IMG/VR virus record: IMGVR_UViG_3300046385_000083
Location: 1-41,690 of that record
DNA: 41,690 nt
DNA from: a virus
Strand: one strand, 5' to 3'
The translations under genes were made by a program, and so were the position numbers. Within the stretch, counting starts at the first letter, position 1; the number at the start of each line of letters is the position of its first letter. Below the pieces are notes generated by a model that was not told the origin of the DNA, did not search any database, and worked only from the letters and a program-made list of their open reading frames with translations. Positions 1 to 41,690 of this stretch are shown piece after piece.

Positions 1-3000
1 AAAGCTGGAAAAGTTTATTTTGTTGAGTCTCGCTTTGATGCTGATACAGTTTTTCATGAATTTGCGCATCCAATACTAAAGTCAATAGCTCAACAAAATC
101 CTGCGTTATTTAAAAGTCTTTATGAAGAGCTTTTAAGTACACCAGAGGGTATGCAAATTGTAAATGACATTACTCAAAATGAATCAACATTAGTGCCTGA
201 TTCAGTTAATTTCATGGAAGAAGCTATGGTTAGATTCCTTGAAACTGAAAATACACACACAACACCACAGTCAAAGTCTTTCCTAAAGGAATTGTTGTTT
301 AACATAAAGCAATTTTTAAGAAAAGTGTTTGGTAAAAAGATTGATGTGTCTAAGTTAAATGTTAATACTAGGCTATCTGATTTATTAAAAATGATTAACC
401 AGGGTGAAGAGTTTGTTTTAGACACTGACTTTTTATCAATGGATGATTATGTGATGTTTAAAAAAGTTTATGAAGCTGAGGTTGATCAGTTGAAAACTGC
501 CACATTGCAAGAAACACAAAAAGTTATGAGTGAGTTTTATTCACTTGTAAAAAGACAACTTACAAATTTTCAAGCATCTGAAGGGATTTTTGCAAAAATA
601 CAAGAAGATCTAGCAGATGAAAATAACACAGGGCTTTTGCAAAAAATGCAAAAAGCATTAGAAGAGTTAGCGGTATACGGTTCAAGAAAAACAGTTACCG
701 GTTTACAATTTGCTGATATTACCTTAGACAGAGATATAGAAATCATTGACAACAAGCTTAGAAGTTTTGTGCAAGTTGTTCACATGGCTGATTTGGTATT
801 TAAAAAGTTTGAAAACAAGCTAAAGAATTTAGAACAAACTGGTGTAAAAACAGATGACCAATTTGATCAATTGTTTGCAATTATGCAATACATAGAAGAT
901 TGGAAATTGTATTTAGAAAAAGCACAGAATAATTACATTCCTTTTAATTCAGAAGTTTTAAATGAGCAAAATCAATATGTTGAATCTCCAATGGCTAAGT
1001 TGGTTTCCAATGCTCAAAGAAGTTTAAGAGCGGCTGATGCAATAGCTGAAAAATTAAAAGTTGATTCAGTTGTTGATTCTATTTACACTCACTTAAAAAA
1101 TATAATGGATCCTATTGTTCAATCTCATTTAGAACAAATGGATAAGTTTAAAAAAGCAAACATGCTTAACAGTTATGACAGGTGGCATAAAGAATTGTAT
1201 GGATTAACTGTTACTGAAAGAGCTGAATTAAACATCTTAGATTCCAAATTAGATGAAACACTTACACTTGCCGAAAGAGAGCGTAAATTAAAGCTTACAC
1301 TTGATTCTTATGATGCATACATTATCACAAAAGATTCAGTTAGAGCAATGGCTTCTAATAGATTAGGTGATGCAAGTAAATGGAATGGTATGATGGAAAG
1401 CTACTTAGCTAATCAAGATAAAGTAGTTGGTTCTTTTTATGAAATGCTTACCAGAACTTTTAATGGAATTGATGCAAATGTAAACTCTAAACGAGAGTCT
1501 CTTTTAAGTCAATTAAAATCTAAGCTACAAGCTGCTGATCAAATTTCTTATGTTCTTGGTGAAGGGGCTTTAGGAAAGGACATTGGTCAAATTTCAAATG
1601 TTGGTAAAACTAATAACGGTGTTGTTGCTGATTACCAAGAGTATCAATTCATGAGCAATTACATTAATTATGAATTTGCAATTGAAGAATTAACTAACAC
1701 TTTGTCCAGAGCAAATAAAGAGTTTAATCAAAACCCATCTGATGCAAATAAAGAAGCTGTTGATAATGCTAAAAAAGATTTAGAAAAATTCAACAATGAC
1801 TACATGCACCGTGACTATGTAGATAGTTACTATGAGTTAGATAAGTTTTTTGATTCACCTGCTGGAGAAGAAGCTAAGAAAAGAAGAACTGAGATCTTTG
1901 AAAAGATGCGTATTGTTACAGACAATATTGTCTATGATCCAACTAATTTTGTGCTATCTTCAGAAATGAAAACTCTATGGTCAGATTACCAAAGATTGTT
2001 TAGTGACTTTGATGTTAATGGAAAAAAGAAAACAGGCATTGATTTAGAAATAGCAACACTTTTAAAAGAATGGCGTGAAGCTAGTGTTGATTATTATGAG
2101 TGGAATGAAATTGATGGCTTGTTTGAAGATTCATTAAACAACATGGTTAATATTTTAATTTCACAAAACATTACACCAGGAACTCCTGCGTTTGAAGAAG
2201 AGATTAAAAAATGGCTTGAGCACAACACACAAGTTGAAGTTAAAGAAGATTATTTTGAAAAAAGAAAAGAACTGATTGATGAAAGAAGTGCTTTACTGGA
2301 ACCATTAATTTCACAAAATTTAAACATCAAGGATATTGGTCCTTTGTATGATGAAATTTATGAGTTGTTAAAAGTAACTAAAGATAGCAGTAATCAATTT
2401 GATGGAACAAGCATTAGTGATAAAGTAGCATCACGAATTGTGTCTTTGCATGAGCAAATAGAAGAAGCTAAACAATTATTTTTACAGTTAAATGGTAGAT
2501 CTAAAGAGGACAACCGAAAATTTAGCATCATAAAAGACTACTTAGAAACTTTTGATCAGTTCCCAACACAAGAAGATGAGGATTTTTACTATGATTACAT
2601 TGATGGAATTGATTTTGCAATGGCTGAATTAGGTATTTCTGATGCTGATATTCAACGTGTAAAAGAAATTGATGAGCAGCTTGGTATAATTTCTCAATCG
2701 TCTGCTACTAATTACTACATGGATCAATTCCAGAACCTTGTTAATGCAAATGCTGACACTAAGAAAAAGTTTGATGAATATTTTGAATCAAGATTTCTAT
2801 TAGATTTAGCTGTTGATTCAATTGAAGAGCATCACATAAATGAAATGCTTGAGGATTCTGAATTTATTATCAATGAATTACTTGAAGATGATGCAGTTTT
2901 AGCAGAATGGTTTTACAACAATCACTACAATGCATCAGTAAATAAGTTTAATAAAGCTGATGGAACTTTTATTGGCGAGATGGATGTTTTTAAAAAGACA

Positions 3001-5328
3001 GCTGCTTGGCAATTTAGTTCTCCTAGAAATTTATCTTTTTACAATACTAAAAGCACAACTTCTTTTAATCCAGTTTTGCAATCAGTTTTACCTAATGGTT
3101 ATTTAGAACTTAATGGCATACCAAGAATTCCTTCTAAAACTTATTTCACAAGAGATGTAAAAGAAGAATTCCAAACAGAGGTCATCCCTAGAGATTACAT
3201 TGACGGAGCCGGTAACTTAGTATTAGCTAATCAAGATAACAGAGGCAGATGGCTTCCTAGAGAAGATGCAGTTGACAAAAAGTTCATTAATGCAAACTAT
3301 AGACAACTGTTTAATACAGACAGAGAAAAATTTGATTTGTTGATGTACTTAAAGAATACTGCATTAGATTGGGAGGAGGGATTAGATAACTCACAAAAAA
3401 TGTATTTGACTTATGCTAAGTTTAGAAAAGGTACAGTTGAGCAATATGATAAAGGTTACTTCAAAAGAAAAGCAAACAGAGTTATTGAATCATTTGGATA
3501 TGCTGAAGATGATGCTGAGTTGGGAATGTTTACAGGTGCTGGGTTAAGAAATCCAGATAATACTACTTTCACTAGACCAATTGCAGGTAACTACAATTTG
3601 GATATAAATGATGTAAGTACCAATGTGGTAAGATCAATGTTAGATAGAATGTATTCTATAGAGCATTTTAAAGCTATGCGTAAAGTTAATTCCTACGCCA
3701 ACGTAGTAGAGAAAGCTTTAATACACATGTCAAAACATCCACAGTTGTTAGAAATTGAAAAAAATCTAAGAGATAGTGAGTTAGTTACAGGAACTAATGA
3801 GCCTGAACAATTGGAGAGAATTAAAGCAATCCGAAACATTATTGACAGACACTTCAAAGGAATAACTTTAAAAGTTAAAAATGATTTAAAAAGAAATACA
3901 GGAGAGTTGACTGCAGTAAAATTGATTAGTCAAAGTCAGAGATGGATTTCATTCAAATCATTTGCTTTAGATCCAGTTAAATCTTTAACTAACTACTTTG
4001 GTGGTAAATCTGCAATGTGGAAAAAAGCCATTGAAGGAAACGCGTATGGCTTAAAAGATCTTACATACACTCGCGGGAAATCTTTAAATGCAATGAAGCT
4101 TATCATCAAAAACATGTACTCAAAAGAACAAACACCTTTGGAGTTACAGCTTATTGATATTATGGGCGCTATTCCTGGTAGATTGCGTAGTGCAATTGGA
4201 GAAACTGCTACTAGAACTGTAGGGCAATCTGTTTTAAACGGTGCATTCTTTTATTTTGATAGAAGAATTTTAAGTGAATCTGTTCCTGTTCATCAATTTT
4301 ACGCAATCTTACACAAAAATTCATTCATGCTTGATGGAAAAATGACTCCATTGTATGATGCAATTGAAATGGTTGATGGTAAAATTCAAACTAAAGCGGG
4401 TGTTCCTAAAGAATTTTCTATTACCTATGACAACAACGGTGATGTAACTTTAGGAAGCAAACTATTGGAGATTAGAAATGTACATGAAGCATTCTTGAAT
4501 AAGAACATGGGTATTTCTACGCAATGGACAGATGCTGAAATGTATAGAAGCATTTGGGGAAAAACAATGGGCTTCTTGAAAAAGTTTTATTGGGGAATGT
4601 TCTATGATAGATTTCAAATGAGAGGCGCTAAAGGAAAACGCGGTGAAAAAAGATTAAACTTTGCTACTAAGCAATCAGAAATTGGTACATACATTGCTGC
4701 AATTAGTTTACTAAAAGAAATCTATGACAGCAATGGAAACATAACCAAATTTGGTACTTATAGTAACCAATCTAAAAAAGGCGCATTGCAATTAATAGCA
4801 GGTTTAAGTTTTTCATACTTATTCAAACTAATTGGAAGTGCGTTGTGGTTTCAGGATGATGAAGATGATCCAACTGATTTTAATTATGATCCAGATGCAA
4901 AAAACATTTACAAAAGATTGGCAGATGCAACACCGCCACCGCCAATGCTTCCTTTTTTAAATGACAAGCACAACCCTTATCGTTATGGACCAAGATGGAA
5001 TACAGAAAATTGGTTAAAGATGACAGCTTTGCGTTTAATTTACAGAGCAAATAAAGAGGAGACTACATTCTTTTCACCACAATCTTTCTTACAATCTATT
5101 GGAGGTAATCATCCACTTAGTGAAGGGGGTGTAGTTGGAGAAGTAGTAAGCTTAGCTGAATTGATTTACAATGATGACGTGTATGAAAAAGAAGCTGGTG
5201 TATTTGTTTGGCAAGAAAAACAAGATGGTAAATTTTGGAATACTGTGTTTAAAGGTGTAGGTATTACAGGAGACATTGTTAATCCAAGCGCACCATTTAA
5301 AAGAGAAAATTCAGGCTACCTTAAATAA
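1..5328 (+). CDS. Giant virion-type protein, 3' part, with zincin motif and C-terminal membrane segment (5' end outside window)
   Basis: The reading frame is open from base 1, so the gene starts to the left of the window and the ATG at 151 is internal. The visible 1775 residues begin with a metallopeptidase-type segment: HEFAH (HExxH) at codons 19-23 and an acidic EE pair near codon 73 that could give the third zinc ligand. The following ~1500 residues are long, charged and helix- or coiled-coil-rich, with Asn- and Lys-rich composition. Near codons 1594-1617 a hydrophobic stretch (AGLSFSYLFKLIGSALWF) is a likely membrane segment, followed by an acidic patch and a proline run. Such zincin-bearing giant proteins occur among virion or injected proteins of crAss-like and other large phages; this assignment is by architecture. 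It is the only long plus-strand gene and converges on the replication block. Confidence 0.85.
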   Translation, partial: KAGKVYFVESRFDADTVFHEFAHPILKSIAQQNPALFKSLYEELLSTPEGMQIVNDITQNESTLVPDSVNFMEEAMVRFLETENTHTTPQSKSFLKELLFNIKQFLRKVFGKKIDVSKLNVNTRLSDLLKMINQGEEFVLDTDFLSMDDYVMFKKVYEAEVDQLKTATLQETQKVMSEFYSLVKRQLTNFQASEGIFAKIQEDLADENNTGLLQKMQKALEELAVYGSRKTVTGLQFADITLDRDIEIIDNKLRSFVQVVHMADLVFKKFENKLKNLEQTGVKTDDQFDQLFAIMQYIEDWKLYLEKAQNNYIPFNSEVLNEQNQYVESPMAKLVSNAQRSLRAADAIAEKLKVDSVVDSIYTHLKNIMDPIVQSHLEQMDKFKKANMLNSYDRWHKELYGLTVTERAELNILDSKLDETLTLAERERKLKLTLDSYDAYIITKDSVRAMASNRLGDASKWNGMMESYLANQDKVVGSFYEMLTRTFNGIDANVNSKRESLLSQLKSKLQAADQISYVLGEGALGKDIGQISNVGKTNNGVVADYQEYQFMSNYINYEFAIEELTNTLSRANKEFNQNPSDANKEAVDNAKKDLEKFNNDYMHRDYVDSYYELDKFFDSPAGEEAKKRRTEIFEKMRIVTDNIVYDPTNFVLSSEMKTLWSDYQRLFSDFDVNGKKKTGIDLEIATLLKEWREASVDYYEWNEIDGLFEDSLNNMVNILISQNITPGTPAFEEEIKKWLEHNTQVEVKEDYFEKRKELIDERSALLEPLISQNLNIKDIGPLYDEIYELLKVTKDSSNQFDGTSISDKVASRIVSLHEQIEEAKQLFLQLNGRSKEDNRKFSIIKDYLETFDQFPTQEDEDFYYDYIDGIDFAMAELGISDADIQRVKEIDEQLGIISQSSATNYYMDQFQNLVNANADTKKKFDEYFESRFLLDLAVDSIEEHHINEMLEDSEFIINELLEDDAVLAEWFYNNHYNASVNKFNKADGTFIGEMDVFKKTAAWQFSSPRNLSFYNTKSTTSFNPVLQSVLPNGYLELNGIPRIPSKTYFTRDVKEEFQTEVIPRDYIDGAGNLVLANQDNRGRWLPREDAVDKKFINANYRQLFNTDREKFDLLMYLKNTALDWEEGLDNSQKMYLTYAKFRKGTVEQYDKGYFKRKANRVIESFGYAEDDAELGMFTGAGLRNPDNTTFTRPIAGNYNLDINDVSTNVVRSMLDRMYSIEHFKAMRKVNSYANVVEKALIHMSKHPQLLEIEKNLRDSELVTGTNEPEQLERIKAIRNIIDRHFKGITLKVKNDLKRNTGELTAVKLISQSQRWISFKSFALDPVKSLTNYFGGKSAMWKKAIEGNAYGLKDLTYTRGKSLNAMKLIIKNMYSKEQTPLELQLIDIMGAIPGRLRSAIGETATRTVGQSVLNGAFFYFDRRILSESVPVHQFYAILHKNSFMLDGKMTPLYDAIEMVDGKIQTKAGVPKEFSITYDNNGDVTLGSKLLEIRNVHEAFLNKNMGISTQWTDAEMYRSIWGKTMGFLKKFYWGMFYDRFQMRGAKGKRGEKRLNFATKQSEIGTYIAAISLLKEIYDSNGNITKFGTYSNQSKKGALQLIAGLSFSYLFKLIGSALWFQDDEDDPTDFNYDPDAKNIYKRLADATPPPPMLPFLNDKHNPYRYGPRWNTENWLKMTALRLIYRANKEETTFFSPQSFLQSIGGNHPLSEGGVVGEVVSLAELIYNDDVYEKEAGVFVWQEKQDGKFWNTVFKGVGITGDIVNPSAPFKRENSGYLK

Positions 5329-5338
5329 GTAGCCTGAA
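5310..5338. terminator. Bidirectional terminator between convergent transcription units
   Basis: A perfect 10-bp stem (TTCAGGCTAC at 5310-5319 with GTAGCCTGAA at 5329-5338) encloses a 9-nt loop containing the TAA stop of the giant gene. Read on the minus strand it is followed by TTTTCTCTTTT, and on the plus strand by an AT-rich run, so it can stop both converging transcripts. Confidence 0.85.
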
Positions 5339-5344
5339 CTTAAT

Positions 5345-5887
5345 TTATACTGCATACTGGTACACTAATTGACTTCTTATTTCTTTTGTTACAACTAGTG
5401 TTTCATTTTGTTTTTCTGGAGGCATTACAAGTGCATGTCCTTCCAATAATTCTGGATCACATTCTAAATACTCTGCATATTCATTATAGTATATGCTTGG
5501 ATTTAGCGCATGCATTACACACAAGTAATCAGTTTTAATCATCAAAAAGTTTTTTGAACTAGTTGATAGATCTTGATAGTTGCCGTTTACAATTTTGTTG
5601 TAATCATCAGCCATGCTTTCAAAGTTGAAAATTACTATGTCAAATTCATGATCAACAATAGTTAATTCATAAAATGGACTCAACAAAATACTTTTTTTGT
5701 TTTCTTTGTACTCTTCAGACTCATTATGAAAAAGACAAATTAAGTTTGTCCCATTCTCAATCTGAAAATTTTCTAAAAACAAATAAGTTCCAACAGGCTT
5801 TAAAGCTTTAGGCAGATTTAAAAATGGATACAAAAAAATTAAACTTTTTTGTTCATACTCAAGTGCTCCTTTAATTGTTTTTACCAT
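5345..5887 (-). CDS. Hypothetical protein, 180 aa
   Basis: I do not recognise this protein. It has no signal peptide or clear membrane helix; hydrophobic and aromatic clusters suggest a compact soluble fold with a mid-protein acidic section (DHEFDIVIFNFESMADDYN). It is the last gene of the minus-strand block, ending 7 bp from the convergent terminator. Its ATG overlaps the end of the MazG-like gene, so the two are probably translationally coupled. Confidence 0.8.
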   Translation of the reverse strand: MVKTIKGALEYEQKSLIFLYPFLNLPKALKPVGTYLFLENFQIENGTNLICLFHNESEEYKENKKSILLSPFYELTIVDHEFDIVIFNFESMADDYNKIVNGNYQDLSTSSKNFLMIKTDYLCVMHALNPSIYYNEYAEYLECDPELLEGHALVMPPEKQNETLVVTKEIRSQLVYQYAV

Positions 5888-6267
5888 GACTTTAATACAC
5901 TTTTAAGTTCAACTTTTTTAAAGCCTTCAGGTTTCAAAATTTTACCATCTGCTCTCAAGATTGGTTCACCATCTGGGCCTAATTTTGCCATGTTGTTTGC
6001 ATGCACTAAATCAAATGCAGTTTCAATATGATTCTGTAAACCATGTTTACATATCGTGCCAAATATAATGTACAATTGATCAGCTAGTGCATCTAACACT
6101 TCAATCATGTCATAATTAGCAGCTGCTTCTAAATATTCATCCAATTCTTCAACACCTAATGCATGACGTAACACAGTTTCTTTGTTACTTAATAATCTTG
6201 GGTCAGTGCCTTGTTCTTGTTTGAAAGTTCTGTGGAAGTCTTCCACCATTGTAATCTGTTTAATCAT
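5881..6267 (-). CDS. MazG-like / HisE-like NTP pyrophosphohydrolase
   Basis: All-alpha NTP pyrophosphohydrolase (MazG/HisE-type superfamily), 128 aa. Metal-binding motifs are visible: EExxE at E40, E41, E44 (GVEELDEYLEA) and a second acidic helix at residues 56-63 (EVLDALAD). The C-terminal part (AFDLVHANNMAKLGPDGEPI...GKILKPEGFKKVEL) is typical of the phage group often labelled phosphoribosyl-ATP pyrophosphohydrolase-like. These enzymes hydrolyse NTPs to NMP and PPi, with Mg ions held by the acidic residues; in phages they may clean or tune nucleotide pools, but the substrate is unknown. I chose the ATG at 6267 because the longer frame to 6390 would overlap the upstream gene by 104 bp and adds residues with no family match. 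Confidence 0.85.
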   Translation of the reverse strand: MIKQITMVEDFHRTFKQEQGTDPRLLSNKETVLRHALGVEELDEYLEAAANYDMIEVLDALADQLYIIFGTICKHGLQNHIETAFDLVHANNMAKLGPDGEPILRADGKILKPEGFKKVELKSVLKSW

Positions 6268-6286
6268 TGTATGTTTGTTTATGTGT

Positions 6287-6499
6287 TTATATTCTAAAGC
6301 AACTAGGTGCTTTTGGATTTCCATGCTCATCAGTTGTGTAAAGTTGTGGCCATGTACCTTCTTGTACATATTCAACTCCTGGAAAAGCATAGATAAAAAT
6401 TTGCTTTATGGTTACTTTGTTTCTACCTGATTGCTTTGTGTAAGCAGTTATTGTAGTTTTAACAAAGTATTCAGAAGGATCCAATTTAACATTGGGCAT
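6287..6499 (-). CDS. Hypothetical protein, 70 aa
   Basis: Unrecognised small soluble protein with a beta-rich look (YFVKTTITAYTKQ...VTIKQIFIYAF). The frame extends to a TTG at 6565, but the ATG at 6499 is preferred: it is preceded 20 bp upstream by the promoter-like motif at 6519-6543, and the longer form would overlap the upstream gene by 28 bp. Confidence 0.65.
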   Translation of the reverse strand: MPNVKLDPSEYFVKTTITAYTKQSGRNKVTIKQIFIYAFPGVEYVQEGTWPQLYTTDEHGNPKAPSCFRI

Positions 6500-6518
6500 G
6501 CGAATTGGATCCTCTTGG

Positions 6519-6543
6519 CTAAGATACTGATTTAATGTCAAAG
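6519..6543 (-). promoter_or_regulatory. Candidate phage promoter motif, copy 1
   Basis: Minus-strand CTTTG-N10-AG-TATCTTAG: TTTG is exactly 12 bp from TATCTTAG. The same arrangement is found at 18381-18405 and 28844-28868, each time shortly before a gene start. It lies inside the 3' end of the preceding gene. Role is inferred from recurrence and position. Confidence 0.5.
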
Positions 6544-6786
6544 TTTTGCTTTTTCTTTGACCCAATTTACAATTTTATCTGCATAATAAGATGTAGATTT
6601 TTCACACAAATAAAGTTCCAAGTCCCAAGTGGATCCTTTTAAATTGTTCATGTGAAAATCTTTACCACATACTTCTTTTTTTGTAATGTAATCTAAGCAC
6701 TGTACAGATACAAGTGTTGTTGATGTAGTTACTTTAATGATTCCACCTACTGCGGACTCTCCAATTTTAAATTGCTTAGTTGCCAT
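6538..6786 (-). CDS. Hypothetical protein, 82 aa
   Basis: Small unknown protein. The N-terminal half is beta-like (IGESAVGGIIKVTTSTTLVSVQCLDY), the C-terminal half is charged and helical, ending WVKEKAKL. It is followed by the promoter-like motif in its last codons, which suggests a second transcription start for the genes downstream. Confidence 0.7.
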   Translation of the reverse strand: MATKQFKIGESAVGGIIKVTTSTTLVSVQCLDYITKKEVCGKDFHMNNLKGSTWDLELYLCEKSTSYYADKIVNWVKEKAKL

Positions 6787-6797
6787 GTTATTTTGAT

Positions 6798-6989
6798 TTA
6801 TGATTTTAATAAATTTTCAGCTTTTACTAGCCGCATGAATTTTTCAAATTGAGCATTTGTCATTTGAGATGTGTCTATATGATGATAAGCAAATGAATAT
6901 TTTTCATTAGTTATACAGCCTTTTTTCTGCACAAATCCATTTGCTTCTAGCAATTCTAACCTGTGTGTATAGGTGCTTACAGCTTTCAT
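6798..6989 (-). CDS. Hypothetical protein, 63 aa
   Basis: Unrecognised. Helical, with a conserved-looking core THRLELLEANGFVQKKG that could be a winged-helix fragment; the evidence is weak. Its ATG overlaps the stop of the upstream gene by 4 bp (ATGA), supporting its reality as part of a coupled chain of small genes. Confidence 0.65.
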   Translation of the reverse strand: MKAVSTYTHRLELLEANGFVQKKGCITNEKYSFAYHHIDTSQMTNAQFEKFMRLVKAENLLKS

Positions 6990-7249
6990 TGTTTAGAATA
7001 ATTAGTGTAACATCTTTTTAAATATTTGCTGACCCAAATGTATGATTCATCAGCAAGAGTTTCTTCTAAAGCCCCATAGGCGAAGTAATTATCTGATACT
7101 AATTCATCATTAGATCTTCTGTACATGAGCGTGTTTCCATTTTCATCTCCTTCTTGATAGTTACTGTAGAAGTAGAAGTCTTCTGTAATCAAGGATAACC
7201 TGTAAAGACTACCCTTGATTGTTTTAGTTTTTTGAAGTTTAATCTTCAC
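6986..7249 (-). CDS. Hypothetical protein, 87 aa (GTG start)
   Basis: Unrecognised, rich in Tyr, Asp and Glu. The start is a GTG at 7249 that lies inside the last codons of the upstream gene (GAAGGTGAAGATTAA); the next in-frame ATG would remove nearly half of the protein, so GTG is the better choice. No domain could be assigned. Confidence 0.6.
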   Translation of the reverse strand: MKIKLQKTKTIKGSLYRLSLITEDFYFYSNYQEGDENGNTLMYRRSNDELVSDNYFAYGALEETLADESYIWVSKYLKRCYTNYSKQ

Positions 7250-7469
7250 CTTCTAATGATTTAAAGCCATTATCTACAGCAGCCTCACCAATCCCGTAAT
7301 GGATTTGTTCCATTATCCAATCATTAGTTAATGCTGTATTTAAAATATCTTGTGCATCTTCATCATTAGTCACATCAAATCTTAATTTGACATCATCTAC
7401 ATGCCATAAATTGTCTATAAAATAACCAGCAGCTCGTAAAGTTTCTTTGGCTTTTTCTATTTCACTCAT
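7239..7469 (-). CDS. Hypothetical protein, 76 aa
   Basis: Small acidic protein with motifs such as TLRAAGYFIDNLWHVDDV and YGIGEAAVDNGFKSLEGED. The first segment resembles short phage proteins that fold as helix-hairpins, but no family is recognised. ATG overlaps the stop of the upstream gene by 4 bp. Confidence 0.7.
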   Translation of the reverse strand: MSEIEKAKETLRAAGYFIDNLWHVDDVKLRFDVTNDEDAQDILNTALTNDWIMEQIHYGIGEAAVDNGFKSLEGED

Positions 7470-7708
7470 GACTGGATTGCTTTAATTGCTTCTTTGATGT
7501 CATTAAACACCATGTAATTAGCAGTTGACAAGTTCGGTCCAGTTTGTCCAATCATTCTGAATTCTGGTTCCACTATGCCTTTTCTGTTTACAAAACATAC
7601 TACGCGTGCTTGATTAACAATGCCACCTTCTTTTTTCTTATTTGCATAACTGTTATGCACAACAAATACTTTGCTACCAATTGTAATAGCATCAATGTTA
7701 TATGTCAT
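7466..7708 (-). CDS. Hypothetical protein, 80 aa
   Basis: Unrecognised. The sequence begins with a beta-barrel-like segment (AITIGSKVFVVHNSYANKKKEGGIVNQARVVCFV) of the type seen in small SH3- or OB-like folds, then a helix (DIKEAIKAIQS). The fold is a guess. It follows the zinc-ribbon gene with a 6-bp gap. Confidence 0.7.
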   Translation of the reverse strand: MTYNIDAITIGSKVFVVHNSYANKKKEGGIVNQARVVCFVNRKGIVEPEFRMIGQTGPNLSTANYMVFNDIKEAIKAIQS

Positions 7709-7714
7709 TTTTTT

Positions 7715-8029
7715 TTACTTTAAGGTTAAACAATTAGAACAAAAGTTATCCATGGTGTTGTCATATTCATGACCGCATTTATAACAATGTTCTTTTTCTC
7801 TATCAGAAATTAATTCAACATCCGCTGGATCAAATTCTCCATCATGTTCAATTTCACAAATAAATCCTGGTATATACCCACAACGGTCTAAAAGATCTTG
7901 TACTGTTTCTTTTACAAAACCAGTTGTGCGCAATTCAGAAATCATATTTCTTCCAAATGTGTCTATGTCTTCTTGATCAGAAAAATACCAATCTAAAAAT
8001 GCTGATTCTTTAAGTTTTACTTTACTCAT
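7715..8029 (-). CDS. Small zinc-ribbon protein, 104 aa
   Basis: A C-terminal zinc-ribbon is visible: C82-x2-C85 and C97-x2-C100 (HCYKCGHEYDNTMDNFCSNC). The N-terminal 75 residues are acidic and helical. Such ribbons bind nucleic acid or protein; no specific function can be read. ATG overlaps the stop of the upstream coiled-coil gene. Confidence 0.75.
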   Translation of the reverse strand: MSKVKLKESAFLDWYFSDQEDIDTFGRNMISELRTTGFVKETVQDLLDRCGYIPGFICEIEHDGEFDPADVELISDREKEHCYKCGHEYDNTMDNFCSNCLTLK

Positions 8030-8232
8030 TCTGCTAGTTTATTTATTTTGTACAACACATGTTTTAAATCTTCAGCTGACCTTTTAAGCGCAGCTCTTTC
8101 TTTGATTCTATATGGGTAGCCGTCAAGCATTGTTCTGGCTACCCGTGATTTGTATTCTTCAAACTTTTGTTGAAATCTTTTTAGTTCTACCTCAAGCTCT
8201 TTAATTAGCTCAATGTCTTTCTTAGGAACCAT
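8026..8232 (-). CDS. Hypothetical coiled-coil protein, 68 aa
   Basis: Almost entirely charged heptad-like helix (ELIKELEVELKRFQQKFEEYKSRV and a second helix after a Gly-Tyr-Pro turn), so a small helical hairpin or coiled coil. Its ATG is embedded in the last codons of the 57-residue gene upstream (AATGGTTCCTAA), an overlap that supports both genes. Confidence 0.7.
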   Translation of the reverse strand: MVPKKDIELIKELEVELKRFQQKFEEYKSRVARTMLDGYPYRIKERAALKRSAEDLKHVLYKINKLAE

Positions 8233-8395
8233 TAGTTCTGTTAATTAGATCCTGCGCACATAGTTTTGCAAGGTATGGTGAACAATTAAATTTGTTTTGG
8301 ATATAATCTTCTAGAGCTCTAGGAATGAACTCTGAATAATCTTTATTGCTTTTCTGCATTGCAGTAACAATAGTTCTTCTTTTGTGAGAAATCAT
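8222..8395 (-). CDS. Small hypothetical protein, 57 aa
   Basis: A short frame fills the gap between its neighbours: ATG at 8395, TAA at 8222-8224. The product starts MISHKRRTIVTAMQKS and continues with an amphipathic helix (YSEFIPRALEDYIQNKF) and a Cys-containing end. It ends 11 bp inside the next gene and begins 5 bp after the preceding gene, the spacing normal for this block. Function unknown. Confidence 0.65.
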   Translation of the reverse strand: MISHKRRTIVTAMQKSNKDYSEFIPRALEDYIQNKFNCSPYLAKLCAQDLINRTNGS

Positions 8396-8399
8396 AAGT

Positions 8400-8729
8400 T
8401 TAAACTATAATATGTGGAGCTTTTTCTTTTAACTCATCTACATATTTCATTAGTTCTTCTTCTGTTTCAAAATAAACTTCTTTATTACTTTGATCAGCCA
8501 TGTAAATAATACAATGCGGCTTGTAATAAATTTCATCATTCTCTATATAACTTGAAACCCATTTAGCATCTTCAATGGGAATTGGTTCTTCCCATAGTCT
8601 TTTAACAAACTTTTTTTCAATTTTTGGTCCAAAGAAAGGACCTACTTTTTCAGTAATTACATCCCAATACAAGTTTAGAGATTTTTTTCTTACAAGAATC
8701 CTAACGATTCCATGATTAAATATGATCAT
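8400..8729 (-). CDS. Hypothetical protein, 109 aa
   Basis: Unrecognised soluble protein; starts MIIFNHGIVRILVRKKSLN and ends with a Glu/Lys-rich helix (EEELMKYVDELKEKAP). A longer frame reaches 8804 but would overlap the radical-SAM C-half gene by 65 bp; the ATG at 8729 leaves a 10-bp gap and is preferred. Confidence 0.65.
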   Translation of the reverse strand: MIIFNHGIVRILVRKKSLNLYWDVITEKVGPFFGPKIEKKFVKRLWEEPIPIEDAKWVSSYIENDEIYYKPHCIIYMADQSNKEVYFETEEELMKYVDELKEKAPHIIV

Positions 8730-8739
8730 AATGTTTGAT

Positions 8740-9618
8740 TTAAAAAATATACCGGATTGTGTTCCAAGGTATAATTGAATTATGCAATTGGGTGAACTCT
8801 TCAATCCATTTTGCTTTTAACTGGTGCTTGTATCTTACATTTGCACCTCCATACTGGGATATTTTCTTTTCCTGAATCTCAGGGGTCCATAATAATTTTT
8901 CACCAGGTAAATCATAAATGAGATTATGTGCATGCTTTTTTTCATTATGTGTCAAGAATATTACTTCAGCTTTAACTTTGTCATTGTTCCAATTATACGC
9001 GTAAGCATAATTTCTAATTGTTTTAAAAAGTTTTTCATATAACAGTAACCAGTCTTTGCATACAATTACAGGACTAAAATTTAAGTGAACTTCATAACCT
9101 GCATCAAGAAACTGATCAACAGCCGAAAGCCTTTTTTCAATAGAAGAAGTGTTTGGTTCTAGTATTTCTTGTAATGATTGTGGCATTAATGAAAATCTGA
9201 TTCTTATTTTACCTTCAGGGTTGTAATCAAGTAACTTATCATTTACATATTTGGTAGCAAAAGAACCCATTGCTGTAGGATGATTCTTAAAGAAGTCAAA
9301 TATGTATCTCCAGTCATGGTAATTAGCATGTAAAGCAAAGTCTTCATTGCAACTAATGTCATACGTTGTATACTTTGGGTGTGTTTGATTAGGTTTTTCT
9401 ACATCAGTAAATGCACAATGATTATTTACAGCTGTAAGTATTTCATTGGCATTAGTTGCAATATCTAAACCTTTATCTTTGTGTCTTTTCATATAGCAAT
9501 TATGTGTAAGAATACCATTTGCAAAATAATTTTCATTCTTTTGTACAGAAAAGTTGACAACCTTTGTTTTTTTTGCTATTTTTGTAATAGCTTTAATTTT
9601 CTTAAATTCTAACTCCAT
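8740..9618 (-). CDS. C-terminal half of a split-intein-fractured radical-SAM enzyme (spore photoproduct lyase family)
   Basis: 292 aa. Residues 1-40 are a C-intein: the block F-like segment VVNFSVQKNENYFANGILTHN ends in His-Asn followed by Cys41, the +1 nucleophile. Residues 41-292 are the C-extein and read as the spore photoproduct lyase family: CYMKRHKDKG, IRFSLMPQ...LEPNTSSIEKR, LDAGYEVHLNFSPVI, AEVIFLTHNE and ISQYGGANVRY. Cys41 is also the third cysteine of the CxxxCxxC motif that binds the 4Fe-4S cluster; the first two are in the other half (10167-10580). Trans-splicing should join 39 N-extein residues to 252 C-extein residues. SPL repairs the thymine spore photoproduct using S-adenosylmethionine; the activity of phage members is unproven. 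The start ATG shares the CATG palindrome with the divergent HNH gene. Confidence 0.85.
   Translation of the reverse strand: MELEFKKIKAITKIAKKTKVVNFSVQKNENYFANGILTHNCYMKRHKDKGLDIATNANEILTAVNNHCAFTDVEKPNQTHPKYTTYDISCNEDFALHANYHDWRYIFDFFKNHPTAMGSFATKYVNDKLLDYNPEGKIRIRFSLMPQSLQEILEPNTSSIEKRLSAVDQFLDAGYEVHLNFSPVIVCKDWLLLYEKLFKTIRNYAYAYNWNNDKVKAEVIFLTHNEKKHAHNLIYDLPGEKLLWTPEIQEKKISQYGGANVRYKHQLKAKWIEEFTQLHNSIIPWNTIRYIF
9554..9584 (+). promoter_or_regulatory. Host-type (Bacteroidota) promoter for the HNH gene
   Basis: TTG at 9554-9556, 20-bp spacer, TATTTTTG (TAnnTTTG) at 9577-9584, about 32 bp before the HNH start. This matches the known -33/-7 pattern of Bacteroidota primary-sigma promoters. It lies antisense within the C-intein coding sequence. 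Confidence 0.6.
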
Positions 9619-10438
9619 GAGCTGTTTTTATTGTGGTAAAATTACAAAAAAGGGTACATCCTATTGTAATGATGCATGTGAAATAAATTATACTGACTTG
9701 TTTAATCAAGAGTCTAAACCTGTTTTTAGAACTTTTCAAGAAGCTGGTAAATTCTACAAAAGAGACTTTAGAACAATGAAAAGATTTGAAGGTGCTTTAT
9801 TTACTATTGATAAAACATTACCTTCTGCTAATACTAAATGGACAGTATGTGTTTCTTGTGGCGAACAATCTCCTAAATCTAAAGCTAGACGCGGTTATTG
9901 TGTTGATTGTACTGCCCAAGGTTTAGGTAAAAAAAACCAAGGCCTGATTATATCAAAAAGATACAAAGGCCCTGGTAATCCTAATTATATAGATGGTAAT
10001 TCAAAAGGTGTTGAATATCAATTAAATGATTGGTACAAGCTTAAAAAAGAATTAAACTTTACACAATGCGCTTTAACTGGTAGTACAACAAATATTGATT
10101 ATCATCATATCATTCCAAGATGGTTTTGTAAACTTGCAAACATAGATGTTTTTGATCCAAATAATATTATTGGATTAAACCATTCATATCACAAAGTAAT
10201 TCATCATCTTCAGTTAGATATTGTGCTTCTACCCATCCTCTATTCTTTGTATAAAAAGGATGCTCTCCAGTTACGTTTACAATTTGTGAATTTACTTCAA
10301 TTACATAAAGTTCATCAGTATCCCGTTGACCAATTGCAGTCACTAAGTCTGTTTCAACTTGCCCGGTATCCTGGGAAAAAGAAATTACTTGATCTCCTTC
10401 CTGAATTTCTCCAGCCGTTTTTACTCCATAAGGAGTAG
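9617..10438 (+). CDS. HNH homing endonuclease within the split intein locus
   Basis: 273 aa when started at the ATG at 9617. Two zinc-binding knots come first (C3-x2-C6 with C17/C21; C78-x2-C81 with C95/C98), then a GPGNPNYIDG segment, then the HNH nuclease: CALTG near 151, H163-H164 (DYHHIIPRW), N183 and H189/H192/H196 (NNIIGLNHSYHKVIHH). It sits between the N- and C-intein genes in reverse orientation, the fractured-gene arrangement in which the endonuclease moves the intein locus by cutting intein-less alleles. From residue 184 on, the frame runs antisense through the N-intein coding sequence for 272 bp; the HNH tail to about residue 200 seems functional, the last ~70 residues may only reflect the lack of a stop. 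A plus-strand host-type promoter precedes it. Confidence 0.85.
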   Translation: MSCFYCGKITKKGTSYCNDACEINYTDLFNQESKPVFRTFQEAGKFYKRDFRTMKRFEGALFTIDKTLPSANTKWTVCVSCGEQSPKSKARRGYCVDCTAQGLGKKNQGLIISKRYKGPGNPNYIDGNSKGVEYQLNDWYKLKKELNFTQCALTGSTTNIDYHHIIPRWFCKLANIDVFDPNNIIGLNHSYHKVIHHLQLDIVLLPILYSLYKKDALQLRLQFVNLLQLHKVHQYPVDQLQSLSLFQLARYPGKKKLLDLLPEFLQPFLLHKE

Positions 10439-10580
10439 TAATTAAAGTTTCAGGAGTTACGCAGTATGTACAATTGTACAAGCAGCCGTGACCAAAAGAG
10501 GGCGCAATAAAATCTGTACTGCGCCCGGATGGTCTTATTGTAAATGTTTTTCTTTTTGATAAAGTAATAAGACTACTCAT
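10167..10580 (-). CDS. N-terminal half of the fractured radical-SAM enzyme with N-intein
   Basis: 137 aa from the ATG at 10580 (a TTG at 10586 is also in frame). Residues 1-39 are the N-extein, ending GHGCLYNCTY: C33 and C37 are the first two cluster-binding cysteines of CxxxCxxC. Residue Cys40 begins the N-intein (98 aa): block A CVTPETLITTPYG, block B with the TxxH motif VTGEHPFYT, then WVEAQYLTEDDELL. No endonuclease domain is fused. The intein therefore splits the enzyme inside its iron-sulphur motif, and the enzyme can work only after splicing to the product of 8740-9618. The last ~15 codons are antisense to the HNH active-site region. Confidence 0.85.
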   Translation of the reverse strand: MSSLITLSKRKTFTIRPSGRSTDFIAPSFGHGCLYNCTYCVTPETLITTPYGVKTAGEIQEGDQVISFSQDTGQVETDLVTAIGQRDTDELYVIEVNSQIVNVTGEHPFYTKNRGWVEAQYLTEDDELLCDMNGLIQ

Positions 10581-10857
10581 TGTCAATCAAGTATTGTGCA
10601 ACTCTGTGCTTTAATTCAGATTTGTCAAACAAGTCAAAGAAATCTTCTATGCTAAAATCAAATTGATTTAAGCAAAATTGCGGTGTAAACTGAACAGATT
10701 TTTCTAGTTGTTGAATTAATTCTTTGTCTGGAAGATTGTTGAATATATCATCAATAGTAGATTTATATATTTCAAATGTTAATTCTACTTCTTGATGATT
10801 GTATGGACTTATTTGAACATCTGAAGCAGTAACTGTAAAACTGTAAGTGTTACTCAT
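10573..10857 (-). CDS. Hypothetical protein, 94 aa
   Basis: Unrecognised acidic protein: a beta-rich start (YSFTVTASDVQISPYNHQEVELTFEIY) and helical acidic end with repeated Phe-Asp pairs (FDFSIEDFFDLFDKS). Ends with TAG overlapping the start of the radical-SAM N-half, so the two are likely co-translated. Confidence 0.7.
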   Translation of the reverse strand: MSNTYSFTVTASDVQISPYNHQEVELTFEIYKSTIDDIFNNLPDKELIQQLEKSVQFTPQFCLNQFDFSIEDFFDLFDKSELKHRVAQYLIDNE

Positions 10858-11119
10858 TTTGTTTGCCGTTATGATAAATCAAATCACCTTCTGAATTGTA
10901 TAATTCTTGAGTAGAGGATCCAAAGTTTTCATCTGGAATCATTGCTTCTTCGCATTCAGCATCAGGCCCGTCTTGGACAGAAATTACTCCTTCAATCTCT
11001 TGGAGATCATAAACTTCATCACAGTCTGATTCTTTCAGTCTTGCAATTACTTCATCTACTTTGTCATCAGGAACAGCAAATCTTTTCCATGATGTAATTT
11101 TAAAATCTAAATGTGCCAT
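10850..11119 (-). CDS. Hypothetical acidic protein, 89 aa
   Basis: Unrecognised. Starts MAHLDFKITSWKRFAVPDDK, then a long acidic stretch (DCDEVYDLQEIEGV...DGPDAECEEAMIPDE). Short phage proteins with a similar beginning are common, but I know no function. It follows the helicase gene with one base between. Confidence 0.7.
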   Translation of the reverse strand: MAHLDFKITSWKRFAVPDDKVDEVIARLKESDCDEVYDLQEIEGVISVQDGPDAECEEAMIPDENFGSSTQELYNSEGDLIYHNGKQNE

Positions 11120-11120
11120 A

Positions 11121-12428
11121 TCAAATCATTTTTAGATATTTGTTTTTTGTTACTTCCACTTTGCATTTTGCTCTAGTTATTGCTGTGTAAAACCATTTTG
11201 CTGAATCCCATACAGGCATTAACCAACTGGCATCAATATACACATTGTCCCACTCTTGTCCTTGGGCTTTGTGACAACTAATTGCATATCCGTAAGTAGC
11301 AATTGTGACATCCTTGTTAAAGAATGTACGCGTAGCTCCTTGTCTGTTTGTTACTTCTAATATTAACATTTCGTGAAGATCTTCAGGAAGTGACATTTTG
11401 TGATCTTTTACAGCGTTAGCAATCTGTTGGCCATGCAAAGAAGGTTCAACTAATTCTGGAATTAAAAGAGTTAATTGACCACCGTGTCTATACAGTAATG
11501 CTTTGTATGTTTTTTCTTTATCATCTCTGCTTTCAGTTAGAATTTCAAACTCTTTAAGCAATGTGGCATTATTAATTGTAAAGATTTCACCATTGGAATA
11601 CAAACTTGAATTAGACACTGATACTAAAATATCATTGTTTTGTGCATGATATGTTAGATCAAAGTTTTTAAAGCGATGTGCCCTGATTTTATCATTGTAC
11701 TTAACGCGTCTTTCATTTGTAGATGTAAGCACAACATAGTTGTTGTTTTCTGCAATATCTTTAGCAAGATTTTTACTGAATCTGTCCACAAGTGATAAAT
11801 CTGATTCATCAGGTTGATGAAATGCAGCCTTTTTGTTTATGCGCATGTCAGTTGCTATTTTAAGCAATGAGCCGTCATATCTTTTGACTTCTGTTAATTC
11901 ATACTTGTTGTGTGCTAAAAAGTCATCAGGGTATCTCTTTTCCCATTCAAAGATGTATGGGTTCTCTCCTACAGGTTCTAGTTGAAAACTATCTCCCATG
12001 AAGATAAGCTTACAATTTTTTTCATTTGCTTGTTTGATTAACACTTCCAGGACATATTTGTCAATCATTGAGCATTCATCAACAATGTATGTTCTACCTT
12101 GTTTGAGACTTCTGTCAACAAAGAACTTGTTGCTTTTATTACTAGGTGAAAATATTGCACCGTGTATTGTGCTAAAACCAAGCATGGGACTGTTGATTTT
12201 TTCTTTTAATCTGTTTACAGCTGCGTTGGTTGGTGCCATTAAATTGGCTTTAGTTGCTTTGGCTATGTTTTCAGCTATTGTAGTTTTACCACAACCTGAA
12301 TAACCTGCAAGCAAAAAGAATCTGTCTTTAGATTGTAAGAACTTATACACTTTGTTAAGTGCTTGTTTCTGACCATCTGTAAATTCTATTGATGTGCTTC
12401 GGGCATTGAATAAATCACTGATTGTCAT
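11121..12428 (-). CDS. SF1B DNA helicase, Dda/RecD-like
   Basis: 435 aa. ATP-dependent 5'-3' DNA helicase of superfamily 1B. Walker A is GYSGCGKTT at 42-50 (K48), motif II DECSM at 117-121, motif III GDSFQLEPV; near the C-terminus are YGYAISCHKAQGQEWD (motif V region) and FYTAITRAK (motif VI). Length and motif order match Dda of T4-like phages and the core of RecD2; there is no large N-terminal domain. It probably works at replication forks or in recombination, stripping proteins or restarting forks. It begins at the stop of the next upstream gene, in a run of small genes. Confidence 0.9.
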   Translation of the reverse strand: MTISDLFNARSTSIEFTDGQKQALNKVYKFLQSKDRFFLLAGYSGCGKTTIAENIAKATKANLMAPTNAAVNRLKEKINSPMLGFSTIHGAIFSPSNKSNKFFVDRSLKQGRTYIVDECSMIDKYVLEVLIKQANEKNCKLIFMGDSFQLEPVGENPYIFEWEKRYPDDFLAHNKYELTEVKRYDGSLLKIATDMRINKKAAFHQPDESDLSLVDRFSKNLAKDIAENNNYVVLTSTNERRVKYNDKIRAHRFKNFDLTYHAQNNDILVSVSNSSLYSNGEIFTINNATLLKEFEILTESRDDKEKTYKALLYRHGGQLTLLIPELVEPSLHGQQIANAVKDHKMSLPEDLHEMLILEVTNRQGATRTFFNKDVTIATYGYAISCHKAQGQEWDNVYIDASWLMPVWDSAKWFYTAITRAKCKVEVTKNKYLKMI

Positions 12429-12700
12429 TAATGTTGTTTAAATGTTTCGTTATAGTATTGCTCTCCATTTGCAATAGTTACGCTATATTGCCCGTGCATA
12501 AAGCATCTTTCAATCTGTTGCTTTTCCTTTTTTAAAAGTTCATCATCAATTCTTTCTATAATTGATTCTATTGTTAATTTAACCGCTTCTTGACAGCTTT
12601 TTCTAAGAATATCATTATTAATGTCATTAAGAGCAGTAATACTTTTTTCTTTTGCTTTAACTAAGTCATTTCTTAGTTCTTGCATTGCAGTTTGTTTCAT
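12428..12700 (-). CDS. Hypothetical protein, 90 aa
   Basis: Helical protein (DLVKAKEKSITALNDINNDI, SIIERIDDELLKKEKQQIERC) with a short C-terminal beta-like segment; no family recognised. Its ATG lies in the 17-bp repeat AAACAACAAGAACAATG that also encodes the C-terminal KQQEQ of the upstream gene. Confidence 0.7.
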   Translation of the reverse strand: MKQTAMQELRNDLVKAKEKSITALNDINNDILRKSCQEAVKLTIESIIERIDDELLKKEKQQIERCFMHGQYSVTIANGEQYYNETFKQH

Positions 12701-13041
12701 TGTTCTTGTTGTTTAAGGGCTACTACTACTGGTACTATTTGTTTGAATGTCAAATAGTTACTTTCAAGTTCTGATAATTGTTTTTGAAAACTTGCTTCAA
12801 GTCTTTTTATTCTACCGACAACAGAATAATCTCTCCCATTATTATTTTGTCTTGGCACTTGTTTATCATCAAGATACATATGAACACACTCTATATCTTC
12901 ATTTAAAAGTTCTGTTTTATTTTCAAACATTTCTTTAGCTTGATTAATTATCTCATCAAATTTATCCCAATCAATATTTAAAAAACTTGTATCTGAATTT
13001 TCTTCAACCTTTGTTTTTATAAAATCTACTACTGTTATCAT
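12697..13041 (-). CDS. Hypothetical coiled-coil protein, 114 aa
   Basis: Acidic N-terminal half (SDTSFLNIDWDKFDEIINQA) and C-terminal coiled coil (GRIKRLEASFQKQLSELESN) ending VVVALKQQEQ. Unknown function. Start and stop both lie in copies of the same A/C-rich junction sequence. Confidence 0.7.
   Translation of the reverse strand: MITVVDFIKTKVEENSDTSFLNIDWDKFDEIINQAKEMFENKTELLNEDIECVHMYLDDKQVPRQNNNGRDYSVVGRIKRLEASFQKQLSELESNYLTFKQIVPVVVALKQQEQ
12698..12714 (-). repeat. Start-junction repeat AAACAACAAGAACAATG, copy 1 (copy 2 at 13039-13055)
   Basis: A 17-bp minus-strand sequence occurs identically at 12698-12714 and 13039-13055, with a degenerate copy at 13302-13317. In each case it contains the ATG of a gene, and in the two exact copies it also encodes the KQQEQ C-terminus and TGA of the gene before. 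It lacks any Shine-Dalgarno sequence, so it probably serves as an A-rich initiation leader. Confidence 0.6.
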
Positions 13042-13304
13042 TGTTCTTGTTGTTTAGTTTTTTTTAATTCAGCAAGCAAAGCATCAGCATACATAACTGA
13101 CTTTTTAGATATTATTTTAATGTGTTTTTCATTTGTTTCAAGACCTATCTTTTGTGTTGATGCAATAATTCCTTGCATTGCTAATCCTGCAAAGTATTCA
13201 CGTTTGGTTAAACCATTAAGTTTAACTTTTACATTATCTAGCATTGCGTGTCCTGAATCTTTTAAAATCTCACCACCAAATGCTGGTTGTTTTCCATTTT
13301 CCAT
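13038..13304 (-). CDS. Conserved phage-type hypothetical protein, 88 aa
   Basis: The middle segment GLTKREYFAGLAMQGIIAS is a pattern I associate with many small phage proteins of unknown function. The C-terminal half is helical (SVMYADALLAELKKTKQQEQ). It is the first gene after a hairpin at 13337-13354 and may head the 13304-10167 transcript. Confidence 0.75.
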   Translation of the reverse strand: MENGKQPAFGGEILKDSGHAMLDNVKVKLNGLTKREYFAGLAMQGIIASTQKIGLETNEKHIKIISKKSVMYADALLAELKKTKQQEQ

Positions 13305-13336
13305 TGTTATTGTTGTTAATGATATGATGATAGTAA

Positions 13337-13354
13337 CCCCTCCATTCGGAGAGG
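13337..13354 (-). terminator. Intergenic hairpin, possible weak terminator or processing site
   Basis: On the minus strand CCTCTCC-GAAT-GGAGGGG forms a 7-bp stem with one G-U pair and a tetraloop. No clear U-tract follows, so it may be a weak terminator or an RNA-end stabiliser between the DUF932-like gene and the small genes downstream. Confidence 0.45.
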
Positions 13355-13368
13355 CTACCTACCACTGA

Positions 13369-14925
13369 TTATTTTTCTACATTGAAAAACTCATGACTAT
13401 CTAACTCAAACAGCATTGAATCTTCTAACTCAACTGAGTTGACAATTTTGCGTTTGTTGTTGTAGCTGTTTTCCAATATATCGGTAACTGCTTCGTGCAT
13501 GCTATCCGGAATTAGTGCTGGTGCTTTACCTAACACTGGTGCTGTGTTTTTTGCATCCTCATCTGTGAACCATGGAACTTCTTCTACTTCTTCAAGTTCT
13601 TCTTCCATTTCTTCAAACAATGATTCTACTTCTTCATCATGGATTACTTCACCTACTAATCCATCATCAGGTGATCCTGATTCTATGATGCCATGTTCTT
13701 CTTGGATAAGTTCTATCTGCTCTTCTGTCATTTGAGCTTTAGGAAGAACTATTTCCTCTTGAATCTCTACACCTTCTCCAATTTCCCAATTGAAAGGAGC
13801 TTCTTCAACTTCTTCTGAGTATTCAAGTATGGATTCCTCCTTTTCAGTTTCTTGATCATGTGCAGCACACGGTGCAACTTTCTCCTCCATAGATTCAATT
13901 GGTGCAGTTACTGGTTCTTTGATTAGATTTTGAGCATGAATCAAATTGTCAATGCTTTCCATTGGATCTTTTACAGGTTCAATAGGAGCAAACATTGCAT
14001 CCATTACTTCATCTTCTTCTTCATCTGTTACAAAGTCAGTTGTTTCAGGTGTTACTAACTTAACGACTTCTTTTGGATGCAATGTTTCAAGTGCTAATTT
14101 ATCTTCTTCAGAAAGATGTTGACTAAATTTTTCAATAACTTCACTTGCTGTAAATTCTTCAACACTCACAATAGTATCTTCCAAGTCAGCTTCTCCTATA
14201 GCTATTGGAGATTTAGAAATGCTGTATAAGATGTTGATGTAGTTGCTAATATCAGCTTGTTGTTTGTACCAAGTCTTTGGTGACTGGTCAACTACTGACA
14301 ACATTAGCATCTTGTAGTATTCCCACAATGTACCTTTAGCAGAATAATCATGCAAAGGTTTATCGTATTCTCTGCGCAATACAGACACTTGCTCTGGTGA
14401 AATAAGCATTTTATCAAAGAAAAACAAACCACTCAATTTAGCATACTCTTTACGAGATAACTTGATTGATTTGAACTGTTCTTTCATTCCAATGATTTCT
14501 GCAAAATGATCATTAGCTGAAACAATCATTGCTTCAATTACATCTTTTGTTTCATCCAGGGCTGTACCTGTATGCTTGCGATTCCATTTACCTTGGCTTG
14601 TTCCAGAAACAAATGGTGTGCTGTTATCATAAATGAATCCACCAATTGCACAACTGAATCTAACTTGTTTGTTGTAACTGTTAGCCCAGTTGAAAGTCAT
14701 ACCCATATCCGGATCTGTTTGGTTTTCCAATTGCATAAATCCTAATGCAATATTACCATTTGCTTCTGCTTTATATAGCTCTTCTTTAATAGTAAAGCCG
14801 TTTGCTGCAAGCATATCTCTTACAGTATCAATAATGTCTCCGTGTGAAATTACAGTATAAGAATCTGTTTGCTCTGGTAAAGCTACACTTCTTAAATAAG
14901 TTTCAGTTTGAGTTTTTGATGTCAT
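13369..14925 (-). CDS. DUF932-like phage protein with acidic C-terminal half
   Basis: 518 aa. Residues ~25-250 resemble the DUF932 phage/plasmid family: GDIIDTVRDMLAANGFTIKEELYKAEANGNIALGFMQLEN, then FNWANSYNKQVRFSCAIGGFIYDN. The second half (from ~290) is low-complexity and strongly acidic (many EE and DEEE runs), ending in a short ordered segment. Members occur next to phage replication genes but their biochemical role is not established. The gene begins 4 bp inside the end of the polymerase gene, so the two are co-transcribed and probably coupled. The acidic tail could act as a protein-binding or DNA-mimic region; that is inference. Confidence 0.7.
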   Translation of the reverse strand: MTSKTQTETYLRSVALPEQTDSYTVISHGDIIDTVRDMLAANGFTIKEELYKAEANGNIALGFMQLENQTDPDMGMTFNWANSYNKQVRFSCAIGGFIYDNSTPFVSGTSQGKWNRKHTGTALDETKDVIEAMIVSANDHFAEIIGMKEQFKSIKLSRKEYAKLSGLFFFDKMLISPEQVSVLRREYDKPLHDYSAKGTLWEYYKMLMLSVVDQSPKTWYKQQADISNYINILYSISKSPIAIGEADLEDTIVSVEEFTASEVIEKFSQHLSEEDKLALETLHPKEVVKLVTPETTDFVTDEEEDEVMDAMFAPIEPVKDPMESIDNLIHAQNLIKEPVTAPIESMEEKVAPCAAHDQETEKEESILEYSEEVEEAPFNWEIGEGVEIQEEIVLPKAQMTEEQIELIQEEHGIIESGSPDDGLVGEVIHDEEVESLFEEMEEELEEVEEVPWFTDEDAKNTAPVLGKAPALIPDSMHEAVTDILENSYNNKRKIVNSVELEDSMLFELDSHEFFNVEK

Positions 14926-16910
14926 AAATTTAATGTTGTTTGTGACTCTTTAGGGTCAATGTTATTAATTTCTTTCTTGATCTGCTGTATGTAGAATTGC
15001 TTATCAATTTCATAATCTTCAAATTTTATTGAAGGATCATATTTATTCATAAGCCTCTCTAAACTTTTAGATGCTTCTACTTTAATCACCTTATCAGCTT
15101 TCACTTTGAGTATTTTGCAACCCTTCTTGGACATATAATAACGCAATGTTTTTTGCTGCTTATCTGATTTCATCATGCCGTCAACATAACAACTAAAGTC
15201 AAATGAAAATCCACCAATGGCACGCGCACCTGCACAATAGTCATAGATGTTATTACTTTCTTCAATTGTTTTTTCTGGTGTTTGATTATGCACAAAGTAA
15301 TTGTAGTAGGCTAATCGCTTTATCCTAAAGCTTTTGTTTTTGTGTAAAGGTTTGTCAACCTCAAATCTACCCTTGCCTTTAGTCTTGTGCAAAAAGTATT
15401 GTCCACTTTTATTTTTCTTGATAAGCGGTCTTGGGAACTCTGTCTTGATTAGATTATAAGCATCTTCTTTTGTGATTTCTTTACCGGAGTATATGCCAAT
15501 GTAATTATTCACATCAGGGATTATCAACTTATCATAAGTTTCAAACTCTAATTCTAGCTTAGTTAAAGCTTCCCATTTCTCACATATCTCATGGTAAAGT
15601 TTTTCATACTCTCTTGGAATAATAATCTCACCACCATCTGTGTTGACCATTACAGGACGTGCGCCTGGTATTGATTCACATAAGTCTTCCAATAACATTA
15701 CCAACAGTAACTGACCATTACAAGTAATCCTCATGGTAAACATGCTATCCTTTAGGAAAGAATTATCTTCATTGGACAAACCATAAGTTGAGTTCAGCAA
15801 AATTTTGTATACATAGTTCAATGGATCTTTTTTGCTGTACTTTTTTCTGTCTTCAAAGAAACTCTCGTAGATTTCACAAAAGGCCGCTTTGTTAATGTGA
15901 GCTGGAGCCCATTGATTCCTAATGGAAAGATTGGGATAAAAACTTGTTACGTCAAAAGACTTGATAATAAAGTTTTTATCAGACTTGTAGATTCCTTTCT
16001 TGGCACCATGAATACCACCTAAAGCAAACGACAATGTCAAACCTTTGTAAGTTACTTCATGCTTGAATGAACCTTTGAGATTTTCACCATCTAGTATTAG
16101 CTTTTTAAACTTACTCAATGTACCTTTTAATTCTGTTGTTTTGAACTTAATGTAGGGCAGTATAACTTCATTCAAGTCAATTGCTTTTCTGTAAGTTCTC
16201 ATTTTCCTTAACTCATACTGCGGTATGTTTAATTTCTTTGACAACAATTTCAAGAAAATACTTTTAGCAAGTTTTGGCTCTGATGCATTTGATAAATCAA
16301 TAGCAAAGTGTTTAGATAGTTTCCCGCGTAAAAGAATCTCTGCTTTATTCCTAAAGAATAACTCTCTAGTGGACAAACAGTCATTGATGCAATACTTGAG
16401 CAGCATCAATATTTCTTTTTGATTGTGACGTTTATGATGCTCAGTACTCATGTCTTCAACATTATGCCAATCCATGCTGAATTGAAGCCATTTAAGACTA
16501 CATCTTTTAGCTGGGTTATCATAGTTGTTAATGGCTAATATATCACAGTCTCTGAAAGGATTATCTTTAGGATGCAGCAAAGGAAATTCTTTTGCATTAC
16601 TTCTTCTGATAATTTCTTGAGCATTAGCATATACTGATTCAGCAATTTGCTCACCGTTAAAATTATTAAATGAAGGAGTTGATTGCAAATAAGTTCTGGA
16701 AATTTGACTGTCAAACTTTAAACCATTGTAAGATACCAACATGGTTTTGTGATCAATGCATTCTCTCAGAAATTCTACATACTTTGCATGATCATTGTTA
16801 TATGTACTCATCTCAAATGAAATAATATCATTTGGATTTTTTACATTTATGAACACTGCCAAAAAACAATTTCTTACAGTTTCATAATCATATATATATG
16901 CTTTAGCCAT
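14922..16910 (-). CDS. Family B DNA polymerase
   Basis: 662 aa replicative polymerase with 3'-5' exonuclease. Exo I is DYE at 8-10, Exo II YNGLKFD at 61-67, Exo III YCINDCLS with Y173 and D177. Polymerase motif A is SFDVTSFYPNL with D320, motif B KILLNSTYG with K369, N373 and Y376, motif C NTDGGE with D425. Motif C lacks the usual DTDS form: the first Asp is Asn and the Ser is Gly, a variant seen in several phage PolBs. The protein is short for a PolB (phi29-like size). No clear terminal-protein region insertions could be judged by eye. It heads the polymerase-DUF932 pair. Confidence 0.92.
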   Translation of the reverse strand: MAKAYIYDYETVRNCFLAVFINVKNPNDIISFEMSTYNNDHAKYVEFLRECIDHKTMLVSYNGLKFDSQISRTYLQSTPSFNNFNGEQIAESVYANAQEIIRRSNAKEFPLLHPKDNPFRDCDILAINNYDNPAKRCSLKWLQFSMDWHNVEDMSTEHHKRHNQKEILMLLKYCINDCLSTRELFFRNKAEILLRGKLSKHFAIDLSNASEPKLAKSIFLKLLSKKLNIPQYELRKMRTYRKAIDLNEVILPYIKFKTTELKGTLSKFKKLILDGENLKGSFKHEVTYKGLTLSFALGGIHGAKKGIYKSDKNFIIKSFDVTSFYPNLSIRNQWAPAHINKAAFCEIYESFFEDRKKYSKKDPLNYVYKILLNSTYGLSNEDNSFLKDSMFTMRITCNGQLLLVMLLEDLCESIPGARPVMVNTDGGEIIIPREYEKLYHEICEKWEALTKLELEFETYDKLIIPDVNNYIGIYSGKEITKEDAYNLIKTEFPRPLIKKNKSGQYFLHKTKGKGRFEVDKPLHKNKSFRIKRLAYYNYFVHNQTPEKTIEESNNIYDYCAGARAIGGFSFDFSCYVDGMMKSDKQQKTLRYYMSKKGCKILKVKADKVIKVEASKSLERLMNKYDPSIKFEDYEIDKQFYIQQIKKEINNIDPKESQTTLNL

Positions 16911-16920
16911 AATATTTTTT

Positions 16921-17475
16921 TTATTCTGGAGCTAATCCAATAAATCTATATAAGCCTAGCTTTTCTGATGCTGACTTTTTATAAGAAACAGTAGCGCAAT
17001 GAGTGTTACCTTCTACCAATTCTTTACAGATAATAATTTTGATTTCTGCTTGATTTGTTTCAGCATACACGCGTGCTTTTTTAATACACGCTGTTTGGCT
17101 TTTGTCTTTAGCAATTTCTTTTCCCTCCCGTGAAACAATAGCTTTGTAAAAAGTTTCCCATTTACGCGCACCTTTTTGTGGGTTAGTTTCTACTGTAGAT
17201 TTAACTTTACTTTTGTTTTCTACAGGTGGTTCTATGCAATATCCCCATGCTTCACGTCTGCTAATGTTTTGATCAATGTAATTAAAAACTTTAGCGCTGT
17301 CTCGGTTTTCTTTGTTGTAATATGATGTTACATCATTTGAAAATGAACAACTATTAAAATCACCGGAGTATCCGTCTTGATGACCTGATTCTTCTGCTGC
17401 TTCTTCATATACTATCTGCCAAGCATCTTGTATACTTTTAGCTCTTACTGTTCTTTGTATTAAACTAGCACCCAT
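16921..17475 (-). CDS. Hypothetical protein, 184 aa
   Basis: Unrecognised. N-terminal part is polar (SIQDAWQIVYEEAAEESGHQDGYSGDF), then an aromatic segment with REAWGYCIEPP; C-terminal part has two possible beta-alpha units (KWETFYKAIVSREGKEIA...TACIKKARVYAETNQAEIKIIICKEL). Its ATG overlaps the TAG stop of the WGR gene (ATGGGTGCTAG), so they may work together. Confidence 0.75.
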   Translation of the reverse strand: MGASLIQRTVRAKSIQDAWQIVYEEAAEESGHQDGYSGDFNSCSFSNDVTSYYNKENRDSAKVFNYIDQNISRREAWGYCIEPPVENKSKVKSTVETNPQKGARKWETFYKAIVSREGKEIAKDKSQTACIKKARVYAETNQAEIKIIICKELVEGNTHCATVSYKKSASEKLGLYRFIGLAPE

Positions 17476-17902
17476 GTTTTAAATCTTTGTTGGTTATTAC
17501 TCCTATAGCTAAGTTCATTGACTCTTCATCGCTATTTAACATTCCTTTTACCCTTAGATACTCTTCTTCATTTAAAAGCTGAGATGCGTATAGCTCTAAT
17601 ACATAAGTAGAGAAAAATGTTTTTTTAATAGACTCAAATACAATTCCATCAAAATTGCTTTGAACTCTGTTGTAACCTTTTGCAAGTTTATCATTCATCA
17701 ATTTCATGTAAACTTTTTCTGCAACAGGGTATATGACATTTTCTTTTTTTACATGCTTTGTTAAATATGAACCACGTCTTCCATAACTAACTTCAACACA
17801 CCATAAATCACATAGTGGTTTTTTGTACAAGTAAATATTGTACACTTTGTCATTTCTATTTGTGTTACACCATAAGTTACTTTCTATAAGTAAATTTGTC
17901 AT
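17465..17902 (-). CDS. WGR-domain protein
   Basis: 145 aa from the ATG at 17902 (TTG at 17908 also in frame). Residues ~20-80 match the WGR pattern: YNIYLYKKPLCDLWCVEVSYGRRGS, then helix with EKVYMKLMNDKLAKGYNRV. The central motif reads YGRRG where WGR proteins have W-G-R-(I/V)-G. WGR domains bind DNA ends or nucleic acid in PARPs and in bacterial or phage proteins such as MolR; here the C-terminal helical half is of unknown type. It could be a DNA-end sensor in replication or repair. Confidence 0.7.
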   Translation of the reverse strand: MTNLLIESNLWCNTNRNDKVYNIYLYKKPLCDLWCVEVSYGRRGSYLTKHVKKENVIYPVAEKVYMKLMNDKLAKGYNRVQSNFDGIVFESIKKTFFSTYVLELYASQLLNEEEYLRVKGMLNSDEESMNLAIGVITNKDLKHGC

Positions 17903-17911
17903 AAACAATTA

Positions 17912-17950
17912 TAAATAAAAAACCGTGTGCCTCCTAAGAAACACACGGTT
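17912..17950 (-). terminator. Intrinsic terminator after gene 17969-18364
   Basis: Minus strand: AACCGTGTG (17950-17942), 12-nt loop, CACACGGTT (17929-17921), then TTTTATTT. A perfect 9-bp stem plus U-tract. It closes the transcript of the 131-aa gene. Confidence 0.85.
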
Positions 17951-17968
17951 CAGTGTTAATGAAAGTGC

Positions 17969-18364
17969 TTACTTTTTAGCAGCTGCTTCTGGATTCATTA
18001 CATTTTTAAATGGGAATGAATCACTGTTAACCGCGAACATTTCAATGAAAGATGTAATGTCATCTTCATTTACTAATGTATACTCATAGTATGTTTTGAT
18101 TTGCTTACGCTCTTCTTTGTAAGCACGACCTGCTACTTTTCTAGCCTTAGCATTAACAACATCTCCATTGTCATCAATCTTTGGCAAGAAGTGGAATGTG
18201 TCTTTTGTTGTTTTGCTAATGATAGCTAACTGTTTCAAGTCTGGTACGTAAATACATTCTACATACGGACAAGTTTCATTGATTGCAATCAAGCTAAAGG
18301 TTGGCATACCTCTGTGCTCTTGGATTACAAGCATCATGTTCTTTGGTTGGTTTTTTTCTGACAT
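17969..18364 (-). CDS. Hypothetical protein, 131 aa, monocistronic
   Basis: Unrecognised soluble protein (MMLVIQEHRGMPTFSLIAINETCPYVECIYVPDLKQ, then a basic segment KARKVAGRAYKEERKQIKTYYEY and an Ala-Lys-rich end). It has its own promoter-like motif immediately upstream (18381-18405) and a strong terminator immediately downstream, so it is probably made at a different level from its neighbours, e.g. as an abundant DNA-binding protein. That role is inference from context and the basic centre. Confidence 0.75.
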   Translation of the reverse strand: MSEKNQPKNMMLVIQEHRGMPTFSLIAINETCPYVECIYVPDLKQLAIISKTTKDTFHFLPKIDDNGDVVNAKARKVAGRAYKEERKQIKTYYEYTLVNEDDITSFIEMFAVNSDSFPFKNVMNPEAAAKK

Positions 18365-18377
18365 AAATAAAGTTTTG

Positions 18378-19403
18378 TTACAAAGATACTAAATTGTTTG
18401 CAAACTCATACGGTAATGTAAAGTCTTGTTTAGTAAGGTGATATGATGCTTCTATGTTGATCATCTTAACCAAATCATTCATCCATTTTTCATAGCTTTC
18501 ATCTGATACTGGGAAACAATATACATTGTTTTTCTGATCAACAACAATAAAATTAAATACAATCTTAAAGTCAAATGCTTGCTTGCGTAATAAACTTTTT
18601 GCCAACAGCTTGTATATAACTGGCTGCAACCAGTAGTCATATTTTTCTGCAGATACTTGGAAATCTTTTAACTTTCCACCGTGTGATTTAACATCACTCA
18701 CATAAATAATTTTGTTAACACGGTCAACTTTAATTACATCTAAGATTCCTTTGATCCCGTATTGTAATTCATCAGGGCGATCAGAAAGTTCTATCTCATA
18801 ACGGATTTCATCTGTGTTGTTTGTTGCTCTTAAAAGAGATACAGCTTTTTCATTGTTTAATACAGCTGAAGCTTTAGCATAACACTTATCCCATGATGCT
18901 GAGTCCACAATAATTTTTTCGCGTGACTCAACCATGATTTTGAAATACTCAATGGAATTATCATTGATGATTTTTTCTAAACGCTTTTCATCACCTGTTT
19001 TAAATGGAGCTTTTTTGTCATCAACTAGCGACTGGTGCAAATTGATTTCCTTTAAGTAGTCAATGATTTCTTCAGCGTATTCTTGTAACTCAGATGCATT
19101 TCTTCCTAAAGAAAGTAAATGATCTATACAAGCTTTAGTGCTGTCACTTGGTGTGGGTACACCCATGTTAACAAACTTGTTGTTCAATTCTTCCGGTTCT
19201 AAAATCATACAGTGTATAAGTGAACCTTCATCAAAATGTTTAGCTTTTTTGACTTCTTTTTCTTTCAAGACATAGTGCTTGTAATAAATAGCAGGGTCTT
19301 CAAGCAATAACTTTAATGCACTAGCACTAAGGTTAAGTGTTTCTACATTTGCAAAAAACTCATCATGGTTTAATTGCTGATTGTCATCTAATTTTAATGT
19401 CAT
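18378..19403 (-). CDS. PD-(D/E)XK exonuclease, RecE/Cas4-like
   Basis: 341 aa. Nuclease of the RecE / YqaJ-like PDDEXK group. Visible motifs: LNLSASALKLLLEDPAIYY at the start, FDEGSLIHCMILEPEE at 58-72 (H64), GIKGILDVI with D222, and the catalytic core YVSDVKSHGG with D237 and K239, followed by Q/Y-containing SAEKYDYWLQPVIYK (motif Q-x-Y-like). Such enzymes degrade one strand of dsDNA to make 3' ends for annealing recombination. The Sak4-like ATPase and ssDNA-binding proteins in this block would complete that pathway. Starts 4 bp before the end of the upstream gene. Confidence 0.85.
   Translation of the reverse strand: MTLKLDDNQQLNHDEFFANVETLNLSASALKLLLEDPAIYYKHYVLKEKEVKKAKHFDEGSLIHCMILEPEELNNKFVNMGVPTPSDSTKACIDHLLSLGRNASELQEYAEEIIDYLKEINLHQSLVDDKKAPFKTGDEKRLEKIINDNSIEYFKIMVESREKIIVDSASWDKCYAKASAVLNNEKAVSLLRATNNTDEIRYEIELSDRPDELQYGIKGILDVIKVDRVNKIIYVSDVKSHGGKLKDFQVSAEKYDYWLQPVIYKLLAKSLLRKQAFDFKIVFNFIVVDQKNNVYCFPVSDESYEKWMNDLVKMINIEASYHLTKQDFTLPYEFANNLVSL
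18381..18405 (-). promoter_or_regulatory. Candidate phage promoter motif, copy 2
   Basis: Minus-strand TTTG-N10-AG-TATCTTTG, 12 bp between boxes, 17 bp before the ATG at 18364. It is inside the 3' end of the exonuclease gene. The -7-like box also fits the host consensus TAnnTTTG, but the spacing to TTTG is the short phage-type one. Confidence 0.6.
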
Positions 19404-20320
19404 TTTTTTAATTTTAATTTGAATTCAAAAAGAGAACATACCTCATTGTATGAGCTGACATAGTTGTCAACCATAAATTCAAGTTGTTGTGTTGTAGGTT
19501 CTCCAATATATTTTTTAAATTGAAGTGTTATTTGTTCTAAGGTGAATGGATTTCCTGCCGGATCTAATTTGTAGATCTCTTGCATCAAAGGTAATATTCT
19601 ATTTTTTCTTTTACCTTTCATCTGTTGCGGTATAGTATTAAATGCTAACAGTAATTCCATAAAGGAATGCTCTGGATTTAATACATTCATTACATCTAAT
19701 GCAAGATCTTGTGTATCAACATTGCTTATCAACCTTTGAATTTTATGGAGTTCTTCTTGAGCTAAGGGTCTGTTGTTAGAGTAATGCAATAGATTTTTGT
19801 AATCAATTATTGTTTTATCTCTTGACGCTATAACAGAGTTGTATATAAAATGACATTGATTGTTAAGCTGAGCATACCATTCATTATATTGATTTGGACC
19901 ACCATATTTGTAACTTGCAGGTGGTATGTTAATTAAATCATCATGCTCAAGTATATCCATTTCAAGAAGATTTGTCACATATACTTTTACTTCAGCTAGA
20001 GCATTTTCAAGTAAATCTTTAACACTTATTACTTTAAATGTGCTTAAATCATTTCTTGATTTAACAAGATACTTGCAATTTTCTTCTTGCTTATCTGTTG
20101 TTAGCATTTCTGCATCAACTTGAATAAGCTTTTTCATATTTGCTGGTAAGTGAATAGCATTAGCAGGATTGCTAATGATACTATGAACAGAGGGATCTAA
20201 GCCCTCTGTTTTATAGTTAAAGTTTACCAACATGATGTTATCCGTTTGATTTGGATAAGTTTTATCTGCATTATTAAAAAACCTTTTAGGCAAAAATGCA
20301 CCTGGACTTTTTACAAACAT
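19400..20320 (-). CDS. Hypothetical protein, 306 aa
   Basis: Unrecognised. Predominantly alpha-helical after an N-terminal ~60-residue polar segment; contains a Tyr/Gly-rich piece (PPASYKYGGPNQYNEWYAQ) and a basic motif (QQMKGKRKNRILPL). No enzyme motif is visible. It lies between the AAA+ ATPase and the exonuclease with end-to-start overlaps, so a replication or DNA-processing accessory role is likely but unproven. Confidence 0.75.
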   Translation of the reverse strand: MFVKSPGAFLPKRFFNNADKTYPNQTDNIMLVNFNYKTEGLDPSVHSIISNPANAIHLPANMKKLIQVDAEMLTTDKQEENCKYLVKSRNDLSTFKVISVKDLLENALAEVKVYVTNLLEMDILEHDDLINIPPASYKYGGPNQYNEWYAQLNNQCHFIYNSVIASRDKTIIDYKNLLHYSNNRPLAQEELHKIQRLISNVDTQDLALDVMNVLNPEHSFMELLLAFNTIPQQMKGKRKNRILPLMQEIYKLDPAGNPFTLEQITLQFKKYIGEPTTQQLEFMVDNYVSSYNEVCSLFEFKLKLKK

Positions 20321-21516
20321 TATTCTAAAATTACATCAATGATTGAATCTTCCAACATCAATACATTGTATTTGTTGTTGGCGTTAATTACCTTTTTGGC
20401 AAGCACAAATTTTAAATCTGATCCTAAAATTTCACTTGTAATCAAATCTTTTACACGCTCAATAAACTTAGGTGTAATCTCTTTGTTCTCTACATTGTGA
20501 ACCATGTGATTGATTAAACGTGTTGTCAATACATAAGCTAAGTCACCTCTGTATTCTTCTTCAGATTTAATTAAATCAACAACCTTTGCTTTGATTGTAT
20601 CAAATGCTTTGGTTGTATCTAAAATTTCTGTAGGAGAAATCATCTTGTCTAACTTGTTGTAGATAAATGAAGTGAACATTGTTGTTACTTCTGGACCTAC
20701 TGCACCTTCACCAATGTTTTGAATCAACACTAAGTTTTTATCAAAGTCGCTGATTGATCGCAATGAGTTGTAGAATTTAACTAAACTTCTTGGATTCACA
20801 TGTGGGTTTTCATCTTTGATAATTTCTTTACCATGTAACAAGGTAAAGTTGATTGCACGTTGGTCAATCTTAGCTTTCTCTGCCCATTCAGCCCATACTT
20901 CTGGTTCCCATCCCATATCAAATGTGATATATCTTGATTTTGCAGCAGCATCAATGTCAGTTACGTTGTATGTACCGTCATCAGGATTCTCTGTTAACAA
21001 GATAGTCCATCCTTTTGGAAGAGACCATGAGATGTATCTTTGCTTGTCAATGATTTCCATAACTGCTTGCATAAAGCGCGGAGCTGCACGTGTGTAATCA
21101 TCTAAAATAAGCACACCATTTTCTCCCTTACCAGCAATCCAAGCTGGCTTAGCATAGCTCATTCGGCTTTGTCCATTAGCCATCCATCCCTGATCTACAA
21201 AGGATTGCATGACTTTTTCATCAACCCATTTGCCTACCTGTTTGTCACCTTGCTTAATGACCATCTGATATTCCTTAACAGGAATTCCAACCAAGTCACC
21301 TAGCTCATCAAGCTGTGCAAGATTGATGATTTCTACGTGTTTTATATCTAGCTCTTCAGCTAATTGTTCTACTACTGATGTCTTACCTAAACCTGCTGCT
21401 CCACATATAGAAACCGCTACTGGTTTCAAGTTGTCTTCTTGTAACACACGGTTATTTAAAATGATGTGTGTTAATGTTTCCTTTAACTCTTTACTGTTCA
21501 ACTGTACTTTATTCAT
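20320..21516 (-). CDS. MoxR-type AAA+ ATPase
   Basis: 398 aa. AAA+ ATPase of the MoxR/RavA-like group: Walker A GAAGLGKTS at 39-47 (K45), Walker B GVLILDD with D139-D140, sensor-1 region LLTENPDDG, and the NVTDIDAAAKSRYITFDM segment equivalent to the arginine-finger region. MoxR ATPases act with VWA-domain partners as chaperone-like machines that insert metals or remodel complexes; the VWA/metallopeptidase partner is encoded nearby at 22514-23728. The two are normally adjacent; here a 70-aa gene and a homing endonuclease gene separate them. The phage target of the pair is unknown. Confidence 0.88.
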   Translation of the reverse strand: MNKVQLNSKELKETLTHIILNNRVLQEDNLKPVAVSICGAAGLGKTSVVEQLAEELDIKHVEIINLAQLDELGDLVGIPVKEYQMVIKQGDKQVGKWVDEKVMQSFVDQGWMANGQSRMSYAKPAWIAGKGENGVLILDDYTRAAPRFMQAVMEIIDKQRYISWSLPKGWTILLTENPDDGTYNVTDIDAAAKSRYITFDMGWEPEVWAEWAEKAKIDQRAINFTLLHGKEIIKDENPHVNPRSLVKFYNSLRSISDFDKNLVLIQNIGEGAVGPEVTTMFTSFIYNKLDKMISPTEILDTTKAFDTIKAKVVDLIKSEEEYRGDLAYVLTTRLINHMVHNVENKEITPKFIERVKDLITSEILGSDLKFVLAKKVINANNKYNVLMLEDSIIDVILE

Positions 21517-21725
21517 AACTCTTTGTCTTTTGGTATACCATACCGATTATAATACTCTACTAATTCAATCTTGTGCTCTAATGCACGAGCCGGGGGCATT
21601 TTATCTGCCTCCCAATAATGTGCTGTGCGCACTGTTCTCCAGTCTTCTAAGTCAAATGTTTTTGTCAGATAACCAAAGCGTTCTCTCAATTCTTTTATTC
21701 TCCAAAAAGAATCTTCCTTTTCCAT
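21513..21725 (-). CDS. Hypothetical protein, 70 aa, between the AAA+ and VWA genes
   Basis: Small charged helical protein (SFWRIKELRERFGYLTKTFDLEDWRTVRTAHYWEADK). Unknown family. Its ATG overlaps the TAA of the GIY-YIG gene and, before that insertion, would have overlapped the stop of the VWA gene in the same way. It overlaps the AAA+ start by 4 bp, so it may be a third component of the AAA+/VWA machine. Confidence 0.7.
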   Translation of the reverse strand: MEKEDSFWRIKELRERFGYLTKTFDLEDWRTVRTAHYWEADKMPPARALEHKIELVEYYNRYGIPKDKEL

Positions 21726-22462
21726 TAATTCAGCTTGATGGTTTTACCTTTACACACTCTGTTTTTTTTAATAGCGGCATGCACATTTTGAAAAGATGTA
21801 TTTAAATCTGCAGCTAATTTAGATATTGAGGTGTAAGTTTTAATAGAACCGTCTTTGTCTATACAACTAATTGAATATTCAGTATAAGGTTTTCTGTTTA
21901 TTTTAGCTATAGGTTTTATTTTATCAACATATTTTCTAGTCCATTGAAAACCATTTGCTGATTTTGTTTTTCCTTTGCTTGCATTTTGTATTGAAACAAC
22001 ACTACCTTTAATATAATCAGCCGCTTCTTTGTGTGTATCAAATGATCTGATATAATTACCTAACAAATCATACTGATATATTTTTACAGAAGCAGGGTTA
22101 TCTTTTCCCATATATTTGCCTGTCATAAGCATACTTATTTTTTCTTTAGTTGATTCACTTTTTTTAGCGGAAACAGGATCTCTATCAATGTTAATATCAG
22201 GATTAAGTAAATCAATGAAAAACTTTTCTCTTTCAATTTGATTTTTACAAAGCTCTAATATTTTAATTGAGTATTGCTCTTCTGTATATTTTAAAAATAC
22301 TCTTTGCATAAAATCATTATGATGCATGTTTCTTTTTAAATCATTCAGATGTCTTTTTGATCTATTGTATAAATTACAACTGCTTCCTATATAAAAGTGA
22401 GGACCAATAGTTATTTGATAAACTCCGCTTTTGTTTCTGTCTTTATACTGAAATTTTTTCAT
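21725..22462 (-). CDS. GIY-YIG homing endonuclease with NUMOD-type DNA-binding domains
   Basis: 245 aa from the ATG at 22462. GIY-YIG nuclease at ~10-95: GVYQI (13-17), YIGSS (24-28), R34, acidic helix around E77-E79 and LLNPDIN. Then a NUMOD3-like piece (STKEKISMLMTGKYMGKDNP), a NUMOD1-like piece (VKIYQYDLLGNYIRSFDTHKEAA...FQWTRK) and a C-terminal helix-turn-helix (SISKLAADLNTSFQNVHAAI). It has its own host-type promoter at 22477-22507. Its last seven residues, GKTIKLN, repeat the C-terminus of the VWA protein, and its last 22 bp are a synonymous variant of the VWA 3' end. This indicates insertion at the VWA stop codon. Confidence 0.88.
   Translation of the reverse strand: MKKFQYKDRNKSGVYQITIGPHFYIGSSCNLYNRSKRHLNDLKRNMHHNDFMQRVFLKYTEEQYSIKILELCKNQIEREKFFIDLLNPDINIDRDPVSAKKSESTKEKISMLMTGKYMGKDNPASVKIYQYDLLGNYIRSFDTHKEAADYIKGSVVSIQNASKGKTKSANGFQWTRKYVDKIKPIAKINRKPYTEYSISCIDKDGSIKTYTSISKLAADLNTSFQNVHAAIKKNRVCKGKTIKLN
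21727..21748 (-). repeat. Duplicated VWA 3' end, copy A (copy B at 22516-22537)
   Basis: 22 bp shared with 22516-22537 at 19 of 22 positions. The three differences are all third-codon changes within GGT-AAR-ACY-ATY-AAG-CTG-AAT, so both copies encode GKTIKLN. The copies flank the GIY-YIG gene; this one looks like the original gene end (followed by TAATGG of the next gene). Confidence 0.8.
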
Positions 22463-22476
22463 GTTTGCTTTTTTTA

Positions 22477-22507
22477 CAAAGATAAGAATAATTCTTTGAT
22501 AAAACAA
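22477..22507 (-). promoter_or_regulatory. Host-type (Bacteroidota) promoter for the GIY-YIG gene
   Basis: Minus strand: TTG (22507-22505), 20-bp spacer, TATCTTTG (22484-22477), then a 14-bp leader to the ATG. Same geometry as the promoter of the HNH homing gene. It fits in the 51-bp gap after the VWA gene. Confidence 0.65.
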
Positions 22508-22513
22508 TGAAAT

Positions 22514-23728
22514 TCAATTCAGCTTAATAGTCTTACCTGGTAAGTGATCTGTGTTGCTGCATTTTGTAGATAATACCCACAATATATTCTTTATTGGTGC
22601 TTCTGGCGCGGGTGCTTCTCCGTCTGTAAGATAGATGAGCGTGGTGTATTTCTTCCTATAGGTCAAAAAGTAATCAACCACCGGGTTAAAATCAGTTCCA
22701 CCTCGTTGTTTAATTACAAGATCCATAGATGGTCTGTACTTTACTGGCTCTTGCATTTGTGTATCAGCAAAAGTAATTGTGAAATCATGACCGCATTTGT
22801 ACATGTGGTGTATTTCATTCATGAACTCTTTGATTTCCGCATCAGATACAGAAGCTGAACTGTCAATAGCAATTAAGATATGTGAATGTTCCTGTACGCG
22901 TATACCAAAGTCTAATTCAAATCTTTTACTTTGCTTACGTTTTGTTTTGCGCATTGTTGTTTTGGCTGAATTACCAATGTATCTACGCAAGTATGCGCGC
23001 CAGTTAAACTTTGGTGGCTCAATGTTTTTAAGTTTCTCAAGCTTAATTAAAACTTCATTTGGTATGGTGCCTCGTTGTTTTTTAACTTGCTCAACAACTT
23101 CACTCAACATTACTTCTAACTGTTTGTCAATTAGTTTCTTTTGAGTTTCAGATAAGTCTTCAAAGTCATCCCAGTCATGTTCCGGCATGTTCATTTTACC
23201 TCCACCTGGTTGATCAACTTGACCATCACCGTTGGCAATTGCATTCATTACAGCTTGCATCATGTCGGAACCACCTCCACCATTGTTCTGTTGAGAATCT
23301 TTAATCAGTTTCTCATAGTATATGTTTGTACCTTCATTTGGTAACAAACCTGAGTCAACAAATTTATCAAGTGTTGCACCACCTTTAGGAAGCCATTCAT
23401 TTGGAATCTTTTGATTGATCTCAATATCTTCTGCAAGATTAGCAAGCTCATGATTTTTGAGATGCTTGTATTCTGTTATATGAAAGAAAGCTATATGCAT
23501 CAACTCGTGTTGCAACAAGCCTTTCTTTTCATTTGCTGTCAGTGTTGACCAAAACTCTGGATTAATGTATAATTTGTAATTAATCCCATTTAAGCCAACA
23601 CCGGCTGTTTTTACTACATTAGACCACTCTTTGTTCAGATTCAATAATAGAAGCCCGTAGAAAGGCTGATCTAACATTAAATCTTTACATATCTTGGTCA
23701 GATCTTGTTGTAATCCTTTTGTGTTCAT
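22514..23728 (-). CDS. VWA-domain metallopeptidase-like partner of the AAA+ ATPase (DUF2201 type)
   Basis: 404 aa. N-terminal putative metallopeptidase domain with HELMH at 74-78 (LLQHELMHIAFFH) and an acidic AEDIEINQ about 20 residues on. A Gly/Asn/Asp-rich linker spans ~147-190. The C-terminal VWA-like domain has the MIDAS DSSAS at 289-293 (HILIAIDSSASVSD) and IYLTDGEAPAP. This is the layout of DUF2201 proteins that pair with MoxR ATPases. C-terminus LPGKTIKLN is natural for the family, but its codons appear recoded relative to the copy at 21727-21748. It starts 44 bp inside the upstream gene. Confidence 0.88.
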   Translation of the reverse strand: MNTKGLQQDLTKICKDLMLDQPFYGLLLLNLNKEWSNVVKTAGVGLNGINYKLYINPEFWSTLTANEKKGLLQHELMHIAFFHITEYKHLKNHELANLAEDIEINQKIPNEWLPKGGATLDKFVDSGLLPNEGTNIYYEKLIKDSQQNNGGGGSDMMQAVMNAIANGDGQVDQPGGGKMNMPEHDWDDFEDLSETQKKLIDKQLEVMLSEVVEQVKKQRGTIPNEVLIKLEKLKNIEPPKFNWRAYLRRYIGNSAKTTMRKTKRKQSKRFELDFGIRVQEHSHILIAIDSSASVSDAEIKEFMNEIHHMYKCGHDFTITFADTQMQEPVKYRPSMDLVIKQRGGTDFNPVVDYFLTYRKKYTTLIYLTDGEAPAPEAPIKNILWVLSTKCSNTDHLPGKTIKLN

Positions 23729-24107
23729 AAACTTCTTGTTTTATGTTTGCTGGTTTATTTCCTAACAAAAATTGCATATAATGTAATTCATGCTTTTCGT
23801 GCAACTTAATTATGCTTTTTACATCTGTTTCATCATTGTTGACAACAAATGTTGTAAGATCTTTCATTGCATGATTCCATTGGCTTCTGACTAAAAAATA
23901 ATCTCTGAAGATGTTGTTTATTTTATCTGTTAATGAATCTGGTATCAATATGAAAACTTCATTTTGTACTATTTCATTCAATGTAAGATGCCAGAAAATT
24001 ACATTTTTCTTAGTGATTAGTGTTTCTATTGTTTTTAAAGCTAATTTAATTGTATCATCATCTTTAGATTGCAGAAGCTTTACAATTTTTTGAGTTTTTG
24101 ATTGCAT
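23685..24107 (-). CDS. Hypothetical helical protein, 140 aa
   Basis: Unrecognised. Begins MQSKTQKIVKLLQSKDDDTIKLALKTIETL, a HEAT-like helical repeat unit, and ends with His/Lys-rich helices. It overlaps the primase at its 5' end and the VWA gene at its 3' end by 44 bp each, unusually long overlaps for this genome. Confidence 0.7.
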   Translation of the reverse strand: MQSKTQKIVKLLQSKDDDTIKLALKTIETLITKKNVIFWHLTLNEIVQNEVFILIPDSLTDKINNIFRDYFLVRSQWNHAMKDLTTFVVNNDETDVKSIIKLHEKHELHYMQFLLGNKPANIKQEVYEHKRITTRSDQDM

Positions 24108-25065
24108 CTTGTAATACCGGTGTAAATAAAACTTTTGTGCTTACAGGACCATGTTCTTTAACACAGTCAGCCATGTCTTTTTCTACTGTAAAGTAGATGT
24201 AGGGTATGCCATATAAATCTTTGTACTTTTTCATTGCTTTCATGCCGGCAACATCATTGTCAAACATGGTGAAAACAAATTCATAAGATTCTTTGTACTT
24301 GGCTATTTGTTCTGGAGTGATAGTAACATTCTCACTATCGGGAGCAACTAAGTCAATGTTGTTAAACTTGAGTGACATAAATGCACCTATGTCTTTGAGT
24401 GACGAAGCAATGATAAGGCAACGCTTGTTGTATGTTAGTTGATCTTCTCCTTGCGTATACTCTTGTACTTTTACAAACTTTGCTGTCTTTCTTGAAGGGT
24501 TGTATATCTTACACAACTCTCCCTTGGCATTAAAGAAACCATAGCACATTGGGTTTTTGAATTCCATTTCTTGTACTACACTTCCCTTAGTTATTTTTAC
24601 TGTGTAAGATTGTAAAGGCTTGATGTTGTATTTCTTTAGGAATGAACCACCAATGCCATAAACTTTCCAGTAATTTGCATCTATTGTCAACCACTTGCGT
24701 ATTGTGAACTTACTGATTTCTTTTACTTCTTTCTCGTAATTGATTACAGTGCGCGCACTAGTGTCATTTTTAAAGATGTCCAAAATTTTTCTGAATGCAT
24801 CTTGTCTTGAAGGGATATTGTATAAGTGTTGAACAAGTTCTGCAGCATCACCATATAGCCCGGTGGAAAAATCCTTAAACCTATAGATGTTTTCCTTGTC
24901 ATCAAGGAAGATCACCATAGATGGATCTTTATCTTTTGGATTAAATGCTGAGCTAATTTTGACAGACTGACCGTCAAGTGTTTCCTCTAAGTTGAGTACT
25001 TTTTCAAATATAAGATTACTGCTTATAGGAAAGTTCTTATTTGAATATTTAATAGTCTGTATCAT
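24064..25065 (-). CDS. DnaG-like DNA primase with TOPRIM domain
   Basis: 333 aa. The N-terminal ~100 residues look like a zinc-binding domain fold without the cysteines (DKDPSMVIFLDDKENIYRFKDFSTGLYGDAAELVQHL). The TOPRIM core shows CLIIASSLKDIGAF at 216-229, APDSEN at 241-246 and FDND at 268-271. The usual TOPRIM Glu (EGxxD) is replaced by Ser in SSLKD, as in several phage primases; E245 might substitute. It synthesises RNA primers for the PolB fork and probably works with the DnaB protein encoded upstream in the same block. A strong terminator separates it from the upstream gene. Confidence 0.85.
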   Translation of the reverse strand: MIQTIKYSNKNFPISSNLIFEKVLNLEETLDGQSVKISSAFNPKDKDPSMVIFLDDKENIYRFKDFSTGLYGDAAELVQHLYNIPSRQDAFRKILDIFKNDTSARTVINYEKEVKEISKFTIRKWLTIDANYWKVYGIGGSFLKKYNIKPLQSYTVKITKGSVVQEMEFKNPMCYGFFNAKGELCKIYNPSRKTAKFVKVQEYTQGEDQLTYNKRCLIIASSLKDIGAFMSLKFNNIDLVAPDSENVTITPEQIAKYKESYEFVFTMFDNDVAGMKAMKKYKDLYGIPYIYFTVEKDMADCVKEHGPVSTKVLFTPVLQDAIKNSKNCKASAI

Positions 25066-25075
25066 ATTTTGCTAA

Positions 25076-25109
25076 TAAAAAAGCGGACTGATAATACACA
25101 GCCCGCTTT
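25076..25109 (-). terminator. Intrinsic terminator after the candidate ssDNA-binding gene
   Basis: Minus strand: AAAGCGGGCTG (25109-25099), 8-nt loop, CAGTCCGCTTT (25090-25080), followed by TTTTATT. The 11-bp stem has one G-U pair. It should separate the abundant upstream gene from the primase. Confidence 0.85.
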
Positions 25110-25129
25110 AGTTTATTTATTGTGTTGGA

Positions 25130-25885
25130 CTAGTCTTCTAAGTCAAACAATTCATCATCTCCTGATGTATCAAATGGATCTTCAGCATCTGCATCTGTAG
25201 CAAATTCATCATCTTCGTCAATACCTTCATTCAATGCATTGCTCTCTTGAGTAATACGATTGTCTTTCTTGATATGAACTGCAGCATTGAATTGAGTCAC
25301 AAGATCTCCTTCTAAAGCAAATGGAATTGCTGCCTCACGGTTCTCTGGTAAATACATGTAGTATACCGCGTAACCTTTAGCATTAACTGATTCAGTTGCA
25401 GCAAGACACCATGAGAAGTAAACATCTTTCAATACTTTACTACGCATAACACCAGCAAACATTTCTTGCCATGTGTTAAACTTGCCATCGTTATCTTCTA
25501 ACCATTGCTCTTGTTTAACCAATGTCAATAGTTTTTGCAAGAACTCTAGGATGATGCTAGCATCTGTGATCTCGTATGCTTTCCCTGTTTTCTTACTGAT
25601 ACCACTGCGTGTTTTGATAGGCCAGTTAGAGAACTGAATCTTTTTGATTTGACCTTCATGCTGACCTTTTGATGGATCACCAAATACTTTATCAAATCCT
25701 TCAAAGCCTTCACCCATAGGTTTACCTTCTAACTCAATCCAAATTTTATATTCTGGAACATTTGGATCTTTTGGACTTTTTGATTGCTCAATTGATAAGT
25801 TGTTAATCTTTGCAACAACATTACCTGGTTTTAATTCTTTAGAGACAAAATTTTTCTTTACTCCTTTTGTTGAAATTCCTGACAT
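25130..25885 (-). CDS. Candidate single-stranded DNA-binding protein with acidic tail
   Basis: 251 aa. The body is beta-rich (KPGNVVAKINNLSIEQS...YKIWIELEGKPMG...QIKKIQFSNWPIKTRSG), and the last ~35 residues are strongly acidic, ending DDELFDLED. An acidic, hydrophobic-tipped C-terminus is typical of phage SSBs such as T7 gp2.5 and T4 gp32. The gene lies between the Sak4-like ATPase and the primase, with its own terminator, as expected for an abundant replication protein. No sequence family is securely recognised, so the function is inferred. Confidence 0.6.
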   Translation of the reverse strand: MSGISTKGVKKNFVSKELKPGNVVAKINNLSIEQSKSPKDPNVPEYKIWIELEGKPMGEGFEGFDKVFGDPSKGQHEGQIKKIQFSNWPIKTRSGISKKTGKAYEITDASIILEFLQKLLTLVKQEQWLEDNDGKFNTWQEMFAGVMRSKVLKDVYFSWCLAATESVNAKGYAVYYMYLPENREAAIPFALEGDLVTQFNAAVHIKKDNRITQESNALNEGIDEDDEFATDADAEDPFDTSGDDELFDLED

Positions 25886-25917
25886 GATTTCTTTTTTTAC
25901 TGTTAATAATTAAACTG

Positions 25918-26721
25918 TTACTTTACATATATTTGATCCCAGTGGGTAATCAAATTATCTTTATCATCATACTCACTGATGCAAATTTCTTGGCCATCTA
26001 ATCTTTTGATCTTACACCCTGTTAAGATGTCATCACCTGGTTGGAAATACAAGTAGTTCTTTTTACCTACTCTAGTCATATAAGCAATAGCTTGCGCTGA
26101 TGCTGAAATTGACTGCTTGTTTTTACCAATTAGGTTGATGTCATTGGATGTAAATTCCAGACCGTCCTTCAAAATGTTTACTTCTTTGACGTGTGCAATG
26201 TAAATGATATTATCTGCACATGATTCAATCAAATTTGTAAGTTGTTGAAATGCTTGACGCACATACTGATAGCCAGAACCATTAGGCAAAAACAAAATGC
26301 TTCCGTACTTAAACTTCAAGCTTTTTTGTTTGTTGATTTCTTTTGTTTCCGGATCTCTTACAATCCATGATGCACCCATTGGAGTCTTCATATAAAGCTT
26401 CTCAGCTTCTGGAATACAAAACTCTTCCAACTTAGTAAGTGTATCAATTGTAAGATACGTGTAAGGTTTGTTTGCTTCTTTAATCTTTAACAAGATTTGT
26501 TTCAATGCATTCAAATCTTTAGCAAACATGATCATACCATCTGCGGTCTGAACCTTGTCTTCAAGATTAATTACAAGATTGTTTTCCAATGCAGCAATTG
26601 CTGTTGTCTTACCAATCTTAGGTTTACCAAACACCAATAAAGGACTTGGATTTTTTAGCTTACTTTTGGTAGGCTTTAATGGAAGAATTAATAAGTCTTC
26701 CGCTTTCTGCTCATCACTCAT
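25918..26721 (-). CDS. Sak4-like RecA-fold ATPase (AAA_24)
   Basis: 267 aa from the ATG at 26721. Walker A GKPKIGKTT at 32-40 (K38), Walker B YLTIDTL with D93, then a conserved SGYQYVRQAFQQLTNLIESCADNIIYIAHVKE segment. This is the phage Sak4-type, RecA-core-only NTPase, found beside SSBs and exonucleases and thought to aid single-strand annealing. Here it is directly upstream of the candidate SSB. It lacks RecA's N- and C-terminal domains, as usual for Sak4. Confidence 0.85.
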   Translation of the reverse strand: MSDEQKAEDLLILPLKPTKSKLKNPSPLLVFGKPKIGKTTAIAALENNLVINLEDKVQTADGMIMFAKDLNALKQILLKIKEANKPYTYLTIDTLTKLEEFCIPEAEKLYMKTPMGASWIVRDPETKEINKQKSLKFKYGSILFLPNGSGYQYVRQAFQQLTNLIESCADNIIYIAHVKEVNILKDGLEFTSNDINLIGKNKQSISASAQAIAYMTRVGKKNYLYFQPGDDILTGCKIKRLDGQEICISEYDDKDNLITHWDQIYVK

Positions 26722-26729
26722 GTTTAACA

Positions 26730-27254
26730 CTATTTGTTTCTTACTATTTCATTTAACCATGGCTTCATGCTCACTGGTTTACCTAACAGGATTGCAGCTA
26801 AGTCTCTTATTGTTAATTGACTTATTGGTAAATCCGAATCAGGATCCGGCATATCAAACATTTCCATGGATGCTTCTGCCGCACTCACAACAAACAACTC
26901 TGCTACAGGTATGATATACCTAATGGTATGTGTTGCTGTATGAGGTTCTGTTATTCTGTACTCTGTTGCATAGTGTGGATTAAATTTCCACTTATACAAT
27001 GTTCTTGTTTCATCTTCAGAATCGTAGTCTCTACTAACAAATTCTACATAGATGTCTTCACCTCTTTCTACTTCACTTGGAAAGAAAGATATAACGCGTT
27101 CACCTTTGTCTATATATGCCATCTTAGGGCAAAAATGTGGGGCTGTAATACCCAATTTGTTTAAGGTTGGACGATGATGCTCTAGCAATAAAGCAATCTT
27201 TGTTTTTTTGTCTAGCGTTTCATTTGTTGGAACTTTTTTTGTACTTAGACCCAT
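26730..27254 (-). CDS. Hypothetical protein, 174 aa
   Basis: Unrecognised. N-terminus is basic, the middle is beta-rich (RVISFFPSEVERGEDIYVEFVSRDYDSEDETRTLYKWKF), the end contains a DPDSDLPISQLTIRDLAAILLGKPVS helix motif. It sits between DnaB and the Sak4-like ATPase with abutting ends; the C-terminal segment resembles docking tails of replication-associated phage proteins, though that is weak. Confidence 0.7.
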   Translation of the reverse strand: MGLSTKKVPTNETLDKKTKIALLLEHHRPTLNKLGITAPHFCPKMAYIDKGERVISFFPSEVERGEDIYVEFVSRDYDSEDETRTLYKWKFNPHYATEYRITEPHTATHTIRYIIPVAELFVVSAAEASMEMFDMPDPDSDLPISQLTIRDLAAILLGKPVSMKPWLNEIVRNK

Positions 27255-28249
27255 TAATTTTTAGTTTTTATTGGTTGTTGAATGTCTTGTCCTGGTGTAT
27301 CCATCTCACTGATTAACATGTTATGGAACTCTGCTTTAAAGAAACTCATACCTACTTCACCGTTTCTTGATTTAATCCAATGGAATACTAATGTATTGTC
27401 ATCTTCAATAATAAATCTGTCTGGCCCATAGTATTTGATGAATCTTTTAGCTGGACGATTAATCCCTACAACTAAATCCGCATGTTGTAATAATCCATCA
27501 CCCCCATAAATGTCAGACTCAAGAATGTAGTTACCATACTTACCATTCTCATTACGCTCTGGTCTATCCGTGTCACGGTTCAACTGAGTTAATAATATGA
27601 ATGCAATAGGATACTTCTTCTTGAGTTCGGTACATGTTTCACCTAGGTTGGCTAACATCTCTTGTTTGTTAGCTTCTGTAGTATCCTTGCGGATTAGTAC
27701 GGAGTGGTCAAGGGTAACAATAGTATTCTGATAGACTGTATTACCATCTGGTGTAGTCACTGCAAACTTTTTCATATACTCAAGGATCTCTTGTTTGAAT
27801 TGTTTGACAGTCACTGCTTCATCAATAATATCTATAGGATACTTTGCTGCAGATTTTGCATAGTCGTGACACTTCTTAATCACTGCGTCAGTCACGGTAA
27901 CTCCTTCCTCTTCAGCACTACATAAGTATCTGTATGATTCTTTTGTAACTGATGAGAACTCTCTGATCTTTGATGTCCTACCAAACATCTCCAATTGGAA
28001 TTGCAAAACCCGTATGTTAAGTCCTGGGTTTAGATCAAAACCTTCGCGTACAATCTGGTCAACCATTAATGTTTTTCCAGATGCAGGTCGTGCTCCGATC
28101 ACGGTAATAGTGTTAAACTCAAGACCATTAAGTGTGGCTCTATTAAATTTAGGCCAAGGCGTTTTGTAACTTGAAATGATTCCTTGTTGCTTGCCTTTCA
28201 TGTAATGCAATGCTTCCAGGTAATGGTCTTTGTGGCTTTTCCACTTCAT
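27254..28249 (-). CDS. DnaB-like replicative helicase (SF4)
   Basis: 331 aa ring helicase, RecA-core only. Walker A GARPASGKT at 52-60 (K59), H1a-like QFQLEM, Walker B NTIVTLDH with D181, H3 LLTQLNRDTDRPE at 219-231, H4-like IYGGDGLLQHADLVVGINRP. The usual DnaB N-terminal domain that binds primase is absent or reduced to ~25 residues, so the primase interaction probably differs. It unwinds the fork ahead of PolB. The 28246-28833 gene overlaps its start by 4 bp. Confidence 0.9.
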   Translation of the reverse strand: MKWKSHKDHYLEALHYMKGKQQGIISSYKTPWPKFNRATLNGLEFNTITVIGARPASGKTLMVDQIVREGFDLNPGLNIRVLQFQLEMFGRTSKIREFSSVTKESYRYLCSAEEEGVTVTDAVIKKCHDYAKSAAKYPIDIIDEAVTVKQFKQEILEYMKKFAVTTPDGNTVYQNTIVTLDHSVLIRKDTTEANKQEMLANLGETCTELKKKYPIAFILLTQLNRDTDRPERNENGKYGNYILESDIYGGDGLLQHADLVVGINRPAKRFIKYYGPDRFIIEDDNTLVFHWIKSRNGEVGMSFFKAEFHNMLISEMDTPGQDIQQPIKTKN

Positions 28250-28833
28250 AGGACTTTTGTTTTAAAATATTTCTCTTGTGTGTAGCCTTCATTGTTAACA
28301 ATCTTGTCACAATAGTCAGCCAAATCTGAATGAACAGTTCTTGTTCCATCATCCTTACGGATAAAGTACATTGCTGTACGCATATACATAAAGTTTTTTG
28401 CTCTATACTCTGCAACATACATTGCTGTTGCTTCATGGATAACTCCCCATGAATAGTTATAATTCTCAAAAAACCATTTGAAGTTTGTCTCAATGTTCTT
28501 CTTGTTTCCTCTAGCGTACTTTCCATTAGGAAGCTTAGCTGTAGGGAAGAGTTCAAGGTACGCATCAATGCGCTCACTATAATCCACTCCCATTAGAACA
28601 TCAAGTTTTATTTTCTTTTTTGCTGCAAACAAATCATCAATACTTTCAATGATACGAATAGAATAATCAGTCAACTTTCCATTGGCATATAACTCTGCCC
28701 GTAATGTAGACTTTACTTCTTCATTTATATCTTTGCCAATATAGATTTGATACACCAGTAAGTACTCTTTTATGTTGATTTTGAAGTACTTAATCCTGTC
28801 AAATAAGCTTGTTTGTTTAAGAATTTTTTTCAT
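28246..28833 (-). CDS. Hypothetical protein upstream of DnaB, 195 aa
   Basis: Unrecognised. Contains an alpha-beta N-terminus (KEYLLVYQIYIGKDINEEVKSTLRAELYANGKL) and a helical C-terminal half with aromatic WFFENYNYSWGVIHEATAMYVAEYRAKN. By position it could be a helicase loader or primase-helicase adaptor; no motif proves this. It has the third copy of the CTTTG-N10-AGTATCTTWG motif just upstream, so it may open the 28833-25918 transcript. Confidence 0.75.
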   Translation of the reverse strand: MKKILKQTSLFDRIKYFKINIKEYLLVYQIYIGKDINEEVKSTLRAELYANGKLTDYSIRIIESIDDLFAAKKKIKLDVLMGVDYSERIDAYLELFPTAKLPNGKYARGNKKNIETNFKWFFENYNYSWGVIHEATAMYVAEYRAKNFMYMRTAMYFIRKDDGTRTVHSDLADYCDKIVNNEGYTQEKYFKTKVL

Positions 28834-28843
28834 AGAAAGGCTA

Positions 28844-28868
28844 CTAAGATACTAATAAATTACCAAAG
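28844..28868 (-). promoter_or_regulatory. Candidate phage promoter motif, copy 3
   Basis: Minus strand CTTTG-N10-AG-TATCTTAG, 11 bp before the ATG at 28833. Between boxes there are 12 bp, as in the other two copies; ATTAGTATCTTAGTAG is close to ATTTAGTATCTTTGTAA at copy 2. It would drive the helicase-Sak4-SSB genes. Confidence 0.6.
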
Positions 28869-29462
28869 AATTGCATCAACATGCTGTTTGTTTAACAACT
28901 TGTTTACATTAGTTGATAACATATCGTGTAAAGCTTTAGTGTCATACAACTCACTACTTAACTCTGGTAAAAAGATTTTTGTTCCATCTATTTCTTCAGC
29001 AATTAAGTCAGCATAGTTGCTTGCTTCAAAGCCTACAAAGATGTACACAATATTCTTTTTGTTAGTGATCAAGTAGTCCATAAACTCTACACTAAAAGGC
29101 TTCCAATTTTCAATGTGACTTTTGCCATCACTAGATCCAGTTCTCTCTAAAGGAAAGAACATTACACCTTGCTTTTCTAACTCTTCAATTGGTTGGAAAT
29201 GTTTACCTAGTGTTATCATTCTTTCTTGTGACAGGACAACTACGTTTACATTGGCAAGTTCTACATTGAAGAAGTCTTGGAACCAATCTTTAAGTGGCGG
29301 GCTGAACCTTACTTGTTTTTCTAAGTTGGCTACTAGCTTGCTTAGAAATGATTCAAAGTCTTTTTTATCAAACTCTGACTGTAAAAAGTTTGACCAATCT
29401 AGTATGGAAACTTTTTGTTTCTGCTTGATTATTATATCTTTGACATTAATATTAGAACTCAT
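28860..29462 (-). CDS. Uracil-DNA-glycosylase-fold protein, catalytic residues replaced
   Basis: 200 aa from the ATG at 29462. The family 1 UDG framework is recognisable: WSNFLQSEF, RFSPPLKDWFQDFF, NVVVLSQERM at 73-82, EKQGVMFFPLERT at 96-108, SHIENWKPFSVEF, IVYIFVGFEA at 138-147, IFLPELSS at 163-170. The residues that do the chemistry differ: the GQDPY Asp position reads SQERM, the LLN Asn is Pro104, and the HPSPLS His is Leu165. It therefore probably does not excise uracil and may bind DNA or act as a polymerase accessory, as poxvirus D4 does. UDG-like genes are known in crAss-like replication modules. The alignment is from memory and needs a profile search. Confidence 0.7.
   Translation of the reverse strand: MSSNINVKDIIIKQKQKVSILDWSNFLQSEFDKKDFESFLSKLVANLEKQVRFSPPLKDWFQDFFNVELANVNVVVLSQERMITLGKHFQPIEELEKQGVMFFPLERTGSSDGKSHIENWKPFSVEFMDYLITNKKNIVYIFVGFEASNYADLIAEEIDGTKIFLPELSSELYDTKALHDMLSTNVNKLLNKQHVDAILW
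29415..29442 (+). promoter_or_regulatory. Possible host-type promoter for the plus-strand gene at 29461
   Basis: TATCTTTG (TAnnTTTG) at 29435-29442 lies 18 bp before the ATG, with TTG at 29415-29417 (17-bp spacer, shorter than for the homing genes). Embedded antisense in the UDG-fold gene. Confidence 0.45.
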
Positions 29463-29790
29463 GGATAAAAAAATTGTTAATGTGATTAAAAAAGATGCCA
29501 TTGTAAGCATCGAAGTTTCTGGAGCATATTATGCCCGTGTTTATGATCTTGTCTTTAGATTAATTGACCGTCAACCTGATCCAAAAAAAGCATTAGTTAA
29601 TGTTGATACACAAGGTATATCGCTTACTGTTGATGAAGCTGTGATTCAAACACTTATGATGTTTATGAAGTCAGTTGATGATGTATGTGCTGAAGATTTA
29701 GAAAACCTTACTGTACCACACACATTAGAAATTAAAGACAAGGAGGTTAAACCTGATGAAGAATCTTCTACAGATCTTTCCGAAAGTTAA
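29461..29790 (+). CDS. Isolated plus-strand protein, 109 aa
   Basis: Lone plus-strand gene within the minus block. It starts MDKKIVNVIKKDAIVSIEVS; the body looks like a real folded alpha-beta protein (GAYYARVYDLVFRLIDRQPD...GISLTVDEAVIQTLMMFMKSVDDVCAEDL) with an acidic Ser-rich end. Its ATG shares the CATG palindrome 29460-29463 with the start of the UDG-fold gene, and its 3' end overlaps the convergent gene 29768-30160 by 23 bp. Orientation and own -7 box suggest separate regulation, e.g. early or regulatory expression. Family unknown. Confidence 0.7.
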   Translation: MDKKIVNVIKKDAIVSIEVSGAYYARVYDLVFRLIDRQPDPKKALVNVDTQGISLTVDEAVIQTLMMFMKSVDDVCAEDLENLTVPHTLEIKDKEVKPDEESSTDLSES

Positions 29791-30160
29791 TGTTCAAAAA
29801 GTCACCTATCAAGTACATCTTTTCAATAATGTTTGATAAGCTTTCTTTTGATTGATCGGCAAAGGATGTGTAGTACTTAACACCATCTACATAACGCGTC
29901 ATACCACATTGGTCTTTAATGTCGCGTTTTGTTTTCTTAATGTCTTCACCTGTTTCATCTGATATTTCTTTGATCATGACATGAATCTTTGCCAGCTGAG
30001 CCTTAGTGTTGTTTGGCTCATTTGCTTCAAGCAAACATTCTATTTCATCATCTTCAGAAAGGTTAGCAATAAACTCTTTGAGACGGTGTTTCATTATACC
30101 ATCTTTAGGAGTAAGCTTGCCATTTACTTTTTTAAATTTTATGACACATGTTTTTTTCAT
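29768..30160 (-). CDS. Hypothetical protein, 130 aa, distantly NinB-like
   Basis: Has a segment KAQLAKIHVMIKEISDETGEDIKKTKRDIKDQCGM...SFADQSKESLSNIIEKMYLIGDFLNINF whose layout (short helix that packs, long basic helix, SLSNIIE helix) recalls NinB-type recombination proteins. The resemblance is weak and I would not transfer a function. Basic N-terminus could bind DNA. Confidence 0.65.
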   Translation of the reverse strand: MKKTCVIKFKKVNGKLTPKDGIMKHRLKEFIANLSEDDEIECLLEANEPNNTKAQLAKIHVMIKEISDETGEDIKKTKRDIKDQCGMTRYVDGVKYYTSFADQSKESLSNIIEKMYLIGDFLNINFRKDL

Positions 30161-30666
30161 TCTTCCGGTTGCTTTAGAGATGAGTGAAGTTCAACACCAT
30201 TCATTTCAGCATTAGCTACCATATCCCAAATAGCGTCATAATCTATTCCGCTCATTTCATCTGGATCATCTGGATCATCGTCTTCATCTTTGATTCTACA
30301 TGCATTTATTTCTTCATCTTGAAGATACTGATCATACAAATATCCTTCTGAGTCATAAGTATAGCAACCATATAAATTATTGCCGCTTTCTTCATACTCG
30401 TATGTGAATGTTAAATCAAAGAGCTGAGCAATACGTACCATATCTTGAGGAATTGGAGACCATCTGCTTTCAAATGTTATTGAGCCATCCTCATTGTTAT
30501 TAAGAGTAAACATGTAGCCATCTAATTCTCCTTCTAATCCAAAAAGCAATTGACCTGATCCAGTTTTTTCTTCTTGCTCAACTGTTTTGTCTATTAGTTT
30601 TTTTAGATTCTCTATGTTTTTTTCTTCACCAGAAAATGCAACACTATTCCAACACCAGTTAGCCAT
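30157..30666 (-). CDS. YubB / Api92-like ferredoxin-fold protein (DUF1281 type)
   Basis: 169 aa. The start MANWCWNSVAFSGEEKNIENLKKLI, followed by FESRWSPIPQDMVRIAQLFDLTFTYEYEE and GCYTYDSEG, is the hallmark of the DUF1281/YubB family, a ferredoxin-like fold found in phages and plasmids with no known activity. The C-terminal third is unusually acidic (DEDDDPDDPDEMSG). Cys5 and the Trp residues of the first strand are present. Confidence 0.8.
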   Translation of the reverse strand: MANWCWNSVAFSGEEKNIENLKKLIDKTVEQEEKTGSGQLLFGLEGELDGYMFTLNNNEDGSITFESRWSPIPQDMVRIAQLFDLTFTYEYEESGNNLYGCYTYDSEGYLYDQYLQDEEINACRIKDEDDDPDDPDEMSGIDYDAIWDMVANAEMNGVELHSSLKQPEE

Positions 30667-30693
30667 TACTCTTCAGTTTCTGGGTTAACTGTG

Positions 30694-31188
30694 TTAAGAC
30701 TTAGTGACCCTGTTCTTATTCCCGTAAGGGTGGTACGCACTTGATTTATTCCCAACAAAGACAGGTTCTTCATTGCTGGTCGTTGCTTTAGCCTCAATAT
30801 ACGTTGGTTTATAGAAGCATTCATTGTGTCTTTTCTTTTCATTTTTTTCTGTTAATGGATAAAGATTGTTTTCAATGTAATGTTGAAACTTTTTAAGAAA
30901 ATCTTTGTAATCCATGGGCGGTTTATACTTGCTTTCCAAATAACAAACTGAAGTATGGTTTTTTACATTGATGATCTCTGCTAATTGTTGTAATGTAATC
31001 TGAGGATACGTAGCTCTAGCAATTTTTATTGCATTGACTTTCATTACAACATAGTATAAATCTCTACTGTAAAGCCTGCTGAAATAATTCTTGAGTATCA
31101 TTAAATCAGGATGAGTGGTATACAAATCTTCATTGTATACTTTTTTATCATGTTTATAATACTTTGCATTAATTAGTCCGTGGTTCAT
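30694..31188 (-). CDS. DnaA domain IV-like DNA-binding protein
   Basis: 164 aa from the ATG at 31188. Residues ~50-85 (AIKIARATYPQITLQQLAEIINVKNHTSVCYLESKY) match the helix-turn-helix and signature of DnaA domain IV, where the GRDHTTV-like motif is here NVKNHTSV. No AAA+ ATPase domain precedes it, so it is a stand-alone origin-binding-type domain, possibly recognising DnaA-box-like sites in the phage or host. The C-terminus is basic and disordered. Related proteins are found in some phages. Confidence 0.65.
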   Translation of the reverse strand: MNHGLINAKYYKHDKKVYNEDLYTTHPDLMILKNYFSRLYSRDLYYVVMKVNAIKIARATYPQITLQQLAEIINVKNHTSVCYLESKYKPPMDYKDFLKKFQHYIENNLYPLTEKNEKKRHNECFYKPTYIEAKATTSNEEPVFVGNKSSAYHPYGNKNRVTKS

Positions 31189-31474
31189 TATACATTTGTT
31201 TTTCTGATTCACTAAGTGATTCATAAGTGTATTCAGGTTCTTTGAGCATTTCCTCTTCAGTTTTGTAGTAGGGAACGTCTTTTCTTCCTAAAGTTCTTTG
31301 ATTAACACTTATCTCTGGCATATTGTTTTGTACGAATTTGTGGATTACATACTCAACATCTGAAGCAAAGTAGTTTTTTTCTTCTGATATGTATCTAGGA
31401 GAATAACCTGCCAGATACATTTTGACTACCATTTCTTTTTGTCTTTTTGAGGCTACACGTTTTAATCTTGGCAC
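31169..31474 (-). CDS. Putative helix-turn-helix protein, 101 aa (GTG start)
   Basis: The N-terminal half (SKRQKEMVVKMYLAGYSPRYISEEKNYFASDVEYVIHKFV) has the spacing of a Trp- or transposase-type helix-turn-helix. The C-terminal half is acidic and disordered (KTEEEMLKEPEYTYESLSESEKQ). The GTG start at 31474 overlaps the TAG stop of the upstream gene (TAGTG); an ATG at 31432 is possible but would cut the first helix. Confidence 0.6.
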   Translation of the reverse strand: MPRLKRVASKRQKEMVVKMYLAGYSPRYISEEKNYFASDVEYVIHKFVQNNMPEISVNQRTLGRKDVPYYKTEEEMLKEPEYTYESLSESEKQMYNEPRTN

Positions 31475-31752
31475 TAAGCAATTGTTGGATTTATGATTTC
31501 ATCTACTTGATGCATCATATCTTCTTCTATTGCGTCAATAGGTGCAAACCTTTCTGGATTGAAGTAGTGATATGGAAAACACGTGTCATCTAACTTGATT
31601 TCATCTAGCTCAAAGCCAAATGAGTTGGATGATAGTAAATTCTGTACGCCTACTAAAGTATACACTTGATGCAACTTAATCCATTTTTCTGCTGGAATTT
31701 CCTTTGGCTTATTTGCATCATTGATACAAATAATTTTCATTGGTAAACTCAT
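31474..31752 (-). CDS. Hypothetical protein, 92 aa
   Basis: Phage-type small protein with the pattern MKIICINDANKPKEIPAEKW...YTLVG, a beta-hairpin-like start seen in many small phage proteins of unknown role; the second half has FPYHYFNPERFAPID. ATG at 31752 overlaps the TGA of the 27-residue gene upstream (an M5 start is also possible). Confidence 0.7.
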   Translation of the reverse strand: MSLPMKIICINDANKPKEIPAEKWIKLHQVYTLVGVQNLLSSNSFGFELDEIKLDDTCFPYHYFNPERFAPIDAIEEDMMHQVDEIINPTIA

Positions 31753-31832
31753 AGCGTTTCAAGTATATATACTACACCTGCTACACCTATACCTGCTAAG
31801 AAGTATAGCACTCTTTCATAATTTCTGTTCAT
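31749..31832 (-). CDS. 27-residue single-pass membrane peptide
   Basis: A very short frame, ATG at 31832, TGA at 31749-31751. It begins MNRNYERV, then a hydrophobic stretch (LYFLAGIGVAGVVYIL) with Gly-x3-Gly spacing, and ends ETL. Both junctions are ATGA overlaps: the stop of 31829-32038 with its start, and its stop with the start of 31474-31752. That coupling and the absence of any other frame in the gap support a real gene. The Lys/Arg-poor helix with an N-terminal Arg pair suggests N-in insertion in the cytoplasmic membrane; role unknown. Confidence 0.6.
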   Translation of the reverse strand: MNRNYERVLYFLAGIGVAGVVYILETL

Positions 31833-32038
31833 AGTTTATGTCCGTTTTGAATGTCTGTAAATTCTTCATCAGTTAAATCTTCTAACCAATCAGTAAAGTC
31901 AATATTAAATTGTCCATAGCCATCTTCCATCATCTGTTCCAGATAGTGTCTGAATACATTTGTTATCTTTGGCTTAGTTAAACCTAGTTCATTTAATGTA
32001 ACATAGATGTTGTCTGGTATTTCTAATACTATTGTCAT
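31829..32038 (-). CDS. Hypothetical acidic protein, 69 aa
   Basis: Starts MTIVLEIPDNIYVTLNELG, then charged helices with acidic C-terminus (FTDWLEDLTDEEFTDIQNG). Resembles small ribbon-helix-helix or toxin-antitoxin-size proteins in length only; no family assigned. Confidence 0.65.
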   Translation of the reverse strand: MTIVLEIPDNIYVTLNELGLTKPKITNVFRHYLEQMMEDGYGQFNIDFTDWLEDLTDEEFTDIQNGHKL

Positions 32039-32039
32039 C

Positions 32040-32366
32040 TTACTTATTTATTTGAAGTCTGATTACTTTGTCTAGTAATTGTTCATTGGTCTGCTTGAGA
32101 TCTTTGATTCTGTTCTCCTTATCCTTTATCTGTAACTTTAAGTTGCGATTCTTTAGGATGAGTGCATCTTTCTCATTAGTCTTCATCTCATAGCGTAACT
32201 CAGCAAGCTCTGATTCAAGCACTCCAATTCTAACAGCAAGCTGTCTGTTGTCCTCTTGTAGTTTGCTCACATGGTGACTGGACCATATTAATTTTTCATC
32301 TGCCGTTTGAGGGCGAAGATGCATCAATATTTCTTCTGGTGCATCATTGTTTAATTCATTACTCAT
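32040..32366 (-). CDS. Coiled-coil protein, 108 aa
   Basis: Start ATG at 32366 (the frame extends to a TTG at 32372). Residues ~35-108 form one long coiled coil (LQEDNRQLAVRIGVLESELAELRY and a second run KENRIKDLKQTNEQLLDKVI). No other motif. Function unknown; it overlaps nothing and lies immediately downstream of the ClpS-like gene. Confidence 0.7.
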   Translation of the reverse strand: MSNELNNDAPEEILMHLRPQTADEKLIWSSHHVSKLQEDNRQLAVRIGVLESELAELRYEMKTNEKDALILKNRNLKLQIKDKENRIKDLKQTNEQLLDKVIRLQINK

Positions 32367-32368
32367 GT

Positions 32369-32590
32369 TCAAGATATTAATTCAACCTTTAATCTATGTT
32401 GTTCTAATTGTGATTTTATCTCAAACAATTCCATGAAGTCTCCTTCTTTGATGGTACACTTGCCGTTGTTGTGGGCAATTAATGTACACTGGTCTGCTTG
32501 TATCGGTAGATGTTCGCAGTATCTAATCAAACAAGCTTTAACTTTCATGTAACTGTTTTCCTTATCGTTGTATAATACTAGCTCTGCCAT
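32369..32590 (-). CDS. ClpS-like N-end-rule adaptor, 73 aa
   Basis: Start ATG at 32590 gives MAELVLYNDKENSYMKVKA. The sequence follows the ClpS core: LYND at 6-9 (the N-D pair that binds the alpha-amino group), Met15 (ClpS gate residue), helix KACLIRYCEHLPIQADQCTLI, then AHNNGKC with His40 at the binding pocket, and FEIKSQLEQHRLKVEL as the final helix and strand. The N-terminal ClpA-binding arm of ClpS is missing (the protein starts at the core). It could redirect or block host Clp proteolysis; ClpS family membership is inferred by eye. Confidence 0.6.
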   Translation of the reverse strand: MAELVLYNDKENSYMKVKACLIRYCEHLPIQADQCTLIAHNNGKCTIKEGDFMELFEIKSQLEQHRLKVELIS

Positions 32591-33656
32591 TGTATTTGAA
32601 TATTTTATTTGTATCAAAATCCTTTAGGGCTTTTTTACACCACATTAAATCAACAGTGTTGTTGTAGCATAACACATGCACAATGCTTTGTTCATTTGGG
32701 TTAAGTCTAAGAAATCTACCAATCTTTTGGCTTAACTTTTTTTCATTGGCGTATGAATGTAACACTATTCCAACCTTTAGATTAGGTATGTTAGCACCCT
32801 CAGCAATCTGAAGTACGGATGCTAATCTACTAATTTTACCTGACCTGAACAACTCTAAGTTATCTTTTGACTTCTTTTCTTTACTGTGATATACATGTTC
32901 GCATATCATGTCAGCTTGATCGGTATAGTCTGTGAACACCAGTGTCTTATCTGTTTGCTGTTCCATTAAACGCTTAGCATACTTGACCTTTGTCTTGTAA
33001 GATTGCATAGCTTTCATGCGCATAATTCTTTTAAGCATTATGTCTTTAGGCTTAGCATCATTGATTACTTTGCACCACATGTTGTAGTTACTTTCTTCTG
33101 ACACGAGTCCACCTTTAGATGTGCGATGTGTCTTTGCCTTATCTAAAGATAACAAATGCACATAGATCTTGTAGTCATTAAGCATGTTTGCTGCAATACC
33201 ATCTGCTATTGTATACTTGTATACTACTGGAAAGTATTCATTGCATACAACAAAGCTTTCTGACTTTGTATACTTAGGATATGTTCCTGTTAGTCCAAGT
33301 ATAGTACCGTGATACAATGCCATCCATTTTGCATGTTTAAACTTAGCGTTATGACATTCATCAAAGTACACTGCATCATAATCAAATGGTTCTTTATGTA
33401 AGCTGATGTATGTAGTAAACTTAATGTGAGGTATCAAGTATTCTAATCCATGATCGCGTGCTTGTTGTAACCATTCAGCATGAATAGATACTTTAGGAGC
33501 AATGACCAGGAACATAGCAACATCATGATACTTGCTTGCCATGTGCTTTAATCCAAGTAATGTTTTACCTGCACCAGTACCAAGCACTGCACCTGCACGC
33601 TTGTTGTTTCCTATAGCCTCTAGGCATTCTTCTTGTATGATTGATTTCTGATTCAT
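32562..33656 (-). CDS. SF2 DEAD/DEAH-type helicase
   Basis: 364 aa from the ATG at 33656, which overlaps the upstream TGA (ATGA). Motif I LGTGAGKT at 25-32 (K31), Ia IAPKVSIHAEWL, II FDECH at 98-102, III LTGTYP, IV LVFTDYTDQ, V ASVLQIAEGANIP, VI QKIGRFLRLNP. A compact SF2 helicase of the phage UvsW/RAD3-like size class, likely used for branch migration or replication fork rescue. The DECH box distinguishes it from DEAD-box RNA helicases. The stop overlaps the ClpS-like gene start by 29 bp. Confidence 0.9.
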   Translation of the reverse strand: MNQKSIIQEECLEAIGNNKRAGAVLGTGAGKTLLGLKHMASKYHDVAMFLVIAPKVSIHAEWLQQARDHGLEYLIPHIKFTTYISLHKEPFDYDAVYFDECHNAKFKHAKWMALYHGTILGLTGTYPKYTKSESFVVCNEYFPVVYKYTIADGIAANMLNDYKIYVHLLSLDKAKTHRTSKGGLVSEESNYNMWCKVINDAKPKDIMLKRIMRMKAMQSYKTKVKYAKRLMEQQTDKTLVFTDYTDQADMICEHVYHSKEKKSKDNLELFRSGKISRLASVLQIAEGANIPNLKVGIVLHSYANEKKLSQKIGRFLRLNPNEQSIVHVLCYNNTVDLMWCKKALKDFDTNKIFKYNGRASIIQR

Positions 33657-33862
33657 AGCCAACGTAATGTTTCAGGGTCACACTTAGCACCGGTATCACC
33701 TTCATGAAACCTAGCCCAGATACCATTTTCATTTACTGTAGAGATGAAACCTATTTCACAATCTGGGTGATCCAAGTTACCTTCAGCATGATGTGGAACG
33801 TATAAGACAGGTGCTCCTAAGTGTTCAAATGATACAGATATATTTTCAATTTGTATGTCCAT
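33653..33862 (-). CDS. Conserved small phage protein, 69 aa
   Basis: The motif VLYVPHHAEGNLDHPDCEIGFISTVNENGIWARFHEGDTGAKCDPETL is a pattern shared by a widespread family of small phage proteins (SH3-like beta-barrel with HPDCE), function unknown. Good match by eye over the full length. Confidence 0.75.
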   Translation of the reverse strand: MDIQIENISVSFEHLGAPVLYVPHHAEGNLDHPDCEIGFISTVNENGIWARFHEGDTGAKCDPETLRWL

Positions 33863-33872
33863 GGTTAATAAA

Positions 33873-34268
33873 TTAAATGAGGAAGCCTAACTCCCTGGCT
33901 TCTTTCGGGTGTGAGTGAACCCACTGATGACATGCCCGGCATGATGCCTTCCATGTTGCTGTGTTTAGGTAATTAGTACCTGTTCTATATGCAGTATGAT
34001 GTACTTCAGTTGCTATACTTGTACATGCAGTTGTGTTTATTTCACACCGTTCATGTTTAGTCAAATACTTTTTATTTAGTATTGCATATACCGCATCCTC
34101 AGTTTTCTTTTTGTCACTGCGTTTCTTTATTTGATGCGCACTGGGTTTAAGTTTAACTGTTGATGTTGTAGCACAATACTTACATAGCTTGTATCTTATT
34201 CCATCTACTGTTTGATTCTTAAAGATGGGTGTATATTTCTTACACCCATCACATTGTTTAAGTTTCAT
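33873..34268 (-). CDS. HNH endonuclease with N-terminal zinc ribbon
   Basis: 131 aa. CxxC pairs at C6/C9 and C29/C32 form a zinc ribbon. The HNH core is C75, C82, HH at 90-91 (EVHHTAYRTG), N102 region, C110-x2-C113 and H114/H118 (CRACHQWVHSH). This is the compact phage type with structural zinc, seen as free-standing enzymes or packaging-related endonucleases; without flanking exon disruption its homing status is unclear. Its orientation matches its neighbours, unlike the 9617 enzyme. Confidence 0.8.
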   Translation of the reverse strand: MKLKQCDGCKKYTPIFKNQTVDGIRYKLCKYCATTSTVKLKPSAHQIKKRSDKKKTEDAVYAILNKKYLTKHERCEINTTACTSIATEVHHTAYRTGTNYLNTATWKASCRACHQWVHSHPKEARELGFLI

Positions 34269-34720
34269 AACGCTGCAAAGTTATGCGGCAACAGATTCTT
34301 TTCAATAAATTTATTGATGATGTCTGTCTTTGTAATGCACAAGTCTTTAAAGCTCAGTGTATTTGTATAGTTATTGCTGGTTGTATTGTCAGCAATTATA
34401 TCTTTAACCAACTGAGATGCAGGAAATAATCCAGATAACAAGTTGTTAGTTATCTTATTAGTTAACTCTTGTTTCCAAATGTTTAATACTTTCTGTGCTT
34501 GCTCATGCTTCTTAAAGATCTTACTCTTCTTAGAACTATTCATTGCGTATAGTTGCTCAGGTGTGTAGTAACTAAGACCTGTAAGCAAACGCTTATACAA
34601 CTCTGTTTGTACGGGTGATAGATAAGTGTAGTCAACTATAGAAGTGACTTCAATTTGTTTGTGTGCGAACTGACCGGAATATACCAATTCCTGTAAGCTC
34701 TCAAAGCTTTTAGTTTTCAT
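34265..34720 (-). CDS. Hypothetical protein, 151 aa
   Basis: Unrecognised helical protein: N-terminal SVDYTYL-like segment, YTPEQLYAMNSSKKSKIFKKHEQAQKVLNIWKQ, Asn-rich region and helix FKDLCITKTDIINKFIEKN. Overlaps the HNH gene by 4 bp. No motif recognised. Confidence 0.7.
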   Translation of the reverse strand: MKTKSFESLQELVYSGQFAHKQIEVTSIVDYTYLSPVQTELYKRLLTGLSYYTPEQLYAMNSSKKSKIFKKHEQAQKVLNIWKQELTNKITNNLLSGLFPASQLVKDIIADNTTSNNYTNTLSFKDLCITKTDIINKFIEKNLLPHNFAAL

Positions 34721-34744
34721 AAGTTAAAAAAATTTGTTGGGGAT

Positions 34745-34978
34745 TTATTCTTCTAAGGAAGTGTCATCCGGAATATCAAATTCCGGAGGTAACTCTTCCA
34801 AGTATTCTTCTTCAATTATATCTAATGATTCTGTTTCATCTTCTGATATAAAAGGATCTTCATTACCAGAGCTACCAATGTTTATTTCATTCAAATACTT
34901 CAGATCTTCATCTGTCATACGTAGATAAGTTTCAATACTTATCTTTACAATGCGGCCATTTGGTAGTTGGTAGATCAT
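34745..34978 (-). CDS. Small acidic protein, 77 aa
   Basis: Starts MIYQLPNGRIVKISIETYLRMTDEDLKYLNE, a start block I associate with short proteins found in several phages of Bacteroidota, then an almost purely acidic tail (EDETESLDIIEEEYLEELPPEFD). An acidic tail of this type is seen in DNA mimics and protein-docking tails. Function unknown. Confidence 0.7.
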   Translation of the reverse strand: MIYQLPNGRIVKISIETYLRMTDEDLKYLNEINIGSSGNEDPFISEDETESLDIIEEEYLEELPPEFDIPDDTSLEE

Positions 34979-34980
34979 AC

Positions 34981-35394
34981 TTACATAGTTAATTCAAATG
35001 TTTTCTGATCAGGTATGTAATTAGGATACACTAAGTGTACTTTTTCTTGACCATTGCTGTCCATATACTTGAGACCAATGTAACCCGTTACCGGATTAAT
35101 ATACTCTGCATACAGCTTAACATATTTAGTGTCATATATTAGATTGTTTGCAGCATAATATTGTTTGTCAATCTTTGGGTAAGTATTTAGCTTGTCAATA
35201 TCAATTGTAATCCAAGTACCTTCAGTAACAGATGTTGCTTCACTGTATAACTTTTTATTGTTTAAAAAATCTACAAGAATATCATCTGTGCCTGGATTGT
35301 TGTTCAAAAAAAATGATAACAACTTAGCTTGCTTTTCTTTTGGGCTGTTTAATATCTTGCTTGTAAGCAAATCTATTCTTGTTTCCTCTGTCAT
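34981..35394 (-). CDS. Hypothetical protein, 137 aa
   Basis: Unrecognised. Helical N-terminus (RIDLLTSKILNSPKEKQAKLLSFFLNNN) then a beta-rich C-terminal half (VKLYAEYINPVTGYIGLKYMDSNGQEKVHLVYPNYI). Its ATG overlaps the upstream membrane gene's stop by 4 bp. Confidence 0.7.
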   Translation of the reverse strand: MTEETRIDLLTSKILNSPKEKQAKLLSFFLNNNPGTDDILVDFLNNKKLYSEATSVTEGTWITIDIDKLNTYPKIDKQYYAANNLIYDTKYVKLYAEYINPVTGYIGLKYMDSNGQEKVHLVYPNYIPDQKTFELTM

Positions 35395-35576
35395 TGGTTA
35401 TTTTTTATTCGATGCAATGAGAAGATAAAGCTCAGCAAAATTAGTAATACTAATGAAGGTATAAACATTCCGTAAAGCGCTATAGAACTGCACGATGGCA
35501 CAGTTAAATACAAGATTCCGCTAGCTGTAAACAACAACCAGAGTATCAAGACAATAAGGAAATATTTGCTAATCAT
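35391..35576 (-). CDS. Small two-helix membrane protein, 61 aa
   Basis: Two hydrophobic helices (YFLIVLILWLLFTASGILYL, residues ~5-24, and GMFIPSLVLLILLSFIFSL, ~36-54) separated by a short loop, basic C-terminus HRIKNNQ. The size and topology resemble phage inner-membrane accessory peptides such as holin-like proteins, but it is not beside a lysin, so that is only a possibility. Confidence 0.7.
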   Translation of the reverse strand: MISKYFLIVLILWLLFTASGILYLTVPSCSSIALYGMFIPSLVLLILLSFIFSLHRIKNNQ

Positions 35577-35599
35577 GCATCTAAATTAATAATTTTTAT

Positions 35600-35749
35600 T
35601 TAAGCTGCAAGTTTGCTGATGTAAACTATTTCTTTTGCAGCGTGAATTTTCTTGAACTTATTCTCTGCATCAGCATAACTTTTAGCTAAGATGTTTGTAC
35701 CAGTGCATAGTTCTTTGTCAATTAAGTAACATATATGAAACATAATCAT
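35600..35749 (-). CDS. Small hypothetical protein, 49 aa
   Basis: Recovered by reading the gap: ATG at 35749, TAA at 35600-35602 (a second ATG at 35743). The product contains CYLIDKELCTGTNILAKS and AENKFKKIHAAKEIVYISKLAA. It fills the space between the membrane protein gene and the hairpin, in the same strand as its neighbours. No family recognised. Confidence 0.6.
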   Translation of the reverse strand: MIMFHICYLIDKELCTGTNILAKSYADAENKFKKIHAAKEIVYISKLAA

Positions 35750-35792
35750 GGGTATTAATATAAGTTAAACATTTTTTAGTTACTGTTGTAGT

Positions 35793-35822
35793 GGGGATAA
35801 GAAATGTCACAGTCTCATCCCC
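35793..35822 (-). terminator. Hairpin downstream of gene 35861-36130
   Basis: Minus strand GGGGATGAGA (35822-35813), 10-nt loop, TCTTATCCCC (35802-35793), stem of 10 bp with a G-U pair. There is no U-tract, so it may be an RNA stabiliser or a factor-dependent terminator rather than an intrinsic one. Confidence 0.5.
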
Positions 35823-35860
35823 CTTTTGTACAACCAGTTTGCAAGTCTATCCCTGCTGTC

Positions 35861-36130
35861 TTAAACTTCTTTCCAGAAACCATCTACTTTTTTAACAGTA
35901 ACTTCAGGACCCCATTTAATTTCTTTAATGATTCCTTTTTCCAAATCTTTTTGCATAGTCTTACACATTTTTTCCATTTGTGCTGGAGAAAATGTAGCTT
36001 GCATTGAAGAGTTGTTGTTAAAAATTACATAGATTCCTATTTGATACACCTGTGATTGATAAGTTTCTTCTTTACTTTCAGGTGTAGTGATCGTTGCAGA
36101 CTTGTAAAAAGTCCATGATGTTTTTGCCAT
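35861..36130 (-). CDS. Hypothetical protein, 89 aa
   Basis: Beta-rich N-terminal half (WTFYKSATITTPESKEETYQ...YQIGIYVIFNNNSSMQATF), then FSPAQMEKMCKTMQKDLEKGIIKEIKWGPEV. Unrecognised. The gene is followed by a hairpin and preceded by 3 bp to the neighbour. Confidence 0.65.
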   Translation of the reverse strand: MAKTSWTFYKSATITTPESKEETYQSQVYQIGIYVIFNNNSSMQATFSPAQMEKMCKTMQKDLEKGIIKEIKWGPEVTVKKVDGFWKEV

Positions 36131-36133
36131 AGT

Positions 36134-36715
36134 CTAAATTTTTGAATACATTGTTTCTCCATTGCTAAATTTTGCAGCAACTTGTAGCGGTGTTGATTCT
36201 TCCCTATAGATCTCTTCTACAAAGACAATCAATTCCTCTGTAGTTTTAGTAATCCAGTTGTTGATATGCTTTAATATAATTTTTTGCATACCTATAGGAA
36301 GATCTGAAGTATTGCTTATGTATTCTTCATAGCTATCTTCCTCGGTTATGTACCAATCAAGGCAAGCACCTTCATAGTAAGCACTTCGCATAACACAATT
36401 GATTTCTACATTGACATCTATATCAGCAAAGATTTTTGATTTACTAATGCGTATTAGTTTGGTGCTACCGAATGATCTTAATTCATGTGGATCATTTTTA
36501 CAACCAAGACACCATGAGTATTTTTCTTTCTCTGCTTTTTCTTTAAGATGTTGGAAAATGTTTTCTACAAAATCATCAATCTCAAAGTCATCAACAGATC
36601 TCATTTCAAGCTCATCTGTTTCTTCTCCGTCATCATCCAACACCGGCTGCTCGTAGTCCATCAACACTGCATATACATTGCGCGCATTGACGCGATGGAA
36701 ATTACTTGTTCCCAA
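36134..36715 (-). CDS. Phage-type hypothetical protein, 193 aa (TTG start)
   Basis: Begins GTSNFHRVNARNVYAVLMDYEQPVLDDD; similar openings are typical of a family of phage proteins of unknown function. Only a TTG is available at 36715; the next ATG is at 36661 and would lose the conserved start, so I prefer TTG. The middle has a CLGCKND knuckle; the C-terminal half is acidic and helical. Confidence 0.6.
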   Translation of the reverse strand: MGTSNFHRVNARNVYAVLMDYEQPVLDDDGEETDELEMRSVDDFEIDDFVENIFQHLKEKAEKEKYSWCLGCKNDPHELRSFGSTKLIRISKSKIFADIDVNVEINCVMRSAYYEGACLDWYITEEDSYEEYISNTSDLPIGMQKIILKHINNWITKTTEELIVFVEEIYREESTPLQVAAKFSNGETMYSKI

Positions 36716-36899
36716 AACTTAGATTGCCTATAGTTAATAACTTTACTTGTTGTTCTTGCTCAAGTCTTAGTTCTGAACCTGACTTGTGGTAGAATTTGCG
36801 CGTTAATCTACGCACTATAGGACCTGGATTAACATCTTCATGTCCTTTCAAACATGCAACTAACGGTTGCAGTTCAATTACATTTGGCTTTCTTCCCAT
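36702..36899 (-). CDS. Hypothetical protein, 65 aa
   Basis: Basic small protein (GRKPNVIELQPLVACLKGHEDVNPGPIVRRLTRKFYHKSG). Basic charge suggests nucleic-acid binding; no motif proves it. ATG at 36899. Confidence 0.6.
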   Translation of the reverse strand: MGRKPNVIELQPLVACLKGHEDVNPGPIVRRLTRKFYHKSGSELRLEQEQQVKLLTIGNLSFGNK

Positions 36900-37267
36900 T
36901 GTTCTAGTTTTTGTTCTTGGTTATACAATTCCTCAACGCCAGCTAATATCTGACCGAGATACATTTTACCTCCCTTTAGGAGTAATAGATCGTACAGCAT
37001 GTGATAATCAAACTCATACATCTCTGCTATAGTTTTTTGAAATGTGCTGTGCATTTTTACATGCAATCTAGGTGCGTGCTTATGCATATAGAAAGCAAGC
37101 TCCGACAATGGTGCTAAAGTGTAGACATTGTCATACATTTTAAATTCAGTTCCTTTGTCTAATGCCTTACTGTAATGTGTGATTATAAATCCTTTTTGGA
37201 TTAAATCATCACTAACACCAAAGTATTTAATATGAGTGATTTCATTCTTTGTTGTAGATGTGCTCAT
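36878..37267 (-). CDS. Hypothetical protein, 129 aa
   Basis: Start ATG at 37267 (a longer frame to 37351 would overlap the upstream gene by 110 bp). Contains NEITHIKYFGVSDDLIQKGFIITHYSKALDKGTEF and a hydrophobic segment with MLYDLLLLKGGKMYLGQILAGVEELY. Its ending is Gln/Glu-rich. Unrecognised. Confidence 0.6.
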   Translation of the reverse strand: MSTSTTKNEITHIKYFGVSDDLIQKGFIITHYSKALDKGTEFKMYDNVYTLAPLSELAFYMHKHAPRLHVKMHSTFQKTIAEMYEFDYHMLYDLLLLKGGKMYLGQILAGVEELYNQEQKLEQWEESQM

Positions 37268-37430
37268 AATACATAATTTTTGCGGGGTTTTTTTTGTATT
37301 GCCAATCTTTGACTGGCTTAGCTTTATATGCAACTTTCTTGATAGGTACACATAATTGCTTTTCTTTTTTGTCTAATACTATTATTGATGCACTGGCAAA
37401 CAACATTAGCACGGCTAGAAATTCTTTCAT
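37242..37430 (-). CDS. Small membrane-anchored or secreted protein, 62 aa
   Basis: N-terminal hydrophobic segment LAVLMLFASASIIVL (residues ~5-19) preceded by few charged residues, then a basic Lys-rich tail (VPIKKVAYKAKPVKDWQYKKN). Could be a signal peptide or a single anchor with a basic cytoplasmic/periplasmic tail. ATG at 37430 overlaps the end of the upstream gene (AAACAAGAACCATGA). Confidence 0.55.
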   Translation of the reverse strand: MKEFLAVLMLFASASIIVLDKKEKQLCVPIKKVAYKAKPVKDWQYKKNPAKIMYYEHIYNKE

Positions 37431-37735
37431 GGTTCTTGTTTAAGATCATTAATCACTTTTGTCAAATTTGCAGGTGTAAGCAACATATCGTTCATATAGA
37501 AATTTGTAATAGCTTGTTTCACCTTTTCTTCACTATAGCCTTTTTGCTTTTTTTCTATTTTTTTGGCTTGTTCAATAGCGGTTTCATACAATTCTCCATG
37601 AAATTTGTATTGACTTTCTAAAAATTCTACTGCTGTTTGTTCAAGTATTTCTTGTTTAGGTCTATGTATTACAATAACCTTATCTGCTTTTTCTAAAAAC
37701 TGATGACCTGTTGTAAATTTTGGTTTTTCTTCCAT
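37427..37735 (-). CDS. Hypothetical helical protein, 102 aa
   Basis: Unrecognised, charged and helical (QEILEQTAVEFLESQYKFHGELYETAIEQAKKIEKKQKGY), ends INDLKQEP. Its last codons AAACAAGAACCATGA contain the start of the next gene, similar to the junctions at 12698 and 13039. Confidence 0.65.
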   Translation of the reverse strand: MEEKPKFTTGHQFLEKADKVIVIHRPKQEILEQTAVEFLESQYKFHGELYETAIEQAKKIEKKQKGYSEEKVKQAITNFYMNDMLLTPANLTKVINDLKQEP

Positions 37736-37808
37736 GTTGTTTTAATTTGATTGATAAATATTTGAGTAGACACCTTTGAAGTTATCTCCGGTGCTACCCC
37801 TAGTGTTA

Positions 37809-38555
37809 TTAAAATGGATAATCAGAATCGTCAGCATACATGTTCTCTAAACCTTTGTCTAGCATGTCTTGAGCAATGTCACCGTTGAGTCCTGACCAAT
37901 GTTTTGTTTCTTTGGGTGATGATAGTAACTTAGCGTTACTTCCTATAGCTTTATAGACATCATCAAATGAATCAGCAAGGTAAATATTGCTAATAGTTTT
38001 TTTGAGCAATGACAATGCATACGTCTTGCGCTTATCTGATAACAGATTAGGGTTGTTGTTGTATGCTTGCATGCCGATTAGAATAATCATATCACCATGT
38101 CTGATGAATTCTCCTTGTGCTACTGCATGATAACCTATGCCGTATAAAGACTTGAATGATAACTCTAAGTCAGCATAGTCAGCCTTGATTGTAGGCGATA
38201 GATACCATTGGATAATATTAGGCGCTGACATGACTACAAACTTATGTACTGATGACATAGGTTGTGTATGATCTTTAGCCTTTTGTTTATACTTCTTATC
38301 GTATTCTTCCTTGGCTTTTTTCTTTAGGATGATTAGTTCCTCTTTGATGCGTGTACTCAGTTTGCTTCTTAGTTTGATTTCATTGTCAATGCGAATCCAA
38401 CTATTGAATTGTTTCTTCATGTAGTAGCGACCATTGTCCATGTATACATACTGTGATGTAATCTTGGTAACAATGCGACAGCCACCCTCTATTAGAAACT
38501 GATCTCCTACAGATGCTTTGTTTACTGTTAGTTGTTTTACTGTTTCAAATAACAT
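37809..38555 (-). CDS. Hypothetical protein, 248 aa
   Basis: Start ATG at 38555 (a longer frame to 38612 would run into the terminator hairpin). N-terminal beta-rich segment (VGDQFLIEGGCRIVTKITSQYVYMDNGRYYMKKQF), a Lys/Glu coiled middle (RIKEELIILKKKAKEEYDKKYKQKAKD), and a C-terminal half with HGDMIILIGMQAYNNNPNLLSDKR. Unrecognised. It is the first protein gene downstream of the ncRNA terminator. Confidence 0.7.
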   Translation of the reverse strand: MLFETVKQLTVNKASVGDQFLIEGGCRIVTKITSQYVYMDNGRYYMKKQFNSWIRIDNEIKLRSKLSTRIKEELIILKKKAKEEYDKKYKQKAKDHTQPMSSVHKFVVMSAPNIIQWYLSPTIKADYADLELSFKSLYGIGYHAVAQGEFIRHGDMIILIGMQAYNNNPNLLSDKRKTYALSLLKKTISNIYLADSFDDVYKAIGSNAKLLSSPKETKHWSGLNGDIAQDMLDKGLENMYADDSDYPF

Positions 38556-38578
38556 GTTAATATTTTTAAAGGGGTAAA

Positions 38579-38612
38579 TAAAAAAAGTGAAGGAACACGA
38601 ATGATCCTTCAC
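38579..38612 (-). terminator. Strong intrinsic terminator ending the ncRNA region
   Basis: Minus strand GTGAAGGA (38612-38605), 10-nt loop, TCCTTCAC (38594-38587), followed by TTTTTTT ATTT. The stem is perfect. It is well placed to end a transcript of the tRNA-like and ncRNA segment. Confidence 0.9.
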
Positions 38613-39119
38613 CTTGTAAGTTAATAAAGCGCCTTGTTGTTTTATTTGTTTGTAGCTATTAGGCTAGGCTACAACAGCACCGCACTGCATGGACCATGCG
38701 TAATCCTTTTCCCCTCTGCACTCAAGTTATAATAAGATGGTTTATAGAGTGGATGTGTACATATCTGTATCACATTGATTCCTTTCCTTGGAACAGTACG
38801 CTGAATGTCCCCCAGTCTACCAACCTGGCCGTTTACTTATTACAACTTGCTCACCCTTGGGAAGTGAGAATGGTGCATTAGTTCTCCTTACTAACGTATC
38901 CGCTTAAACTTCAGGAGATGCTTATAGACTTTGCACAATTTCACACGGTATCTTCAAGAGTAAACTCTTCATGATCCATCTTTGCTTAGCATACAGCAGT
39001 TCGACAAACTTGCAGAGGTAGATGTTGCGCCTTTCTCATCTTGCTTTCACAAGTATGGTAGGCTACGACCAACGCGAGATGATAAGATACCAACCTCTCT
39101 CTTTAACCAGCGAAGTTTG
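38613..39119 (-). ncRNA. Candidate large structured ncRNA (ROOL/GOLLD-like), about 500 nt
   Basis: Over 500 bp with no plausible frame on either strand in this gene-dense genome. It is less AT-rich and full of inverted repeats: TTGTAGC/GCTACAA (38650-38656 with 38668-38674), GCATG/CATGC (38687-38699), AAGAG-TTTA-CTCTT (38956-38969), CTCAC/GTGAG near 38850-38868, and a long-range helix CAAACTT/AAGTTTG (39119-39113 with 39011-39005) starting directly after the tRNA-like element. A strong terminator ends it. Large ornate RNAs of the ROOL and GOLLD classes are known from phages, have this length and lie beside tRNAs. I cannot confirm the class from conserved motifs, so identity is inference. Confidence 0.55.
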
Positions 39120-39244
39120 TAGCCAGGACAGGATTCGAACCTGTCTTAGAGCTCCATGACAGAGCCTACGGTGTAATTACACTTACTCATCTTAGGGATG
39201 TGAACCCATTCCGTATGCAACATAACCAATTTTGCCACCTGACT
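39120..39244 (-). tRNA. tRNA-like RNA with an extra arm, 125 nt
   Basis: Acceptor AGTCAGG/CCTGGCT (39244-39238 with 39127-39121, one G-U), D-arm GCAA/TTGC with a GG-containing loop (39235-39217), and a perfect T-arm ACAGG-TTCGAAT-CCTGT (39144-39128) with discriminator A39120. Between the D- and T-arms are 72 nt instead of about 22-40. A first stem TACGG/CCGTA (39215-39211 with 39171-39167) closes a 39-nt loop. A second stem GGCTC/GAGCT (39166-39150, 7-nt loop TGTCATG) is in the normal anticodon-arm position with a 5-nt variable loop. Loop position 33 is G, so no standard anticodon can be assigned. It may be a non-decoding tRNA mimic or a degenerate tRNA, possibly the 5' domain of the adjacent ncRNA. 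Confidence 0.6.
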
Positions 39245-39282
39245 AACACTTCATTTGCAATCAATGCACAAGGTAAATCTTT

Positions 39283-39624
39283 TTACCAAGGAATTTCTGG
39301 GTTGTATTTAGATTGAATACTACGATCCATTAGATTGAGGTGGTATATCACATCTTCATTACTTATTTCCTCAGTGTTGTGTCCTACAGCTACAAGGTTT
39401 TTAATTGTTTGTTCAATTAAACTTGTTACATCTTTTGCAATAGATTCAACTTCTTTGTGTGCCTTATCCGCTTCATCTACCCACTTTTGGTTTGCCTGTT
39501 GTACTTTAATGTAACTTAGATACAAGTTGTTGTGAGCTTCTTCTAGTTCTTTAAATGCTTGCTTCCAATATGCAGCAGTGTTCTTTGATTCTTTAGGATC
39601 AGATCCTTTTCTTGTGTTTGCCAT
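39283..39624 (-). CDS. Hypothetical coiled-coil protein, 113 aa
   Basis: Charged helical protein (TAAYWKQAFKELEEAHNNLYLSYIKVQQANQKWVDEADKAHKEVE) with a polar N-terminus and NPEIPW end. Unknown function. ATG 39624; it ends 39 bp before the tRNA-like element. Confidence 0.65.
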   Translation of the reverse strand: MANTRKGSDPKESKNTAAYWKQAFKELEEAHNNLYLSYIKVQQANQKWVDEADKAHKEVESIAKDVTSLIEQTIKNLVAVGHNTEEISNEDVIYHLNLMDRSIQSKYNPEIPW

Positions 39625-39641
39625 GGTATTTGTTATTATAA

Positions 39642-39911
39642 TTATAGAATAAGTAAATCGTTGACACTGATTATAGTGACATCATACTCCCTGAATTTAT
39701 GATTTGTCAAGCTGCCTTGTACAGCTACCATTTGTCCCAATGATAATGATTGAGCGATAGATTTATACTTACCACGAGCACTAAGCACATGGGTGTTTAT
39801 GGTATTATCTTTTTCAGTAGTACTAATAGCGAACATATTAGTACTTGATAGGCTCTCCAATTCTACTGGGTTAAGCATGGTTACTTTACCGATGAGGTTT
39901 ACGATGTTCAT
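39642..39911 (-). CDS. SSB-like OB-fold protein, 89 aa
   Basis: Start ATG at 39911 yields MNIVNLIGKVTMLNPVELES, the opening of the SSB/PriB OB-fold family; strands MFAISTTEKDNTINTHVLSARGKYKSIAQSL, then LGQMVAVQGSLTNHKF (SSB L-x-K-G-x-x-V-x-V-x-G-x-L pattern) follow. It lacks a C-terminal acidic tail. Length fits a single OB-fold. It may bind single-stranded DNA in replication or recombination; the block has another candidate SSB at 25130-25885. The alternative start at 39938 lies in a terminator hairpin. Confidence 0.75.
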   Translation of the reverse strand: MNIVNLIGKVTMLNPVELESLSSTNMFAISTTEKDNTINTHVLSARGKYKSIAQSLSLGQMVAVQGSLTNHKFREYDVTIISVNDLLIL

Positions 39912-39925
39912 AAGCGTTTGATTAT

Positions 39926-39953
39926 AAAAGGAAGGCAAGTTACCCTGCCCTCC
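39926..39953 (-). terminator. Intrinsic terminator after the small-paralogue array
   Basis: Minus strand GGAGGGCA (39953-39946), 8-nt loop, TGCCTTCC (39937-39930), then TTTTAT. The 8-bp stem has one G-U pair. It separates the 39963-41591 genes from the SSB-like gene. Confidence 0.8.
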
Positions 39954-39962
39954 TCTACATTG

Positions 39963-40199
39963 TTAACTAAAGTATCGCTCATTGTATGCATCAGTGATGC
40001 GTCCTAAAGCTTCTTCCCTAGTTATCTCTGCGTCTTCACTAATATTAATGCGCGCCATAGATGTAGCAGCATAGTAATGAAACTGACTGCCTATTATCCT
40101 AATGGTGACGTTCATTAAGTTGCTTGCTTGTATGTTATCCATTAGGATCTTAGCCTCTCTCTTTTTTAGAAAGGCTTCGATCATATCTGCATCAAGCAT
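39963..40199 (-). CDS. Small-paralogue array member 1, 78 aa
   Basis: ATG at 40199 (alternative 40220). Shows the array pattern: helix MIEAFLKKREAKILMDNIQA, central beta segment (VTIRIIGSQFHYYAAT), and final ITREEALGRITDAYNERY helix. It resembles the genes at 40313, 40560, 40774 and 41000 in size and layout. Function unknown. Confidence 0.65.
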   Translation of the reverse strand: MLDADMIEAFLKKREAKILMDNIQASNLMNVTIRIIGSQFHYYAATSMARINISEDAEITREEALGRITDAYNERYFS

Positions 40200-40338
40200 C
40201 TTGTCTGAAGATCTGTGCATTAATGCAATCCTCGTTCTGGTACATGACTACATGTAAGTATTGCCAAGCGTCCTCCTTAGTAGTGAACTTGTCAATCTTA
40301 CTGTTACCTCTGTCATAGTGTGTTATTAAAATCCACAT
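40192..40338 (-). CDS. Small hypothetical protein, 48 aa
   Basis: Short frame, ATG at 40338, TGA at 40192-40194. It starts MWILITHYDRGNSKID and continues KFTTKEDAWQYLHVVMYQNED, a convincing folded sequence. It overlaps the end of 40313-40570 by 26 bp and the start of the next gene by 8 bp (ATGCTTGA). Confidence 0.65.
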   Translation of the reverse strand: MWILITHYDRGNSKIDKFTTKEDAWQYLHVVMYQNEDCINAQIFRQDA

Positions 40339-40570
40339 ATTCTTGGTGTTTTAAATAATAAATAAATGTTTCTTTTTTTATAGCCATGCGCTTAGTAAAT
40401 TTGAGAAATTCTACATGATAAGTAAAGTCATCACCTTCCATTCTTATGATGCCTATTTTATCTGCTGATACTTTAGTACTAGCGTCTATAAACTGAACTA
40501 TGGCTGATCCATTAAGCCTTGCCTTAGCTTGCAGCAATTTGATTTTCTTTTCTACTGCTTCATCTCTCAT
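40313..40570 (-). CDS. Small-paralogue array member 2, 85 aa
   Basis: Layout as in its neighbours: EKKIKLLQAKARLNGSAIVQFID, then a beta section with DDFTYHVEFLK, then KKETFIYYLKHQEYV. More diverged than the 40560/40774 pair. Its ATG at 40570 overlaps the end of the preceding gene by 11 bp. Confidence 0.65.
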   Translation of the reverse strand: MRDEAVEKKIKLLQAKARLNGSAIVQFIDASTKVSADKIGIIRMEGDDFTYHVEFLKFTKRMAIKKETFIYYLKHQEYVDFNNTL

Positions 40571-40787
40571 AGTATTTGTCTATAGAATTAATAAATGTTT
40601 GCCTATCCCTTGGATAACTTAGCCCGCCTTCTATTATTCTTGTATAGCGAAATCCATTTCTGTAACTTACTCTGAAGATACCGTATCCCATGTAATCTCC
40701 ATGTATAAGCGCTTCTGCCTCCATTCTTTTTACCAAGTGTTCAGTAGATTCATCGGGCATCCTGCCTATTGTTTTAAGTCTGGCCAT
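40560..40787 (-). CDS. Small-paralogue array member 3, 75 aa
   Basis: Closest relative of the 40774-41016 gene: both share PNESTEHLVKRMEA / PDESTEHLVKRMEA, GYGIFxV and a GFxYxRI segment, then RxxFIxxID. So these arose by tandem duplication. The product is a small alpha-beta protein of unknown function. Confidence 0.75.
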   Translation of the reverse strand: MARLKTIGRMPDESTEHLVKRMEAEALIHGDYMGYGIFRVSYRNGFRYTRIIEGGLSYPRDRQTFINSIDKYYER

Positions 40788-41016
40788 TATGGTTGTCTAT
40801 TGCTTTAATGAATTCATGCCTGCTTAGCCGAAACCAAAACCCGTTTTCTTTTATTCGTGCATATTCAAATCCTGATTTTTTACATCTTACTTTGAAAATT
40901 CCGTATCCCATAACATATTCCTCATCATACATAAGTAAACTTGCTTCCATTCTTTTTACTAAATGTTCAGTAGATTCATTTGGTAATCTGTTTATTATTT
41001 TATTTTGTAGCACCAT
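40774..41016 (-). CDS. Small-paralogue array member 4, 80 aa
   Basis: Paralogue of 40560-40787: RLPNESTEHLVKRMEASLLMYDEEYVMGYGIFKV, GFEYARI, RHEFIKAIDN. ATG at 41016; it overlaps the downstream gene by 14 bp and the upstream by 17 bp. Confidence 0.75.
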   Translation of the reverse strand: MVLQNKIINRLPNESTEHLVKRMEASLLMYDEEYVMGYGIFKVRCKKSGFEYARIKENGFWFRLSRHEFIKAIDNHNGQT

Positions 41017-41287
41017 CTGTATTCAAAATGTTTTCTTGTTCTCTATGGTCTAGCATTGCTATTCTTTGAATAGCTACATCTCTAGTTATGTCACCCATAT
41101 GGAAGCTACTGCTTTTGTCTAATCGGTAGTTGTACATGTATGCTATGTAAGTAAACCTTTCACCTTTTAGGTTACTGGGGAATTTTACACCTACGTTTTT
41201 GCATCTTGCTTTACCTTTGACTAGTGCTATTGCTTCTAGTTTTATGAGTAATTTGTTGCAATGCTCAAGCTTCTGTGGATCTTTCAT
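41000..41287 (-). CDS. Small-paralogue array member 5, 95 aa
   Basis: ATG at 41287 (TTG at 41293 also in frame). Distant array member: LLIKLEAIALVKGKARCKNVGVKF, GERFTYIAYMYNYRLDK, ITRDVAIQRIAMLDHRE. Same order of helix-strands-helix as the others, with a longer N-terminus. Confidence 0.65.
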   Translation of the reverse strand: MKDPQKLEHCNKLLIKLEAIALVKGKARCKNVGVKFPSNLKGERFTYIAYMYNYRLDKSSSFHMGDITRDVAIQRIAMLDHREQENILNTDGATK

Positions 41288-41591
41288 CTGCAAAGTTTCT
41301 GATTTCTCTACGGGTATATGCAGGATTTCTATGTAGCCTTTCTATCTCAGCATCATTCTCAGATTCGATTGGTCCTAAAGCTACCGCTCTATGAGCATAT
41401 AACATAGAAGAAGATACAAGGAATGAAAGATAGATAACCTGCATGAGGATAGCGGTAAAGGTGTAGTCATGTTGACCTAAGAATTTGGCTGTAAGGAATA
41501 AACTGAGTGCTTGCTCTATACATAGGCCAATTAGTAGGAAGATGCTCAGATACATCGTGTATGTGAGCTTAATGAGCGTTTGTCTTTTCAT
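41265..41591 (-). CDS. Two-helix membrane protein, 108 aa
   Basis: Two hydrophobic segments (LTYTMYLSIFLLIGLCIEQA, residues ~9-28; FTAILMQVIYLSFLVSSSML, ~44-63) and a charged cytoplasmic tail (SENDAEIERLHRNPAYTRREIRNFADER). Unrecognised. It is the first gene at the right edge and overlaps the 41000 gene start. Confidence 0.7.
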   Translation of the reverse strand: MKRQTLIKLTYTMYLSIFLLIGLCIEQALSLFLTAKFLGQHDYTFTAILMQVIYLSFLVSSSMLYAHRAVALGPIESENDAEIERLHRNPAYTRREIRNFADERSTEA

Positions 41592-41690
41592 GATATAACT
41601 ATGTTAATAAAATTGATAATGGTTTTTGGGGATTATGGGATATTGATGATATGGGGGACAGTGGATCTGTCTCACACACACAAAAACCCT
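41592..41690. other. Right-edge non-coding sequence
   Basis: About 100 bp without a usable frame. It contains GACAG-TGGAT-CTGTC (5-bp stem) near 41656-41670 and a CA-rich run. It could be the 5' leader or promoter region of the 41591 gene, but no clear boxes were seen. Confidence 0.4.

What the first reader, a model, noticed from the sequence alone, without database searches (positions are those of the whole stretch)
8740..10586. Radical-SAM gene broken by a split intein inside its Fe-S motif, with a reverse-oriented HNH gene in the gap
Seen: an N-intein begins at the codon for the third Cys of CxxxCxxC, and a C-intein ends HN-C where that Cys is the +1 residue. The two halves are 0.5 kb apart, and an HNH endonuclease gene runs the other way between them. 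This corresponds to the fractured genes with split inteins described mainly from metagenomic phage data, but here the host protein is a spore photoproduct lyase family enzyme in what looks like a Bacteroidota phage. Activity of the enzyme would require trans-splicing.
Basis: partly seen in the sequence, partly recalled or inferred. Interest (0 to 1): 0.88.

Follow-up and report, generated by a model that had tools for sequence, protein, structure and literature searches.

The report
Split intein with antisense homing endonuclease
In a group of uncultured phages, a DNA-repair-type enzyme gene is cut in two by a mobile protein-splicing element whose DNA-cutting enzyme is written on the opposite strand of the same DNA, so that one stretch of DNA appears to encode both part of the splicing machinery and part of the cutting enzyme.

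Summary
The finding holds. A spore-photoproduct-lyase-family radical-SAM gene is split at the third Cys of CxxxCxxC by a split intein: N-intein 98 aa, C-intein 40 aa, predicted spliced product 291 aa. The element is in 39 other IMG/VR contigs and is exactly 965 bp in 34 of 35 measured copies. Intact alleles are also common.

The endonuclease is not merely in the gap. Its ORF shares a CATG with the C-half start and runs about 266 nt antisense through N-intein codons 10-98, including its own catalytic His192. Double coding is supported by zero stops in that antisense frame at any locus tested, and by N-intein third positions that vary 0.44 outside but 0.08 inside the overlap.

Mobility is supported by 13-19 presence/absence changes on the host-gene tree, elements 94% alike in host proteins 67% alike, a near-isogenic empty site, and exchange breakpoints at the element.

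Best reading: a homing "fractured gene" element that restores its host enzyme by trans-splicing, possibly redox-gated as in Pyrococcus MoaA. In gp41-1 and NrdJ-1 fractured genes recovered here as controls, the main gap ORF is same-strand. New variant of a known kind; splicing and cleavage are untested.

The parts
10464..10580 (-). N-extein of the SPL-family enzyme (39 aa), ends ...CLYNCTY, Cys at -3
   Evidence: TIGR03886 match on the N-half
10170..10463 (-). N-intein, 98 aa (C1, block B T65xxH68); stop codon 10169-10167
   Evidence: TIGR01445, PT-HINT, NrdJ-1; alignment A2
9617..10438 (+). HNH endonuclease ORF, 273 aa, antisense to the host gene; HNH motif residues 163-197 (10103-10207)
   Evidence: phrog_8048 HNH in 20 of 21 members; invariant H/N/H residues in 28 loci; alignment A1
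10170..10435 (.). Double-coding stretch: N-intein codons 10-98 (-) against HNH residues 184-273 (+)
   Evidence: zero antisense stops in all loci tested, expected 3.5-5.6; third-position diversity 0.076 against 0.47 outside
9616..9619 (.). CATG in which the start codons of the C-half (-) and of HNH (+) overlap
   Evidence: L018 and L019 lose the HNH ATG here but have an in-frame ATG three codons upstream
9554..9584 (+). Promoter-like site for HNH inside the C-intein: TTGACA ... TATTTTTG (TAnnTTTG type)
   Evidence: same place in 26 of 28 distinct elements; chance 4-6% per locus under synonymous recoding
9499..9618 (-). C-intein, 40 aa, starts at its own ATG, ends GILTHN
   Evidence: TIGR01443, Intein_splicing
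8743..9498 (-). C-extein of the SPL-family enzyme, 252 aa, begins at C+1 (CYMKRH); stop 8742-8740
   Evidence: TIGR03886 1e-79; alignment A3
9499..10463 (.). The whole mobile element, 965 bp, absent as a clean insertion from intact alleles
   Evidence: 34 of 35 copies exactly 965 bp; empty sites

Best explanation
It is a compact homing element of the fractured-gene type. (a) A split class-1 intein, coded as an N-half with its own stop and a C-half with its own start, sits at the codon of the third Fe-S Cys of a phage SPL-family radical-SAM enzyme; the halves associate and trans-splice to give the 291-residue enzyme with an intact CxxxCxxC. (b) An HNH endonuclease on the opposite strand, probably driven by its own promoter inside the C-intein, cuts intein-less SPL alleles at or near the same codon during mixed infection, and repair copies the 965-bp element into them. 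(c) Endonuclease and N-intein are double-coded: HNH residues 184-273, including the last catalytic His of its HNH motif, are written antisense to N-intein codons 10-98, so deleting the endonuclease without damaging the intein is difficult. Shown from sequence: the architecture, the double coding (statistically), and a spread pattern typical of homing. Inferred: trans-splicing, DNA cleavage, promoter use.
For: Profile matches for the parts. Same element in 39 further contigs. Intein residues C1, TxxH, HN and C+1 conserved throughout; opposite charge of the two halves, -14 and +5 in the window. Exteins under purifying selection: diversity at codon positions 1/2/3 is 0.20/0.16/0.50 (N) and 0.21/0.16/0.46 (C). 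Double coding: stop test; third-position constraint, with position 2 (which faces the HNH wobble base) varying more than position 3. Mobility: 19 presence/absence changes, at least 13 forced by starred branches; elements 94% alike in DNA within host proteins 67% alike; empty site L165 against L010; N-extein identity in pairs with closely matching C-exteins 0.95 for intact-intact but 0.82-0.84 when an element is present; window and L003 about 99% identical from C1 onward yet unrelated beyond the N-extein. Control: gp41-1 and NrdJ-1 loci have a same-strand gap ORF.
Against: No splicing, cleavage or expression data. HNH identification rests on a modest profile score (8e-5) plus the invariant motif; the AlphaFold model is poor (mean pLDDT 58). 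The promoter-like site is missing in L028 and L040, and TAnnTTTG is not enriched in the window as a whole. Low third-position diversity could in principle reflect some other DNA-level constraint. The tree used a quick search and the loci are not independent. L003 could be an assembly chimera.
Confidence: 0.82

Rival explanations
1. A decaying intein: the insertion has broken the SPL gene, neither splicing nor homing works any more, and the halves are relics.
For: The element is 965 bp, not a multiple of three, so the host gene cannot be read through. No functional data.
Against: Intein catalytic residues, HNH motif and exteins are all conserved across 28 distinct elements; length is fixed at 965 bp; no frame-shifted HNH copies were seen among the complete loci.
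Confidence: 0.06
2. The HNH protein really ends near residue 200, and the open antisense frame across the N-intein is incidental; the third-position constraint has another cause, such as an RNA structure or a DNA-binding site.
For: The HNH motif ends at residue 197. AlphaFold confidence drops in the tail.
Against: Zero stops in all 19 loci tested against 3.5-5.6 expected, while the other two antisense frames hold 4-7. Variability drops close to where the HNH ORF ends, and position 2 varies more than position 3, as predicted by this frame pairing. No in-frame stop falls between residues 200 and 256 in any locus. Even under this rival, H192 and the last 16 motif-bearing codons overlap the N-intein.
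Confidence: 0.08
3. No splicing is needed: the two half-enzymes, or an SPL coded elsewhere, provide the activity. The unspliced N-half already carries three Cys in CxxxCxxC spacing, because C1 stands in for the third Cys.
For: CxxxCxx-C1 is present in the N-half; records are fragments, so a second copy cannot be excluded.
Against: The C-intein residues needed only for splicing (HN, C+1) are conserved. No second SPL copy was found in 9 records.
Confidence: 0.04

Closest known systems
Fractured genes with split inteins (gp41-1, NrdJ-1; Dassa et al. 2009, doi 10.1093/nar/gkp095, not held in the library, known here by citation and memory)
   Same: A conserved phage gene interrupted by a split intein, with an endonuclease ORF between the two halves.
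   Different: In the gp41-1 and NrdJ-1 loci recovered here as controls, the main gap ORF (174-254 aa) is on the same strand, starts about 50 bp after the N-half match, and the gap varies from 234 to 1600 bp. Here the ORF is antisense, overlaps the N-intein by about 266 nt, and the element length is fixed. Host gene and endonuclease family also differ. Whether any of the originally published loci is antisense could not be checked.
Pyrococcus abyssi MoaA intein (Cys-3/Cys1 redox trap; PMC3922620, PMC10663303)
   Same: Intein in a radical-SAM enzyme (MoaA; from general knowledge) with Cys at -3 and Cys1 as the splicing nucleophile.
   Different: Here the intein is split and associated with an antisense HNH gene. 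Redox control is untested here. That the MoaA intein sits at the same Cys of CxxxCxxC is from memory.
Intein-containing Rv2578c-family radical-SAM proteins (NCBIfam NF038136)
   Same: N-half residues 33-120 (CxxxCxxC plus N-intein) align without a break to profile positions 67-156, which suggests an intein at or next to the same Cys.
   Different: A single-chain protein of a different radical-SAM family; the match is far below cut-off (20-22 against 700 bits).
Group I introns with antisense homing endonuclease genes (nuclear rDNA L2066; PMC9548176)
   Same: Homing endonuclease gene on the strand opposite to the host gene and its splicing element.
   Different: RNA introns in eukaryotic rDNA. 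Here the splicing element is a protein, and the two proteins are coded on the two strands of the same DNA.

Membership tests
Intein (class 1, split) | C1, block B TxxH, terminal HN, Cys/Ser/Thr at +1 | tested here: met
   C1, T65 and H68 invariant in 20 rows; every C-intein variant ends HN; C+1 invariant in the C-extein alignment
Intein (class 1, split) | Match of both halves to curated intein models | tested here: met
   TIGR01445 29.9 bits (cut-off 24.5), TIGR01443 23.8 bits (cut-off 15.6)
Intein (class 1, split) | Self-excision with ligation of the exteins | not testable with these tools
   needs co-expression and mass spectrometry
Fractured gene | Host gene interrupted by a split intein with an endonuclease ORF between the halves | tested here: met
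   HNH by phrog_8048
Fractured gene | Separate same-strand endonuclease ORF not overlapping the N-intein, as in the gp41-1 and NrdJ-1 control loci (a feature of the controls, not necessarily of the definition) | tested here: not met
   controls
Spore photoproduct lyase family (PF20903, TIGR03886) | Family profile match with CxxxCxxC | tested here: met
   PF20903 94.5 bits, cut-off 27; TIGR03886 E 3e-96 but 322 bits, below its full-length cut-off of 437.6
Spore photoproduct lyase proper (TIGR04070) | Equivalog score; H-donor Cys and the Tyr on each side of the third Cys | tested here: inconclusive
   88.8 of 400 bits; Y-C-Y and a Cys aligned with the Geobacillus-type enzyme are present (residue roles from general knowledge), but the N-terminal region is absent and activity is unknown
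HNH homing endonuclease | H-H ... N ... H active-site motif | tested here: met
   invariant in 28 distinct elements
HNH homing endonuclease | Curated Pfam HNH match over cut-off | tested here: not met
   HNH_2 13.4 bits, cut-off 21; PHROG HNH match at 5e-5 to 8e-5 only
HNH homing endonuclease | Site-specific cleavage of intein-less alleles | not testable with these tools
   only the spread pattern could be tested, and it fits
Redox-trap intein (Pab MoaA type) | Cys at -3 that bonds with C1 under oxidising conditions | tested here: inconclusive
   Cys-3 present in all 29 element-bearing host genes, but it is also an Fe-S ligand; bond formation not testable here

The most novel reading that the evidence does not exclude
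The overlap is also a switch. HNH transcription from a promoter inside the C-intein runs antisense through the N-intein, so endonuclease expression and production of the N-half exclude each other in time, while Cys-3/Cys1 (and perhaps cluster binding to the N-half precursor, whose C1 completes CxxxCxxC) makes splicing depend on redox or iron. Mobility of the element and activation of an oxygen-sensitive host enzyme would then be coupled in one double-coded 965-bp unit.
Probability: 0.22. Interest if true: 0.88.

Novelty: new variant of a known kind. Interest (0 to 1): 0.76.

Why it matters
If confirmed, this is an intein-type homing element whose endonuclease is coded antisense to, and partly in the same DNA as, the intein. 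It would suggest one answer to an old problem: how homing endonuclease genes avoid being deleted once a site is fixed, here by sharing codons with the splicing domain the host gene depends on. It gives 28 distinct natural versions of one fixed-length element plus matched empty sites, so double coding, homing and redox-dependent trans-splicing become directly testable. It also adds an apparently new split-intein family for protein engineering and shows that SPL-family radical-SAM genes are common in phages (at least 593 contigs).

Tried and rejected
AlphaFold model of the HNH protein with 21 aligned rows: mean pLDDT 58, pTM 0.30, too poor for a fold search, so none was run. PDB profile search with HNH: no match. 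HNH relatives in cellular genomes: 125 pattern hits, none confirmed; in sequenced phages: none. SPL in sequenced phages: one hit at 26%, so no isolate close to this phage. L113, a distant N-intein hit, was read and looks like an ordinary single-ORF intein with a large insert, probably a LAGLIDADG type by eye; set aside. General TAnnTTTG enrichment as proof of a Bacteroidota host: rejected, 49 sites against 67 expected. Rfam and tRNA scans: nothing. Group I intron or RNA-level splicing: no Rfam match, not pursued. Dassa et al. 2009 is not in the paper library, so orientation in the original loci was tested on recovered gp41-1 and NrdJ-1 contigs instead. Literature searches for intein with antisense endonuclease, or SPL in phages, gave no report of this arrangement in the titles and abstracts listed.

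Full report
Observation. The window is a whole IMG/VR record of 41,690 b (G000), probably a phage fragment. On the - strand the N-half (ATG 10580, stop 10169-10167) carries 39 residues of an SPL-family protein ending GCLYNCTY, then a 98-residue N-intein beginning CVTPETLITT. The C-half (9618-8740) carries a 40-residue C-intein ending GILTHN, then 252 residues beginning CYMKRH. The joined exteins give 291 aa. Intein models hit both halves over their cut-offs, and the SPL-family model hits both halves and the joined protein (E 3e-96). The joined intein resembles the NrdJ-1 split intein (5e-11), and the joined exteins resemble solved spore photoproduct lyases (3e-14).

The + strand HNH ORF is 273 aa (9617-10438). 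Its start shares CATG with the C-half start, and its last ~90 codons run antisense through N-intein codons 10-98. In 19 loci the HNH frame has no stop across this stretch, while the other two antisense frames have 4-7; synonymous recoding of each N-intein with the phage's codon usage gives 3.5-5.6 stops on average and an open frame in at most 1% of trials. Across 28 distinct elements, N-intein third positions vary 0.44 in codons 1-9, outside the ORF, but 0.076 in codons 10-98, inside it; exteins give 0.46-0.50. Inside against all outside third positions gives Mann-Whitney p about 2e-20, and only 31 of 89 inside but 56 of 57 outside third positions vary at all (sites share a tree, so this p is only a guide). 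Second positions vary more than third (0.122 against 0.076), as expected when HNH wobble bases face N-intein second positions. His192 of the HNH motif and His196/197 lie in the overlap; all are invariant.

Distribution. A scan with the C-half and scans with HNH and N-intein alignments found the element in 39 other viral contigs, wherever the host gene could be read always in the SPL-family gene and at the same codon. Of 35 copies measured, 34 are exactly 965 bp and one is 968. A profile of C-exteins alone found at least 593 SPL loci in viral contigs; of the 80 kept, 72 are intact, 4 carry the element and 4 are cut off. All 80 best cellular relatives are uninterrupted at this Cys. No HNH relative was confirmed in cellular genomes or sequenced phages.

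Mobility. On a tree of 110 SPL proteins the presence of the element needs at least 19 changes, 13 of them forced by starred branches; shuffled labels give 25.5. Elements 94% identical in DNA sit in SPL proteins only 67% identical, with flanking DNA about 70% identical (L024/L052). L010 and L165 (without) are about 95% identical on both sides of a clean insertion, apart from a dip in the first 30-90 bp upstream that looks like co-conversion. Among allele pairs whose C-exteins are 90-99.9% identical, N-extein identity averages 0.951 for 37 intact-intact pairs (none under 0.85), against 0.815 for 9 pairs with one element and 0.838 for 6 pairs with two. Window and L003 are about 99% identical from C1 over some 3.5 kb, while upstream the N-extein differs and beyond it the sequences are unrelated (a chimeric assembly of L003 is possible). 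L012 carries a second, truncated N-extein that stops exactly at the insertion point. This fits double-strand breaks at the site. A published analysis by its title places phage nuclease genes at boundaries of genetic exchange (PMC10448857).

How it most likely works. Shown from sequence: conserved intein catalytic residues, conserved HNH motif, purifying selection on the exteins, fixed architecture. Inferred: the N-half is translated with the upstream operon (its ATG overlaps the end of the preceding ORF at 10573-10857), the C-half from its own ATG, and the oppositely charged halves (-14 and +5) associate and trans-splice. HNH is probably transcribed from TT(G/A)AC-N17-19-TAnnTTTG, found at the same place in 26 of 28 distinct elements inside the C-intein; the window-wide count of TAnnTTTG is not raised, so this is suggestive only. 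Because the insertion is at the third Fe-S Cys, Cys at -3 faces C1, the layout of the redox trap of the Pyrococcus abyssi MoaA intein, where a Cys-3/Cys1 bond blocks splicing under oxidising conditions (PMC3922620, PMC10663303). Redox-gated splicing is therefore a reasonable but untested prediction.

Comparison with known kinds. Fractured genes with split inteins are known (Dassa et al. 2009; not held). As a control I recovered gp41-1 and NrdJ-1 loci. In those with both halves and a gap ORF of at least 80 aa, the main ORF (174-254 aa) is on the same strand, starts about 50 bp after the N-half match, and the gap varies from 234 to 1600 bp. The present element differs by antisense orientation, overlap and rigid length. 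Antisense homing endonuclease genes are known in group I introns (PMC9548176). I therefore call this a new variant of a known kind.

Limits. The HNH match is modest (phrog_8048 8e-5; Pfam HNH_2 under cut-off). The host is unknown; Bacteroidota is the best guess. The SPL-family protein lacks the N-terminal region of cellular relatives, and its substrate is unknown. Nothing here shows splicing, cleavage or expression.

Noticed in passing
window 21728-22507 (-), with repeats 21727-21749 and 22516-22538: A GIY-YIG/NUMOD1 homing endonuclease gene lies directly after a VWA-like gene, and a 23-nt near-copy of that gene's 3' end closes the endonuclease ORF. A TTG-N20-TATCTTTG site at 22507-22477 (-) has the same spacing as the HNH promoter-like site.
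   Followed up: partly
L012:2628-2741: A second, truncated N-extein that stops exactly at the element's insertion point (NCSY, then stop), followed by an unrelated 137-aa ORF and then the full N-half. It may be a relic of repair at the cut site.
   Followed up: partly
L022:226-520: A fragment of an SPL N-terminus followed, in another frame, by a sequence that looks like a GIY-YIG endonuclease by eye.
   Followed up: no
L279, L281, L282, L283, L322, L324: gp41-1 fractured loci with a gap of only 234 bp and no ORF of 80 aa or more between the halves, possibly after loss of the endonuclease gene.
   Followed up: no
Viral contigs (L114-L193): SPL-family radical-SAM genes are in at least 593 viral contigs, as a short version lacking about 55-85 N-terminal residues of cellular relatives. 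Only one distant hit among sequenced phages.
   Followed up: partly
window 33876-34268 (-): A 131-aa ORF with VHH...CRACH...H that looks HNH-like by eye but has no Pfam match at E 0.01.
   Followed up: no
window 10500-10526 (-): A terminator-like hairpin (10 pairs, 6 G-C) inside the N-extein codons just upstream of the insertion site. Function unknown; may be chance.
   Followed up: no
window 5884-6390 (-): A PRA-PH/MazG-like nucleotide pyrophosphohydrolase gene (PF01503, E 1e-12).
   Followed up: no
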